A stretch of 64,000 nt of DNA, from contig JAJPIF010000023.1 in NCBI GenBank assembly GCA_021324885.1, forward strand, positions 1 through 64,000. Direction: 5' to 3'. Within the stretch, counting starts at the first letter, position 1; each line of letters starts with the position of its first letter. The notes under the pieces are model-generated. The model was not told the DNA's origin, ran no database searches, and saw nothing but the letters and a program-made list of their open reading frames with translations. This DNA comes from Pseudomonadota bacterium. GTDB lineage: Bacteria > Desulfobacterota > Binatia > Binatales > Binataceae. The position numbers and the translations under genes are program-made. Positions 1-64,000 of the stretch are shown here, one piece after another.

Positions 1-107
1 CCATGGCGGAGGTGAAACACCCGTTCCCATCCCGAACACGGCAGTTAAGCCCTCCAGCGCCGATGGTACTGCGTGGTCGCCACACGGGAGAGTAGGACGC
101 GGCCGGG
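1..107 (+). rRNA. rrf: 5S ribosomal RNA, 5' end missing
   Basis: The sequence carries the highly conserved 5S core (CCCGAACACGG, then AAGCCCTCCAGCGCCGATGGTA) and ends in GCGGCCGGG, which would pair with the absent 5' CCCGG strand. About eight to ten bases of the 5' end lie outside the window. A 5S gene at this position implies 16S and 23S genes immediately to the left. The perfect terminator that follows marks the end of the rRNA operon. Confidence 0.95.
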
Positions 108-114
108 AAATCCA

Positions 115-151
115 GGGCGGAGCATCGCAACGATGCTCCGCCCTTTTTTTT
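115..151 (+). terminator. Rho-independent terminator of the rRNA operon
   Basis: A perfect 13-bp stem (GGGCGGAGCATCG at 115-127, its complement at 131-143) closes on a three-base CAA loop and is followed by eight T residues at 144-151. It starts eight bases after the 5S rRNA. Confidence 0.95.
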
Positions 152-165
152 AACTTTGACAGCAG

Positions 166-202
166 GACAGGCGTCCCTGCCTGTCGTCGATGCGCAAGCA
201 TT
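166..202 (+). repeat. 37-nt double-hairpin element, copy 1
   Basis: Hairpin 1 is GACAGGC / GCCTGTC (166-172 and 179-185) around a six-base loop. After a three-base spacer, hairpin 2 is GATGC / GCATT (189-193 and 198-202) with a GCAA (GNRA) tetraloop. A second copy with identical spacing lies at 2575-2611, and some base pairs differ in a compensatory way. Function unknown. Confidence 0.6.
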
Positions 203-248
203 TTATTCGCTCCTACCTTGAGCGGGATGTGGCGCTATTCGGGCCGGT

Positions 249-503
249 GTGTCGGCAGAGACGCTGGAGCGGCGGTGGACAATGCTGCCGCACGACCAGG
301 GCGCCCCGCTCACAGGACGCGAAAGAGCCGGCGACAAGGCTTTCTATTTGCCGGCGACGGACTGGGTAACGCTGCCGCCGCGCAGCCTGTTCGAGAGCGC
401 CCGCGAGTTCGACCGCGACCGCATTGTGGATTCGGATCGCGCTCCGGCTGAAAGCCTTGCTTCGAACGATTGCTCAGGACTAATTGAAACTGGAGAACTG
501 TAA
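249..503 (+). CDS. Possible short protein or gene remnant, unrecognised
   Basis: The 383 bases between the rRNA terminator region and the monooxygenase hold no clear gene. This 84-codon GTG-started frame has the high G+C third-position pattern of real genes here over its first ~65 codons, but no convincing ribosome binding site and no recognised domain. It could be a genuine small protein, the tail of a decayed gene, or chance in GC-rich DNA. Treat it as weak. Confidence 0.2.
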   Translation: MSAETLERRWTMLPHDQGAPLTGRERAGDKAFYLPATDWVTLPPRSLFESAREFDRDRIVDSDRAPAESLASNDCSGLIETGEL

Positions 504-534
504 ACGGGTTGCGACCAACAGAAAGGCTGCGAAG

Positions 535-2532
535 ATGACCGTACGATCCGAATTGCTTACAGCGACCGATGAGACCATCGAAGACGCGGTGAGGCACGCC
601 GACCCTATGGTGCTGCGCGGGCTGCTCTACCAGCTCACGGGCGACGAGAGCATCGCCGCCACCGAGTCCGCGACCATCACCGTCAGAAACGTCGAGTTGA
701 ACGTGGTCAAGAAACCCTCGGACGTGGCGCTGATTCAGTCCAAGGCGGCGGCATTTTTGAAGTCCTATCGCGACCAGGGCGCCGGCGACATCTCCTACGG
801 ACCGCCTGAACGGCTCCATCGCAGCCTCAGCCTGGCCGCCGGAGTTGATATTCCAGCCTCCGAGTTCGACTTGTGGCTGGAGCAATTGGCGCTGGACCCG
901 TGGGTGCGCAAACTCGATTGGCCGCAGAAGCCCTCCGACGAGGATTTGCGCAACTTCAAGGTCGCCGTGATCGGCGCCGGCATGGGAGGCCTGAACGCCG
1001 CCGTACAATTGAAGCATGCCGGCATCCCATACTTTGTGATCGAAAAGAACGAGGATGTCGGCGGCACCTGGTTTGAAAACCGTTACCCCGGCGCGCGGGT
1101 GGATTCGCCCAGCCGCACCTACACGCATACCTACGGGGTTAATTTCGAGTATCCCAACGCCTACTGCCCGCAGCGTGAAAATTTGAAATATTTCCGGTGG
1201 GTTGCCGATCACTTCGATGTCCGCAAGGACATTACGTTTTCAACCGAAGTCAAGTCGCTTATCTGGGACGAGGGCGCGAAGCTGTGGGAAATCAAGGCCG
1301 AAGGGTTTGAGGGACCACGGAGTTGGCGCGTCAACGCGGTCATCGCGAGCGTCGGATTCCTGTCGCGTCCCAATCTCCCCGACATCCCGGGCATGGAGAC
1401 GTTCGCGGGCAGGTCGTTTCATACCGCGCGCTGGCCGCAGGATCTGGAGCTTGCGGGCAAGCGGGTTGCGGTGATTGGGACCGGGGCGACCGGCTATCAG
1501 ATGATTCCGGAACTGGCGAAAATGGTGGGGCATACATACGTTTTCCAGCGGACGCCGAATTGGTGTTTCGACATGAAGGGGTATCTCGATCCCTTCCCCC
1601 CGCAGGTGAACTGGCTGGACCGGAACTTTCCCTACATCACGAACTTCATTCGATTCCGGGTCAGCTATCTTACGGGCCCGGAATTCACGATGAAGACGCT
1701 GCGGGCCGATCCTGACTTCAAGGATGAACACGCCAGGAGCGCGCACAACAAGAAAGTGCGGGAAACACAGCTCGCCTTCATTCATCGCAAGCTCGCAGGC
1801 CGCCCTGATCTGATCGAGAAGATGACTCCGGTCGCGCCGCCCTACTCCGCGCGGCCGATCGTCGTTGATGGGAGCTACTGTATCTACGACGCCCTGCTGC
1901 GCGAGGACGTCACCCTGGTCACTGAGCGGATTCGAAAGATCACACCCGAGGGTATAGAGGTGGAGGGCGGCGTTCAGTACCCGCTCGACATTATTGTCTA
2001 TGCCACCGGTTTCAAGGCCAACGACTTCCTATGGCCGATGGAAGTCCGCGGGCGCGGCGGCGTGCGGATCGAGGAGCTTTGGGCCAAGGATGGCGCCCGC
2101 GCATATCTGGGCACGATGCTGCCGGGGTTTCCCAATTTCTTCATGCTCTACGGGCCCAACACCAACAACTTCGGCGGACTTCAGATTGTCGATTTCGAAG
2201 AGATGGTGACGAGATTCGCGCTGCAATGCATCAGCCGCATGATCATCCGCAAAGAACACACGATCGACGTCAAGCCCGAAGCCTACTGGCGCTACAACGA
2301 CGAGGTGGATCGATACGAGGCGATGATGATCTACAAGGATGAGCGCGCCAATAATTACTACCGCAACGAGAGCGGGCGCTCGGCGTGTAACTGCCCAATT
2401 GACGTACGAAAGATCTGGACCTGGCTGCGCAACCCGGCCGATGGCCGAACCGAAGGACGTCCGGGCGATCCGGAAGCGATCGCCAGCAAGTCCGTGAGAC
2501 CGTACTTCGGGGAGGATCTCGTGGTGGAGTGA
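535..2532 (+). CDS. Baeyer-Villiger flavin monooxygenase, 4-hydroxyacetophenone monooxygenase-like
   Basis: Predicted FAD- and NADPH-dependent enzyme inserting one oxygen next to a ketone to make an ester or lactone; cytoplasmic. At 665 residues it is close to the HAPMO type (about 640), with the same ~140-residue N-terminal extension before the first Rossmann motif GAGMGG (about 147-152). The type I BVMO fingerprint FxGxxxHxxxW(P/D) is present as FAGRSFHTARWP (290-301), followed by the NADPH-binding GTGATG (about 315). The ATG at 535 has GAAAGG eight bases upstream; a TTG at 484 would add 17 residues but lacks a good site. It stands alone after the rRNA operon. The true substrate (aryl ketone, alkyl ketone, other) cannot be read from the sequence. 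Confidence 0.85.
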   Translation: MTVRSELLTATDETIEDAVRHADPMVLRGLLYQLTGDESIAATESATITVRNVELNVVKKPSDVALIQSKAAAFLKSYRDQGAGDISYGPPERLHRSLSLAAGVDIPASEFDLWLEQLALDPWVRKLDWPQKPSDEDLRNFKVAVIGAGMGGLNAAVQLKHAGIPYFVIEKNEDVGGTWFENRYPGARVDSPSRTYTHTYGVNFEYPNAYCPQRENLKYFRWVADHFDVRKDITFSTEVKSLIWDEGAKLWEIKAEGFEGPRSWRVNAVIASVGFLSRPNLPDIPGMETFAGRSFHTARWPQDLELAGKRVAVIGTGATGYQMIPELAKMVGHTYVFQRTPNWCFDMKGYLDPFPPQVNWLDRNFPYITNFIRFRVSYLTGPEFTMKTLRADPDFKDEHARSAHNKKVRETQLAFIHRKLAGRPDLIEKMTPVAPPYSARPIVVDGSYCIYDALLREDVTLVTERIRKITPEGIEVEGGVQYPLDIIVYATGFKANDFLWPMEVRGRGGVRIEELWAKDGARAYLGTMLPGFPNFFMLYGPNTNNFGGLQIVDFEEMVTRFALQCISRMIIRKEHTIDVKPEAYWRYNDEVDRYEAMMIYKDERANNYYRNESGRSACNCPIDVRKIWTWLRNPADGRTEGRPGDPEAIASKSVRPYFGEDLVVE

Positions 2533-2574
2533 GTATTCTCTCCGCTATCCCGAACACAGCAGATGGTTTGCGAG

Positions 2575-2611
2575 GGCGGGCGCCCCTGCCTGCCTTTGAT
2601 GCGCGAGCATC
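2575..2611 (+). repeat. 37-nt double-hairpin element, copy 2
   Basis: Same architecture as 166-202: stem GGCGGGC / GCCTGCC (2575-2581, 2588-2594, one G-T pair), six-base loop, three-base spacer, then GATGC-GCGA-GCATC (2598-2611) with a GNRA tetraloop. It sits 42 bases after the monooxygenase stop, where it could also slow or end transcription, although no T-tract follows. Confidence 0.6.
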
Positions 2612-2657
2612 TGTTCGCACTGGGTAGCTTTTGCGCACCTATCCGCCGGGGATCGAT

Positions 2658-3332
2658 ATGAGCAAATCCGCGATTCGGCCGGCGCTGCAAACGGCCACGC
2701 TTGTGCTTCCGGCGGTGCTCACTTTTGTGTGCGCCGGCACGATTTCCTTCTGGCAGGGATGGCTGTTCTGGCTCACGTTCGGCGGGTGCACGATCGCGAC
2801 CGGGATCTATATGCGCTTGCGCGACCCCGCCCTGCTGGAGCGGCGTATGCGGGTAGGGCCGATTGCGGAATCGCGACCGCTCGAGAAAGCAATCGCATCG
2901 GCGATGCTGGCGGTATTTTTTGCGCTTGCAGTTGTGCCCGGCCTCGACCATCGCTGGGGCTGGTCGCAAGTGCCGGCGGCTGTCGTGATCGTCGCGAATC
3001 TGCTGGTGATAGGCTGCTTTGGATTGTTCATCCTGGTACTGCGCGAGAACACATTCGCGGCTTCGACCGTTACCGTCGAAACCGGCCAGCGCGTGATAAC
3101 GACGGGGCCGTACGCCTATGTGCGCCATCCGATGTACTCGGGCGGGGTGGTATTGCTCGTGGCGATGCCGCTGGCGATGGGCTCATGGTGGGGTTTGGTG
3201 ATTGCCCTGCTCTCAATGCCGCTGCTGATTGCGCGAATAGTTGACGAAGAACGAGTTCTTTGCGCGCAACTCGCTGGCTATGACGATTACCGGCAGGCCG
3301 TTCGTTACCGCTTGCTCCCGCGGTTGTGGTGA
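2658..3332 (+). CDS. Isoprenylcysteine carboxyl methyltransferase (ICMT)-family membrane protein
   Basis: A 224-residue polytopic membrane protein with several hydrophobic segments and the ICMT/PEMT signature GPYAYVRHPMYSGG near residue 160, which binds S-adenosylmethionine, followed by the usual E-E pair (VDEERV). The family methylates carboxyl, hydroxyl or phospholipid head groups at the membrane; the substrate here is unknown. The ATG at 2658 is preceded by GGGG six bases upstream and is preferred over the alternative start at 2631. Its last 28 bases overlap the end of the convergent lytic transglycosylase gene. A second member of this family is encoded at 26630. Confidence 0.75.
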   Translation: MSKSAIRPALQTATLVLPAVLTFVCAGTISFWQGWLFWLTFGGCTIATGIYMRLRDPALLERRMRVGPIAESRPLEKAIASAMLAVFFALAVVPGLDHRWGWSQVPAAVVIVANLLVIGCFGLFILVLRENTFAASTVTVETGQRVITTGPYAYVRHPMYSGGVVLLVAMPLAMGSWWGLVIALLSMPLLIARIVDEERVLCAQLAGYDDYRQAVRYRLLPRLW

Positions 3333-4222
3333 CGGTGTCCCGCCATGAAAATCTGCCGGGGGCGGGTCGCGATGGCGCGGACTCGACGGTCGGGCAGGCC
3401 AGGGGGAGTTCGTATCCACGGCGCGGTGCCGGTACCCACCGCGGCCAGGACAGGTTCTGACGCCGGCTGAATCGCAGGCTGGTTAAACGTCGCCGCGCTG
3501 CTGTCGGTGTCTATCAGAACCGGTTCTGAGTGCAGCTCATGCGTTTTGGGGTCAACCTCTATAAGGTAAGGCGTCGGCGTCAGGATCAGGACGGGCGCCG
3601 TAGCTGGCCGGGCGCTGTGGCCGCTGACATATCGCGCGATCACCCGCTGCACGTATTTATGGGTCTCGGCGTAGGGTGGTATGCCCCCGTATTTTTCCAC
3701 GGCGCCCGGTCCGGCGTTATACGCGGCCAGCAAAACCGGCAGGCCTTGCAGTTCGAGCTTGCTGGCAAATCGTTTGCGCAGATAGTCGATGAAGTCGGCG
3801 GCGCCAATCACGTTGGCGACGGGGTCGAAGGGATCGAGCACCGAGAACTCGGCGGCCGTGGCCGGCATCAACTGCATCAATCCGACGGCGCCGCTGGGCG
3901 AAACACTCAGCGGGTTGCCGCCGGATTCGACCTCAGCCATCGCCGCCAGCAGGTCGGCGTCGATTTTGTGCGTGCGGCCGACCACGTCAAACAAGGCCTT
4001 CCAATTGGGCGGACCAGGAGCCTTCTGGGTTAGAGCGCCGGTGGGAGTGAGAAGGACCATAAGGATGGCCAGGGACTTTCGCACCCAGCGGGGGCAAGTC
4101 TTCCACGCCCAGGAATGCCTGGAGGTTGACCGGCGCGGCATCCGGCTCATGGGTCTGGAGGCAAAACAACCGCCCTCAGCGCGTACGCCAGGCTGCTCGG
4201 GCGCTTTCAAGAGTTGGGGCAC
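3305..4222 (-). CDS. Lytic transglycosylase, SLT domain (GH23)
   Basis: Predicted periplasmic enzyme cleaving the MurNAc-GlcNAc bond of peptidoglycan with formation of an anhydro ring. The SLT fold motifs are clear: catalytic Glu in EVESGGNP (about residue 99), GAVGLMQLMPATA, and LLAAYNAGPGAVEKYGG. A hydrophobic stretch (LAILMVLL, about 51-58) ending near an Ala is a likely signal peptide or anchor. If so, the real start is probably internal to this 305-codon frame (for example ATG at codon 25 or 28), because the first ~45 residues are not signal-like. The ~110-residue tail after the catalytic domain is low-complexity and proline-rich. It converges with the ICMT-like gene, overlapping by 28 bases. 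Confidence 0.8.
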   Translation of the reverse strand: MPQLLKAPEQPGVRAEGGCFASRPMSRMPRRSTSRHSWAWKTCPRWVRKSLAILMVLLTPTGALTQKAPGPPNWKALFDVVGRTHKIDADLLAAMAEVESGGNPLSVSPSGAVGLMQLMPATAAEFSVLDPFDPVANVIGAADFIDYLRKRFASKLELQGLPVLLAAYNAGPGAVEKYGGIPPYAETHKYVQRVIARYVSGHSARPATAPVLILTPTPYLIEVDPKTHELHSEPVLIDTDSSAATFNQPAIQPASEPVLAAVGTGTAPWIRTPPGLPDRRVRAIATRPRQIFMAGHRHHNRGSKR

Positions 4223-4408
4223 GAAAAAGCTTCCATCCGCAATTTACCCGAGGTTTGGCGAATTTGCGAGTGCGAAAACGCCGGCACGGCATGGGTGAGC
4301 GTGGTTTTGCCGCCTCCAGCCATTTGATTTAAAAGCGCTAGCACATACGCAAAAACGCCTGCGCGTCACCGCGGGAAAAGACGCCCGTCACACTGCTCAA
4401 AATCAAAA

Positions 4409-4431
4409 GGCAGGGGCTCTTCGTCCCTGCC
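4409..4431. repeat. Isolated hairpin in the 4223-4600 intergenic region
   Basis: GGCAGGG (4409-4415) pairs perfectly with CCCTGCC (4425-4431) over a nine-base loop. Read on the minus strand it is followed by TTTTGATTTTG, so it could end leftward transcription. The other 355 bases of this 378-bp gap show no gene that I can support; a -10 element for the downstream kinase lies at its right edge. Confidence 0.4.
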
Positions 4432-4587
4432 GGATTGCTGGAATCTCGGTGCATCGCGCTTTCATTGGCGTCGATTGTCAGCTTGTGATTTCCATCCGCG
4501 AAGCCGAGTTTCCACGTAGTCCGCAAGGATCAGATAAGGACGGGACCGCCAAAACCCGCCTGGATAACTTTGAGCGCAGATTTATGG

Positions 4588-4593
4588 CATAAT
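4588..4593 (+). promoter_or_regulatory. -10 element of the PAS kinase gene, possible leaderless start
   Basis: CATAAT matches the -10 consensus at five of six positions and ends seven bases before the ATG at 4601, so transcription would begin at or next to the start codon. No purine-rich ribosome binding site precedes the ATG (the bases are CAACTCC), which fits a leaderless mRNA. No good -35 is visible, so this is tentative. Confidence 0.35.
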
Positions 4594-4600
4594 CAACTCC

Positions 4601-5707
4601 ATGGCCGACGCCTTGACTTCCACGGAATACCGTCTGTTGGTGGAGCATTCGCCGGTCATGATTTGGCGCTCGGGTCTCGACGCGAACTGCAATTACTTCA
4701 ACGAAAGATGGCTCTTGTTCACGGGTCGCACGCTCGAGCAGGAAATGGGCGTGGGCTGGTCGGAAGGCGTGCATCCCGACGATTTCGATCGCTGCCTGGC
4801 TTGCTACCTCGACCACTTCCAGCGGCGCGAACCGTTCGAGTTGGAGTATCGCTTGCGCCGCCACGATGGTGTGTATCGATGGATCCTGGACCGCGGCGTC
4901 CCCTTCACCGACGACGCCGGGACATTCGCAGGCTTCATTGGTAGCTGCGTGGATGTCCACGAGCGCCGCCAGGCTGAGGAAGTTCAGCTCAAGCGCAATC
5001 AGGAGCAACTCACGCTCGCCCGTGATTTTGAGAAATGGATTGTCGCAATCGTGAGTCATGATATACGCAATCCGCTGAACACGATTCAGCTCGCAGCGGC
5101 CGGGCTCCAGGATTTCGCGGATCCTACCGGTGCGGTGAAGAAAAAGACGGAGGCCATCACGCGCGGAGCAAATCGCATTCAGCACATTGTCCGCGATCTT
5201 CTCGATATGTCGCGAGAGCGTGAAGGTGAAGGCATTCCCATCGAGCCTGAACCCACCGACCTGCGCGGCGTGTGCCAACAGATTATCGACGAGCTCGGGG
5301 CCATTGCACCGGATCGCAAGATCGCCTTCGATTGCGAAGCCGACGGCTGGGGCACGTGGGACGAAAATCGCATCCTGCAAGCAGTTTCGAACCTGACCTT
5401 CAACGCCGTGCAACACAGCACGCCCGGTTCTCCGGTGCGCTTGCGCCTCCTGGGAGACGAGCAACGTGTGATCGTGGAAGTACACAACGAGGGCGCTATC
5501 CCTGGCGAACTCCTGCCGCACATCTTCGAACCATTCCGTTCGGGCCGCTACCCCGGAAACCGCAGCGACGGGCTCGGTCTTGGGCTCTTCATTGCTAAAG
5601 CAGTCGCGCGCGCGCACGATGGCGCGCTGGATGTGGAGTCTTCAGCCGGCAGGACGATGTTTCGGCTGATTCTGCCGCGACGGACATCGACCGCTATCGC
5701 CCGATAA
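4601..5707 (+). CDS. PAS-domain sensor histidine kinase, orphan
   Basis: A 368-residue protein with one PAS fold (about 5-125, ending in the PAC-like GFIGSCVDVHERR), a short linker, and a HisKA/HATPase core: phospho-acceptor His153 in VSHDIRNPLN, N box SNLTFNAVQH, and G box DGLGLGLFIAKAV. There is no transmembrane segment, so it should sense a cytoplasmic signal such as a small ligand or redox state. No response regulator is encoded nearby, so its partner is elsewhere. The start ATG lacks a ribosome binding site and sits just downstream of a -10-like CATAAT. The gene is convergent with the phosphoesterase that follows. Confidence 0.88.
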   Translation: MADALTSTEYRLLVEHSPVMIWRSGLDANCNYFNERWLLFTGRTLEQEMGVGWSEGVHPDDFDRCLACYLDHFQRREPFELEYRLRRHDGVYRWILDRGVPFTDDAGTFAGFIGSCVDVHERRQAEEVQLKRNQEQLTLARDFEKWIVAIVSHDIRNPLNTIQLAAAGLQDFADPTGAVKKKTEAITRGANRIQHIVRDLLDMSREREGEGIPIEPEPTDLRGVCQQIIDELGAIAPDRKIAFDCEADGWGTWDENRILQAVSNLTFNAVQHSTPGSPVRLRLLGDEQRVIVEVHNEGAIPGELLPHIFEPFRSGRYPGNRSDGLGLGLFIAKAVARAHDGALDVESSAGRTMFRLILPRRTSTAIAR

Positions 5708-5747
5708 GCGATTCGCACGCAAACTGGCAATGGCAGGTCAAAACGCC

Positions 5748-5778
5748 AGGGCAGGCCGCTTGCAGCAAGTCCTGTCCT
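5748..5778. terminator. Bidirectional terminator-like hairpin
   Basis: AGGGCAGG (5748-5755) pairs with CCTGTCCT (5771-5778) with one G-T pair, and the loop contains CTTGC/GCAAG that could extend it. It lies exactly between the convergent kinase and phosphoesterase genes. There is no strong T-tract in either direction. Confidence 0.4.
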
Positions 5779-6260
5779 TACTTTAGTTCGATGATCTGCG
5801 CCTCGCACGAACCGTTTTTCACGATCAGGCGCGCTAACGCGATCGGCAGCGAGAAACGGCGCGGACCGGCGCTGCCGGGGTTGAGGAACAGCACTCCCTG
5901 GCGGCGTTCCATTCGCGGCCGGTGCGAATGGCCTGACAGGACCGCCGCGAAACCTGCGGCAGAAGGTTCGAGATCCAGTTCGGCGAGGTCGTGGATGACG
6001 TACAGGCTTCGGGAGCCGCACTGGACCACCCGGTCGCGAGGAAGCTCTTGCGCCCACGGGCCCCTGTCGTTGTTGCCGCGCACCGCGTGGACCGGCGCAA
6101 TCGACTTCAATGCGTCCAGCACTTCGGGGGAGCCGACGTCGCCGCAATGCACAATCAGGTCCGATCCGCGCAGCCAGCGCAGTGCTTGCGCGCGCACCAG
6201 GCCATGCGTGTCCGAAATCACGCCGACCAAGGTCTGCGAGCGCGAGCCTGCGGCAGCCAT
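5778..6260 (-). CDS. YfcE/MJ0936-type metallophosphoesterase
   Basis: A 160-residue calcineurin-like phosphoesterase with every metal-binding motif of the small bacterial family in order: SDTHG, HCGDVG, GNND, SGHSHRP and NPGSAG. The family hydrolyses phosphodiesters (often tested on bis-p-nitrophenyl phosphate or cyclic nucleotides) using two metal ions; the physiological substrate is unknown. It is convergent with the kinase gene and divergent from the operon starting at 6461. Confidence 0.88.
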   Translation of the reverse strand: MAAAGSRSQTLVGVISDTHGLVRAQALRWLRGSDLIVHCGDVGSPEVLDALKSIAPVHAVRGNNDRGPWAQELPRDRVVQCGSRSLYVIHDLAELDLEPSAAGFAAVLSGHSHRPRMERRQGVLFLNPGSAGPRRFSLPIALARLIVKNGSCEAQIIELK

Positions 6261-6313
6261 ACTTCAGGATTTATCACAGCGGGCGTCAGCGTGCCGGTTC
6301 TGGCAGCCAAACC

Positions 6314-6342
6314 TTGACACAATGGGGGCCTAATTCTAGTTT
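6314..6342 (+). promoter_or_regulatory. Sigma-70-type promoter of the 6461-13385 gene set
   Basis: A perfect -35 TTGACA (6314-6319), a 17-base spacer and TAGTTT (6337-6342) as -10. Transcription would start near 6349, giving a leader of about 110 bases before the first ATG. This is among the best promoter matches in the window. Confidence 0.6.
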
Positions 6343-6460
6343 GGCGCGGTAACGGCCGTTCCGTCCGGGACGGTCAGTTCAGCCGTTTAGTCGGCAATCA
6401 AACCAATGGCGGAGGCGACTGTCGTTTTGGCGGCGGCGCCGACTGGCCGGGGAGCGCAGC

Positions 6461-7234
6461 ATGAGTTTCACCGAGAGTTCACACGATGTGGCCGGAGGCA
6501 AAATCCAGTTGCTTAAGGACGGCAGCGGTCCCCCGGTGGTCGTTTTCCATCACGATATCGGCAATCCGGGATGGCTGCCGTATTACATGGAGCTGGCGGA
6601 AGACCACACCGTGTATGTCCCCTCCCATCCGGGTTACGGCAAGTCGGAGCGGCCCGAATGGGCCCGCAACGTGCGTGACATCGCCTGCCTCTATCAGCGC
6701 CTGCTCAAAGACCTGGGGCTCAACTCGACGGCGGTGGTTGGCCTGGGTTTCGGCGGCTGGATCGCGGCTGAGATGGCGACGATGTGCCATCATGAGTTCA
6801 CCCATATGGTGCTGGTCAACGCTATGGGTATCCAGCCTACGCGCGGCGAGATTATCGACCAGTTTCTAATCAGCACGCTCGACTACGTCAGGGCGGGCTT
6901 CGCCGATCAGCAGAAGTTTGCCGATTTGTACAAGGAGCGGCCCGACGTCGATCAGTTGGTCCAGTGGGAGATCAACCGCGAGATGACGACCCGCATCGCG
7001 TGGAAGCCCTACATGTTCAACCAGGCGATGCCGCATCTGATCAAGACGGTGACGGTGCCGACGCTGGTGGTGTGGGGCAAGCACAATCGCGTGGTGCCGC
7101 TGTCGTGCGGCGAGCGCTATCAGCAGTTGATGCCCAGGGCGAAGCTGGAGATCATCGAGGGCAACCATTACCTGGAAGTCGAAAAACATCATGAACTCGC
7201 CCGCTTGACCAAGTCCTTCCTCGCGGGCAAGTGA
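6461..7234 (+). CDS. Alpha/beta-hydrolase-fold protein lacking the nucleophile and acid
   Basis: The 257-residue protein is a full-length alpha/beta-hydrolase fold, but its catalytic residues are changed. The nucleophile elbow reads GLGFGG, with Gly96 (codon GGT at 6746-6748) where the family has Ser, Asp or Cys. The acid position reads WGKHNRVVP, with Asn209 where Asp is usual. The histidine (GNHYLE, His236) is kept. It is therefore unlikely to be an ordinary esterase. It could be a binding or scaffold protein, or catalyse a non-hydrolytic step such as a lyase reaction. GGGGAG six bases before the ATG is a good ribosome binding site. It is the first gene of the set and is followed 41 bases later by the luciferase-like monooxygenase. 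Confidence 0.8.
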   Translation: MSFTESSHDVAGGKIQLLKDGSGPPVVVFHHDIGNPGWLPYYMELAEDHTVYVPSHPGYGKSERPEWARNVRDIACLYQRLLKDLGLNSTAVVGLGFGGWIAAEMATMCHHEFTHMVLVNAMGIQPTRGEIIDQFLISTLDYVRAGFADQQKFADLYKERPDVDQLVQWEINREMTTRIAWKPYMFNQAMPHLIKTVTVPTLVVWGKHNRVVPLSCGERYQQLMPRAKLEIIEGNHYLEVEKHHELARLTKSFLAGK

Positions 7235-7275
7235 CGCAACCCCCGTCGGAAACCTAACCAAGGGAGAAGCGGCCT

Positions 7276-8529
7276 ATGCATCTGATGTATTTTACGGAAC
7301 AGCCGATGTCGGCCTATCCGAAGGAGGAAGGCGACCGCTACGGCTACACCGCGTTGCTTTTCCCCAACAAGTTCTTTGACGCCGCCGAAGGCAGCCGTCT
7401 CTATAATGAACGGCTGGAGGAGTATCGGCTGGTCGAAGAGGTCGGTTACGACGGCATCATGCTCAACGAGCACCATACGGCGCCGTTCTGCATGCAGGCC
7501 AAGATCAATATCTGCGCGGCGATTCTCGCGGCGATCACCAAGCGGGTGAAGATCGTGCTGCTGGGCAACCCGTTGCCCATCGCCGACAATCCCGTGCGGC
7601 TGGCCGAAGAACTCGCGATGATCGACATGATCTCCAAAGGCCGCCTGGTTTCCGGATTCGTGCGTGGCGGCGGCGTCGAATCGTTGCAGGCCAATGCCAA
7701 TCCCGCCTTCAACCGTGAACGCTTTGAAGAAGCGCATGATCTGATCGTCAAGACCTGGACGACACCCGGTCCGTGGCGATGGGAGGGCAACCATTACCAG
7801 CTTCGCGTCGTCAATCCGTGGGCGCTGCCGCTGCAGAAGCCCCATCCGCGGATCTGGATCCCCGGCGTGTCCAGCCGCGAGACCATCGTCTGGTCCGCGC
7901 AGCATCGCTATCCCTATATCGCGCTCAACCTGCCGATCGAAGAGAGTAAGAACGTCTGGAAGATCTACGATCAGGTGGCGAAGGAGAGCGGATACGAAGC
8001 GGGGCCGACCGAGCGCGGCTATCTGATTCGCTGCCACGTGGCGGAGACCGAGGAGAAGGCGATTCGCAACGCGCGTGAGTTCATGTGGATGCAGGGCGAG
8101 TTCACCGGCCTGACCCATCCGGTATGGGCGGCGCCGTCAGGCTATCTGGGGCCGTGGGCGCGCCGGGCAATGGCCGAGTTGCGGGCAGGTTACACCCACG
8201 TCCGCGGCGCTAACGCGTCGCTGGAGCGGCAGATGCAAAACCTGACGTTGATTGCGGGCACGCCGAAGACTGTCGTCGAGAAGCTGCGCATCATCATGGA
8301 AGAGACGCGCCCCGGAATTCTCGCCTTGTACGGTAATGACGGCCGCATCAATCACGAGGACTCCAAGACCTGTATCCGGCTGACCGGTCAGGAGGTCCTG
8401 CCCGCTCTGCGCGAAATCGGCAAGAGTCTTGGGCTGGACAGCCCCTTTGACGTCAATACGCCCGTCAGCCTGGCGTATTCCGGCGTGCAGCCGCCAAAGC
8501 CCTCCGCGAGCGCCGCCGCGGCGAGTTGA
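7276..8529 (+). CDS. Luciferase-like (LLM class) flavin-dependent monooxygenase
   Basis: A 417-residue member of the bacterial-luciferase TIM-barrel family, which uses reduced FMN or F420 to oxidise a substrate with O2. Visible family features are EEVGYDGIMLNEHH (about 50-65), the DNPVRLAEELAMIDMIS segment (about 95-112), GRLVSGFVRGGG and PHPRIWIPGVSS. An alanine/proline-rich tail follows from about 405. GGGAG lies upstream of the ATG. Closely spaced behind the defective hydrolase and ahead of two VOC proteins, it is the most likely oxygenating step of this gene set. The substrate cannot be told from sequence. Confidence 0.85.
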   Translation: MHLMYFTEQPMSAYPKEEGDRYGYTALLFPNKFFDAAEGSRLYNERLEEYRLVEEVGYDGIMLNEHHTAPFCMQAKINICAAILAAITKRVKIVLLGNPLPIADNPVRLAEELAMIDMISKGRLVSGFVRGGGVESLQANANPAFNRERFEEAHDLIVKTWTTPGPWRWEGNHYQLRVVNPWALPLQKPHPRIWIPGVSSRETIVWSAQHRYPYIALNLPIEESKNVWKIYDQVAKESGYEAGPTERGYLIRCHVAETEEKAIRNAREFMWMQGEFTGLTHPVWAAPSGYLGPWARRAMAELRAGYTHVRGANASLERQMQNLTLIAGTPKTVVEKLRIIMEETRPGILALYGNDGRINHEDSKTCIRLTGQEVLPALREIGKSLGLDSPFDVNTPVSLAYSGVQPPKPSASAAAAS

Positions 8530-8647
8530 GTCCGATATCAATCGGCGTGCGATTGACGCGACGCAATCGCACGCCGGCGTTTGCGCTCGTGTGACGCGAG
8601 CGTGAGGGCAGGCGTGTCAGCCGTAACCAACTGAGGCGATAGCAGCG

Positions 8648-9118
8648 ATGAATCTGCGCAGCATCTACCATATCAACATCAATTGCACCAACCTCGAGCG
8701 CTCGCTGGAATTCTACAAAATGCTTGGCTTCAGAGAGGTGGTGGATTTCGGCGAGGGCGGCAGTCCTGAGCTGGCGCGCGGATTGAGGATGCCGGATGAT
8801 TCGCGCTCGCGCGCCCGTCTGTTGCAAATCGGTGATGATCCGTATTGCAGTCATATCGACCTGATCGAATGGCTCAATCCGCGCAGCCACAAGCGGCCCT
8901 ACGACCGGCTCGACAATCTGGGTATCGCGCGGGTGTGCTTTTACAGCAAGGACCTGGAAAAGGACGTTGAGGAACTCAAAGCCAAAGGCGTCAAGTTTTT
9001 TTCCGATCCGATCACGATCAAATACAAGGGCGGGCAATCCACCGTGGTTTGCTTCGAGGATCCCGACGGCACCGTTTTGGAGCTGGTGCAGTACAAGAAG
9101 CGCGCCGCGAAGGTTTAG
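8648..9118 (+). CDS. VOC-superfamily (glyoxalase/extradiol dioxygenase fold) protein, paralogue 1
   Basis: A 156-residue VOC protein with two beta-alpha-beta-beta-beta halves: CTNLERSLEFYKMLGF at the start and FEDPDGTVLELVQY at the end. The metal-site positions read His8 (IYHIN), Glu in LIEW, Arg instead of His in GIARV, and Glu in VLELV, so one of four usual ligands is missing. It is closely related to the protein encoded at 9266 and is probably a tandem duplicate. Such proteins isomerise, epimerise, or cleave C-C bonds next to oxygens. Its place between an oxygenase and an SDR suggests it works on the oxidised intermediate. Confidence 0.8.
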   Translation: MNLRSIYHININCTNLERSLEFYKMLGFREVVDFGEGGSPELARGLRMPDDSRSRARLLQIGDDPYCSHIDLIEWLNPRSHKRPYDRLDNLGIARVCFYSKDLEKDVEELKAKGVKFFSDPITIKYKGGQSTVVCFEDPDGTVLELVQYKKRAAKV

Positions 9119-9265
9119 CGCACACGGCGGCGCCCTGGTCCCACCCCGCGAAGATCTATCGCCTGCCGATTTTCTGCCGAACAGGCGGGCAAAGGCCGGT
9201 CAATGTAATGGACGCGGCCGAATCGGCCATGCAATTATTGCATCTGCCAAACTCGGTTAGCGCAA

Positions 9266-9835
9266 TTGCCGACAGAAATCAAAAAATGGTGGTCTCGCGT
9301 CCTGCGCTCCGCGCCGGTTCCGGCACCGGCACCGCCGGCGCAGGCGCAGCCTGAGAGCCGCGAACAGTTGGCCGATTCCATCTATGGCGTGAGCGTCAAC
9401 TGCACCAACCTGGAGCGTTCGCTGGAGTTTTACCGGGCCATCGGATTCAAGGAGATCGGTGATATCGCGGAAAGCGGCGGTGGCGCGCTGGAAAAGGCCC
9501 TGCGCATCCCCAACCCGCGCGCCCGCGGCCGACTGCTCAAGTTGGGCGATGATCCGCGTGCGATCAATCTCAATCTGATCGAATGGATAAGCCCGCGTAC
9601 CGAGGGACGCGCCTACCCGCGGCTCAATCACGCCGGCATCAGCCGTATTGCGCTGCACACGTCCAACCTGCAAAAGACCTACGAGGAACTCAAAAGCAAA
9701 GGTATCGAGTTTTATTCCGAGCCGCAGGTGATGCAGTTTCCCAACGGCAGTTCGCTGTTCGTTTGTTTCGAGGACCCTGACGGGACGGTGCTGGAGTTGC
9801 TCGAATTCCGTCCGGTTGAGGCGAGCCGAACCTAA
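9266..9835 (+). CDS. VOC-superfamily protein, paralogue 2
   Basis: A 189-residue VOC protein sharing long blocks with its upstream neighbour (NCTNLERSLEFY, LIEW, CFEDPDGTVLEL). The first metal ligand is also lost here (IYGVS, Gly for His), and the third is again Arg (GISRI), leaving two Glu. It also carries a ~38-residue proline/alanine-rich N-terminal extension. The only in-frame start is a TTG at 9266 without a strong ribosome binding site, so the exact start is uncertain. With two differently depleted sites, the pair might act as a heterodimer; that is inference. Confidence 0.75.
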   Translation: MPTEIKKWWSRVLRSAPVPAPAPPAQAQPESREQLADSIYGVSVNCTNLERSLEFYRAIGFKEIGDIAESGGGALEKALRIPNPRARGRLLKLGDDPRAINLNLIEWISPRTEGRAYPRLNHAGISRIALHTSNLQKTYEELKSKGIEFYSEPQVMQFPNGSSLFVCFEDPDGTVLELLEFRPVEASRT

Positions 9836-9894
9836 GAGGCGGCTGTTGGCGCATTGGCAATCGTACGGGCACACTTGGACAAGGGAGGCTAAAG

Positions 9895-10650
9895 ATGGCG
9901 GAAAGCAAGGTGGCAATCGTGACCGGGGCCGCGCGTCCCTGGGGAATCGGTTTCAGCGTGGCGCAGCAATTGGCGGAAAAAGGACTGGACGTCGCCATCG
10001 CCGATGTGCGGGAGGATTGGGGCACGGAATCCGCAAAAAAAATCAGCTCCGATACCGGGCGGCGCGCGATTTTCGTAAACATGGACGTGACCAGCCGCTC
10101 CAGCGTCAGCGCCGCCGTTGAACAAGTCGCCAGAGAGCTCGGACGGATCGACGCGTTGGCCAATGTTGCCGGGATAATTATTCAGGAGCCGCTGGAAAAG
10201 ATGACCGACGAGGCGTTCGACCGCCAGATCAACGTCAACCTGCGCGGCACCGCTCTGACCTGTCAGGCCGTAATCCCGCATATGCGCAAGGCCGGCGGCG
10301 GCAGAATCGTCAATATCGCGTCGGGCGCCGCTTATCAGGCCTTGTACAATCAGGCCATATACGCGGCGACCAAGGCCGGCGTGGTTGCATTGAGCAGAGT
10401 GCTGGCCCGCGAGGTGACCCGCGACAGGATTGTCGTGACGGTCGTCGCGCCGGGTGCGACCGCCACCGCCATGGGCAAGGAGGGCGCGCCCGAACCGCAG
10501 GATCTCGCGCGGATGGTGCCGCATATGCCGTGGGGCCGAGTACTGGAACCCAGCGAAATCGCCGGCGTGGTCGTTTATGCGCTGACCAACCCCAGTCATA
10601 TCCTGACCGGACAGGTGCTGCATTGCTACGGCGGGGCCTATATGGTGTGA
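9895..10650 (+). CDS. Short-chain dehydrogenase/reductase (SDR)
   Basis: A 251-residue classical SDR. The nucleotide-binding loop is TGAARPWGIG (about 10-19), a two-residue-longer version of TGxxxGIG known in some FabG-like subfamilies. NVAG, Ser in NIASGAA and the YAATK catalytic Tyr/Lys pair are all in place. It would interconvert an alcohol and a ketone using NAD(P)H. GGGAGG lies upstream of the ATG, and the gene follows the second VOC gene by 59 bases. Confidence 0.88.
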   Translation: MAESKVAIVTGAARPWGIGFSVAQQLAEKGLDVAIADVREDWGTESAKKISSDTGRRAIFVNMDVTSRSSVSAAVEQVARELGRIDALANVAGIIIQEPLEKMTDEAFDRQINVNLRGTALTCQAVIPHMRKAGGGRIVNIASGAAYQALYNQAIYAATKAGVVALSRVLAREVTRDRIVVTVVAPGATATAMGKEGAPEPQDLARMVPHMPWGRVLEPSEIAGVVVYALTNPSHILTGQVLHCYGGAYMV

Positions 10651-10752
10651 CCGACCCGGCGCTTCCAGGGAAGGGACGCGGAGTTGGTAGCGTTATTTTT
10701 TTAATTGAGAGATATGCAAGTGAACCCACCAGATCGGGGAGCCGAGCCCCGG

Positions 10753-12384
10753 ATGAAGTCGTATGAGGCGGAGCGCGCCAGTTATCGTGTCGAGGTGCCG
10801 ACCCGCTTCAACGCCGTCCTCGATATTGTCGAAAGCTGGAGCGTTCAGGAGCCCGACGCGCCCGCGCTGGTTTCAATTGGCGCCGGCGGCGAGCTGGTGG
10901 CTGAACAAAGCGCCGCCGACCTCGCACGGGAATCGCGGCGGATGGCGCGCGCACTGATCGACCTCGGAATTGGGAAGGGCGATCGCATTGTGGTGATGCT
11001 GCCGCGCGTGCCCGCCTGGTACACGGCGATGCTCGGCGCGATCCGGATCGGCGCCGTGCCTATCCCCACGCCGAATCTGTCCACGGGCAGGGACATCACC
11101 TACAGGGCGAAGGCATCGGGCGCGATCGCGATCGTGACTGACGCGGCGGGCGCCGCCAAAGTTGACGAGGTCGCGGGCGAACTCCTTACCATCCGCCATT
11201 TCGTGCGCTGGTCTGCGGAACGTTCCGCGAGCGGACGATGGCATGACCTCGAACATCTGTTGGATCGCGCCGGCGACGGCGAAACTCCGTCAGATCCGAC
11301 CGGGCGCGACGATCCGATGCTGATCTTCTTCACCAGCGGCACGGTGTCTTATCCCAAGATGGTGCTGCATACGCAGTCATACGCTCTGGGGCACGTCGCC
11401 ACGGCGCGTTTCTGGCATGATCTGCGCGCTGGCGACCGCCATTGGACAATTTCTGATACCGGATGGGCGAAAGCGGCGTGGGGCGGCCTGTTCGGTCAAT
11501 GGCACGAGCGCGCCTGCGTGGTGCAGGTTGCGCTGGGAAAACCCGACGCCGACACGATTTTGGAAATCATCCGCAAGCACCAAGTCACGTCCTTTTGCGC
11601 GCCCCCAACCTTGTACCGGATGCTGGTGCAGGCCGATCTCAAGGCCCACGACCTGTCATGCCTGCGCCATTGCACCAGCGCCGGCGAGCCGCTCAATCCG
11701 GAAGTGATCAGGGCCTGGCGCGAAGGCACCGGCGGTCTGACTGTTTATGACGGTTACGGCCAGAGCGAAACGACGGCGCTGGTCGCGAATTACCGCGCGA
11801 TGGAGGTGCGGCCGGGCTCGATGGGCAAGCCGGTGCCGGGCTACGAAGTCGCAATCGTCGATGACGACGGCAGGCGCGTCGAAGTCGGAGAGGTCGCCAA
11901 CATCGCGGTGCGCACCGAACCGCGTCCGATCGGGTTGTTTTCGGGTTACCTCGGCGACGAAGACGCCACCCGCCGCGCCTTTCGTCAGGGATGGTATTAC
12001 ACCGGCGACAAGGGCTGGATGGACGAGGACGGCTACTTCTGGTTCGAGGGACGCGCCGACGATGTCATCACCTCGGCGGCCTATCGAATCGGCCCGTTTG
12101 AAGTCGAGTCCGCGCTGGTCGAGCATCCGGCCGTGATGGAAGCGGCGGTGGTCGGCAAACCCGATCCTGAACGGACCGAGATTGTGTGCGCGTTCTGTAT
12201 CCTGGCGCCGGGATGGACGCCGTCAGACGATCTGACCCGCGAACTGCAGGATCATGTCAAGCACGTCACCGCACCATACAAGTATCCGCGCGAGATCCAT
12301 TACGTGACGGAGTTGCCCAAAACCATCAGCGGCAAAATCCGCCGCAGCGAACTGCGCCGCGGCCTGCGTGAAGGACGACGCTGA
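10753..12384 (+). CDS. AMP-forming acyl-CoA synthetase, medium-chain (ACSM) type
   Basis: Adenylate-forming ligase that would activate a carboxylic acid with ATP and CoA. Motifs: P-loop TSGTVSYPKMVLH, the ACSM-typical SDTGWAKAAWGGLFGQW, YGQSETTALV (A5), YYTGDKGWMDEDGYFWFEGRAD (A7-A8, hinge), and the C-terminal PKTISGKIRRSELR with the catalytic Lys (A10). The ATG at 10753 starts the family-like KSYEAERASYRVEVP and has GGGGAG upstream; ATG 10714 or TTG 10705 would add 13-16 residues. Downstream of oxygenase and SDR genes, it probably channels an acid product into CoA-thioester metabolism. Confidence 0.88.
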   Translation: MKSYEAERASYRVEVPTRFNAVLDIVESWSVQEPDAPALVSIGAGGELVAEQSAADLARESRRMARALIDLGIGKGDRIVVMLPRVPAWYTAMLGAIRIGAVPIPTPNLSTGRDITYRAKASGAIAIVTDAAGAAKVDEVAGELLTIRHFVRWSAERSASGRWHDLEHLLDRAGDGETPSDPTGRDDPMLIFFTSGTVSYPKMVLHTQSYALGHVATARFWHDLRAGDRHWTISDTGWAKAAWGGLFGQWHERACVVQVALGKPDADTILEIIRKHQVTSFCAPPTLYRMLVQADLKAHDLSCLRHCTSAGEPLNPEVIRAWREGTGGLTVYDGYGQSETTALVANYRAMEVRPGSMGKPVPGYEVAIVDDDGRRVEVGEVANIAVRTEPRPIGLFSGYLGDEDATRRAFRQGWYYTGDKGWMDEDGYFWFEGRADDVITSAAYRIGPFEVESALVEHPAVMEAAVVGKPDPERTEIVCAFCILAPGWTPSDDLTRELQDHVKHVTAPYKYPREIHYVTELPKTISGKIRRSELRRGLREGRR

Positions 12385-12500
12385 AGGGTCAATCGTACTG
12401 TAGTTCGATGGCCGCGGCGTGTTCGAACGGGCAGGCTGCTGCGCGTTTTTCAAAACCCCGCCTCCGATGTTACTTCTAATACCGCCAGGAGGTCAGCCCT

Positions 12501-13385
12501 ATGTCTCTACAGCAACTCGAATCACTGATACAGAAGCTCAAGGCGGTGCCGGTCGATCCGACGGCCAGTTTCCAGCGTCGGCGCGCCGCGATGGAGAAGG
12601 CGGCATTCAGGCTGGATGCCGACATCAAGGCCGAGCCGGTCAGCGCCAACGGCGTGCCGGCCGAATGGATCACCGCGCCCGGTGCCGATATCAGCCGCAA
12701 CGTGCTTTACCTTCACGGTGGCGGTTACACGATCGGATCGATCAAGACCCATCGATGCCTCGCCGGATGGGTTTCGCGTGCGGCCCGCGCGCGGGTGTTG
12801 ATTATCGATTACCGGCTTGCCCCGGAGCATCCGTTCCCGGCCGCGATCGACGATTCGGTTGCCGCCTACCGCTTTATGCTGGATTCGGGGCTGACCGCGT
12901 CGCGCCTCACCGTGGCGGGTGATTCCGCCGGCGGCGGTCTCACCGTCGCGACCTTGCTGGCTATCCGCGACGCCAAACTGCCGATGCCTGCCGCCGCCGT
13001 CTGCCTTTCGCCCTGGGTCGATCTGGAGGGGACCGGCGAATCGATGAAGACCAAGGCCAACGTAGATCCGATGGTGGCAAGCGGCAATCTCGGCGACATG
13101 GCTGCGGCTTACCTCGGCGGCAAGGATCCGAAAACGCCGCTGGCCTCACCGTTGTACGCTGATCTGCGTGGGCTGCCGCCGATGCTGATCCAGGTCGGCA
13201 CCGCCGAGGTACTGCTCGATGATTCCAGTCGGCTGGCCGAACGGGCGCGCGCCGCGGGCGTCGAGGTAGTCTATGAGCCGTGGGAGAACATGATCCACGT
13301 CTGGCAGATATTCGTTCCGATGCTGGACGAGGCGAAGCAGGCGGTAGAGCGGATCGGACAATACATCCGCGAAAAAACCCCCTGA
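12501..13385 (+). CDS. Alpha/beta hydrolase of the hormone-sensitive lipase (HSL) family
   Basis: A 294-residue esterase with the HSL hallmarks: oxyanion-hole HGGG (72-75), nucleophile Ser142 in GDSAGGG, acid near Asp240 in EVLLDD, and His266 in MIHVWQ. The triad is complete, unlike the hydrolase-like protein at 6461. It would hydrolyse short-chain esters or lactones. It is the last gene of the co-directional set, 116 bases after the acyl-CoA synthetase; the start codon follows AGGAGG. Confidence 0.88.
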   Translation: MSLQQLESLIQKLKAVPVDPTASFQRRRAAMEKAAFRLDADIKAEPVSANGVPAEWITAPGADISRNVLYLHGGGYTIGSIKTHRCLAGWVSRAARARVLIIDYRLAPEHPFPAAIDDSVAAYRFMLDSGLTASRLTVAGDSAGGGLTVATLLAIRDAKLPMPAAAVCLSPWVDLEGTGESMKTKANVDPMVASGNLGDMAAAYLGGKDPKTPLASPLYADLRGLPPMLIQVGTAEVLLDDSSRLAERARAAGVEVVYEPWENMIHVWQIFVPMLDEAKQAVERIGQYIREKTP

Positions 13386-13604
13386 GCAAACCCGGCCTCA
13401 GCGCCCGTTGGGCTCGCGCCTTAGTGCGCTCTGGGGTTTCGACATCGGGCATTCGGACGTGGGACATGCGTCGGGTAACTCGCAGGCTCTGCGGTGACCA
13501 TCGTTAGCGCACAGATGGTGTTCGATCATGGCAGACATACCGGCGAGCTAGCGGGCCAGGTGCTGCGCTCCGGCGCTTTCTAACGGGCGCATCAGGTTTA
13601 TCTT

Positions 13605-14444
13605 TCACCTGGTTGGGGGGTCCGCGGTTTGCGGCCTCAATGATTCGGTGGACGGTAGTCGGCCCGGCGCCGACAGGTCCATCGAGGCGGCCAACACCTT
13701 GAACGCCTGATTGGAAACCACGACCGCCCCCTGATAGGGCGTGGCCAGTTCGCTGATCGCCAGAATGGTTAGCCCGATCAGCGCTGCGAATGTCCCGCAC
13801 ATCAGCGCCTGCTGGCGAAAGCGGCGCGTGACAAAGAAATAGCTGAACCCCAGCGTGATCACGCAGCCGACGTAAATCACCACCCAGATGACCGACGGCA
13901 GGTCCTGGGAGTAGTAAACGTAACGCAGGCGGCGCAGATCGGTCAGTTGAGTCAACTGGTCGATACTTTTATCGAGGAAAACCTGCTCCTGAGGACTGGT
14001 GGGCTTGCTCCTGATAATTATGTCCCAAAGATCCTGGATCGGCTTCTGGTCCGCGGAAAACCGTCCATGCGCCATCTCCTGCCATTCAGAATTCAGCACG
14101 GTGGCGGTATAGGCGCGCAAAGCCTCGCGCATCTGTTTGTGCGCGGGACCGCTAAGCCCCTGCGCGAGGTTATAAAGGTTGGAAACGGCCAGACTCTCCG
14201 CCTGCACCTGGTCGTTGGCGCGCTCGAATCGCTGCCAGGCCGCGACGGTCACAAATGCCAGCACCACCCCGTAAAACGCGCCAATCACGCCGAAGGTGAA
14301 TCCGGCCACATCATGATCGGTCCGCAGCGTTTCCGGTTCGACTCTGTGCCGCACCAGGTAAAGCCCTGCGATGGTCATGCCGGCAAAGAAAACGCTTACC
14401 AGCAGGGCTTGGATGTAGGTTGGCAGGAAATCGATTCCGTTCAT
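13605..14444 (-). CDS. DUF4239-family membrane protein
   Basis: A 279-residue protein with two N-terminal transmembrane segments (about 10-30 and 48-70), a helical soluble middle rich in charged residues, and two further segments (about 185-205 and 215-235). This layout and the DHDVAGFTFGVIGAFYGVVL motif region fit the bestrophin-like DUF4239 family, whose function is not established. It sits alone between convergent and divergent neighbours. Confidence 0.6.
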   Translation of the reverse strand: MNGIDFLPTYIQALLVSVFFAGMTIAGLYLVRHRVEPETLRTDHDVAGFTFGVIGAFYGVVLAFVTVAAWQRFERANDQVQAESLAVSNLYNLAQGLSGPAHKQMREALRAYTATVLNSEWQEMAHGRFSADQKPIQDLWDIIIRSKPTSPQEQVFLDKSIDQLTQLTDLRRLRYVYYSQDLPSVIWVVIYVGCVITLGFSYFFVTRRFRQQALMCGTFAALIGLTILAISELATPYQGAVVVSNQAFKVLAASMDLSAPGRLPSTESLRPQTADPPTR

Positions 14445-14606
14445 CGCTTAACCTCGGAAGATAGCGTTGGTCAGCACAAACAGCGCAATAATTTTCCAAG
14501 AAATCAGGAATTCATCCATTTTGCGAGTCCCCGACCCCGCCCGCCGGTTGCCGGATTGTTGCGCGGGCCCGCCTGGGTGTGGGAATTTCGGTTAGAGGTT
14601 ACAGCG

Positions 14607-15554
14607 ATGACGCGGCATCCCGTGCGTTTCGGAATCCAGACTCCCCAGCAGCAGGCGCGATGGTCCGACCTGCGCGGCCTGTGGCAGAAAGCCGATCTAT
14701 GGGGTTACGACTCGCTTTGGGTCTTCGACCACTTCTATCCGATCATGGGCGCCGATCCCGCCGGTCCGTGCTTGGAGGGCTGGACTGCGTTGGCGGCGCT
14801 GAGCCAGCAGACCAGCCGCGTCCGTATCGGCGCGCTGGTCAATGGCAACACCTATCGCAATCCGTGCATCACCGCGAAGATGGCCGCCACGCTCGATCAT
14901 TTGAGCAACGGCCGTTTCGTGCTGGGGATCGGCGCCGGATGGTACGAGCTGGAGCATCGCAGCTTCGGCGTCGATTTCATGACGGTCGGCGCCCGGCTGC
15001 GCGCGCTGGATGAAGCCTGTCAGATCATCAAAGGGATGTTCACGCGCGACAAGTTCACCCTCCACGGCCGCCATTACAACGTGACCGACGCGGTATGCAG
15101 TCCCAAGCCGATCCAAAAGCCGCATCCGCCGCTGATGGTGGCGGGGACCGGCGAAAAGGTACTGCTCAGGATCGTGGCGAAGTACGCCGACTTGTGGAAT
15201 TCGGGCGGCAACGCCGAACGCATGGAGCATCTGATCGGCGTGCTCAAGCGCCATTGCGAGGCGATCGGACGGGACGATTCGGAGATCGAAAAGACCGTGA
15301 TCACTTCGCTCGGTTACCGCGCGGGCGCCGAGCGCGAACGTGAGATCGTCGCCCGCGGCGCCGCGATGAGCCGCGGGACGCCGGAAGAAGCGCGCCGCAG
15401 CGTTTTCGTCGGCAGCGCCGACGAATGCCTGGAGCGGGTTGCGCGTTATCGCAAGGCCGGCGTCACCCACTTCATTTTCTCGATGACTCCGCCGTACCTG
15501 GAAGAAAGCATCCAGGCGTTCGCGGAAGAGGTCATCCCCAAGGCGCGGGATTAA
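14607..15554 (+). CDS. Luciferase-like monooxygenase, F420-dependent type
   Basis: A 315-residue LLM protein: MTRHPVRFGIQ start, WGYDSLWVFDHF (about 32-43), GALVNGNTYRNP, LSNGRFVLGIGAGWYELEH, and PHPPLMVAGTGEKVLL. This spacing is typical of TIGR03560-like F420-dependent LLM enzymes. The open frame runs 220 codons further upstream to 13947, but that part lies antisense to the DUF4239 gene and has no homology; ATG 14607 with GAGG upstream is the credible start. The cofactor assignment (F420 rather than FMN) is inference. Confidence 0.82.
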   Translation: MTRHPVRFGIQTPQQQARWSDLRGLWQKADLWGYDSLWVFDHFYPIMGADPAGPCLEGWTALAALSQQTSRVRIGALVNGNTYRNPCITAKMAATLDHLSNGRFVLGIGAGWYELEHRSFGVDFMTVGARLRALDEACQIIKGMFTRDKFTLHGRHYNVTDAVCSPKPIQKPHPPLMVAGTGEKVLLRIVAKYADLWNSGGNAERMEHLIGVLKRHCEAIGRDDSEIEKTVITSLGYRAGAEREREIVARGAAMSRGTPEEARRSVFVGSADECLERVARYRKAGVTHFIFSMTPPYLEESIQAFAEEVIPKARD

Positions 15555-15676
15555 CAAGGTTTGGCGGGCGCTCAGCTATTGGCGCTGCAGCAAATATGCG
15601 GTACGTGTTAAGAAAGAGCGGCGGGACGCCGTACAGCCCGCACGCGAAACGAAGCCGGTAGTTGCAAGAGAGCAAG

Positions 15677-16216
15677 ATGGCACAGGAAACCAAAGTAGCT
15701 ACTTTCGGAGCCGGATGCTTTTGGCATGTGGAAGCGGCGTTCGCCGCGCTGGACGGGGTCGTCTCGACACAGGTCGGTTACATGGGCGGAAACGTCGCCG
15801 ATCCCACCTATGAAATGGTGTGCACCGACCACACCGGACACGCCGAGGTTGTTCGCGTTGAGTACGATCCCGCAATGATTTCGTACGAACATTTGCTCGA
15901 AGTGTTCTGGGATGTCCACGATCCGACCTCGCTGAACCGCCAGGGACCTGACGTGGGAACGCAGTACCGCTCGGTGATTTTCTTCCACGATGCTGAACAG
16001 GAGCGGGCGGCCCGCCGCGCGGTGCGTGAGTTGGAAGCCTCGGGCAATTACCATCGTCCAATCGTGACGGAGATTACAGCAGCGGGGCCGTTCTACCGCG
16101 CCGAGGAATACCATCAGCAGTACTTCGCGCGCCATTTCGGATTGTCGCCTCAGCAGGCTGCGCTGGCCTGTGGAGTCGGCAGTCCGGTCATGCGCCACGC
16201 CAAAAAGGGCTCCTAG
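15677..16216 (+). CDS. msrA: Peptide methionine-S-sulfoxide reductase MsrA
   Basis: A 179-residue MsrA that reduces the S epimer of methionine sulfoxide in proteins. The catalytic motif GCFW (about 12-15) is present, with GYMGG, THTGHAE-like DHTGHAEVV and GTQYRS around the active site, and a C-terminal Cys (ALACGV) likely to act in recycling. ATG 15677 is preferred over TTG 15662. It is convergent with the acyl-CoA dehydrogenase gene, 37 bases away. Confidence 0.93.
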   Translation: MAQETKVATFGAGCFWHVEAAFAALDGVVSTQVGYMGGNVADPTYEMVCTDHTGHAEVVRVEYDPAMISYEHLLEVFWDVHDPTSLNRQGPDVGTQYRSVIFFHDAEQERAARRAVRELEASGNYHRPIVTEITAAGPFYRAEEYHQQYFARHFGLSPQQAALACGVGSPVMRHAKKGS

Positions 16217-16253
16217 GCGGCCATCCGCCGTCCGCGACCGTCGGCGACCCCCT

Positions 16254-17423
16254 TCAGTCGAATGCGGACAAGCCGGTGAGGTCACGGCCCAAAATCAAGG
16301 TGTGGACGTCGAAGGTGCCCTCGTAAGTGTTGACTGTCTCCAGGTTGAGCATGTGACGGATCACCGGATATTCGTTGACGATGCCGTTGGCGCCTAGCAT
16401 GTCACGGGCCATCCGCGCGATTTCCAGCGCCCATCCGACATTGTTGCGCTTGGCGAAGGAGACCTGCTCCTGGCGCATTTTGCCCTGATCCTTCAGATGG
16501 GCCAGTCGCAGGCAAACCATCTGCGCCTTGGTGATTTCGGTAAGCATCGTGACCAGTTTGTTCTGCACCAATTGATAGCCGGCCAGCGGTCGCGAGAACT
16601 GCTTGCGCGATTTAACGTATTCCAGCGCGGTCCGATAGCATGAGCGTGCGGCGCCGATCGCGCCCCACGCGATTCCGTAGCGAGCCTGGGTCAGACACGC
16701 CAACGCCGCCCGCAAGCCGCGCGCTTCGGGCAGGCGGTCGGAATCGGTGAGCCGCACGTCCTCGAATGTCAGTTCGGATGTAATCGACGCGCGCATCGAA
16801 AACTTCCCGTTGATGTTGCGCGAAGTGAACCCGGGCTTGTCCTTTTCAACCAGAAATCCCGCGATGCCCTCATCGACCCTGGCCCATACAACTGCGACGC
16901 CGGCGATCGTGCCGTTGGTGATCCATCGCTTGGTGCCGTTGAGCACCCATCCGTTGCCGTCACGCCGCGCGCGTGTTTCCATCCCGGCCGGATCCGATCC
17001 GTGATCGGGTTCGGTCAGACCGAAACAGCCGATAAGCTTGCCCTGCGCCATTTGGGGCAAGTAGCGGCGTTTTTGCTCTTCGGAACCGAAGGCGTAGATC
17101 GCGTACATCGAGAGGGCGCTTTGCACCGACGCGAAAGAGCGCAGTCCGGAATCTCCGGCCTCCAGTTCCTGCATGATCAATCCATAAGCTACGTTGTTCA
17201 TGCCGGCACATCCGTAGCCCTTCATGTTGGCGCCGAAGAAGCCCAGTTCGGCCATCCGGGGGATTAGCTGCAGCGGGAAGGTTTCCGCCGCGAAATGGGT
17301 TTCGATCTCGGGCAACACTTCGCGCTCGACGAACTGTTTGACCGTCTCGCGGGTCATCCGTTCTTCAGATGTCAGCAGATCGTCGAGGCTGAAATAGTCA
17401 AGGTCTTCAAGTATTTGCGCCAT
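16254..17423 (-). CDS. gcdH: Glutaryl-CoA dehydrogenase-like acyl-CoA dehydrogenase
   Basis: A 389-residue FAD acyl-CoA dehydrogenase. It keeps the residues that distinguish glutaryl-CoA dehydrogenase: Arg95 and Ser99 in LRSFASVQSAL (matching Arg94/Ser98 of the human enzyme) and catalytic Glu368 in TYEGTFDVH, followed by LILGRDLTG. It would convert glutaryl-CoA to crotonyl-CoA and CO2 in lysine, tryptophan or aromatic breakdown. It is divergent from a LysR regulator, an arrangement known for gcdR-gcdH in pseudomonads. Confidence 0.78.
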   Translation of the reverse strand: MAQILEDLDYFSLDDLLTSEERMTRETVKQFVEREVLPEIETHFAAETFPLQLIPRMAELGFFGANMKGYGCAGMNNVAYGLIMQELEAGDSGLRSFASVQSALSMYAIYAFGSEEQKRRYLPQMAQGKLIGCFGLTEPDHGSDPAGMETRARRDGNGWVLNGTKRWITNGTIAGVAVVWARVDEGIAGFLVEKDKPGFTSRNINGKFSMRASITSELTFEDVRLTDSDRLPEARGLRAALACLTQARYGIAWGAIGAARSCYRTALEYVKSRKQFSRPLAGYQLVQNKLVTMLTEITKAQMVCLRLAHLKDQGKMRQEQVSFAKRNNVGWALEIARMARDMLGANGIVNEYPVIRHMLNLETVNTYEGTFDVHTLILGRDLTGLSAFD

Positions 17424-17487
17424 CTTTGCACCTGAGCTTCGTGGTCATCAGAGGAAACCAATTCAGCGCGACCGCCGGCCGGGCGAT

Positions 17488-17500
17488 CGCGTTCAACGCG
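17488..17500. promoter_or_regulatory. Dyad in the gcdH/LysR intergenic region
   Basis: CGCGTT-C-AACGCG is a perfect 6+1+6 inverted repeat in the 202-base gap between the divergent acyl-CoA dehydrogenase and LysR genes, where a LysR operator is expected. Its T-A spacing is shorter than the classical T-N11-A motif, so the assignment is tentative. Confidence 0.3.
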
Positions 17501-17625
17501 CATGCACGGATGTTTTTATCAGGCCGGTTAACACGAAACGAGGTCCGGCGGGTGTCTGCGGGTCTGCCAAAAGGCTACTTGCGGACTCGGCACAGTATCA
17601 GCTAAGCTTATACAAAATCACACCC

Positions 17626-18600
17626 ATGCATATCGAGACACTCAAGGTCTTTTGCGACATCATCGAAAGTGGAAGCTTTTCGTTTGCCGCGTCGCAAAAT
17701 TTTGTGACCCAGTCCGCGGTCAGCCAGCAGGTGCGCAGCCTTGAGGAAAAATATGATTGCCGTCTTATAGAGCGTGGGCGGACCGGGGTCAAGCCGACTG
17801 ACGCGGGCCAGATTCTGTACAGCGCGGGCAAAGAGATCGTGCGCCGTTTCCTGGAGCTGGAAAATCGCCTGCGCGAAATCGGCTCGGTGGTGGGCGGATC
17901 GATTCGGGTCGGCACCGTTTACAGCGTCGGCCTGCACGAACTGCCCGCCTACTTAACCGAATTCCTGCGGACCTATCCGGCCGTCAACGTGCATCTGGAA
18001 TACCTGCGCGCCAACAAAATTTACGAGGACCTGATCGAAGGCAAAATCGACCTGGGCGTGGTCGCGTACCCGGCCAAGCGCAGCCAAATAGTTTCGGTGG
18101 CGTTTCGCCATGACGAACTGGTGCTGGTGGTTCCACCCGACAGTCCATTGGCGAAGCAGAACAAGGTCAGCTTTGCCCAGCTCGAGGGCCAGCGCTTCGT
18201 CGGCTATGAACGCGACATTTCAACCCGCAAGGCGGTTGACCGGATCCTGCGCGATCACGGTGTGAAGCCCCATTACACGATGGAGTTCGACAACGTCGAG
18301 ACCATCAAACGCGCGGTCGAGATCGGACTGGGGGTGGCAATCGTGCCGCGGCTTACGGTCGATCATGAAACCGCGCGCGGGTCGCTCAAGATGCTCGAGT
18401 TTCAGGAGGGCGTATTCACCCGTCCCCTGGCCATCATCTATAAGCGCGGGCGGGAACTCTCGCCCGCGGTGCGCAAGTTTATCGAGGTGCTCACCACCCA
18501 TCAGCTTTTGCCCAAGCCGTCGGAAAAGGCGGCAACCGAGCGCGGGACAGTGGAGAATCTCCGGCCCGAGCGCGACAAGGTCGAAAAGGCCGTCTCCTGA
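17626..18600 (+). CDS. LysR-family transcriptional regulator
   Basis: A 324-residue LTTR. The N-terminal winged helix-turn-helix (FCDIIESGSFSFAA to TQSAVSQQVRSLE, about 9-45) is followed by a periplasmic-binding-like effector domain (about 90-295). It is divergent from the glutaryl-CoA dehydrogenase gene and is probably its regulator (GcdR-like). No ribosome binding site precedes the ATG (CACACCC), so the transcript may be leaderless. Confidence 0.9.
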   Translation: MHIETLKVFCDIIESGSFSFAASQNFVTQSAVSQQVRSLEEKYDCRLIERGRTGVKPTDAGQILYSAGKEIVRRFLELENRLREIGSVVGGSIRVGTVYSVGLHELPAYLTEFLRTYPAVNVHLEYLRANKIYEDLIEGKIDLGVVAYPAKRSQIVSVAFRHDELVLVVPPDSPLAKQNKVSFAQLEGQRFVGYERDISTRKAVDRILRDHGVKPHYTMEFDNVETIKRAVEIGLGVAIVPRLTVDHETARGSLKMLEFQEGVFTRPLAIIYKRGRELSPAVRKFIEVLTTHQLLPKPSEKAATERGTVENLRPERDKVEKAVS

Positions 18601-18621
18601 GCGGTGCGCGCCCTGGCGGCC

Positions 18622-19161
18622 TCAGCGCCCGAATGTTCCCGTCGTTTCCGCGCTTTCCACAACATGGCCCTGCATCGCGCGCTGGATCTCCCGAGCATCC
18701 GGCGAGGCCGGCGTGATCGTGCTGCTCAACGCGAACAGCCAGAACCGGTAATGGTGCGCCGCTCCCGGTGGAGGACACGGACCACCATAGCCGAGACGGC
18801 CGAAGTCGTTGCGTCCCTGCTGCCCGCCTCCGGGCATCGTCGCCCCCGGTGCGACACCGGCCGGGATTAGCGTGGTGTTTGGGGGCATGTTGTAAACCAC
18901 CCAATGCTCAAAGGTGCCTGAGGGGGCGTCTGGATCGTCAACCACCAGGACGAGCGATTTGGCGGCGGGCGGGATGCCGTCAATCTCAAGCGGCGGCGAA
19001 ATATCCTTCCCGGAGCACGTGTATTGTTCGGGAATCGGAGCTCCGGCGGCGAAGGCGGGACTCCTCAGCCGCATCCGGGGATGGGCCGAGACATTTGCGG
19101 CCAGCACAATCGCGGCGGCGCAGGCGGCAAGGTTGATTGCGTGGTTTGCGATTCGGCCCAT
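18622..19161 (-). CDS. YbhB/YbcL-type phosphatidylethanolamine-binding (PEBP) family protein, exported
   Basis: A 179-residue protein with a signal peptide (hydrophobic about 8-24, ending AHPRM) and the PEBP signatures VDDPDAPSGTFEHWVV and YGGPCPPPGAAHHYRFWL. The family binds anions or phosphate head groups; bacterial roles are poorly known. It is convergent with the LysR gene, 21 bases away. Confidence 0.88.
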   Translation of the reverse strand: MGRIANHAINLAACAAAIVLAANVSAHPRMRLRSPAFAAGAPIPEQYTCSGKDISPPLEIDGIPPAAKSLVLVVDDPDAPSGTFEHWVVYNMPPNTTLIPAGVAPGATMPGGGQQGRNDFGRLGYGGPCPPPGAAHHYRFWLFALSSTITPASPDAREIQRAMQGHVVESAETTGTFGR

Positions 19162-19206
19162 GAACTGGATCTCCGGGTCGGCGTTCTGAATTCCGGCTGA
19201 ACAATC

Positions 19207-20535
19207 TTAACCCGCTTTGTGCCCGGCCGTACATCGAAACAAGGGCTGCGCGTCGGGTTGGACCGGCGATTTGCGGACCGCGCGTCGCTCCAGCATCAGG
19301 ACGCCCAGAACCAGCAGCATACAAATGGTCTGAGCATGGAAATCGAGCAGAATCTCGAAGCGCGCCTTGCCGATCACTCCGCGATTGAGAATCAGGGCAA
19401 AGATGATGTAGAGCAGCAGCGCGGCTTTGGATGCCAGACTGAAATCCTGGCCGGCCAGCCAGTCCGCGACGATCAGGTACAGCGCCGGAATGGCGACGAC
19501 CAGATGTTGCACCCAGGCGATCGGCGCAAGCAGCACGGCCAGGATCAGCGCTCCGCTTGATTCCCTCACCCATCGGGTGTCGAGGCGGCCGCCGTACGGC
19601 CGCGCGGTGATCCAGCAGAAAATCGCCGTCAAAGTCAGACCAGCTAAAAGCGCGGCGGCGCGGCTGCTGGTCAGATATATCACGGCGGGCCTGAGCGCCT
19701 GGTTGCCGCTGTTGCCCGCGCCATAGTAATGCGCGGCGGCCTGATTGAATCCGGCGGCGAACCCGATTGCCGATATGATCCACTCCCGCTGATGCATCCA
19801 CCAGTTCGCCGGTCCCATCCGCGCTATCGGCAAAGCCAACCACAACAAGGTCGCGATGGTTGTATAGATCGCCAGCCGCCAGCACCGCTTCCAAATCAGA
19901 AACGGAATGAAGAGTGCGGCGGTCGCCTTCAATGCGGTGGCCGCGCCCAGCAATCCGGCGGCGCGAACCTCCCGTCCCCTCCAGGCCCAGTAGATCCCGC
20001 CCATCGCAATCGCGAGCAGAATCAGATTGGGACCGCCGTCATCGAGGTCGCGGATTATATAGTGCGCGGCGAGGATCAACGTGAGCGCCGCGATTTGACC
20101 GCTGCGCTCGCGAAGGCCCGGTTGTGTCCCGCATACGATCGTCGAAAGCATCCGCAGCACCAGTCCCAAGCACAGGATTGCGGTGGCGTAAAACAGCAGG
20201 AATGCCAACGGCGTCGGCAGCAGGGAGAAAACCGCGAAAAACATCGCGGCGGTGGGAAGGTAGGGAAAATGCAAGCCGCCCTGGTACAAATGCTGGCCCC
20301 TTAGAAATCGGCGGCCAAATTCCATCGAGATATCGAAGTCGCCCGCATAACGGCGGCGCCTGAGTTCAACCGCAATCAAATCGGCCGCGATGAACAGCGC
20401 GGCGGCGGCGATCCCGGCCCGCCGATTGAGCCGGCGCAACGGGAAGCGGTGAGCCGCTATGTCAAATCGTGGGCGCAAAATCCTCAATAACCTGAATTCG
20501 CCGCGTTCGCGGGCCGGATCATTGCATATTTCCAT
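19207..20535 (-). CDS. GT87-family (DUF2029) membrane glycosyltransferase
   Basis: A 442-residue polytopic membrane protein with about ten hydrophobic segments. GDFDIS...GQHLYQGGLHFPYLP near the N terminus is the hallmark of GT87 enzymes, which transfer a sugar (mannose in mycobacteria) from a polyprenyl-phosphate donor on the outer face of the membrane. The open frame extends to a TTG at 20640, which would overlap the start of the divergent ammonium transporter gene. ATG 20535 avoids this and is preferred. Confidence 0.72.
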   Translation of the reverse strand: MEICNDPARERGEFRLLRILRPRFDIAAHRFPLRRLNRRAGIAAAALFIAADLIAVELRRRRYAGDFDISMEFGRRFLRGQHLYQGGLHFPYLPTAAMFFAVFSLLPTPLAFLLFYATAILCLGLVLRMLSTIVCGTQPGLRERSGQIAALTLILAAHYIIRDLDDGGPNLILLAIAMGGIYWAWRGREVRAAGLLGAATALKATAALFIPFLIWKRCWRLAIYTTIATLLWLALPIARMGPANWWMHQREWIISAIGFAAGFNQAAAHYYGAGNSGNQALRPAVIYLTSSRAAALLAGLTLTAIFCWITARPYGGRLDTRWVRESSGALILAVLLAPIAWVQHLVVAIPALYLIVADWLAGQDFSLASKAALLLYIIFALILNRGVIGKARFEILLDFHAQTICMLLVLGVLMLERRAVRKSPVQPDAQPLFRCTAGHKAG

Positions 20536-20630
20536 GGCCGCGCGCGTCCAGCCAACTCGCCGATCGATGCGCTCTTGCGTCTTGAGCGAGGCATCGACAT
20601 TTGCCACAACTTTTGCCCAAGGTTTTACCA

Positions 20631-22010
20631 ATGACTCCAATCATGGCGAGATTTCGATCCGGACGCTCCATTGTGCTGCCCGCTGCAGGGTTTGCGGCCG
20701 CCCTAACTTTAGTTGCGCGCAATGTTTTTGCCGCTACGCTGCCCAAGGCTTACGCGATGCCGGTTCCTCCGGCCGACCGGATCAACAGCGGCGACACGGC
20801 CTGGGTCCTGGTTGCCGCTGCGCTGGTTCTGCTGATGACGGCGCCCGGTCTCGCCCTTTTTTACGGCGGGATGGTGCGGCGCAAAAACGTTTTGGCCACC
20901 TTGATGCAGAGCTTCATCCTGGCCGCGGTTATCACGGTGCAATGGGTGCTGTTCGGCTACAGCCTTGCGTTTTCGCCCGACCATCATGGGCTGATCGGCG
21001 GGCTTTCCTGGATCGGCCTGAATTCGGTCGGCGCCGCCCCCGATCCGGTGTATGCCGCCACCATTCCGCATTCGGTGTACATGCTGTTCCAATGCATGTT
21101 CGCGATCATCACCCCGGCGCTGATCACGGGCGCAATCGCGGAGCGGGTGACTTTCCGCGGTTTCCTCCTGTTCAGCCTGCTGTGGGCCACGCTGATCTAC
21201 GATCCACTTGCGCATTGGGTCTGGGGCGCTGGCGGATGGCTCCATCAGATGGGCGCGCTGGATTTCGCCGGCGGCACCGTGGTTCATATCTCGTCGGGAA
21301 TCTCGGCGCTGGCCGCCGCGATTTTGCTGGGCCGGCGGATGGGTTATCCGCACGAGCCGATCACGCCGCACAATCTGACCATGACGCTGACCGGCGCCGG
21401 CCTGTTGTGGTTCGGATGGTTCGGGTTCAATGCCGGCAGCGCGCTGGCGGCCAACGGCCTGGCGGCCTCCGCGATGGTTGCCACGCATGTGGCGGCGGCC
21501 TCGGCCTCGCTGTCCTGGATGGTGACGGAGTGGATGGTGCGCGGGAAGCCGACGGTGCTGGGTGCGGCCAGCGGCGCTGTCGCCGGCCTGGTCGCGATTA
21601 CCCCGGCGTCGGGTTATGTTGGGCCGATGGCGGCGCTGGTGATCGGGATTATCGCCGGCGCAATCTGTTTTTACGCGGTCAGCATCAAATACCACTTTGG
21701 CTACGACGACGCGCTGGACGTGGTCGGCGTCCATTGCGTGGGCGGGGTCACCGGTGCCCTTCTGACCGGCGTGTTTGCGAGCAAACTGATCAACCCGGCC
21801 GGCGCCGATGGGTTGCTCAACGGCAATCCCAGCCAGCTCCTCATCCAATTCATAGCGGTCGTCGCCAGTATGGTGTTCGCGTTCGCCGGCAGCTATATCC
21901 TGCTCAAGCTGGTTGACGGTCTGGTCGGACTGCGGGTTGATTCAGAGGAGGAGCACATCGGTCTGGATCTGACCCAGCACAGCGAAGTCGGTTACGCGTT
22001 GGAGGATTGA
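20631..22010 (+). CDS. amt: Ammonium transporter, Amt/MEP/Rh family
   Basis: A 459-residue channel for NH3/NH4+ with eleven expected membrane segments preceded by a likely signal peptide. The pore twin histidines are His219 (GGTVVHISSG) and His368 (VVGVHCVGG). Other family motifs are FYGGMVRRKNVL, WATLIYDPLAHWVWG and FGWFGFNAGSAL. A GlnK-type PII gene, commonly adjacent, is not present. AAGG lies eight bases before the ATG. No sigma-54 (GG-N10-GC) promoter is evident upstream. Confidence 0.93.
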   Translation: MTPIMARFRSGRSIVLPAAGFAAALTLVARNVFAATLPKAYAMPVPPADRINSGDTAWVLVAAALVLLMTAPGLALFYGGMVRRKNVLATLMQSFILAAVITVQWVLFGYSLAFSPDHHGLIGGLSWIGLNSVGAAPDPVYAATIPHSVYMLFQCMFAIITPALITGAIAERVTFRGFLLFSLLWATLIYDPLAHWVWGAGGWLHQMGALDFAGGTVVHISSGISALAAAILLGRRMGYPHEPITPHNLTMTLTGAGLLWFGWFGFNAGSALAANGLAASAMVATHVAAASASLSWMVTEWMVRGKPTVLGAASGAVAGLVAITPASGYVGPMAALVIGIIAGAICFYAVSIKYHFGYDDALDVVGVHCVGGVTGALLTGVFASKLINPAGADGLLNGNPSQLLIQFIAVVASMVFAFAGSYILLKLVDGLVGLRVDSEEEHIGLDLTQHSEVGYALED

Positions 22011-22023
22011 GGCCGAAACGATC

Positions 22024-22266
22024 CTATCCTTGCATGACCTGGAAAAGGATCGGGCCGGCTTCAGCCATCATCTCGCGGGCGATTTCCGAAAGCGGCTTGC
22101 CGGGGACTGCGAGTTTCTCGGTCAGGGACTTCATCACCGTGACATAATTGGCCCTGGTCTGTTCCTCGACCATACTCAGGCGCTCCTCCATCAAGGTGAC
22201 GAAGCGGCGATGGATTTCGAAAATCGCCCGCGCCTGCGGGTCGGTAGGTTTTCGTTCACGAGGCAT
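22024..22266 (-). CDS. Small hypothetical protein downstream of treY
   Basis: An 80-residue charged, mostly helical protein with no recognised domain. The frame is open up to 22362, only three bases from the treY stop; ATG 22266 gives the most natural start (MPRERKPTD). It may be translated from the treY transcript. It is convergent with amt, 13 bases away. Confidence 0.45.
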   Translation of the reverse strand: MPRERKPTDPQARAIFEIHRRFVTLMEERLSMVEEQTRANYVTVMKSLTEKLAVPGKPLSEIAREMMAEAGPILFQVMQG

Positions 22267-22365
22267 ACGCTGTTGTGTCTCCCGAAACCCGGGCCGCTTT
22301 CGAGCGGCCATGGATGCAGCGGCCATTATAGCAAGCGTCCCAGGGGCAGGGGATTCGCGCACAGT

Positions 22366-25254
22366 TCAATCCGCCGGAATCAGCAGGGCCACCGGCAGAT
22401 GGGCGAAGATGTCGGCAAGGCACAGTTGGCGGCGGTCGCGATCGAGGTCGGCGGCAATCCGGGCTCCGGTAAAAAGCTCGACGTAGCGTCCATGCAGGAA
22501 TCCGGCCGGGGCCGAAAGATAGGTATCGCGCCAGGTTTCCTCGCCCGCGGCGGAGGCGGGCAGTTTACCCAGGGAGGTGAAGAAGCGGCCGGCCGCCACG
22601 ATCACGTGTTGATCGTCTGTGCGGCGCGCAAACGAAATTACGTTGCGGCCGTGCGCTCCGGATCCTTCCAGCGCGACATAATCGCCCTTTATGAAAAGAG
22701 CGGGGTTGCTGCGGCGGAAATTCAGCGCTTCCCTTATGACGTACGCCTTGATGATGCCATCGCCGGGCTTGGTGAAAATCTTTTGCGCGAACCCCAGGCG
22801 GTTGCCTTCGACCGACCGCTTGATTTCCTCCATGATCGCGATGCGCGCGCCGTAATCGACCGGACGGCGATTGTCCGGATCGACCAGGCTCAGGTCCCAC
22901 AACTCCGTTCCCTGGTAAAAATCAGGCACGCCAGGCGACGCGATCTTGAGCAGGGTCTGCGACAGCGAATTTAGCATGCCGGCGTCCGCCACACGCGTGG
23001 CAAACGCGCCGATATCGGCGATGAAGGAATTGTCGCCTCCCGTCCGCATCACCGCCGCGATGAACTCGGCCAGCTTGACGTCATGCCGATCGTTGGCCCG
23101 CATCCAACTGGTCCTGACCTTTGCCTCCTTGGCCGCCTTGTCCATGTAGGCCTGAATTCGCCGGATGTATTCGTCGAATTCATCGGGATGAAGATCGATT
23201 GGCCAGGTTCCGATCAGGGTCTGATAAAAAAGGTATTCCTCGTTGGGATCGGGCACCGGCACGCCGTCGATCTCGCCGCGGGCGGATTCGGTCAGATGGT
23301 GCCAGCGCCAGATCGCGCGCTCCCACTGGTCGGGAATTTCCGACAGCACGTTGATGCGGGCGCGCACGTCTTCGCTGCGTTTGGTGTCGTGGGTAGAGGT
23401 GGCGGAAAATCCGTGCGGCCATTGTTCGGCGCGCTGCGCGTTGCGCGAATGGAACTCCTGCGCGCTGACACCGAAACGGGTCGGATCGCCTCCCACTTCA
23501 TTGAGCGAGGCCAGCGGCACATATCGATACAGGGCGGTGTCTTCGAATCCCTTGGCCATCACCGGGCTGGTCAATTGTTGAAAGCGCAGGGTGAAGTCCA
23601 GGCGCTGGGCGCACGCGGCCTCCTCCAGACCCTCGGGATGCTCCAGTAAAAGCACCGCGGCAAGAAAATCGAAGGTGGATTCGCTCAGTGCCGGGTTGCG
23701 CCGTTTGGCGATATGAATCGCGCGGCCGATCTGCTCGCGATCCTCGTCGGTCACGCGACCGGCGGATGTCACGTAGGAGCGATAAACCGGGAAGCATGCG
23801 ATCACCTCGGCCAGGACCCGGCCCAGACTGTTGAGCGTGAAATCGCGCGACCATCGATGCTGCTCGGAGATCTGATCGAGCCGGCGCGCGAGCACGTTCT
23901 GCTCGCCGGACATTGACGCCCGCAGCATCAGCTTCTTGCAATCGTAAACCAGGTCGCGAAACGCCTGCTGCCATCCCGCAAAACGCGCGTAGAGGTCTTC
24001 GAATCGATGCTGACTTGAAGTGTCCACGAAAACGCCGTTAAGCAGATTGGCGAATTCATATCCGGTGGTTCCGTGAACCGGCCAGTCGCCGCGCAGACGC
24101 TCATGGCCGGTCAAAATTTTTTCCACCACAACGTAAAAGGGACGCCCATCACCATTGCCCGGCGCCTCGTGCTGAACCGCAGCGCAGCGCTCCTGGAGCA
24201 TCCGCAAATAAAGCCCGGGGTCGAGCAGGCCGTCGGCATGATCGATCCGCAGCCCGGTGACGATGCCTTGACCGATCAGGCGCAGCGTCAATTCGTGCAC
24301 GGCCTCGAACACCGCCGGATCTTCGACTCGAATGGCCGCCAGTTCGTTAATATCGAAAAACCGGCGGTAATTGATCTCGTCGGCCGCGACGTGCCAGAAA
24401 CTGAGCCGATAGGCCTGATCTTCGAGCAGCTTTTCCAGCCGATCAAAGCTGTGCGGGTCGCCCTTGACGCCGTTGATATCCTTCAAAGAAGCGTCAATTG
24501 CCGACCTGATCGCGGCCGATTTTTCGAGCAGCGTCGAAAGGCGCCGCTTGATCACTTCCTTCTCCCGCATGCGTTCCCGGATGCGCTCGGGATCGGTCTC
24601 GCTGCGCTCGGGCAGATGCTCCATCGCGGTGATGATGCTCTCCAGTTCCATCAGGTCCCGGTCGGATTCCTCGAAAAGACCGCGCACCTGTTCAAGGGCC
24701 GGATGCAGAATATGGGTCCAGGTGCGCGGCGCCAGCGGCAGCGACCATTCATAGTAGCGCACCTGCAAGGCGCCATTTTCAAAAGCGATCCTGATCTCGC
24801 CGTTTTCCAGCACCTTGCCGAACTGGTCGCCGAGCATCGGCAACAGCACTTTGTTGGTCAGGTCGGCCTTGGGCGGCTTCCAATCGATATCGAAGAAACT
24901 GGCGAAGGGAGAACTCGGCCCGTTCTCCAGAATATCCCACCACATCTGATTGGACGGATGCGCGATGCACATATGGTTGGGAACCGTATCCAGAATCAGG
25001 CCCATCCCGTTGGCCCGCAGCCCTTGCGCAAAATGCGCCAGCTGGGCCTCGTCGCCGATTTCAGGATTGAGCATCCCGTGACTGGTCACGTCGTAGCCGT
25101 GCGAACTTCCCGGACGGGCCATCGTCAGCGGCGAGGCATAGCACGCGCCGATACCCAGGTCATGCAGATAATCGACCAGCGCCGTTGCCTGTTCCAAAGT
25201 AAAGCGATGGCTGAACTGAATACGGTAGGTGCTCGTTGGAATTTGCGCGGACAT
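22366..25254 (-). CDS. treY: Maltooligosyl trehalose synthase TreY (GH13)
   Basis: A 962-residue intramolecular transglucosylase that turns the reducing-end alpha-1,4 bond of maltooligosaccharides into a trehalosyl end. The diagnostic N terminus (TSTYRIQFSHRFTLEQA...LHDLGIGACYASP), SHGYDV, the nucleophile region GLRIDHADGL, the Glu of VVVEKILTG, and the C-terminal GVPDFYQGTELWDLSLVDPDNR all fit. Its usual partners TreZ (which releases trehalose) and TreX are not in the window. Trehalose would serve as stress protectant or storage. Confidence 0.95.
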   Translation of the reverse strand: MSAQIPTSTYRIQFSHRFTLEQATALVDYLHDLGIGACYASPLTMARPGSSHGYDVTSHGMLNPEIGDEAQLAHFAQGLRANGMGLILDTVPNHMCIAHPSNQMWWDILENGPSSPFASFFDIDWKPPKADLTNKVLLPMLGDQFGKVLENGEIRIAFENGALQVRYYEWSLPLAPRTWTHILHPALEQVRGLFEESDRDLMELESIITAMEHLPERSETDPERIRERMREKEVIKRRLSTLLEKSAAIRSAIDASLKDINGVKGDPHSFDRLEKLLEDQAYRLSFWHVAADEINYRRFFDINELAAIRVEDPAVFEAVHELTLRLIGQGIVTGLRIDHADGLLDPGLYLRMLQERCAAVQHEAPGNGDGRPFYVVVEKILTGHERLRGDWPVHGTTGYEFANLLNGVFVDTSSQHRFEDLYARFAGWQQAFRDLVYDCKKLMLRASMSGEQNVLARRLDQISEQHRWSRDFTLNSLGRVLAEVIACFPVYRSYVTSAGRVTDEDREQIGRAIHIAKRRNPALSESTFDFLAAVLLLEHPEGLEEAACAQRLDFTLRFQQLTSPVMAKGFEDTALYRYVPLASLNEVGGDPTRFGVSAQEFHSRNAQRAEQWPHGFSATSTHDTKRSEDVRARINVLSEIPDQWERAIWRWHHLTESARGEIDGVPVPDPNEEYLFYQTLIGTWPIDLHPDEFDEYIRRIQAYMDKAAKEAKVRTSWMRANDRHDVKLAEFIAAVMRTGGDNSFIADIGAFATRVADAGMLNSLSQTLLKIASPGVPDFYQGTELWDLSLVDPDNRRPVDYGARIAIMEEIKRSVEGNRLGFAQKIFTKPGDGIIKAYVIREALNFRRSNPALFIKGDYVALEGSGAHGRNVISFARRTDDQHVIVAAGRFFTSLGKLPASAAGEETWRDTYLSAPAGFLHGRYVELFTGARIAADLDRDRRQLCLADIFAHLPVALLIPAD

Positions 25255-25529
25255 GAGAATCGTGGGGGCCCGGCCGATGCTGACGGTCGGGCCCTGCTCC
25301 AGGGCTGCGTGCGCTTATCTTATCCGTCTTCGAATCAGTCCTCAAAGACTTAGTCGATCGAGTTCCGTGCGCCGCTATCAGGTGACGGCGGGGATTCGAA
25401 GATATAAGCTGGATGCGGACCCTAGATGGCCGGCCGGCGAGAAGCTCGCCGATTGGTTTGAGTTGCGGCTAAACAGCGTTGGGCGCGGTCCTGTGGCAGG
25501 CGTGCTCGATTTCGCGGCGAGGTAACCCG

Positions 25530-26636
25530 ATGGCGTCCGAACATCCACAAAGCTTGCCTGCACCATTTTCTGACCGCGACGCTCCTGCGATCCGCGCCGT
25601 GGGTCTCGCATTTCCGCCCAACTATGTCGAACAGCAGGTTCTGACTGACGCTTTGCGCACTTACTGGAAGGGCAGACATGGAAACCCCCGCCGACTGGAG
25701 GAGTTCCATCGCGCAGTGCAGGTCCGCGGCCGCTATTTCGCCCTGCCCCTGGAGGAGTACCCCGCGCTGGACAGCTTTGCCAAAACCAATCAGGCCTGGA
25801 ACACCGCCGCCCTGCAGGTTGGTGAAGCCGCGGTGCGCGCCGCGCTCAAGCAGGCCGGTCTTGAAGCGGCGGACATCGATCATTTTTTTTTCGTCACAGT
25901 GACTGGAATCTCTACTCCAAGTATGGACGCCAGGATCATCAACCGTCTGGGGATGCGCTCCGGCATCAAGCGTACCCCGATTTTCGGCCTCGGATGTGTC
26001 GGCGGGGCGGCGGGTCTGGCGCGCGCCTCAGAATATACGCGGGCCTTTCCCGACCACATTGCCCTGTTCCTGTCGGTCGAGTTGTGCTCCCTGACCTTGC
26101 AGCGCGACGATCTGTCGCTGGCCAATTTGATCGCGTCGGGCCTGTTCGGGGACGGCGCCGCCGCGGTGATAATCGCCGGCGCGGCACGGCGGACTGACCG
26201 CGGCCCACGCGTTGTCGGGACCCAGTCCACGCTCTACCACGACACCGAACGCCTGATGGGATGGGACATCGTCGACAGCGGTTTCAAAATCGTCCTGTCG
26301 CCGAAAGTGCCCGACGCGGTCAGGGAAAACCTTGGCGCTGACGTGGATCGGCTGCTGGCCGCGCACGGACTTAATCGCGGCGCAATCCGCCATTGGATCG
26401 CGCATACCGGCGGACCCAAGGTGCTGCGCGCAATCGAGACGGCGCTCGACCTTCCCTGCGATGCGCTGGAACGATCGTGGCGGTCCTTGACCGAGATCGG
26501 CAATCTCTCATCGGCATCCGTCCTGTTCGTGTTGGGCGATCTCCTGTCCGACGGGCAGGCGCAAGCCGGCGACTATGGGATGATGATGGCGGTCGGACCG
26601 GGATTCTGCTCGGAACTGGTGCTGCTGCGATGGTGA
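25530..26636 (+). CDS. Type III polyketide synthase (chalcone/alkylresorcinol synthase family)
   Basis: A 368-residue thiolase-fold enzyme with the Cys156-His292-Asn325 triad of type III polyketide synthases: GLGCVGGAAG, WIAHTGGPKVL and GNLSSASVLF. It would extend an acyl-CoA starter with malonyl-CoA and cyclise the chain to a resorcinol or pyrone. The closest described group is likely the bacterial alkylresorcinol/alkylpyrone synthases. ATG 25530 has GCGAGG seven bases upstream. The stop codon lies inside the start of the following methyltransferase gene. Confidence 0.88.
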   Translation: MASEHPQSLPAPFSDRDAPAIRAVGLAFPPNYVEQQVLTDALRTYWKGRHGNPRRLEEFHRAVQVRGRYFALPLEEYPALDSFAKTNQAWNTAALQVGEAAVRAALKQAGLEAADIDHFFFVTVTGISTPSMDARIINRLGMRSGIKRTPIFGLGCVGGAAGLARASEYTRAFPDHIALFLSVELCSLTLQRDDLSLANLIASGLFGDGAAAVIIAGAARRTDRGPRVVGTQSTLYHDTERLMGWDIVDSGFKIVLSPKVPDAVRENLGADVDRLLAAHGLNRGAIRHWIAHTGGPKVLRAIETALDLPCDALERSWRSLTEIGNLSSASVLFVLGDLLSDGQAQAGDYGMMMAVGPGFCSELVLLRW

Positions 26637-27265
26637 TCTCGCTTGGCGCTTACCTGGCGACGTTGGCGGCGGTGGGCGCGGAGCGGATCGTGGAATTGCT
26701 GATCTCGGCGCGCCATACGCGCGCGGCGCTGGCGCGAGGCGCGGTCGAGGCGGGCGCCGGACATTATCCCGCAATCGCCGCATTTCATGTCCTGTTTATT
26801 GCCTGCTGCGGCGGCGAGGCGATTGTTTTCGGCCGGGAATTTCCGCCGTCACTGGGATGGATAGCACTTTTCGGTGCGGCTTGCGCGCAAGCGCTGCGTT
26901 ACTGGGCCGTAACGACTCTGGGCGAACGCTGGAACACGCGAATCATTGTGTGGCCGGGCGCCGCGCCGCTCACCTCAGGCCCTTACCGCCTGATACGCCA
27001 TCCGAACTACCTGGCGGTGACGGTTGAAATGATCTGTGTTCCGATGATCTACGGATGCTGGCGCAGCGCAATCGTATTCTCAGCCGGCAACGCGATCCTG
27101 TTGCGAATCAGGATCGGCGCCGAGGAAGCAGCACTCGGCGCACAATACCAGCAAGCATTCAGCGCAGTGCCCCGGCTATTGCCGCGCTTGCGCCGGCGGG
27201 TTGGCGACGGGGGCCAGGTTTTTCCAGGCCGCAACGATCTTCGTCTTTTCAAACCCCATAAATAA
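26630..27265 (+). CDS. ICMT-family methyltransferase coupled to the type III PKS
   Basis: A 211-residue membrane protein with hydrophobic helices and the ICMT signature SGPYRLIRHPNYLAV followed by EEAALG. The ATG at 26630 overlaps the polyketide synthase stop by seven bases, so translation is probably coupled. Methyltransferases of this type (such as BpsB/YpbQ of Bacillus) O-methylate alkylpyrones made by the adjacent type III synthase; the same job is inferred here. Confidence 0.8.
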   Translation: MVISLGAYLATLAAVGAERIVELLISARHTRAALARGAVEAGAGHYPAIAAFHVLFIACCGGEAIVFGREFPPSLGWIALFGAACAQALRYWAVTTLGERWNTRIIVWPGAAPLTSGPYRLIRHPNYLAVTVEMICVPMIYGCWRSAIVFSAGNAILLRIRIGAEEAALGAQYQQAFSAVPRLLPRLRRRVGDGGQVFPGRNDLRLFKPHK

Positions 27266-27502
27266 GCGCACCGGGCCGGTGCCAGCATCGGAAGTTGCCA
27301 AACGCGCAGGTTTAACCGGCGTTCGCGTCCGCCGCCAAGCGAGTGGAGATGGAGAACACAACAGGGTCAGGACTCGCAGCTTCCGAACGTCATGGATGAG
27401 CCTACCGCCACCCGCGGCGGATTGCATTTACATCGGCAGGTCGATGCAGCCAAAATGGCGAACCGTGCAGGATTTGCTTACTGCCCCCCGGAGGACATTG
27501 GC

Positions 27503-28258
27503 ATGAGAGGCTTGAAGGACAAAGTGGCGCTGGTCACGGCCGCGGCAGGAGCCGGGATGGGCAAGGTCACCGCCCATCGGCTCGCCCAGGAGGGAGCAAT
27601 CGTGGTGGTCACCGATTCTCACGCGCGGCGCACGCAGGAGACGGTGGAAGAACTGGACAGGGAATTTCCCGGGCGCGTAATCGGCTTTCCCCTCGACGTC
27701 GCGAATCGAAACAACATCGATGAGGTTGTGGGGGCTGTGGACGCACGTTTGGGCCGCGTCGATATCCTGGTGAACAACGCCGGGATCAATGCCTTTGGCG
27801 CTGTCAGTGAACTCGATCCGCAGGATTGGCAGCGGGTGCTTGACGTCGATTTGACCGGCTGCTTCAACATGATTCGCGTGATCCTGCCCGGCATGAAGAC
27901 TCGCCGTCAAGGCGCGATCATTAACATTGCGTCGGTAGCGGCATGGACCACCAATTCGTCGGCGCCCTATAACGCCGCCAAGGCCGGAGTGCTGGCGCTG
28001 ACGCGTACGGTGGCGGCCGAGGCCGGCCCCTACGGTGTGCGCTGCAATGCGATCGCTCCGGGCATGATACTGACCAAGTGGGTCGAAACCCATTGGAAAG
28101 AGATCGGCGGAGATCGCATGGCCCGGGATTGCCCGCTGGGTAGAGCCGGCAAGCCCGAGGAAGTCGCCGCGGTGACATGTTTCCTCGCCTCCGACGACGC
28201 CTCCTACATTACCGGAGAAGCGGTGACCGTCAGCGGCGGCTGGTACATGCACGCATGA
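27503..28258 (+). CDS. Short-chain dehydrogenase/reductase (SDR)
   Basis: A 251-residue SDR with NNAG, the Ser/Tyr/Lys set (NIASVAAW, PYNAAKAG) and a C-terminal TGEAVTVSGGW. The first glycine of the cofactor loop is Ala (TAAAGAGMG), a modest deviation. The true start is ATG 27503 with GGAGG eight bases upstream, although the frame is open to 27392. The 237 bases before it show no other gene. Confidence 0.85.
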   Translation: MRGLKDKVALVTAAAGAGMGKVTAHRLAQEGAIVVVTDSHARRTQETVEELDREFPGRVIGFPLDVANRNNIDEVVGAVDARLGRVDILVNNAGINAFGAVSELDPQDWQRVLDVDLTGCFNMIRVILPGMKTRRQGAIINIASVAAWTTNSSAPYNAAKAGVLALTRTVAAEAGPYGVRCNAIAPGMILTKWVETHWKEIGGDRMARDCPLGRAGKPEEVAAVTCFLASDDASYITGEAVTVSGGWYMHA

Positions 28259-28363
28259 CCGCGCTTAAAGGCTTTGGCTGCGCGTGGACGGGCTTTCCAA
28301 GGTGTCGTTTGCAAACCGACAAAAATCTGGCAGGCCTGTTCCAGGCAGCCGTCAGGCGGCCGA

Positions 28364-30361
28364 TCAAGCTGCGGTGGCGCGGGCCAGTTGCCTGATGGCC
28401 GCCTCCAGTGGGCGCTGCGAGTCGCGGTAATCCCGCCATGCCGTGCTCCTGGCGATTAGCGCAGGAGCTGTGCGCATCGTAAACCGACGGGGGTCAAGGC
28501 CGGCGCGGACCTGGTCCCACAAAAGCGGCATCGAAACCGTCGCTTCCGGACGTATCCGCGGCGACAGCGGCGCGACCGCCGACGCCGCGCGGTCATTACG
28601 CAGATAATCCAGGTAGATGCGGCCGGAGCGCTCGCGTTTGGTCATCCTGACCAGATACCGACTGGGGCTGTCCGCCGCCATCCGAATGCAAACTTCACGG
28701 GCGAATTCCCTGGCTTCAGGCCAGGTCAAAGGACGGTCGCGGCGCGGCGCCAGTGGTGTAACGACGTGTAAGCCTTTGCCGCCAGTGGTTTTGCAGAACG
28801 CCACCAGCCCCAAATCCTCCAAACGCTCGCGCATTTCGCGCGCGGCCTCGACCACCGTGCTGAATTCGACGTCGGGGGCGGGATCGAGATCGAACACCAG
28901 GCGTCCGGGAACATCGGGATTTCCCGGCTCGCAATTCCATGGATGCAGTTCGACGGCTGCCGCCTGCGCCATGGCGGCCAGTCCCTCGACGCGATCGATT
29001 TGCAGATAGGGCTGCCGATCTCCCCCAACCTTCACCAAATCGATCAGAGTGGAGGTTCCCGGTTTGCCGTGGCGTTGAAATATGTGCTGGCCGTTGATGC
29101 CGTCGGGCGCCCGGATGATCGAGCAGGGGCGTCCCTTGAGATGTTCGATCATCCAGGCGCCGACTGCTTCATAATAGCGCGCCAAATCCAGCTTCGTGAT
29201 TGGTCCGCCGTCCGGATTCGGCCACAGAGGCTTGTCGGGATTTGAAATCGCCACGCCCATCACCACCGGCTTCGGCTGTGTGGAGGGCCATTTTTTCGGC
29301 CCGGGTTTTTCTGATTCGACGGTCTGCGCCGGCGCGGGTTCTTCGGCTCTCACCTCCGCAGCCGGTTTGTCTTCGCGCAGCCCCTTGAAAGAAGCCTGAC
29401 GCACAAGTCCGTCACTGGTCCATCCGGCGAATTCGATCTCGGCGACCAGATCCGGCTTGAGCCAGTGGACGTTCGAGGCCGCACGCGGCGCATTTTCGCC
29501 GCTGAACGGATTGTGGCGGCTGGCCGCCGACTTCAATCGCGGCATCAGGCGATCCAGCGTGGCGCTGCCGAAGCCGGTGCCGACGCGGCCCAGGTAGATC
29601 AGCCGATCGCCGCGATACGCGCCAACCAGCAGCGATCGGAAACGTCCGTTGGTGTCGGTCCAGCCGCCGATTACCACTTCAAGACCGCCGCGGCATTTGG
29701 TTTTCGTCCAGGTGCCGGTGCGTCCCGATTCGTAGGGAGCGTCGGCCCGCTTGGATACAATTCCCTCAAGCGACATGCGGCAGGCGGATTTCAGCACCGC
29801 GTCGCCGCTGGTTTGGAAATGCTCGACGTAACGAATCAGGGGCTCAGTTCCGGCGGCTTGCAGGATTTCCCGCAACTTTTGCTTGCGCCGGAGCAGAGGC
29901 AGGCGGCGCAGATCCTTGCCCTCCGCAAACAGCAGGTCGAAGGCGAAAAAGATCAGGTGATCGGTCCGGTTTTCTGCCAGCGCGGTTTGAAGCGCGGAGA
30001 AACTGGAGATTCCATTTCGATCCAGCGCAACAACTTCGCCGTCGATGATCACGTCGGGCAAACGGCGCGCGGCGGCGGCGATCGCGCCAAACTTGTGCGT
30101 CCAGTCCAATCCCTTGCGCGTCCTCAACGTCACCTGTCCATTGACAACGCGCAGTTGGAGACGGTAGCCGTCGAATTTGATTTCGTGAACCCACTGCCTG
30201 CCTTGCGGCGGACGATGAAGCGGCTGGCAAAGCTGCGGCGCGATAAAGGCTGGGATGGTGGCTCGCCCGCTGCGAGCGATGGAAACGGTTCTCGTCAGCG
30301 CCTCCCCAGACCGGCTGACCGGCGTGGCGATGGCCGCATCTGAAGCCGCATTCTTCGCCAT
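28364..30361 (-). CDS. ligD: LigD-type ATP-dependent DNA ligase with C-terminal polymerase domain
   Basis: A 665-residue enzyme of bacterial non-homologous end joining. The ligase domain comes first (adenylated Lys62 in [30 protein letters not shown]), then an OB fold. A ~60-residue linker leads to the primase-polymerase domain (LFxN-like [14 protein letters not shown], catalytic [17 protein letters not shown]). The 3'-phosphoesterase module is missing, and no ku gene is in the window. ATG 30361 has GGAGAG seven bases upstream; the frame is open further to 30583. Confidence 0.92.
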
Positions 30362-30524
30362 GATATGACTCTCCATGCGGTTGCAGAGGCCGCCGCACCT
30401 TGTTTCCATGATACTCAAAATCCGGGTGGCGGCGCACAAATCAGGCCGCAGACGCCATCGCTTTCCCGTTGCGGTCGAGGCGGACAGGGAGGGCCGGGAT
30501 CGGCTATGCTCCAGGTGTAAAGCC

Positions 30525-31874
30525 GTGAAGACCATTATCGAACCTTTTCGTATCAAGAGCGTCGAGCCCTTGCGCCAGACCACGCGCGAGGAACGCGAGG
30601 AATTGGTAAAAAACGCGGGTTACAACCTGTTTTTGCTGCGCGCAAAGGACGTCCTCATCGACCTGCTCACTGATTCCGGCACGTCGGCGATGTCCACCGG
30701 GCAATGGGCGGCCGTGATGCGCGGCGACGAATCGTACGCCGGCAGCGAGAGCTTCTTCCGGATGAAGCGAACGGTGCAGGACCTGATGGGCTTTCGCCAC
30801 GTCATTCCGACCCATCAGGGACGGGCGGCCGAGCGGATCCTGTTCAGTGTCATGTGCCGGAGCGGTCAGGTGGTTCCCAACAACACGCACTTCGATACCA
30901 CGCGCGCCAACATTGAATTCTCCGGTGCGCGCGCCGTTGACCTGCCGGTCCCCGAGGCGGCGGACACGCAGGCGCGGCTGCCCTTTAAGGGCAATATGGA
31001 CGTGGCCGCGTTGGAGCGGTTGATTGAAGCGGAGGGCAGGGAGCGGATTCCCCTGATTATGGTGACGATCACCAACAATTCAGGCGGCGGTCAGCCGGTT
31101 TCGATGCAGAATCTGGAAGCGGTGCGCGCCGTCGCGACGCGCCATCGTATTCCGCTTTATCTCGACGCCTGCCGCTTTGCCGAAAATGCATGGTTAATTC
31201 GCGAGCGCGAGCCGCAATATCGCGACTGGCCGCCGCGGGAAATCGCGCGCAGGATGTTCTCGCTGGCCGACGGCTGTACGTTTTCCGCCAAGAAGGACGC
31301 CTTCGCCAATATCGGCGGGATGCTTTGCACCAACGACGATCGGCTGGCCGCGCAGGAAACCAACCTGCTGATACTCACCGAAGGATTTCCGACGTACGGC
31401 GGCCTGGCCGGGCGCGACCTCGACGCGATAGCGGTGGGGCTGGAGGAGGTTCTCGATCCAGACTATCTGCGCTACCGGATCGCGTCGACCGCGTATCTGG
31501 GCCGCCATCTCGCCGACCAAGGCGTGCCGATCGTGGAACCGCCGGGCGGACACGCGATCTATATCGACGCCGCGCGGATGCTGCCGCACATCCCGCGCGC
31601 GCACTTTCCCGCTCAGGCGCTTGCCGTCGAGTTGTACCGTCACGCCGGCATTCGATCAGTGGAGATCGGATCGGTGATGTTTGGAGAAGCGGCGCGCCAC
31701 GAACTGTTGCGCTTGGCGATCCCGCGGCGCGTCTACACGCAAAGTCATATCGATTACGTGGTCGAGGCAATCCTTGAGGTCAATGAGTATCGCGATCGCA
31801 TCCGCGGTATGCGCATCGTCGAGCAGCCGCCGTTCCTGCGCCATTTCAGCGCCCGTTTCGCGTGGATCGATTGA
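30525..31874 (+). CDS. Tryptophanase / tyrosine phenol-lyase family beta-eliminating lyase
   Basis: A 449-residue PLP enzyme close to the usual family length (456-471). The PLP-binding Lys lies in FSAKKDAF, and the C terminus ([27 protein letters not shown]) is typical. VEIGS near residue 380 matches tryptophanase rather than tyrosine phenol-lyase, which has an Arg there, so indole production from tryptophan is the better guess. GTG 30525 has AGGTG seven bases upstream. No tna leader or permease is nearby. Confidence 0.8.
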
Positions 31875-31876
31875 TT

Positions 31877-32302
31877 ATGGAATGGAGTTGGCTTGCCGAT
31901 GCGGTCCTGCTCTTCCACGCCGCGTATGTCGGCTTCGTGGTGTTCGGGTTTGCCGCGATTGTGGCGGGAAGCGCTCTGGGATGGCGATGGGTGAGGAATT
32001 TCTGGCTGCGCGCCGCCCATCTGGCTGCGATCCTTTTGGTGGCGGCGGAAGCGATCGCCGGGGCGGCCTGTCCTCTGACCCTGCTGGAGGAGCGGCTGCG
32101 AATCGCGGCGGGCCAAAGCGGTTACCACGGCGGATTCATTGCTCATTGGATCCACCCGCTGATTTTTTTCGATTTTCCGCAGTGGATCTTTACTCTCGCC
32201 TATATCGTTTTTGCAGCGGCCGTCGTCGCCGCCTTTGTGCTGGCCCCGCCCGTCCTGAAACGCCCTAATATAGTGCGCAGCGCACAGCCGCAACATCATT
32301 GA
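31877..32302 (+). CDS. DUF2784-family small membrane protein
   Basis: A 141-residue protein with four hydrophobic segments (about 5-28, 42-62, 90-100 and 105-125). The start WLADAVLLFHAAYVGFVVFG and the CPLT-LEERLR motif fit DUF2784, a family of unknown function. It follows the lyase gene by two bases and may be in the same transcript. Confidence 0.7.
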   Translation: MEWSWLADAVLLFHAAYVGFVVFGFAAIVAGSALGWRWVRNFWLRAAHLAAILLVAAEAIAGAACPLTLLEERLRIAAGQSGYHGGFIAHWIHPLIFFDFPQWIFTLAYIVFAAAVVAAFVLAPPVLKRPNIVRSAQPQHH

Positions 32303-32429
32303 GCATCCACGCAGGTTGTGAGCGCAGTCATCGGCCACGGCATTAGGCGCATCGTCGAGTTGTTGTCCGCCCTCGTTTCTTGATACTTGTCTGTCACACC
32401 ACGACTTGCACACAGCGGAGGTTAGCTCA

Positions 32430-33611
32430 ATGGCAGAGAAGGCCGATCAGATAAACATGGAGCCGCTAGACACCACCGAGACCGACAAATGGGTCGGCGT
32501 GCCACTGGGCGGCGGCCAGTTGAAGGAACCGATCACGGTCACCGACATCCGGCGCTGGGCGCAGGGGATGCAAAATCCCAATCCGCTTTACTACGACGAG
32601 AAATACGCGGCCGAAAGCGCGGTCGGCGAGATCCTTGCCCCGCAATCATTCACCGTCAACTGCACCGTCGGGCACGGCGCCGTCCCCGCGATCCAGGGGT
32701 ATATTCCCGGCACGCATATGCTGTTTGGCGGCGATGAATGGTGGTTTTACGGCCCGCGAATCCGACCCGGCGACAAGATCCGGTCCGACCGCATGCTGTT
32801 CGATTACCGCGTCACGCATACCAAGTTTGCCGGACCGACCATGTTCTCGCGCGGCGATACCACCTATATCAACCAGCATGGCGAAGTGATTGCCAAGGGG
32901 CGGTCCACTTCGATCCGCTACCGCGCCGAGAACGCCCGCGCGATGGACTCGTTTGCCGAACAGCGCAAGCCGCCCCAGTGGACGATTGAAGACCTTGACA
33001 ACATCGAGGCCCAGAAGTTCGAGTACTACAGGACCTTCCAGAACCACATGATCCGTTACTTCAACGACGTGAGGGAAGGCGAGGAACTGCCGGTCCGGCC
33101 GATCGGTCCGCACACGCTGCAGACTTTCACCAGCGAATGGCGCGCCTACATTTTCACCGTCTGGGGCACCGATGAACCCGACAATCTGCCCAACACCTCG
33201 ATGGAAGCCGGATGGCTGCCGGAGATGTCGCGCGATTTCGAGCGCGCAAAAATCGATCCCACCTACGCCGACGGCCTTTACTATGGTCCGTCGCGCGGGC
33301 ATGTGCATGAACGGTATGCGCAACTGATCGGGGTGCCGCGCGGCTACGGCTATGGCGCTACAATGGGGGCCTGGATACTCGACTATCTGACCAACTGGGG
33401 CGGTGAACTCGGCTTCGTGGTCCATTGCAACGCCCGCTATATCGGTCCCGCTTTCGTCGGCGACGCCACCTTCATGACCGGCCGCGTGACCAAAAAACAG
33501 GAAAACGCGCGGGCCAAAACCGGCATCATCACCGTCGATTTTGAAATGAAGAACCAAAACGGGATGCTGATGGCCAAGGGGCCGGCCGAGATCAGGCTGC
33601 CGTCAAGGTAA
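32430..33611 (+). CDS. Double hot-dog MaoC-like dehydratase
   Basis: A 393-residue protein with two hot-dog domains: an N-terminal FAS1-type dehydratase region (about 20-165) and a C-terminal MaoC-like half (about 200-390). The family hydrates enoyl-CoA or enoyl-thioesters, often in steroid or branched-chain acid breakdown. ATG 32430 follows GGAGG by eight bases. A truncated cytochrome P450 follows immediately, hinting at an original steroid- or terpenoid-degradation module. Confidence 0.75.
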   Translation: MAEKADQINMEPLDTTETDKWVGVPLGGGQLKEPITVTDIRRWAQGMQNPNPLYYDEKYAAESAVGEILAPQSFTVNCTVGHGAVPAIQGYIPGTHMLFGGDEWWFYGPRIRPGDKIRSDRMLFDYRVTHTKFAGPTMFSRGDTTYINQHGEVIAKGRSTSIRYRAENARAMDSFAEQRKPPQWTIEDLDNIEAQKFEYYRTFQNHMIRYFNDVREGEELPVRPIGPHTLQTFTSEWRAYIFTVWGTDEPDNLPNTSMEAGWLPEMSRDFERAKIDPTYADGLYYGPSRGHVHERYAQLIGVPRGYGYGATMGAWILDYLTNWGGELGFVVHCNARYIGPAFVGDATFMTGRVTKKQENARAKTGIITVDFEMKNQNGMLMAKGPAEIRLPSR

Positions 33612-33612
33612 A

Positions 33613-33870
33613 ATGGGCAATCCTCCGGCCATCGACCTGCTCAGCGCCGCATCTTTTTCAAACGGGCAGCCGCATGACCAGTTCCGCTGGCTGCGGCGCA
33701 ACGCCCCGGTCTATCGCCATCCGGAACCGCATGGGCCCGGCTTCTGGGCCATCACGCGCTATAACGACGTGCGCGCGGTCGGCCGCGATCCCGGGCTGTT
33801 TTCATCCTGCATGGGAGGAGTGCAGATCGCCGACATCGCCGAGTCATTCCAGTTTGCTCCGCCTCCAATG
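33613..33870 (+). pseudogene. Cytochrome P450, N-terminal fragment
   Basis: The first ~75 residues match the start of CYP125-like bacterial P450s (HDQFRWLRRNAPVYRH, GPGFWAITRYNDVRAVGRDP, LFSSCMGGVQIAD). Homology then stops: there is no I-helix, ExxR or haem-binding Cys region, and the frame runs by chance to 34011 into the end of an oppositely oriented hydrolase gene. The break is near 33835-33900. It lies one base after the dehydratase stop. Confidence 0.75.
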
Positions 33871-33906
33871 GGGGACGTCGCGAGAGCGCTCAGCGCGCGG
33901 ACATGC

Positions 33907-34968
33907 TCAGTCAAGTCCCTTTCTGCCCAGATACTCCGAAAGCAGATCGGCTATTTGCAAATTGTTCAGATCCGCGAATGGGAAGTGAGTGTTGCCATGG
34001 ATGCCGGCTGACGGCAGATCCAAAATGCCGGCGTCGCCGGCTTTGTGGTTGATTAGCTCAACGAAACTGCGCGAGGCCATCGCTGACAGCCGCCACACAT
34101 CCAATGCCGGCACGGGATGCGGCTCTTTTGGGATGTTGTCTCCCCATACGATCTGGATCGGAATCCTGGTCAGGCGCTCGAATTCCTGCGCCGATACCGT
34201 TTCGATCGAGGGCGCTGACGACCCGTCGGACAAGGGCGGCAGCGTCGGCACTTCTGCGCGTGGGAAGCACGATACGAACGGCTCGTACGCCACAATCGCC
34301 TTGACGTTCGCGCTTTTGATCGCCGCCCGCCATCCCATCAGTCCGCCCTGCGAATGAGTCACCAGAATAGCGGGACCGATTCGATCCAACAGCGCGGCGA
34401 TCGCGTTGGAGATGATGCCGGCGTCATCCGCGATACCGGCGACGCCCTGCTGATAGAACTGCTGGAGCGCGTCTTTGGGGAACTGCGTGTTCGGATAAAA
34501 CTCGAAGGGCCGGGGCCCCAGACGCCCGGCCAGAAACGACAGTTCGTGGCCGAAGTTGACGGTCACCGGCGGGATGATCTGCGTGCCGGCCAGGTTTCCC
34601 AGCGGTCCACTGAAAGACGGAATACCGGAGCGGCCCCGTCCGGGAAAGTCGATCACGTAAACCGCAAAGCGCCGGCGCACAAAGATATTCTGGAATCCCT
34701 CGCGTCCATCGGGGGTGCTTTCCCAGGTCTTTCCGGTCTGGCAGCCGCCATGCACCATCACCAGCGGCAGGCGGCGGGCGGCGGGCGGGATTTGATATTG
34801 CGCGTACAGGTGCTCGACGCTGTAAGTCTGTCCGGCGCTGTTAAACGGAAGGAAAAAGCGGGAGGGATCGAACGTGCCCGCGCCCCGCACCGTCCGCCCG
34901 CCCACAAAGAAACTACCCTGCTCGGCGATCGTCAGCGGTTCCTTTTTTGCGGCCTGCTCGTTGGACAT
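33907..34968 (-). CDS. Alpha/beta hydrolase family esterase
   Basis: A 353-residue hydrolase with an oxyanion region VMVHGGCQTGKTWE, nucleophile Ser in VTHSQGGLMG, acid Asp in VWGDN and His in GNTHFPF, so the triad is complete. ATG 34968 has GGAGAG upstream; the frame is open to 35064. Its 3' end abuts the P450 breakpoint, and it is divergent from the SDR at 35091. Confidence 0.8.
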   Translation of the reverse strand: MSNEQAAKKEPLTIAEQGSFFVGGRTVRGAGTFDPSRFFLPFNSAGQTYSVEHLYAQYQIPPAARRLPLVMVHGGCQTGKTWESTPDGREGFQNIFVRRRFAVYVIDFPGRGRSGIPSFSGPLGNLAGTQIIPPVTVNFGHELSFLAGRLGPRPFEFYPNTQFPKDALQQFYQQGVAGIADDAGIISNAIAALLDRIGPAILVTHSQGGLMGWRAAIKSANVKAIVAYEPFVSCFPRAEVPTLPPLSDGSSAPSIETVSAQEFERLTRIPIQIVWGDNIPKEPHPVPALDVWRLSAMASRSFVELINHKAGDAGILDLPSAGIHGNTHFPFADLNNLQIADLLSEYLGRKGLD

Positions 34969-35090
34969 CGCGCAATGACTCTCCTGTCCACGTGATCTGA
35001 CTTCTTCTCGCAGAAAAATGGATGCGGGGCTAGACTTCGCAGGTCCGCCGGATGACTCACGCAACCGCCGGACTCCGATGGAGGATTAAC

Positions 35091-35849
35091 ATGAATCTGC
35101 AAGACAAAGTCGTTCTGGTGACCGGAGGAGCTTCGGGTATCGGACGCGCCACTTCGATCGCGTTCGCGCGCAGCGGCGCCAAAGTCGCACTGGCCGATAT
35201 CGACGGGCGCGGCGGTGAAACCACCCTGGGAATAATTCAACAAGCTGGTGGAGATGCGTTGTTCGTCGGATGTGACGTTTCCTCGGCCCACGATGTCAAA
35301 TCGCTGATCGAGCGCGTCGTGGCCCGATACGGACGCCTGGACTGTGCCGCCAATATTGCCGCGATCGAAGGCTCGCCCCGCCGCATCGATCAGGTGCCGG
35401 AGGAGGAATTCGATCGCGTCATCCAGGTCAATCTGCGCGGCGTGTGGCTGTGCATGAAGTACGAGGTCACGCAGATGCTCAAGCAGGAAAGCGGCGGCGC
35501 GATCGTCAATCTGTCCTCCGCTGCCGGACTGGTGGGCAGCGTGCGCTCACCCGCCTACGGCGCCTCCAAGCATGGCGTGGTCGGTCTGACCAAATCCGTC
35601 GCGCTGCAGGTCGCCAAACAGAACATCAGAATCAACGCGGTCTGCCCGGGCGGCGTCATTACTCCGATGACCGAGCGTATCGCCGCGGCCAGCGGGGGCA
35701 CGCAGGCGCAATTGGGCAGCGCCCATCCGCTTGGCCGAATGTGCCAGCCCGAAGAGATCGCCGCCGCCGTGCTGTGGCTGTGCTCGGATGAAGCGTCGTT
35801 CGTAACCGGTATCGCCGTTCCGGTCGACGGCGGGCTGACTGCGATGTGA
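35091..35849 (+). CDS. Short-chain dehydrogenase/reductase (SDR)
   Basis: A 252-residue classical SDR with canonical TGGASGIG, NIAAIE in place of NNAG, Ser in NLSSAAG, and the YGASK Tyr/Lys pair. GGAGG lies seven bases before ATG 35091. It converges with ftsZ. Confidence 0.88.
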   Translation: MNLQDKVVLVTGGASGIGRATSIAFARSGAKVALADIDGRGGETTLGIIQQAGGDALFVGCDVSSAHDVKSLIERVVARYGRLDCAANIAAIEGSPRRIDQVPEEEFDRVIQVNLRGVWLCMKYEVTQMLKQESGGAIVNLSSAAGLVGSVRSPAYGASKHGVVGLTKSVALQVAKQNIRINAVCPGGVITPMTERIAAASGGTQAQLGSAHPLGRMCQPEEIAAAVLWLCSDEASFVTGIAVPVDGGLTAM

Positions 35850-35952
35850 TCGGGCTGCAGCCTCCGGTGGCTGTTTCTTAGCTTGGCCAGAGATCAGAAT
35901 TTTAATGCGCGGCGCTCAAAAACAGCGCCGCGCAGGGTCCCTCATCTTAATT

Positions 35953-35970
35953 CTCCCCCGGTCGGGGGAG
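35953..35970. terminator. Perfect palindrome between the SDR and ftsZ genes
   Basis: CTCCCCCG (35953-35960) and CGGGGGAG (35963-35970) form an 8-bp perfect inverted repeat around GT, between convergent genes. It may act as a bidirectional terminator although no T-run follows; the short loop means the innermost pairs would open. The remaining bases of this 186-bp gap show no gene. Confidence 0.35.
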
Positions 35971-36035
35971 GAGATCAGGACTGACGTGCGGCGGCCCCTT
36001 TTCTGAGTTCGACTGTCTCTCCTGACTTCTCAATC

Positions 36036-37346
36036 TCAATCCTGGTGCTTGCGCAGGAAGGTTGGCACATCCAGGTCGTCGTTGTTGTCCACCTGGTTGC
36101 CGGGCTCCAGCTTGATTTCCTTCTGACCGGCCTCCTGCGAGCGGCGCTTGAAGGTCGGGATATCGAGGCTGTCGTCCACCAGCAGCCCCAGCCGGCGCAC
36201 CGGCTTGTTGGGGAACATCTTAACCTGCGCTGGCGCGACGGGCTCCGCGCTCGGCTCCATCGGACGAGTGGCGGCGGACTGCACTGGCGCCGTGACTCCC
36301 GACCGCGTCGGAATCGGCGGCGGCGCGGGGGGCAGCGCCGTGGTCATCGGGCTGCTGCTGACCACGGTGCGGGGGGCGTAGCGGGTTTCGAGGTCGCCGA
36401 ATCCGGTCGCGATCACGGTGACGCGAATCTCGTCGGAGAGTTGATCGTCGATCACGGCGCCGAAGATGATGTTGGCGTCCTCGTGCGCCTCTTCCTGGAT
36501 CAGGCTGGCCGCCTCGTTTACCTCGTACAGCGACAGGTCGGCGCCGCCGGTCACGTTGATCAGAAGGCCGCGCGCGCCCTTGATCGACAGGTCTTCCAGC
36601 AGCGGGCTGGAGATCGCGCGCTGCGCCGCCTCCACCGCCCGGTTCTCCCCCGAAGCGGTCGCCGCACCCATCATCGCCAGTCCCATCTCGGCCATGATCG
36701 AGCGCACGTCGGCGAAATCAAGATTGATCAGGCCGTGTACGGTGACCAGCTCGGAGATTCCGCGCACCGCCTGGAGCAGCACTTCGTCGGCGCGCTGGAA
36801 CGCTTCGCGCAGCGGGGTGTTGCGGCTGGCGACCGACAGCAGGCGCTGATTGGGAATCGTGATGAGCGTATCGACGGCGGCCTTGAGTTCGCGCATGCCG
36901 TCCTCGGCCTGCGTCATGCGTTTGCGGCCCTCGAACTGGAACGGTTTGGTGACGACCCCCACCGTCAGCGCGCCGGATTCGCGGGCCAGCCGTGCGATTA
37001 CCGGTGCGGAGCCGGTGCCGGTGCCGCCGCCCATCCCGGCGGTCACGAACACCATCTCGGCGTCGGAGAGCACCTCGCGCAGCCGCTCCTCATCCTCGAG
37101 CGCGGCCTTGCGCCCGATCTCGGGATTGCCTCCGGTGCCGCGTCCCCGCGTAAGCTGCTGGCCGATTTGCAACCTGACGGGGGCGATATTGTTTTGCAGC
37201 GCCTGGATATCGGTATTGACGGAGATGAACTCGACGTTGCGCAAACCGGCCGAAATCATGTGATTGACCGCGTTGCCGCCGCATCCACCCGCGCCGATAA
37301 CTTTGATCCGAGCGCCCGGATCGGGCGTTTCAACCAATTCGATCAT
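36036..37346 (-). CDS. ftsZ: Cell-division GTPase FtsZ
   Basis: A 436-residue tubulin homologue that polymerises into the Z ring. The GTP-binding [12 protein letters not shown] and the T7-loop NLDFAD are intact. The C terminus is unusual: it holds the motif LDIPTFKRR (394-402) and, 22 residues later, a second one, LDVPTFLRK (425-433), at the very end where the conserved C-terminal peptide belongs. ATG 37346 with GAGGAGG eight bases upstream is the start rather than GTG 37367. It is the last gene of the dcw cluster, 64 bases after ftsA. Confidence 0.97.
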
Positions 37347-37410
37347 TGCTGGATCCTCCTCAACCACTCCACTTGGGCGACCGGCACACAGGCGCGCGGT
37401 GCGCCGGAAT

Positions 37411-38634
37411 TTAAAAGAAATCTCGTACCCATTCGCTCACGCGCGAGCGCAATTTGTTCCATCGCCGCTGCCGCGAGCCGGCCGGGCGCCCGTTGGTGCG
37501 CGCCATCAGCAACAGTCCCGCGACGGTGGCGAACATCGGTTTCATCAAATCCTCGGGCATGCCCGCGAGGTTGACCGGCAGACCGCGCCGCACGGGTAGA
37601 TTGAACACCCGCTCGGCCAGCTCCTGGGTTCCTTCGAGCAGCGAACTGCCGCCGACCAGCACCAGTCCGGACGCGAGTGCTTCGGCCACCCCGGAACGGA
37701 TCAGTTCGCGCTGGACCATGGCAAAAATCTCTTCCATCCGCGGCTCGAGGATTTCGCCCAGCAGCCGGCGCGCGATAATCCGCGGCTCGCGCCCGCCAAC
37801 TCCGGGGACGCTGACCATCTCGTCGCGTCCCACCACGATATTGGTGGCGACGCCGTAGGCGGTTTTAAGGCGCTCCGCGTCGGCCAGCGCGGTGCGCAGT
37901 CCGGCCGCCAGGTCGCCGGTCAGATGGTTGCCGCCCAGCGGCAGCACCGCGGTATGCATCACCGCGCCGCCGTGAAAGACGATGATATCGGTGGTGCCGC
38001 CGCCGATATCGACCAGCGCCACTCCCAGTTCGCGCTCCTCGGCGAACAGCGCCGCTTCCGCCGACGCCAGCGGCTCCAGCACCATCACGGTGGCGTCGAC
38101 GCCGGCGCGCTCGCAGCATTTCACCAGGTTCTGCGCGTAGCTTTGCGCGGCGGTCACGATATGGATGCGCGCTTCCAGCCGCACCCCGGCCATCCCGACC
38201 GGATCGTGAACGCCTTCCTGTTCGTCGACCGCGAACTGCTGCGGCAGCACGTGCAGCACCTGGCGGTCGAGCGGAATGGCCACCGCTCGCGCCGCGTCGA
38301 TCACGCGATCGACATCGCGCGCTCCGACCTCGCCGCCACGCACGGCAACGATTCCATGACTGTTGAAGCCGCGGATATGAGAGCCGGCAATCCCGACGGT
38401 GGCGGCGGCAATCTTCACCCCCGCGCTTTTCTCGGCTTCGACCACCGCGTGGCGAATCGATTCGACGGTGGCGTCAATGTTGACGACCACGCCTTTGCGC
38501 AGTCCTGCGCAGGGCACCACGCCGTAACCGAGCACGGCCATCGCGCCGCTGTTACCGTTGCCCTCGGCGACTTCCGCGACCAGCGCGCAGGTTTTGCTGG
38601 TGCCGATATCCAATGCGCTCAGGATGTTCCTCAT
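37411..38634 (-). CDS. ftsA: Cell-division protein FtsA
   Basis: A 407-residue actin-like ATPase that tethers FtsZ to the membrane. The N-terminal [15 protein letters not shown] phosphate-1 loop and [13 protein letters not shown] phosphate-2 loop are clear. The C-terminal end ([15 protein letters not shown]) is an amphipathic helix of the membrane-targeting type. Its ATG overlaps the ftsQ stop as ATGA. Confidence 0.96.
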
Positions 38635-39341
38635 CGTAGCGCAGACTCCCTGCCGGGCGCGGGACGGCGCGGCTGCAGCCCGATTTCCGCCAGCGCGACA
38701 TTGACCGGCTCGCGCAAACGCACGACCCCTTCGCCTGCCGTTGTCATATCCAGCGCGGTCACCAGATCGAGATGGTCGCGCCAGCGGTTCATAATTGCGG
38801 CGGCATGCGCCAATTCGTCGGATGCGCGCGCGCGGTCCAGGACCACGATGGTGTGAGTGTGTTGAAGATAAAGGGTCGCGATGCCGTCGTCTGCCACTCT
38901 TACCTCGGAAATCAGTTCGTTTAACGCCGCCTCCGCGCGAACCACGAGTTCGGCGCAGTCAACCATCTCGGCGCCGGTCATCGAATCGAGGGCGGGACCG
39001 CTGATAATCGGAAGGTCGCTGACGTTTTGCGCGGAAACCGGCCCGCGTAATTCGCCGCTGGCCAGCAAGTTGTAAAATCCGTCGGTCCTTTCGACTACGG
39101 CTACGGCGCCGTCGCTCTCGCGTCGGGGCAGGTCGGGGCGGGTCCGCAGATGGAAACGGGCGAGGATTCGCGACAGACTGGATGAGGAATTCAGCGTGCG
39201 GGCGCGATTGGCCACACTCAGGCCCGCGTACATGCCCAACGCGAAGAACGCGCACAGCGCGACGCCAAGCAATCGCCAGCCCCATTCGGACTTCTGCTTT
39301 TTTTTCCTCCGCTGCGCCACCACACCACCTGCCAACCGCAA
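38631..39341 (-). CDS. ftsQ: FtsQ-like division protein, apparently lacking POTRA
   Basis: A 236-residue protein in the ftsQ position with a basic N terminus, one transmembrane helix (about 22-43), and a C-terminal beta-domain-like part (GELRGPVSAQNVSDLPIISGP, then HTIVVLDRA). The ~70-residue POTRA domain expected after the membrane segment seems missing: only ~50 residues, poor in POTRA features, separate helix and beta domain. The identity rests on position and partial similarity. The stop overlaps the ftsA start as ATGA. Confidence 0.65.
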   Translation of the reverse strand: MRLAGGVVAQRRKKKQKSEWGWRLLGVALCAFFALGMYAGLSVANRARTLNSSSSLSRILARFHLRTRPDLPRRESDGAVAVVERTDGFYNLLASGELRGPVSAQNVSDLPIISGPALDSMTGAEMVDCAELVVRAEAALNELISEVRVADDGIATLYLQHTHTIVVLDRARASDELAHAAAIMNRWRDHLDLVTALDMTTAGEGVVRLREPVNVALAEIGLQPRRPAPGRESALR

Positions 39342-39387
39342 TCCGCGATCGGGCTGAAATTCGCCTTTCAGTTGGTCCGAAAGAGGC

Positions 39388-40290
39388 TTACCATTCGCCG
39401 ACCAGTTTCACTTCGGGCTCCAGTCTTATCCCAGTCTGTTGCTCAACCTTCTGACACGCCAAATCCATCAAGGCACGCACGTCGGCCGCGCGCGCGCCGC
39501 CCAGATTGACGATAAAATTCGCATGCTGCCGAGAAAAAGCGGCGCCGCCGATACACTCGCCCTTGAGCCCGCACGCTTCCAGCAGGCGTCCGGCAAAGTT
39601 GCCCGGCGGATTTCTGAAAATCGAACCGGCGTTGGGCACTCCCTGAGGCTGGCGCGCGGCGCGTTTAGCCTTGAGTTCCGACACTTTCGCGCGCAGCGCC
39701 TCGCGGTCGGCGGGTCTCAAGTTGAATTCAACCGCAGCGACGACAAATCCTGGCGGCAAAGCAGTTTGGCGGTAGGAGAAGTGGATTTCCCTACCGTCCA
39801 ACGTGACCAGACGGCCGTCGTGATGGGCGCCGCGCACGGACGAAACCACCGGCGCCAATTCGCCGCCAAAAGCGCCCGCATTCATAATCAACGCGCCGCC
39901 GACACTGCCCGGGATGCCTTCGCCATACTCCAGGCCCGCCAAACCATGCGCTACCGCCAGCGCAACCACTTCGCCGAACGGCGCCGCCGCCCCCGCCTTC
40001 AGCCGGCAACCGTTAACCTGAATTTCCTTAAAGCCGGAGCCCAGCCGCAGCACCAGTCCGCGCACGCCGCGGTCGCTGATCAGGATGTTGGTTCCGGTGC
40101 CCAGGCAAAGGGCGGGAACCTGATGGCGGCTGGCGATTGCCAGCGCATCGGCAAGTTCGCGTTCATCTTCCACTTCGATCGCGAAATCGGCCGGCCCCCC
40201 AATCCGAAATGACGTCAGCTCGGCCAGCGGCTGTCCGCGCCTGACGCGCGCACCGAATCGCGCGGTGAGACTGGCTTCAAACGCGCTCAT
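39388..40290 (-). CDS. murB: UDP-N-acetylenolpyruvoylglucosamine reductase MurB
   Basis: A 300-residue FAD enzyme that reduces enolpyruvyl-UDP-GlcNAc to UDP-MurNAc. FAD-binding SFRIGGPADF, the catalytic Ser in GSIFRNPP, and GAAFSRQHANFIVN are present. It lacks the extra loop of type I enzymes and so is type II. ATG 40290 has GGAGG nine bases upstream; the longer frame (40308) would bury this site inside the gene. It overlaps murC by 14 bases. ddl, often next, is absent. Confidence 0.95.
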   Translation of the reverse strand: MSAFEASLTARFGARVRRGQPLAELTSFRIGGPADFAIEVEDERELADALAIASRHQVPALCLGTGTNILISDRGVRGLVLRLGSGFKEIQVNGCRLKAGAAAPFGEVVALAVAHGLAGLEYGEGIPGSVGGALIMNAGAFGGELAPVVSSVRGAHHDGRLVTLDGREIHFSYRQTALPPGFVVAAVEFNLRPADREALRAKVSELKAKRAARQPQGVPNAGSIFRNPPGNFAGRLLEACGLKGECIGGAAFSRQHANFIVNLGGARAADVRALMDLACQKVEQQTGIRLEPEVKLVGEW

Positions 40291-41701
40291 CGGATTGCGC
40301 CTCCGCATTGAGCGCGGCGAGAATACTTTCGCCGATCCGGTAAACGTCGCCTGCGCCCAGGGTCGCGATCAGATCGCCGGGGACGGAATCGGCGGCCACG
40401 CGCAGCGCCGGGTTGGGTTCGTCGCCCAGGTAATGCACGTCAACGTGGCCGCGCGCGCGCATCGCTTCGTAAAGCCGCCGCGACGTAACCCCGGCAATCG
40501 GCTCTTCTCCGGCGGAATAAACTTCGGCCAGATAAAGCACATCAGCGTCATCGAAAGCACCGATAAATTCGTCAAAAAGATCGCGCAGACGGGTAAAGCG
40601 ATGGGGCTGAAAGACGGCGACGATACGGCGGTGGAAGCAGGCGCGAGCGGCGGCCAGCGTGGCGCGCACTTCCTGCGGATGATGGGCGTAATCGTCAAGC
40701 ACGATCCGTCCAGCGCCTTCGCCCTTGATTTCGAAGCGGCGCGAGATACCGCCAAATTTGCGCAGCGCCGCCGCCGCGGTTGCAAACGGAATGCGAAGCT
40801 CCAACCCAACCGCAATCGCCGCCAGCGAATTAAGCGCCACATGACGTCCCGGCATTGGCACCGTAATCCGGCCAAGCGGTTCGCCCTTGTGCACGACCTT
40901 GAAGGAAGTGGAAAGACCGTCGATTTCGATGTCTTGCGCGCGCAGATCGGCGTCGGGCGCCTCGCCGTAGGTAAGGACCAGTTTGCGCGCCTGCGGCAGC
41001 AAGCCGCGCACGCTGGGACTGTCGATCCCGAGGATAGCCACGCCGTAAAACGGAACGCGGTTGATGAAGCTGAGATAAGCCTCGCGCACCCGATCCATCG
41101 TGCCGTAGTAATCCAGATGCTCGGGATCGATATTGGTGACCACCGCGATGGTTGGGAGCAGGAGCAGAAAGGAGGCGTCGCTCTCGTCGGCTTCGGCCAC
41201 CATGAAATCACCGCGGCCCAGGCGGACGTTGGTGCCTCGCGAGCGCATATTGCCGCCAATCGCGACGGTCGGATCCAGCCCCGCTTCCTCCAGGACCAAT
41301 GCCACCAGCGAAGTGGTAGTGGTCTTGCCGTGGGTTCCCGCAACCGCCACTCCCAACCGCGCCAAACGCAGAAGTTCACCAAGCATCTCGGCGCGCGGAA
41401 TAACCGGAATACCCAACTCGCGGGCCCGCTGCACTTCGGGATTTGAAAATTTCACCGCCGAGGAAATTACCAACGCGTCGAGGTCGGGACGGATGTGGTC
41501 GGGATGGTGTCCGGCGGTGATGCTGGCCCCCAGCCCGATCAGTCGATCGGTGACGCGGGTCGGCTGCAGATCGCATCCGCTGACCGTAAAGTTCAGGCGC
41601 AGACACAATTCCGCGATTCCGCTCATGCCGGCGCCGCCGATTCCCACGAAATGGAGCCGGCGTGGGCCCGTCAGGAGGCCTTTCGGTATAGCCGTGCTCA
41701 T
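40277..41701 (-). CDS. murC: UDP-N-acetylmuramate-L-alanine ligase MurC
   Basis: A 474-residue Mur ligase adding L-alanine to UDP-MurNAc. Rossmann-like VGIGGAGMSGIAE at the start, ATP-binding GTHGKTTTTSL and later DDYAHHP are diagnostic. ATG 41701 overlaps the murG stop as ATGA; a start at 41728 would extend into murG. Confidence 0.96.
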   Translation of the reverse strand: MSTAIPKGLLTGPRRLHFVGIGGAGMSGIAELCLRLNFTVSGCDLQPTRVTDRLIGLGASITAGHHPDHIRPDLDALVISSAVKFSNPEVQRARELGIPVIPRAEMLGELLRLARLGVAVAGTHGKTTTTSLVALVLEEAGLDPTVAIGGNMRSRGTNVRLGRGDFMVAEADESDASFLLLLPTIAVVTNIDPEHLDYYGTMDRVREAYLSFINRVPFYGVAILGIDSPSVRGLLPQARKLVLTYGEAPDADLRAQDIEIDGLSTSFKVVHKGEPLGRITVPMPGRHVALNSLAAIAVGLELRIPFATAAAALRKFGGISRRFEIKGEGAGRIVLDDYAHHPQEVRATLAAARACFHRRIVAVFQPHRFTRLRDLFDEFIGAFDDADVLYLAEVYSAGEEPIAGVTSRRLYEAMRARGHVDVHYLGDEPNPALRVAADSVPGDLIATLGAGDVYRIGESILAALNAEAQSDERV

Positions 41702-42774
41702 GCCGCCTCCTGAACGATTTCCAGACATGCCCTGGCGATGGCGGATGCGGCGTCGGGTTTGGCTGCACGCCGGGCCGCCTGCGCCATGCTTTCGAGCCGC
41801 GAGCGGTCGTTGATCAATTCGCGGATTACCCGCGCAAGATTATCCCCAAGTTGGTCATCGTCGGTCACGATTATGGCCGCGCCCTGACGCTCCAGGGTGC
41901 GCGCGTTGTGTTCCTGCTGGCGGTCTCGATGGAAAGGGTAGGGCACCAAAACGCTGGGTTTTCCAGCCAAAGCGACTTCAGAGACGGTCATGGCGCCGGC
42001 GCGCGCCACAACCAGATCGGCCTGCGCAAACGCCTCCGCCATCGCATAGATGAAGGGTACCACTTCCGCCTCAATCGCCGCCTGTTGATAACCGCTTCGG
42101 ACCAACCCTTCGTCAGCCGTCCCGGTCTGATGAACGATTTTAAGATTTATAACAGCTTTATTCAAAATTTCAAAGGCTTTAAGGGCACCAATATTCAGAC
42201 GATGCGCACCGCTCGATCCACCTAAAACAAGGATTGAAAATCGATCCGCCTGTGGACGGAGCTTGTGGACGGGGGCAAAGCGGACGGGATTGCCGGTGAC
42301 TTGCACCTTGAACTGGGGCAGCAGCGGCAGCGAATCCTCAAAGGCGACGCAAATCCGTCGCGCAAATCGCGCCAGCACCCGATTGGTCAGGCCCGGACGC
42401 GTATTTTGTTCCATCAGCAGCAACGGAATACGCAAACTCAAGGCGCCGACCGCAGCCGGCATCGACGCGTAGCCGCCCACGCCCACCACCAACTCAGGCC
42501 CCCAGCTCTTGAGCAGCGCGCGCGCGCGGATTATCGCCTTCGCCATCTTGAGCAAAGCGATCGGCACTTCGCGCGCGCCGTGCCCTGCGACGCCGCCGAC
42601 ATCGAGCAATTCGTATGCAAAACCGCTGCGCGACAGGAATTGCTGGTCCAGACCCGCTTTAGTCCCGACGAACAACAGCTCGGTGTCCGGACGCATCCGC
42701 TTTAGTTCCTCACCCACCGCCAGGGCAGGTGAGAGATGGCCGCCGGTGCCGCCGCCTGAAATCACCACTCTCAT
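41698..42774 (-). CDS. murG: GlcNAc transferase MurG
   Basis: A 358-residue membrane-associated GT28 enzyme that converts lipid I to lipid II. The N-terminal GGGTGGHLSPALA, the LEQNTRPGLTNR loop and the GGSSGAHRLN nucleotide site are typical. The frame is open to 43221 inside ftsW, but the start is ATG 42774, which overlaps the ftsW stop as ATGA. Confidence 0.96.
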   Translation of the reverse strand: MRVVISGGGTGGHLSPALAVGEELKRMRPDTELLFVGTKAGLDQQFLSRSGFAYELLDVGGVAGHGAREVPIALLKMAKAIIRARALLKSWGPELVVGVGGYASMPAAVGALSLRIPLLLMEQNTRPGLTNRVLARFARRICVAFEDSLPLLPQFKVQVTGNPVRFAPVHKLRPQADRFSILVLGGSSGAHRLNIGALKAFEILNKAVINLKIVHQTGTADEGLVRSGYQQAAIEAEVVPFIYAMAEAFAQADLVVARAGAMTVSEVALAGKPSVLVPYPFHRDRQQEHNARTLERQGAAIIVTDDDQLGDNLARVIRELINDRSRLESMAQAARRAAKPDAASAIARACLEIVQEAA

Positions 42775-43961
42775 CGCGTCATCACCGAACGGCGCGCCAG
42801 GGCCATCAGCATGCCCACGGCGGTCAGCGAAACCACCATCGAAGTCCCGCCATAGCTGAGGAACGGGAGCGGCAATCCCTTGGTGGGAACCAGTCCGGTG
42901 ACCACCGCCATGTTGACGAAAGCCTGCAACGAGATGAGCGCGGTTAACCCGACCGCAAGCAGGCTGCCGAAACCATCCGCTTCGTTGCGCGCAATCCGCA
43001 TGCCGCGAATCAGGATGGTGATAAACAAGGCGATTACGACCAGCGCGCCGGCCACGCCGAATTCCTCGCCAATAACCGCAAACACAAAGTCGTTGTGGGC
43101 CTGCGGCAGATAGAACATTTTCTGGCGGCTGGCGCCCAATCCGACGCCCCATCCGCCGCCCGAGCCGAAAGCGATAAACGACTGAATCAGTTGAAAGCCG
43201 GAGCCGCGTGCGGTCCGCCATGGATCAAGAAATGCGGACAGGCGGCGCATCCGGTACGCCTTGTGTCCGGCCTGAATTGCCAATGCCAGAAGGGCGAAGC
43301 CGCCGGCTGCGGCCAGATGTCTGGCCTCCGCGCCCGCCGCGAACAGCATCGTGAACAGCAGCAGGGTCAGCATTACGGCGGCGCCGAAGTCCGGCTGCTT
43401 GAGCATGATCAGCGCCAGCACGCCGGTTATGGCGAGGGCGGGCAACAGGAATTTGGGAATTCCGAGCTTTTCCTGGTAATGGCTGAGATAGCGGGCGAGA
43501 AAGAACACAGTGGCCAGTTTCAGCATTTCCGAGGGTTCGAGCAGAATCGGCCCCAGCCGCACCCATCGCCGCGCGCCGCCGCGCACGATTCCCAAACCCG
43601 GAATCCAGACCGCCAGGGACATGAGCAACGCCATCAGCATCAGGGGTAAAGCGATCGCGCGCAGCCCGCGCAAGGAAAGCTGCGCCGCCACCGTCATCAT
43701 CACCAGACCAACACCGAGATTAAAAAGCTGGCGCTCGAAAAAATAAAAGGGATTCCCGGTTTTATCCAGTCCCAGAAAATACGTGGTGTTGAGCACCATC
43801 ATGAGGCCGAGCAGAATCAGCGCGGCCGCGGCGCTCCACAACCACGGATCGGCCCTTAAAGGCACGCCAATCTCAAAGCGCTCGAACCATTGCCTCGGAT
43901 CGAAAGACGGCTCGCGCGGCGTGAGCAGCAGGATTTGATTTGGACGCGCCGCCGATGGCAT
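42771..43961 (-). CDS. ftsW: SEDS peptidoglycan glycosyltransferase FtsW
   Basis: A 396-residue membrane protein with ten expected helices; polymerises glycan at the septum with FtsI. The SEDS motifs include PSEMLKLA and QSFIAFGSGGGWGVGLGASRQK-type loop (split here at about 265-286), plus LPLPFLSYGG near the end. GGAGG lies nine bases before the ATG. The gap to mraY is only 18 bases; murD, normally inserted here, is missing. Confidence 0.95.
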   Translation of the reverse strand: MPSAARPNQILLLTPREPSFDPRQWFERFEIGVPLRADPWLWSAAAALILLGLMMVLNTTYFLGLDKTGNPFYFFERQLFNLGVGLVMMTVAAQLSLRGLRAIALPLMLMALLMSLAVWIPGLGIVRGGARRWVRLGPILLEPSEMLKLATVFFLARYLSHYQEKLGIPKFLLPALAITGVLALIMLKQPDFGAAVMLTLLLFTMLFAAGAEARHLAAAGGFALLALAIQAGHKAYRMRRLSAFLDPWRTARGSGFQLIQSFIAFGSGGGWGVGLGASRQKMFYLPQAHNDFVFAVIGEEFGVAGALVVIALFITILIRGMRIARNEADGFGSLLAVGLTALISLQAFVNMAVVTGLVPTKGLPLPFLSYGGTSMVVSLTAVGMLMALARRSVMTR

Positions 43962-43979
43962 CTGGTCCCGCCTCCATGC

Positions 43980-45074
43980 TCACCGAAGTTTAAGCGTGCT
44001 GAGGGCGACCAGCGCGCAGACGATTGAGATGATCCAAAACCGCGTGACCACCACCGTTTCCGGCCATCCGGCAAGTTCGAAATGATGGTGCAGCGGCGCC
44101 ATGCGAAAGACCCGCCGATGGGTCGCCTTGTAGTAATAGCGCTGGATAATCACCGACACCGCTTCGATCACGAAGACGCCGCCAGCGATTACCAGCACCA
44201 ATTCCTGTTTGCACAGGACCGCGACCGTGCCCAGCGCCGCCCCCAGTCCCAGGGCGCCGACGTCGCCCATCATCATCGAGGCGGGATAGGCGTTGTACCA
44301 CAGGAACCCGAGCGAGGCGGCAATCAAGGCGCCGCAGAAGATCGCGATTTCGCCGACCCCAGGCACCGGAGGAATCGCCAGGTAGGCGGAAAACCTGGCG
44401 TTACCTGCAACATAGCAAAACACCCAATAGCAGAACGCGACCGTCATCACCGGGCCGATCGCCAATCCGTCCAGGCCGTCGGTCAGATTGACGGCGTTGG
44501 CGGAACCGACGATTACAACAGCGGCGAAGGGGATGAAGAGCAAGCCCAGATCGGGGTTGAGGTTCTTGAGAAACGGCACGGTCAGATTGGTGCTGAAACG
44601 CAGACGCGGATCATGATGGGCGAGTTCGAACAACACCGTTGCCGCCACCAGAGCGAACACGAACTGCCAGGTCAGCTTTTGCGGACCGCTCAAGCCCATG
44701 CCGCGGCCGCGGCGCAATTTCAGCATGTCATCGACCAGCCCGATCCCGCCAAAGGCCAGCGTCACCAGGACCGCGATCCAGACGTAAGGGTTGCGCACGT
44801 CGGCCAGCAGCAGGGTGGTGAGAGCGGTCGCGGCAAGAATCAGGACCCCGCCCATGGTCGGCGTGCCGGCCTTTTTCTGGTGGCTGGTAGGAACTTCATC
44901 GCGGATAGTCTGTCCGATATGGGCCTGGCGAAAGCGCTCGATCAGGACGGGACCGGTGGTCAGGGAAAAAGCGAGCGCGCCCAGCCCCGCCAGGACCGAG
45001 CGGAAGGTCACATAGCGCAGGACATTGAGCCCCGTGTAATGGCCGTGCAGAGTAAAGAGCACCAAATAAAGCAT
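43980..45074 (-). CDS. mraY: Phospho-MurNAc-pentapeptide translocase MraY
   Basis: A 364-residue integral membrane transferase that makes lipid I from UDP-MurNAc-pentapeptide and undecaprenyl phosphate. The start MLYLVLFTLH matches E. coli MLYHLL, so ATG 45074 is chosen over GTG 45092. KKAGTPTMGG, NLTDGLDGLAIG and HHHFE are catalytic or structural signatures. A 223-base gap separates it from murE. Confidence 0.96.
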   Translation of the reverse strand: MLYLVLFTLHGHYTGLNVLRYVTFRSVLAGLGALAFSLTTGPVLIERFRQAHIGQTIRDEVPTSHQKKAGTPTMGGVLILAATALTTLLLADVRNPYVWIAVLVTLAFGGIGLVDDMLKLRRGRGMGLSGPQKLTWQFVFALVAATVLFELAHHDPRLRFSTNLTVPFLKNLNPDLGLLFIPFAAVVIVGSANAVNLTDGLDGLAIGPVMTVAFCYWVFCYVAGNARFSAYLAIPPVPGVGEIAIFCGALIAASLGFLWYNAYPASMMMGDVGALGLGAALGTVAVLCKQELVLVIAGGVFVIEAVSVIIQRYYYKATHRRVFRMAPLHHHFELAGWPETVVVTRFWIISIVCALVALSTLKLR

Positions 45075-45138
45075 CAGTTCCGATCCGTCCACCCGACTTA
45101 CCCCACCGCACTTTCAAACCACACTGGGATCTGACGGC

Positions 45139-45167
45139 ATTATCAGGCAAGCCTCCGACCGCGTCCA
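45139..45167 (-). promoter_or_regulatory. Possible internal promoter before mraY
   Basis: On the minus strand TGGACG, a 17-base spacer and GATAAT (five of six) form a fair sigma-70 promoter in the murE-mraY gap, about 65 bases before the mraY start. It could allow separate transcription of the second half of the cluster. The 223-base gap otherwise has no gene; it lies where murF normally sits. Confidence 0.35.
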
Positions 45168-45297
45168 CCTCCGCCCGCAGCCATCCTCATCCATCGTCCG
45201 CCGCACCGCGCATCCGCCACTACCGGCCGAAGGCTTCCCCGACAATGCCGCCTTAAAAACAACTTCCGTATCGCCGCCTGTCCGCGATTGTTCGGGA

Positions 45298-46809
45298 TCA
45301 GGCTTTGGTGTCCTCCTGTCGATTGCGCAAAAAATCCCGCACCACTTCGCGATCGTCGAAATGGAATTTGCGTTTGCCAATAATCTGGTAATCCTCGTGG
45401 CCTTTGCCCGCGATCAGGATCATGTCGCCGGCCTGGGCCATCGAAAGCGCCAAACCGATCGCCGCCCGCCGGTCGGGTTCGACCAGATAGCCCGCGGTTC
45501 GCGCGCCGCGCCTGAGTCCCGCTGCAATCAGGCCCGATTCAACCTCCGCGATGATCTTGAGCGGGTCCTCGGTTCGCGGATTGTCAGAGGTGAGCAGAGG
45601 AACATCCGCCATCCGCGCGGCGATTTCGCCCATGATCGGCCGTTTGCCGCGATCGCGGTCGCCGCCGCATCCGAAGACGCAGATGATGCGCGCGGGATCG
45701 AGCTGGCGCAACGCTTCGAGCACGGCCTTGAGGGCGTCGGGCTTGTGCGCGTAATCGACCATCACGATTGCGCCGCGCGGACGCGCGACCACCTCAAGTC
45801 TGCCGGGGGCCCCTGGGCATCGCCGCACACCCTCAACCACGGCATCCTCATCGATGCCCAGGGCCACCGACACAGCCACTGCTCCCAGAATGTTGAGCAG
45901 ATTAAACCTGCCGAGCAGTGGAGACTCCAATTTGATCACCCGCCCCGGAGTCCTGACCGCGGCACGAATTCCATGCAGGCCGAGTTCGTAATCCAGCGCA
46001 AACACATCGGCATTGCGGCCCAGCCCGAAACTCACCTTGCGGTAACCGGCACAATCCAACACGCGCCGCGCGTAGGGGTCATCGGCCAGCGCGATTGCCA
46101 CCGGGTCGGGATGGCGGCTGGCGCGCAATAGTTCCTCGAACAGCCGCATTTTGGCGGCGGCGTAGTTCTCGGTCGAGCCGTGATAATCGAGATGATCGCG
46201 CCCGAGATTGGTAAACAGGCAGGCGCGAAAATTCAGCTCGTCCACGCGTCCTTCGGCCAGGCCGATCGAGGAAATCTCGGCGGCGACGCGGCGCACGCCG
46301 GCGCGCACCATCTCGGCCAGCGCCGCTTCAAAGTCAACCGACTCCGGCGTGGTCAACTCGGTTGGAATGTGGCGATTGCCGACGCGGATGCCGAGCGTGC
46401 CAATGATGCCTGCGGGCTCGCCGAGCGCCTCGAAGATCGAGGCCAGCAAATAAGTCGATGTGGTCTTGCCGCTGGTTCCGGTGATTCCGATCAATTCCAC
46501 GCGCCGGCTGGGGAATTGAAAGAAGCGGGCCGCCGCCTGCGCCATCAGGTGGCGCGGTTGTGCGCATTCAATCAGGGTTGCCGCGGGACGCGCTGTGCCA
46601 CTCCACTTCCGCACCACGACCACGCGCGCCCCGCGGCTCAAGGCCTGGTTTATGTTGCTCTGGTTTTGTTCCGGATCCCTGGCCAAAGCAAAGAAGATGT
46701 TTCCCGGCTCAACGCGCCGGGAATCATAAGCAATTCCGGTAATATCCGCGTCCAGGCTTCCATTGACCCGAAGGTCAACTCCGCCAGAGATGAGCGCATC
46801 CAAGTTCAT
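45298..46809 (-). CDS. murE: UDP-MurNAc-tripeptide synthetase MurE, meso-DAP type
   Basis: A 503-residue Mur ligase. ATP-binding GITGTSGKTTSTYLL, the carbamylated-Lys region and the SDNPRTEDP motif (DNPR selects meso-diaminopimelate) are present. It tells that the peptidoglycan is the Gram-negative A1gamma type. Its ATG overlaps the ftsI stop as ATGA. Confidence 0.95.
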   Translation of the reverse strand: MNLDALISGGVDLRVNGSLDADITGIAYDSRRVEPGNIFFALARDPEQNQSNINQALSRGARVVVVRKWSGTARPAATLIECAQPRHLMAQAAARFFQFPSRRVELIGITGTSGKTTSTYLLASIFEALGEPAGIIGTLGIRVGNRHIPTELTTPESVDFEAALAEMVRAGVRRVAAEISSIGLAEGRVDELNFRACLFTNLGRDHLDYHGSTENYAAAKMRLFEELLRASRHPDPVAIALADDPYARRVLDCAGYRKVSFGLGRNADVFALDYELGLHGIRAAVRTPGRVIKLESPLLGRFNLLNILGAVAVSVALGIDEDAVVEGVRRCPGAPGRLEVVARPRGAIVMVDYAHKPDALKAVLEALRQLDPARIICVFGCGGDRDRGKRPIMGEIAARMADVPLLTSDNPRTEDPLKIIAEVESGLIAAGLRRGARTAGYLVEPDRRAAIGLALSMAQAGDMILIAGKGHEDYQIIGKRKFHFDDREVVRDFLRNRQEDTKA

Positions 46810-48836
46810 GCACCCCCTCGGCGTCTGCCATGGACACGGCCCGCAGCGGGCTGCATTGCGGCAGTCTGCTGGGCAATCCCAAGCGACAATTTGATCGGCG
46901 TGCCATCAAGCGGCTGACCGGCGGCCGGCCGCTGCGCGGTCACGTATCCGTTGCCCTCGACCTGGATGTTCAGTTCGTGCTCGGCCGCCATGTGCAGCGC
47001 ATCGCGCAGCGACAGTCCGCGGAAATCCGGCACCAGGCGCGAGTCGCGGACGCGGTCGCGTTGCGGTTGCGTCGAACCGATCGCGTTGACCACCGCCGTG
47101 ATACTTTCGGTCTCGGCGGACGAAACCGGCAGCAGGCTGGCTGCGTCATAGGCCCGTCGCGCCGACGCGACGTTAAGCCGATTGAGCGCTTCGGAGGCGA
47201 TTTCATTAAAGACCGGCGCAGCAATCAGGCCACCCATGTGGCCATGGCCGACGTCCTCGAGCACCACCAGAATGACCAGGCGCGGATTATCGGCGGGCAC
47301 GAAGCCGACGAAGGATCCGACCAAGCGGTTTTGATAATAGGAGCCGGTTGCGCGGTTGATCATCTGCGCGGTTCCGGTCTTGCCGGCGACCAGAAAATCT
47401 TCCATCGCGGCTTTGTGCCCGGTGCCGTCCTCGCCGTTGACCACGGAGCGCAAAATGACGTTGGCGCTGTGCGCTACGGTGGGCGAGATGATGCGGCCGA
47501 GCGCCTGCGGAGTATGAATGAAAATCGTATTGCCGTCCGCGTCATAGGCGGCCTTGACCACGAACGGACGCATCCAGACTCCGCCGTTGGCAATCGCGCC
47601 GTAAGCCGACGCCAGCTGGATCGCCGTCACCGCTATGCCTTGGCCGAAGCCATGATTGGCCAGGTCGATTTGCTGCCAGGTGCGCGCCGGCCGCACGATT
47701 CCGGCAGCCTCGCCCGGCAAGTCGATTCCGGTGGGCCGACCAAAACCAAAGGCGCGCAGCCCGCGATAATAGCGCTGCGCGCCCAGCGTCAAGGCGATTT
47801 TTGCCGCGCCGATATTGGAGGAGACCTCAACGATTTGCTGGAGATCGAGCCATTGATGGCTGCCGTGGTCATGAATCTCCCGGCCGCCGACATCCCATTG
47901 ACCGTTCTCGCAAAAGATCTTCTGGCTCTCGGTGATCACGCGGTCCTCCAGGGCGATCGCGGCGAGGACCCCTTTGATGGTCGAACCGGGTTCGAAGACA
48001 TCCTGGACGGCGGGATTGTGCAGACGATCGGAGGCGCCGTTGGCCTCCACCGACGCCATCGCCATCACCTCGCCCGTAAACGGATCGAGCACCACGGCGA
48101 TTCCGCGCCGGGCGCCCGAGCGCTTGACTTCGGCGGCCAGTTCGGTTTCGGCGCGGGCCTGGATCTGCGCATCGAGGGTCAGCTCCAGACGCGCGCCGGG
48201 CGCCGCGTTGCGCAGCGCCAGCGGGGAATCAAGGATCGCATGACCGAGCGCGTCGCGATCCTCGCGCAATTCCACCGGCCCACCGCGCATCAGGCGGTCG
48301 TACTGCAACTCCAACCCGGAGAGCCCCTGGTCGTCCGCACCCGCCATCCCAACCACCGCCGCGGCCAGGTTGCTCTCCGGGTAATACCGTTTGTACTCGC
48401 TCAGCACGCCAATGCCTTCCAGTCCCAGGGCCTCGACCTGATCCGCGCGGGCTTGGGAGATACGCCGGGCGAGCCATACAAAATGCGCCGGACGATTAAG
48501 CCGCGCCGTCAATTCGGCGGGACTGAGTCCAAGTGTTTGCGCGAGCCGGATCCGATCGGCGTCGCTGGCGGTGCGCAACAGCCGGGCCGGCCGCGCGTAC
48601 ACCGAGAACGCCTGGGCCGACAGGGCGATCGCTTCGCCATGACGGTCGACAATGGAACCGCGCGGCGCTCGCAGCGTCACCTGCTCGCTATGCTCGCCGC
48701 GCGCCAGCGAACTCAGGCGCGATCCGTCAAGCGCCAGCAGCACGGCGATCCGGATCACAATCAGAGCGAACAGACCCGCCAGCACGAGGGTCAACACCCC
48801 AACCCGCAAACGCCGCTTTTCAATCGCTGCGTTCAC
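46806..48836 (-). CDS. ftsI: Septal penicillin-binding protein FtsI (PBP3) with C-terminal PASTA domain
   Basis: A 676-residue transpeptidase with an N-terminal membrane anchor (about 14-34), the pedestal domain (APRGSIVDRHG) and the transpeptidase motifs SxxK (EPGSTIKG), SxN (SSNIG) and KTG (GKTGTAQ). A PASTA repeat (VPDFRGLSLRDAL... to KLSLG, about 595-655) at the C terminus is usual in Spo0/Gram-positive-like and some delta-type enzymes but not in E. coli. The ATG overlaps the ftsL stop as ATGA. Confidence 0.94.
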   Translation of the reverse strand: MNAAIEKRRLRVGVLTLVLAGLFALIVIRIAVLLALDGSRLSSLARGEHSEQVTLRAPRGSIVDRHGEAIALSAQAFSVYARPARLLRTASDADRIRLAQTLGLSPAELTARLNRPAHFVWLARRISQARADQVEALGLEGIGVLSEYKRYYPESNLAAAVVGMAGADDQGLSGLELQYDRLMRGGPVELREDRDALGHAILDSPLALRNAAPGARLELTLDAQIQARAETELAAEVKRSGARRGIAVVLDPFTGEVMAMASVEANGASDRLHNPAVQDVFEPGSTIKGVLAAIALEDRVITESQKIFCENGQWDVGGREIHDHGSHQWLDLQQIVEVSSNIGAAKIALTLGAQRYYRGLRAFGFGRPTGIDLPGEAAGIVRPARTWQQIDLANHGFGQGIAVTAIQLASAYGAIANGGVWMRPFVVKAAYDADGNTIFIHTPQALGRIISPTVAHSANVILRSVVNGEDGTGHKAAMEDFLVAGKTGTAQMINRATGSYYQNRLVGSFVGFVPADNPRLVILVVLEDVGHGHMGGLIAAPVFNEIASEALNRLNVASARRAYDAASLLPVSSAETESITAVVNAIGSTQPQRDRVRDSRLVPDFRGLSLRDALHMAAEHELNIQVEGNGYVTAQRPAAGQPLDGTPIKLSLGIAQQTAAMQPAAGRVHGRRRGGA

Positions 48837-49138
48837 GGGACCACCACCACCTGCCCTCGTGCCGGCGGTGCCATCCGAAACTTTGCCGCCAACGCTCGCA
48901 GCCGGTCATGCGAGGTCAGCTCGGCGACCCTCAAGCGCAAGGTGCGATTGTTTTCCTGCAGTTGGTCGATTTGCGCGCGCAAGGCGGAAAGCCGGTAACC
49001 TTCGCGCATCACGCCCAGCCTCACCATCAGGATGGCGAATATGGCGGCGACCAGCGCGACTCCGAGCAGCACCTGCAAAAGGCGGTGCGGCGCCTGCGCC
49101 GGTTTGACCTTGCGCCTTATGGATTTCGCTGCAGGCAT
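48833..49138 (-). CDS. ftsL: Cell-division protein FtsL
   Basis: A 101-residue bitopic protein with one membrane helix (about 20-40) followed by a leucine-repeat coiled coil (ALRAQIDQLQENNRTLRLRV). It would pair with FtsB and bind FtsQ. The position between rsmH and ftsI is canonical. It overlaps rsmH by 22 bases. Confidence 0.88.
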   Translation of the reverse strand: MPAAKSIRRKVKPAQAPHRLLQVLLGVALVAAIFAILMVRLGVMREGYRLSALRAQIDQLQENNRTLRLRVAELTSHDRLRALAAKFRMAPPARGQVVVVP

Positions 49139-50043
49139 CGAAGCCGCGCGCTCCGTGATCGTGGATTGTGTTCAATTTCCGCCGGCTGCGGGCGCAGCGC
49201 CCGGCGCGTCAGCAAAGTGAAGCCGCCCTGCTGGGCCAGCTCGCGCATCCGCGTTTTCACCATGCGGTCTTCCAGCGAATGGTACGCAATCACCGCCATC
49301 CGCCCGCCCGGAGCCAGGCACTGCGGTCCCTGTTCCAACAGCGCCTGCAAACTTTCCAACTCGCCGTTGACGGCGATTCTAAGGGCCTGGAACGTCCGGG
49401 TTGCGGGATGCACTCCGCCGGTGCGACGATGGCCGATCGCGCGCTCGATCAGCGCGCGCAATTCAAAGGTGGTTTCAATTGGACGGCGCCGGCGTGCCTG
49501 CACAATCATTCGGGCAATCCGCCGCGAGCCGCGCTCCTCGCCATACTCGTAGATGATGCGCGCCAGGTCGGCTTCGGTCTCTTCGTTGATCAAATCGTAG
49601 GCGCGCAACCCGCAACCGGCGTCCATCCGCATATCGAGCGGTCCGTCGCGCATGAAACTGAAGCCGCGCGAAGGGTCATCGAGGGCGAAGCTGCTCATTC
49701 CCAAATCGGCCACAATCGCATCGACGGCGCTGAATCCGGCTTCGCCCGCGAGCAGCGCAAGCGCGTCAAAATTGGCATGACGTAAAATTACGCGGCCGCC
49801 GAATTTTCCCAGCCGCATCGCCGCGATTTGCAACACTTGCGCGTCGCGGTCCAGACCCAGCAGGCGCGCCGACCGCGGTGCGGCGTCCAGCAAAATCGCG
49901 GCATGGCCGCCCGTACCCAAAGTCGCATCCACGATACGCAAAGGACGAGGTTCGCCGAGCAGCGCCCGCACCTCAGCCGCCATCACCGGCTCATGGATGT
50001 TCGCGGCGGGTGGGCTTAGCGTCTGCGCAACGGCGTCATGCAT
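49117..50043 (-). CDS. rsmH: 16S rRNA m4C1402 methyltransferase RsmH (MraW)
   Basis: A 308-residue SAM enzyme with HEPVMAAEV at the N terminus, the SAM loop DATLGTGGHA, DLGMSSFALDDPSRGFSF and the C-terminal IAYHSLEDRMVK. ATG 50043 lies five bases after the mraZ stop, with GGGGAT nine bases upstream; the longer frame to 50136 is excluded. Confidence 0.95.
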   Translation of the reverse strand: MHDAVAQTLSPPAANIHEPVMAAEVRALLGEPRPLRIVDATLGTGGHAAILLDAAPRSARLLGLDRDAQVLQIAAMRLGKFGGRVILRHANFDALALLAGEAGFSAVDAIVADLGMSSFALDDPSRGFSFMRDGPLDMRMDAGCGLRAYDLINEETEADLARIIYEYGEERGSRRIARMIVQARRRRPIETTFELRALIERAIGHRRTGGVHPATRTFQALRIAVNGELESLQALLEQGPQCLAPGGRMAVIAYHSLEDRMVKTRMRELAQQGGFTLLTRRALRPQPAEIEHNPRSRSARLRCLQRNP

Positions 50044-50048
50044 CTGCG

Positions 50049-50498
50049 TTATATCCCCAGGCTCTGCATGAAGGCGGGATCGGCGAAGTTCTTTTCCGCC
50101 TCGCCCAGGACCCGCTTCAGCGTGTCCTTGTCCCACAATTGAAAATGGTCGGTCATTGCCGAGAACGTCACATCCTTATCAAGATGCGCATACTCGCGCA
50201 GCTTGGGAGGAATCAGGATGCGCCCCTGCTTGTCGACTTCGATCTCGTGCGCCCCTCCGATATAAAAGGTCTGAAACAACTGCATCTTCGGATCCAGGCT
50301 GGGCTTCTGCTGGATCTTTCCCAGCATCCCCATCCATTTGTCGTAGGGAAACAATTGCAGGCAGTTTTCGCCATTAACTTTAAAATTTGTTATAAAAAGG
50401 GTGTTATGCTCGGCTTTTTGCAAGGCTTCGCGGAAGCGGGAAGGGATGCTGACCCGCCCTTTATTGTCGATCGCATGGTCGAAGCGACCGCTAAACAC
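50049..50498 (-). CDS. mraZ: Transcriptional regulator MraZ
   Basis: A 149-residue protein with two AbrB-like halves, each with its DxKGR-type motif (DNKGRVSIP and DKQGRILIP). MraZ binds repeated GTGGG boxes before its own gene and controls the dcw cluster. The start is GTG 50498 (VFSGRFDHAID), with GAGGTG seven bases upstream; the open frame to 50576 crosses the operator and is rejected. Three GTGGGR boxes are found just upstream. Confidence 0.93.
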   Translation of the reverse strand: MFSGRFDHAIDNKGRVSIPSRFREALQKAEHNTLFITNFKVNGENCLQLFPYDKWMGMLGKIQQKPSLDPKMQLFQTFYIGGAHEIEVDKQGRILIPPKLREYAHLDKDVTFSAMTDHFQLWDKDTLKRVLGEAEKNFADPAFMQSLGI

Positions 50499-50515
50499 CG
50501 CATTGCACCTCGTTG

Positions 50516-50551
50516 CCCCACAAATTCCCACTTTTCCCCACCCGCTGTCAA
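50516..50551 (-). promoter_or_regulatory. MraZ operator with three boxes and the dcw promoter -35
   Basis: On the minus strand GTGGGG, GTGGGA and GTGGGG (50541-50536, 50531-50526, 50521-50516) repeat with exactly four bases between them, a period of ten, matching known MraZ boxes. A consensus -35 TTGACA (50551-50546) stands directly before the first box. The boxes therefore lie over the spacer and -10 region, so MraZ binding would compete with RNA polymerase. The -10 (GAATTT or GGAATT near 50522-50528) is poor. Confidence 0.85.
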
Positions 50552-50743
50552 GCAAAGGCGAGTAGAAGATTAACAAATTTGAACAGCGGATACTGGTTTC
50601 GCCTTTCCTACGTCTATAGAACGAGACTTGGCCGCCCCGTGTCCCTTTGGATTCGCTTCGAGCAAATTCGAAAAGCCCGCTTGAAAATGCCGGAGAACCA
50701 AGGCCCTTGAACGATCGGTCGCCGCTGTCTAAGGTCTACGTCA

Positions 50744-50977
50744 ATGGCTGAAATTGCGGACTCCAGCAACGGTCCTGCGGTCGAAATCGAACAACTTACC
50801 CGCAAGGACATGTGCTTTCAGATTCTGTGCGGAACGGGAATCGCCTCGGGACTGCTACTGTTGTGGATCCTGGAAACGATGCGCAACGTGTTGTTCCGCG
50901 GTCTCAACGCTTTGCATGTACGCCCGCGCCGTCGGCGGCGGGGAGCGGCTTTTCCGGCAGGCAAGCCGCGCGTTTGA
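50744..50977 (+). CDS. Small single-pass membrane protein, hypothetical
   Basis: A 77-residue protein with one hydrophobic helix (about 28-43, ILCGTGIASGLLLLWIL) and a strongly basic C terminus (RPRRRRRG). It is divergent from mraZ and convergent with the ATPase gene. No family is recognised. The helix and positive tail make a real protein plausible. Confidence 0.4.
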   Translation: MAEIADSSNGPAVEIEQLTRKDMCFQILCGTGIASGLLLLWILETMRNVLFRGLNALHVRPRRRRRGAAFPAGKPRV

Positions 50978-51008
50978 GCGGATGGCAGATCGATTCGCCT
51001 GCCGGTTC

Positions 51009-53378
51009 TTAGCGTCCGCTTCCTCTGGTCGGATTGGTATCCTCGGGCTGCTGTAGAAGGCGCGCGATATAGGCTGTCAGGTCGTCGTCGAGGACGCGCG
51101 CAAGCGTTTGGGTCTGCGCCGCCTGAGTGATTTTCAGGAACCCGTCGAGCCGGTGGGAATGGTCGTATTTTCTGATCAGACGGGCAATGGCGTCGCGCGA
51201 CAGAGCCGTGAGCTTCTCGTTCAAGGCGCGGGTAATCTTGTCGAGCAGTTGCGTCAGGTCGGGAGCCGGGGAGTTGGTAGCAAGTACGTATCCGCATTCA
51301 GGACAGATCGGGATGGCGTGAGCGCTGAAAGTTCCCTCCAGGCGGCAAACTTTGATTTGCTCGCGCGCCTGGGCCGCGCGCGTGGTAAAGGGTGCTCCGG
51401 CGGGGGCTCCGAGCGCGGGGATCGTATCCAGCCTCAGCAAAGCGTCCAACGATCGTTGGATATCAATTGCCAATTCTGAGACTTTTTCCATCTCGGCGCG
51501 CCAGTTCTCGTGTGCGGACCGGTACTGCTCGATGTAGTTCCACTTGAATCGCTCGAAGCGCGCCTGAAGCGACTCGCGCGCCTTCGAATAGGGTGCTTGC
51601 GGTCCAAATTCAGCTTCGAGCAGGCGGCGCTCGGCGGCGAGATTGCCGGCCTCGGGAAAATGACGAAAATCCACCCGTTCCGGATCCAGCCTGGTCCGCT
51701 CCAGGTATTCCTTCATCGCGATCAGCGAGGGAACAAAGGCGCCGGCGGCCGCAAGTTCGCGATAGGCGGCGAGGCTCTGTAAAATTGCCGCGGTCTCCTT
51801 GCGAGCGCTGCGCTCCAGCAATCCTCTGGCTCCGCCGCCCAGAAGTTCGAGCAGCGTGTCGAGAACGCGCCGGACACCGTCGTCGAGCCGCGCACCGCAG
51901 GCGATCGCGAAGCTCTCCAGCGTATCGGCGGTGGCGTTAACCTCTTCGCTCAGATTGGCGAGCGAACGATTCAGATGGGCAAGGGCGTCGTTGAAATCCG
52001 GTTGCCGGCTGAGTGGCCCAAGGGCGGGATCGAACATCCGCAACAGCGGCAGCGCGGAATTGAACTGCTCCACGTCGGCGCTGGTCGGTTGTGCGGGAAC
52101 GAAGGCCGCGCCGACGGGCGAGGCTGCGATCGCGCCGCAACTGCGCGCTGCCAGCGTATGCAGAATCGGCCGCAGCGCCTCCTCGTCGATTCGATCCGCA
52201 GCGGCGGGCAGCAGATCCAGCAACTGGCGGATTTCCAGAGCGGGCGCTTTGCCGCACAAGTAGGCGAGCGCCAACGTTTGAACGATCTGCCGGGCGATAT
52301 GGCGGTTTGGACGGGCAATCGCTCCAACGGCAGCATCGGCGCGACGAATTGCTTCGCGGCCCTCCGGACCCAGGCGTTCGTCGATGATTTCCCGCACTTG
52401 CGGCGCTTCGAACAATTCGCAGGGATAGATCAGCGCAGCGTGATTTTTATGCGCGGCCAGGACGTCGCGCGCGGCCCGCGCAAGTGAAGGCACGCTTGAG
52501 GGATGGACCAGCGCGGCAAGTTGGCGCAATGTTTCCGGATGGAAGGGGAAAATCTCCGCGGCCGCAAACGGCTCGATGGTAATCCCCTGGTACAGCCGCG
52601 CCATCGAGGCCCATCGCGTTTCAAGCTGACGGACGCGGCCGATCGCGATCACCGTTCGCTCCGCCGCATCCTCCGGTCCGACCAGTGCAATCGTGGCATC
52701 GGCAGGCTCATCGCCGATGCCGGCGGCGATTACCGTCAGGGCGGGTTTTTTTGAGTTTCGCGCTATCTGGACCAGGTTGGATAAGAAGGGTGGCGGGTCA
52801 TTGGATCCGAAATCGATGGCTACGGTGATAGCGAGGACTCCGGTTCGCCGCGCCTCGCTCAGCGCGATCTCGATGCCCGCATCAGCGCCGATCTTGCGCC
52901 ACAGCGGGGCGGCGTGGCGCTGAGAACCGCGCAGGCCGTTGGCAAGCGCCGCCAGCAGTTCGTTTTCCAGCCGCGCACAGGAACCGGCTGCGGAGCAGTC
53001 CAAGGCGACAACCAGTTCCCGTCCGTCGTCGTGTGCCGCGGCCAGTTGTCGGCGCAGCGCGATGAAATAGTTGAGGAAATGGGTCTTGCCGCTGCCGCTC
53101 GGATCGCCCAACCAGAAGAAATCGCCCGCGCCGGAGTCGATACGCTCGGTCACCAACGACAAAGTGCGCTGGGCGGCGCGCGTTACCGAGTAGCTCTGGA
53201 TTAGGGGAGCGGGCGGCAACTGCTCGAGCGTAACGCGCTCGGCTACCGCTTCTTTAAGCTTGTAAAGAAAAACCGCCGGATGCGCGTGTCCCCCCGCCAT
53301 GCCTCCTTGTAGCAGGCTTGGATAGGAACTATCCAGCTCCGTCGACTTTTTTCCCGTCAACCGCACGCGCCACGCCAC
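51009..53378 (-). CDS. P-loop ATPase with C-terminal putative zinc site, function unknown
   Basis: A 789-residue protein. A Walker A motif GDPSGSGKTHF (91-101) opens a STAND/AAA-like ATPase domain; AVALDCSA-like and ITVAIDFG strands may carry Walker B. A long helical middle follows, and near the end Cys678, His687, Cys692 and Cys695 (CPEC) could bind zinc. The ordering of P-loop, helical region and late CxxC recalls the DUF6079/PglY/BrxC-type ATPases of BREX systems, but none of the other BREX genes is here, so that link is only a guess. Its first codon is GTG 53378, next to the stop of the upstream di-haem gene; ATG 53300 is an alternative with a poorly placed AGGAGG. Confidence 0.6.
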   Translation of the reverse strand: MAWRVRLTGKKSTELDSSYPSLLQGGMAGGHAHPAVFLYKLKEAVAERVTLEQLPPAPLIQSYSVTRAAQRTLSLVTERIDSGAGDFFWLGDPSGSGKTHFLNYFIALRRQLAAAHDDGRELVVALDCSAAGSCARLENELLAALANGLRGSQRHAAPLWRKIGADAGIEIALSEARRTGVLAITVAIDFGSNDPPPFLSNLVQIARNSKKPALTVIAAGIGDEPADATIALVGPEDAAERTVIAIGRVRQLETRWASMARLYQGITIEPFAAAEIFPFHPETLRQLAALVHPSSVPSLARAARDVLAAHKNHAALIYPCELFEAPQVREIIDERLGPEGREAIRRADAAVGAIARPNRHIARQIVQTLALAYLCGKAPALEIRQLLDLLPAAADRIDEEALRPILHTLAARSCGAIAASPVGAAFVPAQPTSADVEQFNSALPLLRMFDPALGPLSRQPDFNDALAHLNRSLANLSEEVNATADTLESFAIACGARLDDGVRRVLDTLLELLGGGARGLLERSARKETAAILQSLAAYRELAAAGAFVPSLIAMKEYLERTRLDPERVDFRHFPEAGNLAAERRLLEAEFGPQAPYSKARESLQARFERFKWNYIEQYRSAHENWRAEMEKVSELAIDIQRSLDALLRLDTIPALGAPAGAPFTTRAAQAREQIKVCRLEGTFSAHAIPICPECGYVLATNSPAPDLTQLLDKITRALNEKLTALSRDAIARLIRKYDHSHRLDGFLKITQAAQTQTLARVLDDDLTAYIARLLQQPEDTNPTRGSGR

Positions 53379-53380
53379 GC

Positions 53381-54832
53381 TCAGAGCGTATTCAGGTAGC
53401 TGATCAGGGCGGCCTGGTCGGCGGGGCTCAGAGCATTGAACTGTTGGGCTGAATCGCGGCCCTGGCCGTCGTGCAGCGTGATGGCCTCGCGCAGGTTGTC
53501 GGCGCGTCCGTCATGCAGCAAGCGGACCTTGCTGCGCACGCCCCAAAGCGGAGCTGTGCGCATCATGTCCGGTCCCGCCGTGCCCGAGCTGATGCCGTCG
53601 CCGAGGGAGCCCATATTGTGGAGGAGGAAGTCGGAAAATGGATGGAAAGTCTGATGCGCGAGGGCGTGGTTGAGCGTCGTGCTGATGGGCACGCCGCCCG
53701 TGGTCGGCGGAATGAACTGGCTCGGGTTGGCAGCAGTTTCAAGGGTAGGCACGTGGCAACCTGCGCAACCTATTTGGCCGAAAAGCTGCTCACCGCGCCT
53801 GGCGGTATCGTTTAATTTCAACTGCGGGGGCGGCGCCAGCTCGCGCATGAAATCGACGATCCGGTCGACCATCGCACGGCCGCTGGCGTCGGGCCTGTCC
53901 TCGGGTTCCTCGCCTGTGTCCAGCACCACGCCGAATTGGGTCAGGCCGTCAGCGCAGGTGGTATTTTCCTGGGGTAAATCAGGGGTTGTAAGTCCAAGTT
54001 CGTTGGCGGTGGCCAAATCCGCGAATGCACGCAGCGTGGCGCCGTCATCCTTCCAGCCAAAACGCGCCACGCGGCGGCGGCCGAATTCGTCCAGCAGACG
54101 CGGCGTCCCGCGTATCGCGGACGGCTGGTTGGCGGCTAAATCAGTCAGTGTTTTATCGTCCGTGGCCTCCACCAGGCCCAGGCCGAACAGGTTGGTGGAC
54201 TGGCGTTGCGCGCTGCAATTCCGGCCGGCCGCGAAACTGGCGCTGGTGGGATCGCAAATCGGCAGGTCGGGGCTGAAGTTCTTCAGCCGCGCCTCCGCCT
54301 CCTGGCAGGGTGACAGAGTGCAATCAGGGTCGCTGATTTCACATCCCAGCGGCACCGCAGCCAGACCGTGGCTGAAGATCGTCGCGCCGGCCTGGCTCTG
54401 CGGACCCGCTCGCAGCATGTTGTCCACGGCGAAAGTGTGAACCGGCAACCCGGTCGTATCCGCGCGGGTGTGTATTTCGGAGATGAATTCGCCCGAACCG
54501 CCCATTGTGGGCTGAAAGTGGCAAGCCACACAGGTGCGGTTGTTGAAAAGGGGGCCGAGCACCGGAATGCTCAGCGGCGTTGCGAATAACCGCTGGCCCG
54601 CCTGAAAAACCGCGCGGTCACCGGGATTTGCGGCCACCGCGGGCAAGGGCTGGCCAAAACCGCTGATGTCCGCGCTTAAAACGGCGATGGGCTCGGATTG
54701 GGCGAAGGCCCGGCCGGTGCTGGCGGTTAACGCAAGCAAAAACACGCAGCGAATCAGCCCCGGTCGATTTGAGCGGTCAGCTTTCCCGTCACGCCGTTTT
54801 CTTGTGAAGTGTCCGGTAAAGTTGGAGGCCAT
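53381..54832 (-). CDS. Di-haem oxidoreductase (COG3488 family), exported
   Basis: A 483-residue periplasmic di-haem c-type cytochrome. The signal peptide (about 25-44, ending AFAQ) is followed by two CxxCH sites (CVACH about 101, CAGCH about 352) and the late conserved RTAPLWGVR, LHDGRA and EAITLHDGQ region. The family was called 'thiol oxidoreductase' but the natural reaction is uncertain. It could transfer electrons to an outer-membrane or metal-linked acceptor. It is transcribed before the P-loop ATPase gene. Confidence 0.85.
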   Translation of the reverse strand: MASNFTGHFTRKRRDGKADRSNRPGLIRCVFLLALTASTGRAFAQSEPIAVLSADISGFGQPLPAVAANPGDRAVFQAGQRLFATPLSIPVLGPLFNNRTCVACHFQPTMGGSGEFISEIHTRADTTGLPVHTFAVDNMLRAGPQSQAGATIFSHGLAAVPLGCEISDPDCTLSPCQEAEARLKNFSPDLPICDPTSASFAAGRNCSAQRQSTNLFGLGLVEATDDKTLTDLAANQPSAIRGTPRLLDEFGRRRVARFGWKDDGATLRAFADLATANELGLTTPDLPQENTTCADGLTQFGVVLDTGEEPEDRPDASGRAMVDRIVDFMRELAPPPQLKLNDTARRGEQLFGQIGCAGCHVPTLETAANPSQFIPPTTGGVPISTTLNHALAHQTFHPFSDFLLHNMGSLGDGISSGTAGPDMMRTAPLWGVRSKVRLLHDGRADNLREAITLHDGQGRDSAQQFNALSPADQAALISYLNTL

Positions 54833-54919
54833 GCTTTTCTGCTTTGGCTTTTTTTAGGCAGGAGCTATCTTATCGTCGGAATAGCCTTTATCGACCGACA
54901 TCTGTTTAAAAATTGAGGA

Positions 54920-54933
54920 ATAGCTTAAGCTAT
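54920..54933. promoter_or_regulatory. 14-bp perfect palindrome in the divergent intergenic region
   Basis: ATAGCTTAAGCTAT reads the same on both strands and lies in the 190-base gap between the di-haem gene (minus) and the hypothetical gene at 55023 (plus). A position between divergent genes favours a dimeric repressor site. No regulator gene is adjacent. Confidence 0.35.
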
Positions 54934-55022
54934 GGGATGCTTGAACCGCAACCTTCGGAGACGCGTTTGAACACGGTTCACCGGCGAATCGTGGCAGACA
55001 GCAAGGGGCGATAGTCAAAGCA

Positions 55023-55382
55023 ATGGTCGAAATCTCAGTCCAGCGCGATGTGCTGGAGGTCAGGATTGTCGGCTGGAGCAAATTGTGGTGCCTCAAAAGC
55101 CGCCTCGAGGCGCCGCTGCGATGCGTTCGCGGCATCAGGCAGGACGGTGAACTGCCGCAAGGCTATTGGCTCCGATGGCCCGGCACTTCCATCCCGGGCC
55201 TTGTCAAAGCGGGAAGCTTCTGGAACGGCCCGCATGGCGCGTTCTGGGACGTGCGCCGCCGGCGCGACCAGGTCGTCGTGATCGAGCTTTGCGGATGGAA
55301 GTACGACAAACTCGTGGTCGAAGTGGAAAACCCCACCGCGACAATCGAGCAGGTGCGCGCCGCGATCGAAGGTTCAAGGTGA
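55023..55382 (+). CDS. Conserved hypothetical protein, possibly PH-like
   Basis: A 119-residue protein. The sequence order ('LWCLKSRLEAPLRCVRG', 'PGTSIPGLVKAGSF', 'FWDVRRRRDQVVVIELCG', 'YDKLVVEVENP') resembles a family of small actinobacterial hypothetical proteins thought to have a PH-like fold; function unknown. The recollection of the family is not certain. ATG 55023 has only a weak ribosome binding site. Confidence 0.55.
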   Translation: MVEISVQRDVLEVRIVGWSKLWCLKSRLEAPLRCVRGIRQDGELPQGYWLRWPGTSIPGLVKAGSFWNGPHGAFWDVRRRRDQVVVIELCGWKYDKLVVEVENPTATIEQVRAAIEGSR

Positions 55383-55425
55383 TCCGGGCGGCTTTTGCTT
55401 TGACGCCAAATTGAGGACCTGAATC

Positions 55426-57306
55426 TCAAATATCGTACTCGATGGGCGGGTTTTGCAGGCGGGCGCGCATGTTTTCCAGCCACACCGAATGGAACCGTTC
55501 GAGGTCGAAGGCGCCCCAGGTGCCTTTCAGATCGATATGTATTTCACGCATATTGCGCAGTGCGTTGCGCATTTTCTCCAAAGCCGCGCTGCCGCGCGCC
55601 AGCGGTTGATTGCCGGCTCGCGCTTCGAGGTATTCGCCGATTGCACCCAGCGTTTCCATCCCGTAACGCCATAGCCTGCGCTCGGCCTCGAGCAGGGGGT
55701 CGGCGCCGCGGGCGAGCAGGTTGTCGGCCGCGTCGATGGCGATCCTCAACTGCTCGACCGCGGCTTCCAGCTCGATTCGTTTCCTTTTGGCCCGCTCCGG
55801 TTCCATGAACGGACGCAGCACCTCGCCATAGGTCAGCGCCAGCATCGACGCCTGCTGCACGGCGCGATATGCCGACGCCATCTCCGCGCAACATCCCGGA
55901 TGGCGCTGGGCAGCGGCTTCCACAATCAGGGCGTCGGGGTTTTCATCGGGATCGATCGCGAGACGGGCAAATGCGACCAGGTTTACAGGATAGGCAAAAA
56001 CGCTGAAGGCGCCGAAGGTTAAACACGATACGCCGGTAATACCCAACGCGCGGTAGGCGCGCAGGTCCCGCGCAATCACCGAAGGCATCGCACAGCTCAA
56101 CCCGCCAAACAGGATGGCGTCCGCGTAATACTCGAACACATGACCGCGCCCCTCGAACAGCTCGACGTAGCGTTTGAGCGCGGCGAAGTAGCGCGGATTG
56201 GTATCACATTGCGGATCGTCGATAGCATGGCGGTAACAGCGCTCGCGCGGTGCCCATTCGAAGCAGACATTCGCCCGCGGCCGCAGACCGTCGACCGGCT
56301 CGAGGGTGTCGTGATATGCCAGGTACGCAATGGTGGGAGCAATCGCGCCGGGCGCGCTGCCGTCCGCCGCTGCCTGCGCAATCGCGTTGACGAGCTGGAG
56401 GTATTGAAGTTGAGGAGGAATCGGGCGGCATTGATTACACATGCACCATGCACCCTTTTTGACGTCGGCGCCCCAGACGTGAAGCAGGCGGGTTTGCGGA
56501 TGGTTGGCGAGATAGGCCAGCGCGCCATTGCGCACCGTGGCCAGCGCACCGGCGCTGGACACGCACAAATTGCCCATCTGCATCCGGGCGCCGCTGGCAG
56601 CCGCCGGAAAGTATTCGGGATGCTGCGCGAAGTGCTCGCGCGGCAGCAATTGCTGAATCACGTGACCGCCGTACTCGAGATCAATGCCGCGCTCGGCCGC
56701 CAGCTCCTCCAGTTCCGCAATTCGATAACGGGTGTCCATCGGATGGCGGATGTAAGAGAAGGCGTTAAGCCCGCAGCGCGCCATCCAGGGGATAAAGTCG
56801 CGATCATGCTGGAGATGAAGCGCGAACCTTGCCGGGTCGTCGTAGTGCCACGTCATGATGTCCGATACCAGGCATCGGCGGCTGAAGGCGGGACAAACCT
56901 GCAGCGGCTTGAGCTCGCGCAGCCGCGTGCGGTCCAGGCCGGGGAAAGCCGCGGGCGCGCCCAGGGGAAACCGCGCGCCACATTCCCGCAACAGGTGATA
57001 AACCGCGTCGAGCACTGAGCGCTCGTCCGCGCCGCACAGTTCGATTCCGCGGCGGCCCGGAAGGATGGCGTAACCGGGTCCGAACCAGCTCGGGGTGCTT
57101 GCCGCCGGGGGGCCGTAGCTCACGACGATTGCCGGCCGGTCCGCGCCTTCGATGGTTTGGATCGCGATCGGCTCGGCAAGCATCCGGCCCAAACCATCGG
57201 CCAGCTCGCGCGCGGCGAACTCCAGAACCGGACCACCGCCCGTCCGGGATATATGCAGCTTGCCTATCGGACCTTCGAGCTCATCGACATTGCCGAGCTT
57301 TTTCAT
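55426..57306 (-). CDS. DUF4838-family protein, possibly glycoside-hydrolase related
   Basis: A 626-residue protein. An N-terminal domain (about 20-110) resembles the GH20b-like N-terminal fold of alpha-glucuronidases, followed by a central TIM-barrel-like domain containing CMCNQCRPIP and FEWAPRERC, typical of DUF4838 (about 190-450), and a helical C terminus. No secretion signal is visible. The true start is ATG 57306 (MKKLGNV); the open frame up to 57738 is antisense to mrp. It is divergent from mrp by 57 bases. Confidence 0.68.
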   Translation of the reverse strand: MKKLGNVDELEGPIGKLHISRTGGGPVLEFAARELADGLGRMLAEPIAIQTIEGADRPAIVVSYGPPAASTPSWFGPGYAILPGRRGIELCGADERSVLDAVYHLLRECGARFPLGAPAAFPGLDRTRLRELKPLQVCPAFSRRCLVSDIMTWHYDDPARFALHLQHDRDFIPWMARCGLNAFSYIRHPMDTRYRIAELEELAAERGIDLEYGGHVIQQLLPREHFAQHPEYFPAAASGARMQMGNLCVSSAGALATVRNGALAYLANHPQTRLLHVWGADVKKGAWCMCNQCRPIPPQLQYLQLVNAIAQAAADGSAPGAIAPTIAYLAYHDTLEPVDGLRPRANVCFEWAPRERCYRHAIDDPQCDTNPRYFAALKRYVELFEGRGHVFEYYADAILFGGLSCAMPSVIARDLRAYRALGITGVSCLTFGAFSVFAYPVNLVAFARLAIDPDENPDALIVEAAAQRHPGCCAEMASAYRAVQQASMLALTYGEVLRPFMEPERAKRKRIELEAAVEQLRIAIDAADNLLARGADPLLEAERRLWRYGMETLGAIGEYLEARAGNQPLARGSAALEKMRNALRNMREIHIDLKGTWGAFDLERFHSVWLENMRARLQNPPIEYDI

Positions 57307-57363
57307 GGGTTCGTTTTCTACCCGCTGCGCTGATGATAGCATGGTTGCGTCGCTACCAGAGCA

Positions 57364-58437
57364 ATGCCAAGCCCCAACGAAATCCTCAATGAGCTGAAGA
57401 AGGTCAAGTACCCGGGCTTCACTCGTGATATCGTCTCCTTCGGTCTGGTCAAGGACATCGAAGTCGGCCATTCGGGAGTCACGGTTTTTTTGGGGGCAGT
57501 TTCGGCCAACCCCGACGTCGCCCGGGCGGTCGCCGAAAACGTCAAGCAAACCGTGGCCGCGATGGCAGGGGTGGGTGCGGTCCGGGTCGAGGTGCAGAGC
57601 GCGCCGCCCACGCGTCAGGCTACCGTCCAGAGCGGCCGCCGACCGGTTCCCGGAGTAAAGCACGTGATTGCGGTTGCCAGCGGCAAGGGCGGGGTCGGCA
57701 AATCGACAGTGGCGGTCAATCTGGCGCTGGCGATGCAAGCGTCAGGGCGCCGCGTCGGCCTGATGGACGCCGACGTGTACGGGCCCAGCGTCGCCATGAT
57801 GATGGGCGTCGAGGACAGCGTCAGGGTCAGCGCTGACAAACGCATCATCCCGATGCAACGTTACGGCGTCCGGTACGTCTCGATGGCGCTGTTCGTCAAT
57901 GACCAGACACCGGTCATCTGGCGCGGTCCGATGGTGACGAAGCTGGAGACCGAGTTTCTCTTTAATGTCGATTGGGGCGAGCTTGATTGCCTGGTTCTGG
58001 ATTTGCCGCCCGGCACCGGCGACGCTCAACTCACAATCACTCAGCGCGTGGTCCTGGCAGGCGGCGTAATCGTAACTACGCCGCAGGAGGTGGCGCTGCT
58101 CGACGTCAAGCGCGGGGTCGCCATGTTCAAGCAGGTTGATACCCCGGTGCTGGGTGTGATCGAGAACATGAGTTATTACACTTGCAAACGGTGCGCGCAT
58201 CGGCACGAAATCTTCGGTCATGGCGGCGGCGCCCGGATGGCCGAAGAACTTGGGCTGGAAATGCTCGGCGAACTGCCGATTACGCCCGAGATGCGCGCCG
58301 GCGCAGACCATGCGCGGCCGCTGGTTGCGGTCAGCCCCCGGCACCCGGCCAGCCAGGAGTTCATGAGAATCGCCGGACGCATCCTGGAGCGGCTCGACCG
58401 CATGCCCAAGCCGCTCAACGCTGAAGCAGCCCAATGA
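57364..58437 (+). CDS. mrp: Iron-sulfur carrier Mrp/ApbC
   Basis: A 357-residue P-loop protein that carries [4Fe-4S] clusters to target enzymes. The MIP18/DUF59 domain (about 4-78) precedes the deviant Walker A ASGKGGVGKST. A CxxC pair (TCKRC) near residue 277 holds the bridging cluster. GTGDAQLTITQ and DADVYGPS are characteristic of the family. It starts a co-directional group that runs to the end of the window. Confidence 0.94.
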   Translation: MPSPNEILNELKKVKYPGFTRDIVSFGLVKDIEVGHSGVTVFLGAVSANPDVARAVAENVKQTVAAMAGVGAVRVEVQSAPPTRQATVQSGRRPVPGVKHVIAVASGKGGVGKSTVAVNLALAMQASGRRVGLMDADVYGPSVAMMMGVEDSVRVSADKRIIPMQRYGVRYVSMALFVNDQTPVIWRGPMVTKLETEFLFNVDWGELDCLVLDLPPGTGDAQLTITQRVVLAGGVIVTTPQEVALLDVKRGVAMFKQVDTPVLGVIENMSYYTCKRCAHRHEIFGHGGGARMAEELGLEMLGELPITPEMRAGADHARPLVAVSPRHPASQEFMRIAGRILERLDRMPKPLNAEAAQ

Positions 58438-58461
58438 ACATTCAGCGCCGCAAAGCCTCTG

Positions 58462-59184
58462 ATGCGGTTTGCAATCCTTGATATCGAAACCCGGGTGGAC
58501 AAACGCCTGCTGCGCGACGCCCTTTACCGGGGTCAGCAGATGGACGAGGAGCAGGCTTATCTGCGCCTGCGCGAGGAACTGGGCGGCGCCTTTTTCCCGA
58601 CTTCATTGCACGTGCCGATTTCGATCGCCGTGGGCAGCGTCAACGAAGATTACGTGCTCGAAGCCGTTGAAAATCTGGCCGCACAAAATTCCGAGCTTGA
58701 AATGATGCGGGAATTCTGGCGCCGCGCGGAGCAATTCACCGGATGCCTGGTCACATTCAACGGCCGGGCCTTTGACCTGCCGGTGCTGGAACTGCAGGCG
58801 CTGCGCCACGGCATCGCCGCCCCCGCGCATTTCGCGCGCCGTCAGCGCTGGTCTGTTGAACATCATCTTGACCTGCAGGATTTTCTCACCAACCATGGCG
58901 ACTTCCGAATCCGCGGCGGTCTGGACCTGTTGCTCAAAAGTATCGGACTGCCGGGCAAAGGCGACGTGGACGGCGCCCGCGTCCAGGAGCTTTACGAAGC
59001 GGGACGGATGGATGAAATCCATGCTTACTGCCGCAGCGACGTGATCCAGACCTATTTTCTGTTTTTGCGGGTGCAACTGATGCGCGGAAAAATCAACCGC
59101 GAGCGCTATCACGAGGTGGTGGAGGCGGCTTCTGGCTTCCTGGCGGAAATCGGCGCGTCCGCCGGAGCGGGAAGGCTACCCTGA
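58462..59184 (+). CDS. Predicted 3'-5' exonuclease, PolB-like (PF10108)
   Basis: A 240-residue RNase H-fold protein with the exonuclease motifs ILDIET (Exo I), VTFNGRAFDLPVL (Exo II) and YCRSDVIQTYFLF (Exo III), a pattern seen in YprB/PolB-like nucleases. Its role in the cell is unknown. Its stop overlaps the next start by one base. Confidence 0.82.
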   Translation: MRFAILDIETRVDKRLLRDALYRGQQMDEEQAYLRLREELGGAFFPTSLHVPISIAVGSVNEDYVLEAVENLAAQNSELEMMREFWRRAEQFTGCLVTFNGRAFDLPVLELQALRHGIAAPAHFARRQRWSVEHHLDLQDFLTNHGDFRIRGGLDLLLKSIGLPGKGDVDGARVQELYEAGRMDEIHAYCRSDVIQTYFLFLRVQLMRGKINRERYHEVVEAASGFLAEIGASAGAGRLP

Positions 59185-59951
59185 TGGCGCAGGGGCCCAC
59201 GCTTGCGCTGATTGCCATCACGCTCAACGAGGAAGCGCTGATCGGCCAATGTCTGCGCAGCGCCTCGATTTGCGATGAGCTGATAGTGGTGGATTCGTTG
59301 TCCAGCGATCGGACGGTCGAAGTCGCCCGCGCTCTCGGCGCCAGGGTCTATCAGCGGGAATTCACCGGCTACATCGCGCAGAAACAGTTCGCGCTGGAGC
59401 AGGCCACCGCACCATGGGTGTTGAGCCTGGACGCCGACGAACAGTTGACTCATGGACTGCGCGAGGAAATCCGCTCCGTGGTCAGTTCGCCCGATTCCGC
59501 CGACGGCTACGAGATCCGGCGCATCCTCTATCATCTTGATCACTATTATACGCGGGGCCTTTACCCCGATTATCATCTGCGCCTGTTTCGGCGCGAGGCC
59601 GCTCATTTCGGCGGCACGGAACCCCATGCCAGGGCGATCGTCAACGGCACCGTGCGCAGACTGCGCGCGCCGATCCTCCATTTCAGCTACGCCGACATCG
59701 CCGACCACGTCGCGACGATGAACCGCCTGACGACTCAATCGGCGGCGCAGGCGCAGTATGGAGCGATGACACCGCTTAAGATGTTCGCCAATCCGCTATG
59801 GCGCTTCTTCAATTTTTACATCCTGCGCGGCGGTTTCCTGGAAGGCGCCAGCGGTCTGTACGCGTCAATGGCCGCCGCGTTTTACGTGTTTCTGAAGTAC
59901 GCAAAACTCTACGAGCGCAAACTCAAGGATCGCCGCGCGACGTCCGCGTGA
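59184..59951 (+). CDS. GT2 glycosyltransferase, LPS core (WaaE/KdtX)-like
   Basis: A 255-residue GT-A enzyme with AITLNEEALIGQCL at the start, VDSLSSDRTVE, and the metal-binding DAD in LSLDADEQL. This family adds a beta-1,4-glucose to the lipopolysaccharide inner core or similar. Its position before an MsbA-like transporter supports a role in envelope glycolipids. Confidence 0.8.
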   Translation: MAQGPTLALIAITLNEEALIGQCLRSASICDELIVVDSLSSDRTVEVARALGARVYQREFTGYIAQKQFALEQATAPWVLSLDADEQLTHGLREEIRSVVSSPDSADGYEIRRILYHLDHYYTRGLYPDYHLRLFRREAAHFGGTEPHARAIVNGTVRRLRAPILHFSYADIADHVATMNRLTTQSAAQAQYGAMTPLKMFANPLWRFFNFYILRGGFLEGASGLYASMAAAFYVFLKYAKLYERKLKDRRATSA

Positions 59952-60056
59952 CGGCAGGGTGCGGTTCGCCGGTGAACTGGTTGTCGTTTCCACACCGTCG
60001 ACACCCGTAACATGCGCTTCCCTAACCTTCCAAACCTGATAACTTAGCCTGCGAGC

Positions 60057-61802
60057 ATGAGGCGTTTGTTGGGTTACATGCGCGGCGTCGGGTGGCGCTA
60101 CGCGTTCGGCATTATCTGCACGTTTGCAACTGCCACGCTGGCGATGCTCGTGCCCTATCTGCTCAAGTCGGGAATCGACGCGATCCAGGCCGGGCATTAC
60201 GAGCGGCTGTCGCGGGTTGCCGGGGAAATTGCGGCGGCCGCGGTCACGATGGGAGTCGCCCGCTGGTGCTCCCGTTTCACGATCTTCAACTGCGGCCGCG
60301 ATATCGAATATGAAATCCGCAAAGACCTGTTCGAACGGCTGATGCTGCTGGGCGGCGACTTTTACGAACGGCTGCGCACCGGCGACCTGATGTCGCGCAT
60401 GATCAACGATCTGTCCGCCGTGCGCATGATGCTGGGGATGGGCGTGCTGTCCATCGCGGACACCCCGCTGCGCTACGTTTTCGCGCTGAGCTTCATGTTC
60501 TCCATGAATGCGCGGCTCACCCTGGCCACGCTGGTACCCTATGTCGTCCTGTTCGCGGTGATGAAGCGGCTCACCCGTTCGCTGATGGAACGCAGCCTGC
60601 GCGTTCAGGAGGGGCTGGCGGACATCGGCTCCAAGGTGCAGGAAAGCCTTACCGGTATCCACGTGATCAAGGCTTACACGGTTGAGGAGCACGACGCGCA
60701 GATCTTTCGCAGGCTCAACGATGACTTCAACCGGCAGGGACTCGGGCTGGCGCGGGTGCGCGGCTCGATGTTTCCGATGGTGCGTTCGACCGTGGCGACC
60801 GCGGTCATGATCGTTCTGATCTACGGCGGTTCGCTGGTCCAGCGTGGGGTGATGACACTGGGCGAGCTGATTGCATTCATCGGCTATCTGGGGCAGCTCG
60901 CGTGGCCGACCACCTCGCTCGGATGGATGCTCAGCATCTACCAGCGGGGCCGCGCCGCGATGCGCCGGCTCGATGCCATCTACGACGCCCCGCTGCCCCT
61001 TTCGGTTCCCGCCGATGGCAGGATCGAGATTGTCGGCGGAATCGAATGGCAGAATGTCTCGTTCAGTTATTTTTCGTGGCTCGGCGGCGCCATCAACGGG
61101 CAGCCTTACGCGCTGCGCGATATCAACGTCAAGGTCGAGCCGGGCAGCAAACTGGCGATCGTCGGACGCACCGGCGCGGGCAAGACCACCATGATCAAGC
61201 TGTTGACGCGGCTGCTGGAGCCCACCGCCGGCCGCGTTTTGATCGACGGCCGCGATGTCCGCGAAATCCCGCTGGGCGAGTTGCGGCGCGCGGTTGGCGT
61301 CGTGCCCCAGGAAGCCAACCTGTTCTCCCAGACTATCGCCTACAACGTCGCCTTCGGACGGATCGGCGCCAGCCGCGAGGAAATCGCCAATGCGGTCACC
61401 GTCGCCGGCCTTGACGGCGACGTGGCAGTCATGCCGCGCGGGCTGGATACGATGGTCGGGGAGCGCGGGATGGCGCTGTCGGGCGGACAGAAGCAGCGCG
61501 TTACCATCGCGCGCGCCCTGGTTTACGACGCCCCGATCCTGGTGCTCGACGACGCCCTGGCCAGCGTCGATACTGAAACCGAGCGGGACGTTTTGCAAAA
61601 CCTGACCGAAGGCGCCCGCGGCCGCACCACGATCGTGGTTTCGCATCGCGCCTCCACCGTACGCGACGCGGACCAGATTATCGTGCTGGACGCCGGGCGG
61701 ATCGTGGAACGCGGCACCCACGAGGAGTTGATGGCGGAGGGCGGGATTTACGCCGAGCTTTTCAGACGCCAATTGCTGGAAGAGGAGCTGGCGGCCTATT
61801 GA
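60057..61802 (+). CDS. ABC exporter half-transporter with degenerate ATP site (TM287-like)
   Basis: A 581-residue half-transporter with six membrane helices (about 15-290) and a nucleotide-binding domain: Walker A GRTGAGKTT, signature LSGGQKQR and Walker B LVLDDALASVD. The catalytic Glu after Walker B is Asp, as in the degenerate partner of heterodimeric exporters such as TM287/TM288 and BmrC/BmrD. It would form a heterodimer with the product of the next gene, exporting lipids or drugs. Confidence 0.88.
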   Translation: MRRLLGYMRGVGWRYAFGIICTFATATLAMLVPYLLKSGIDAIQAGHYERLSRVAGEIAAAAVTMGVARWCSRFTIFNCGRDIEYEIRKDLFERLMLLGGDFYERLRTGDLMSRMINDLSAVRMMLGMGVLSIADTPLRYVFALSFMFSMNARLTLATLVPYVVLFAVMKRLTRSLMERSLRVQEGLADIGSKVQESLTGIHVIKAYTVEEHDAQIFRRLNDDFNRQGLGLARVRGSMFPMVRSTVATAVMIVLIYGGSLVQRGVMTLGELIAFIGYLGQLAWPTTSLGWMLSIYQRGRAAMRRLDAIYDAPLPLSVPADGRIEIVGGIEWQNVSFSYFSWLGGAINGQPYALRDINVKVEPGSKLAIVGRTGAGKTTMIKLLTRLLEPTAGRVLIDGRDVREIPLGELRRAVGVVPQEANLFSQTIAYNVAFGRIGASREEIANAVTVAGLDGDVAVMPRGLDTMVGERGMALSGGQKQRVTIARALVYDAPILVLDDALASVDTETERDVLQNLTEGARGRTTIVVSHRASTVRDADQIIVLDAGRIVERGTHEELMAEGGIYAELFRRQLLEEELAAY

Positions 61803-61804
61803 CC

Positions 61805-63667
61805 ATGGAGGAAGTGGAAAAAAGCGCGCGCGCACCCGCCGCCTACGACTGGGGTCTGGTCCGATGGATCTGGACCTTTGTGCGCCCTTATCGAGGGTTG
61901 TTTATCACCTCGATCGTGCTGATGCCGCTGAACACCTGCTTCTCGCTGGCGCAGCCGTACATGATCAAATTGACCGTGGACCTGTTTCTCTCGCCGCGCC
62001 CCTCGCACCGCCCGCCCGCCTGGCTGGCGCCAATCCTGCGCGCCGCCGGCTCCCATGGACTGGCCGCGATGGGCGTGGTTTACGCGCTGTTGTTGATCGG
62101 CGAGTTCACCACTTTTTTCGGACAGTTCTACCTGACCAACATGGTGGCGCAGTACAGCCTTTCGGATTTGCGAATGGCGTTGTTCGAACGGGTCGAACGG
62201 CTGCCCATGGCGTTTTTCGATCGCAACCCGGTGGGTCGGCTGGTCAGCCGCATGACCACCGATATCGACGCGATCAACGAGATGTTCGGCGCCGGCTCGC
62301 TCACTTTGCTGATCGACATGCTGACCCTCAGCGGCATCATCATAATCATGTTGACGCTGAGCTTTCGGCTCGCGCTGTGGGCGCTGATATCGATTCCGCC
62401 GTTGCTGATGATCATCCGCTTCTTCCAGGTCAGGGCGCGCGTGGTTTACGGCCAGATCCGCGACCGCCTTGCCGCGCTCAACTCGTACCTGTCCGAAGCG
62501 ATCGGCGGTGTTTCAATCGTCCAACTGTTCACCCGTCAGGTCGAAACGGCGCGCGAATTCGACGTGCTCAACCAGCGCAGCCGCGACTCCCAGATGATGG
62601 CGAACGTGTACGAGGCGGGGCTGTTTTCCACCATTGAAACGATCAGCACGATCACGATCGGCATAATCCTGTGGATCGGCGGCGGGGAAGCGATGCATCG
62701 CCTGATCGGCCTCGGCACGCTGTTCGCCTTCATCGAATATGCCCAGAAATTCTTCCTGCCTTTGCGTGACGTTTCTTCCAAGTACACCGTTCTGCAATCG
62801 GCGCTGGCCTCCGCCGAACGGCTGGAAGCGCTGATGCGCGAGCCGATTACGATTCAGACTCCCCAGCGCCCGCGCACGCCGGCGTTGAGGTCCGGCCATA
62901 TCGTGTTCGATAATGTGAGCTTCTCCTACCGCCGCGGCGATCCCGTGCTGAAAGGGCTCAGCTTTGAAATCGAGCCCGGACGCAAGGTCGCAATCGTCGG
63001 CGCCACCGGCTCCGGCAAGTCGACCATCATCAAGCTGCTCAACCGCTTTTACGATGTCGAGGGGGGACGGATTTTAGTGGACGGCGTCGACGTCAGGAAT
63101 TGGGATCTGCGCGAACTGCGGCGCACAATCGGATTGGTGCAGCAGGACGTGCAGATTTTTACCGGCAGCATCCTTGATAATGTCCGCCTGGGCCGCCTTG
63201 ATCTGGACGAGAGCAGCATCCTGAAGGCGCTGGAGCGCGCGCAGGCGCTGAGTTTCGTGCAGCGGCTGCCCGCGCGTTTGCACGAAGACCTGCGCGAGCG
63301 CGGCTCCAATCTGTCGGCCGGCCAGCGCCAGCTCCTGTCGTTTGCGCGCGCGCTGGCCTACGATCCCAGGATACTGGTCATGGACGAGGCCACCTCCAGC
63401 GTCGACAGCGAAACCGAACGGCTGATCCAAATCGCGCTGACGGAACTGCTTACCGGGCGCACAGCGCTGATCGTGGCCCATCGTCTGTCCACGATCGAGA
63501 AAGCCGACCGGATCATGGTCCTGAGCCACGGCGAGTTGCGCGAAAGCGGCACTCACGAACAACTGCTGGCATCTCGCGGGCTTTACTATCGCCTGTTCGA
63601 GCTTCAGTACGCGCGCTTTCGGGCTGGCAGCGCCGCCACCGGCCTCGAAGGTCCCAACGGCCGGTGA
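61805..63667 (+). CDS. ABC exporter half-transporter with canonical ATP site (TM288-like)
   Basis: A 620-residue half-transporter with six helices (about 30-330) and a complete nucleotide-binding domain: Walker A GATGSGKST, signature LSAGQRQL and Walker B MDEATSSVD with the catalytic Glu. Together with the preceding gene it forms an asymmetric exporter. ATG 61805 is favoured; TTG 61799 would overlap the upstream stop. Confidence 0.88.
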   Translation: MEEVEKSARAPAAYDWGLVRWIWTFVRPYRGLFITSIVLMPLNTCFSLAQPYMIKLTVDLFLSPRPSHRPPAWLAPILRAAGSHGLAAMGVVYALLLIGEFTTFFGQFYLTNMVAQYSLSDLRMALFERVERLPMAFFDRNPVGRLVSRMTTDIDAINEMFGAGSLTLLIDMLTLSGIIIIMLTLSFRLALWALISIPPLLMIIRFFQVRARVVYGQIRDRLAALNSYLSEAIGGVSIVQLFTRQVETAREFDVLNQRSRDSQMMANVYEAGLFSTIETISTITIGIILWIGGGEAMHRLIGLGTLFAFIEYAQKFFLPLRDVSSKYTVLQSALASAERLEALMREPITIQTPQRPRTPALRSGHIVFDNVSFSYRRGDPVLKGLSFEIEPGRKVAIVGATGSGKSTIIKLLNRFYDVEGGRILVDGVDVRNWDLRELRRTIGLVQQDVQIFTGSILDNVRLGRLDLDESSILKALERAQALSFVQRLPARLHEDLRERGSNLSAGQRQLLSFARALAYDPRILVMDEATSSVDSETERLIQIALTELLTGRTALIVAHRLSTIEKADRIMVLSHGELRESGTHEQLLASRGLYYRLFELQYARFRAGSAATGLEGPNGR

Positions 63668-64000
63668 AACGCGTGGCCGCCCCAAACCAGGTGCGCGGTA
63701 AACTGACCCTCAAGCTCCTCCTTGGCCTGTGCGCGATTTCATTTTGCGGATGCGAAATCGGCTATATCGCCCATGGCGCTTATGCCGAGGCTCGCCTGTT
63801 GTGGAACCGCCGTCCAATCGAACAGGTTTTGGAAAAGAGGGATCTCAAGCCGGAGATCCGCGACAAGCTCCAGATGGTCCTGCAGGTGCGCCGTTTTGCC
63901 GAAGATCGGTTGGGAGAAAACGTGGGCGGCTCTTACACAACCGTCACCCCGGTCGAGCAATGGGCGGTCACGTGGGTCCTGATGGCGGCGCAGCCCGATC
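63664..64000 (+). CDS. PF10023-family aminopeptidase, N-terminal part
   Basis: A GTG-started frame that overlaps the ABC gene stop by four bases and runs off the window (112 codons visible). After a signal-peptide-like segment ending in a lipobox-like CGC, it reads GYIAHGAYAEARLLWNRRPI, then QVLEKRDL and VRRFAEDRLG, the N-terminal pattern of PF10023 predicted aminopeptidases (zinc site further on, not seen). It is likely lipid-anchored in the periplasm. Confidence 0.7.
   Translation, partial: MKRVAAPNQVRGKLTLKLLLGLCAISFCGCEIGYIAHGAYAEARLLWNRRPIEQVLEKRDLKPEIRDKLQMVLQVRRFAEDRLGENVGGSYTTVTPVEQWAVTWVLMAAQPD

Follow-up and report, generated by a model that had tools for sequence, protein, structure and literature searches.

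A subfamily of α/β-hydrolase-fold proteins with glycine at the nucleophile elbow, encoded next to a luciferase-like monooxygenase

The nucleophile is dispensable in HOD, QDO and AqdC, cofactor-free dioxygenases of the α/β-hydrolase fold. According to the accessible parts of PMC10548524 and PMC3961685, HOD can do without its Ser and AqdC naturally carries Ala at this position; the base is a His aided by Asp, and mutation of this His/Asp dyad affects HOD strongly. Ser mutants of MhpC and of Escherichia coli MenH are weakened yet functional, MhpC retaining some activity, and the His and Asp of E. coli MenH are essential (PMC3097144, accessible part). In RutD, which is encoded in the E. coli rut operon (TIGR03611) in an operon-like run of genes with the luciferase-like monooxygenase (LLM) RutA, the elbow carries Ala for Ser (GHALGA), and His and Asp are kept. 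The meta-cleavage-product C-C hydrolases (CarC, CumD, BphD, HsaD and MhpC) use Ser in their natural forms, and the S-to-A entries among the structures listed here were engineered.

The window analysed, which is the whole stretch of 64,000 nucleotides, comes from a soil bacterium with a genome of 4.5 Mb. An intact open reading frame at 6461–7234 on the + strand, starting with ATG, encodes a protein of 257 amino acids that falls within the α/β-hydrolase superfamily: it scored 59.3 bits against Pfam Abhydrolase_1 (PF00561; cut-off 25.8), and its predicted structure (one model; pLDDT 94.0, pTM 0.93) matched 6i8w with a Z of 31.0. The features of the gene and of the run that it heads are as follows.

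6461..7234, + strand: α/β-hydrolase-fold protein of the Gly-elbow subfamily, 257 aa (ORF, Pfam, model, 85 clade members)
6740..6757, + strand: nucleophile elbow GLGFGG, residues 94–99 (sequence; Gly96 in 85/85 clade members)
6977..7015, + strand: cap motif REMTTRIAWKPYM, residues 173–185 (R173, E174, R178, K182, Y184 and M185 each in 85/85 clade members, counts partly inflated by the recruitment patterns)
7085..7087, + strand: Asn209, acid position (codon AAT; Asp instead in 76/85 clade members)
7166..7168, + strand: His236 (codon CAT; kept in 85/85 clade members)
7276..8529, + strand: LLM, the conserved partner (Pfam Bac_luciferase, PF00296, 134.4 bits, cut-off 27.9; 3′ of the hydrolase in 79/80 loci)
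8648..9118, + strand: VOC/glyoxalase-fold protein 1, same run (within the best 80 of 118 loci, L051 and L052 alone have close copies; L126 has a 30% match)
9266..9835, + strand: VOC/glyoxalase-fold protein 2, same run (within the best 80 of 118 loci, L051 and L052 alone have close copies)
9895..10650, + strand: short-chain dehydrogenase/reductase (SDR), same run (profile matches)
10705..12384, + strand: AMP-binding acyl-CoA ligase, same run (profile matches)
12501, + strand: esterase-like gene, same run (ORF list, profile scan)

Compared with the canonical Ser/Cys/Asp triad, the window protein has Gly96 in place of the nucleophile (codon GGT, 6746–6748, in the context VVGLGFGGW, where Ser is expected), Asn209 in place of the Asp or Glu acid (in VVWGKHNRVVP) and a conserved catalytic His, His236. 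Gly96 lies in the elbow turn, since in the model a strand ends at residue 95 and a helix begins at 97. A preliminary description made from the DNA alone had reported an intact frame of this fold with Gly96, Asn209 and His236; the ORF, the Pfam match, the sequences at the elbow and acid site and the model all agree with it. In the window genus the protein is also one residue shorter before the catalytic His (window 7160–7174, reading GNH and not GxGH), a feature of three of the 85 clade members (L001, L002 and L003).

A species-level genome collection was scanned; 118 stretches encoded a relative, and the best 80 were retained. Recruits were found by cap-motif patterns over residues 168–175 and 178–185, so that conservation at these residues is inflated; Gly96 is outside the patterns. 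In the best 80 of the 118 homologous loci the elbow Gly and the His were found in 80/80, with Asp at the acid site in 73/80 and Asn in 7/80. Within the first 50 loci, the eight of 51 matches with >50% identity (window included) all had Gly, and the 43 below this level comprised 40 with Ser and three with Phe. When a profile of the eight Gly-type proteins was run against 41 genomes of the order, the eight Gly-type matches scored 465–506 bits, clearly set apart from all others at 268 bits or lower. The 247 loci, when pooled, contained 196 non-redundant members of the family, with the triads Ser-Asp-His (103), Gly-Asp-His (77), Gly-Asn-His (9), Cys-Asp-His (4), Phe-Asp-His (2) and Phe-Asp-Asn (1). 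The Gly clade was defined as 85 non-redundant Gly rows (76 with Asp, 9 with Asn; L198 left out). Gly96 and His236 both occur in 85/85 of these and Ser at the elbow in 0/85, from which we conclude that a glycine in place of the nucleophile is a genuine character of the subfamily.

The preliminary description had proposed a true subfamily if Gly and Asn proved conserved in homologues next to an LLM. For Gly this was borne out, in 79/79 of the loci with an LLM (best 80 of 118). It was not for Asn, the acid site being Asp in 73/80 loci and 76/85 clade members. A joint Gly + Asn signature was accordingly rejected: Asn is a minority state (7/80 best loci; 9/85 in the clade), and its distribution over the 32 Gly rows placed on the tree requires at least five changes. 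Both substitutions had also been attributed to single-base steps (AGT to GGT, GAT to AAT). Such steps cannot be shown, because the codons of congeners differ (GGT, GGG and GGC for Gly96 across the window and two congeners, each with a full-length open frame; AAC twice for Asn in the congeners) and because Gly is common to the whole clade.

The nearest relatives come from metagenome-assembled genome (MAG) records titled Proteobacteria (Centralia soil), Candidatus Binataceae, Binatota and Deltaproteobacteria; where these could be matched to genomes they belonged to the window's genus or family. The pair of Gly-type hydrolase and LLM was met again under the labels Binatota, Rokubacteriota, Pseudomonadota, Chloroflexota and Actinomycetota, many of these records being MAGs with unsure labels, and several carriers are isolates, for example Reyranella soli and Vineibacter terrae. 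In one contig titled as a Klebsiella pneumoniae MAG (L058), hydrolase and LLM both group with sequences titled Binatia or Binatota, and the record label looks doubtful. Outside the clade, Phe replaces the nucleophile in L012, L048 and L020 (elbows GYFFGG and GHFIGG); none of the three is followed by an LLM, and L020 is also without the His (GNCPP). A separate Ser/Gly change was seen in a relative of this Phe group (L198:2582–3376; GHGIGGW, Gly-Asp-His), without an LLM neighbour.

Trees were built from 85 of the 196 non-redundant hydrolases, 31 of the 85 clade members among them, and from 66 LLM partners; the sets were partly hand-picked to cover variants, the trees are unrooted with SH-aLRT values as their only support, and one long row (L183) is unsure. 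In the 85-row tree the Gly clade was monophyletic (SH-aLRT 99), also when the elbow and triad columns were masked, and it was nested in Ser-bearing rows, adjoining a 20-row Ser group with a join support of 86. The LLM partners of the Gly-type hydrolases likewise formed one clade (97), adjoining 16 partners of the same 20-row Ser group (join 92). The hydrolase and LLM trees agree in showing a single Gly-type clade beside that Ser group; therefore the two genes of the cassette seem to have diversified together, with a single loss of Ser at the root of the Gly clade. This direction, from Ser to Gly, rests on nesting in unrooted trees.

The hydrolase of the window gave dN/dS values of 0.081 and 0.085 against two congeneric genomes, which gave 0.068 between themselves, at dS 0.62–0.73; for the LLM a value of 0.029 was obtained (one pair). 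By these ratios and the codon variation at Gly96, the changed site is under purifying selection. Homologues at the same locus with Ser and Asp had been named beforehand as the sign that the window copy is decaying; Ser was seen in no member of the clade (0/85), and the gene is under purifying selection.

A homologous LLM gene of the same orientation immediately followed the hydrolase in 79/80 loci (best 80 of 118) and in 84/85 clade members, and in the single clade member without a visible LLM (L092) the contig ends after 96 bp. Across 82 hydrolase–LLM junctions, with the LLM start placed by motif, the median gap was 11 nt; 37 junctions were at ≤6 nt, seven of them overlapping, and the gap in the window is 41 nt. 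An LLM also followed in 85/96 Ser-type relatives with ≥900 bp downstream and in 4/4 Cys-type relatives, and in 0/3 of the Phe type. Seven further copies were examined in the window's own genome, out of nine other listed matches: all were Ser-type, six with an LLM downstream and one without. A comparison of the LLMs that accompany the Gly group with those of the Ser group (77 versus 59 sequences) revealed 13 nearly fixed positions that differ or are gapped, for example Q9/R, M11/Y, Q74/G and M272/G, which is consistent with a different substrate. Among the open frames searched, no fusion of the two domains was found.

The hydrolase gene had been described as leading an operon: it is the first of a same-strand run that continues with the LLM, two VOC proteins, an SDR, an acyl-CoA ligase and an esterase-like gene, and co-transcription is putative. 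The order from hydrolase to ligase is preserved in L051 and L052. Elsewhere in the window, a 682-aa FMO-like monooxygenase frame (484–2532) has its flavin domain from about residue 157, preceded by a long N-terminal part. No conserved third gene was seen: the largest cluster covered 17/80 loci when merged two-gene clusters, other LLM genes and frame shadows were excluded, the excluded clusters reaching up to 80 loci and one of 31 loci lying antisense at the LLM. Given the short length of many loci and the coarse clustering, by single linkage of stop-to-stop frames, a rarer third gene in common could have escaped notice. Beyond the pair, neighbours were lineage-limited. They include an Amidohydro_2 gene in a 10-locus cluster (three members scanned, L053, L063 and L077, all positive), an HpaB-type gene in L063 and further LLM genes around Reyranella-type loci. 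Together, the acyl-CoA ligase, SDR and VOC genes of the window and the Amidohydro_2 and HpaB-type genes of other loci may indicate that ring or aromatic compounds are broken down.

The window protein resembles RutD in fold, in the loss of the elbow Ser and in adjoining an LLM; however, it scored 41.2 bits against TIGR03611, for which the cut-off is 238.5, and BLASTP revealed no significant similarity to E. coli RutD. Its LLM matched E. coli RutA over just 67 residues (28 bits, BLASTP), none of the 18 NCBIfam matches of this LLM was to a RutA-named model, and no rut gene was found by name among the scanned genes of the run. An assignment as RutD is thus ruled out by the curated model and BLASTP, and the LLM is not close to RutA. 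In HOD the acid is Asp126, 25 residues past Ser101, whereas the acid column of the Gly clade is 209, 113 residues past Gly96, and holds Asn in the window; residues 119–125 of the window protein read VNAMGIQ and contain no acid, as compared with HOD Asp126 by sequence position. Together with PlaF, the C-C hydrolases are the closest structural neighbours among the matches listed (Z 28.5–31.0), but are only 17–23% identical to the window protein; identity over all 50 listed neighbours is just 16–23%. The Ser-bearing hydrolase–LLM cassettes of the same family, six of which lie in the window's genome, share gene order and type of partner; their hydrolases are 32–41% identical to the window protein and appear on the tree as sister or further relatives. 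They differ in retaining Ser-Asp-His, and their LLM partners differ from those of the Gly group at the 13 nearly fixed positions.

The preliminary description had suggested a search for a compensating nucleophile. No replacement Ser, Thr or Cys reached ≥95% conservation in the 85-member clade; the nearest candidate, Ser62 (80/85), was rejected since Ser-bearing relatives also have Ser or Thr there. Residues of possible catalytic use that are present in 85/85 members are His236, Asp133, Tyr142, Glu174, Lys182 and Tyr184. Glu174 and Lys182 are typical of the clade when set against the 59-member Ser-bearing sister group, in which Ala predominates at 174 (44 members) and Glu or Gln at 182 (37).

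Our best explanation, to which we give about an even chance, is that the Gly-clade protein is a nucleophile-less enzyme that uses His236 as general base on a metabolite shared with the LLM, either its substrate or its product. Without Ser no acyl-enzyme would form. His236, assisted by the Asp that most members have at 209, or by Asn as in the window, would act as general base or acid and deprotonate the substrate, or a water molecule sitting in the space vacated by the Ser side chain. The target might be the substrate or a labile product of the LLM, and the reaction tautomerization, C-C or C-N cleavage, water addition or oxygenation. Invariant Gly and His, an LLM neighbour wherever the contig reaches, low dN/dS in both genes and concordant trees support this explanation. 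It is weakened by the Asn at the acid site in the window and in 9/85 members and by the residue missing before the His in the window genus, and the clade-invariant E174 and K182 could do something quite different.

The main rival, which we regard as unlikely though deserving of serious attention, is a pseudoenzyme with no chemistry of its own, serving as a structural or regulatory subunit of the LLM or as its substrate chaperone. Absence of the nucleophile in 85/85 members, adjacency to the LLM in 84/85 with short or overlapping junctions, the matching hydrolase and LLM clades and the repeated switching between Asp and Asn at position 209, which occurred at least five times, would all fit such a role. 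His236, however, is invariant (85/85) and would not be needed by a dead site, and the Ser-bearing relatives keep the LLM pairing as well (85/96 with ≥900 bp downstream), so pairing is independent of a dead site; nor did the ORFs searched include a frame holding both domains. The preliminary description had offered binding as an alternative to a new activity; the invariance of His236 argues instead for retained acid–base chemistry over binding alone. A hydrolase with a relocated nucleophile, in which the clade-typical Glu174 or the conserved Asp133 would attack with help from Lys182 and Tyr184, appears improbable. E174 and K182 are present in 85/85 clade members against mostly Ala and Glu or Gln in the sister group, and D133 too is in 85/85, but E174 is found in 16/29 distant Ser-bearing members and D133 in 57/59 of the sister group. 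As both occur in Ser-bearing members, neither strictly tracks the loss of Ser, and conservation at 173–185 is in part an effect of the search patterns.

That the gene is a relic decaying in the window genome is hardly credible. Two triad positions have changed and one residue is missing before the His in the window genus; against decay stand a dN/dS of 0.07–0.09 at dS 0.62–0.73, full-length frames in three congeneric genomes and retention of Gly through three different Gly codons and in 80/80 homologues (best 80 of 118). For Gly, decay of the window copy is ruled out by the dN/dS and the 80/80 count; it could concern the Asn and the missing residue of the genus alone. Since Gly is a subfamily trait, the LLM pairing is kept, the clade is monophyletic and dN/dS is 0.07–0.09, this looks like a working, uncharacterized protein family. 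Catalysis by His236 as general base is favoured over a dead partner subunit or a relocated nucleophile because of the Ser-independent His/Asp precedents in HOD, AqdC, MhpC and MenH, together with RutD.

Because Asp matters in HOD and MenH, as reported in the accessible parts of the papers cited above, the window protein is the least typical member for a His-base mechanism, having Asn209 and lacking one residue ahead of its His. A member with Asp, for example the Reyranella soli protein (L094), is a better test case, and the isolates R. soli and V. terrae are hosts in which function is testable. We tentatively propose, as a possibility somewhat short of probable, that the pair constitutes a previously undescribed two-component system, in which a nucleophile-free hydrolase-fold partner would handle a labile oxygenated LLM product by His-base chemistry, the elbow residue having been swapped among Ser, Cys and Gly as the monooxygenase changed substrate. 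A literature search found no account of the cassette or of a glycine elbow, within the wording used and a coverage that leaves out most subscription papers. If the elbow was indeed swapped along with the LLM substrate, the family would form a natural series from hydrolase to non-hydrolytic enzyme. Annotation based on fold would probably call the Gly-clade proteins hydrolases, although 85/85 lack the defining residue of hydrolysis.

A cassette that exists with Ser, with Cys and with Gly at the elbow gives a direct view of a hydrolytic site lost while the partner gene is kept. Two cassette types occur in tandem in Alphaproteobacteria: in L076 (12143–14286), L079 (12171–14154) and L085 (12020–14005) a Gly-type pair is followed directly by a second pair, consisting of a Cys-elbow hydrolase (GACFGGW) and its own LLM. 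A Ser-type cassette (elbow GTSIGGW) is carried on a 2.1-Mb plasmid of Neorhizobium galegae (L257, CP090555.1) that is typed as conjugative; an FMN_red-family gene lies about 2.3 kb beyond the cassette.
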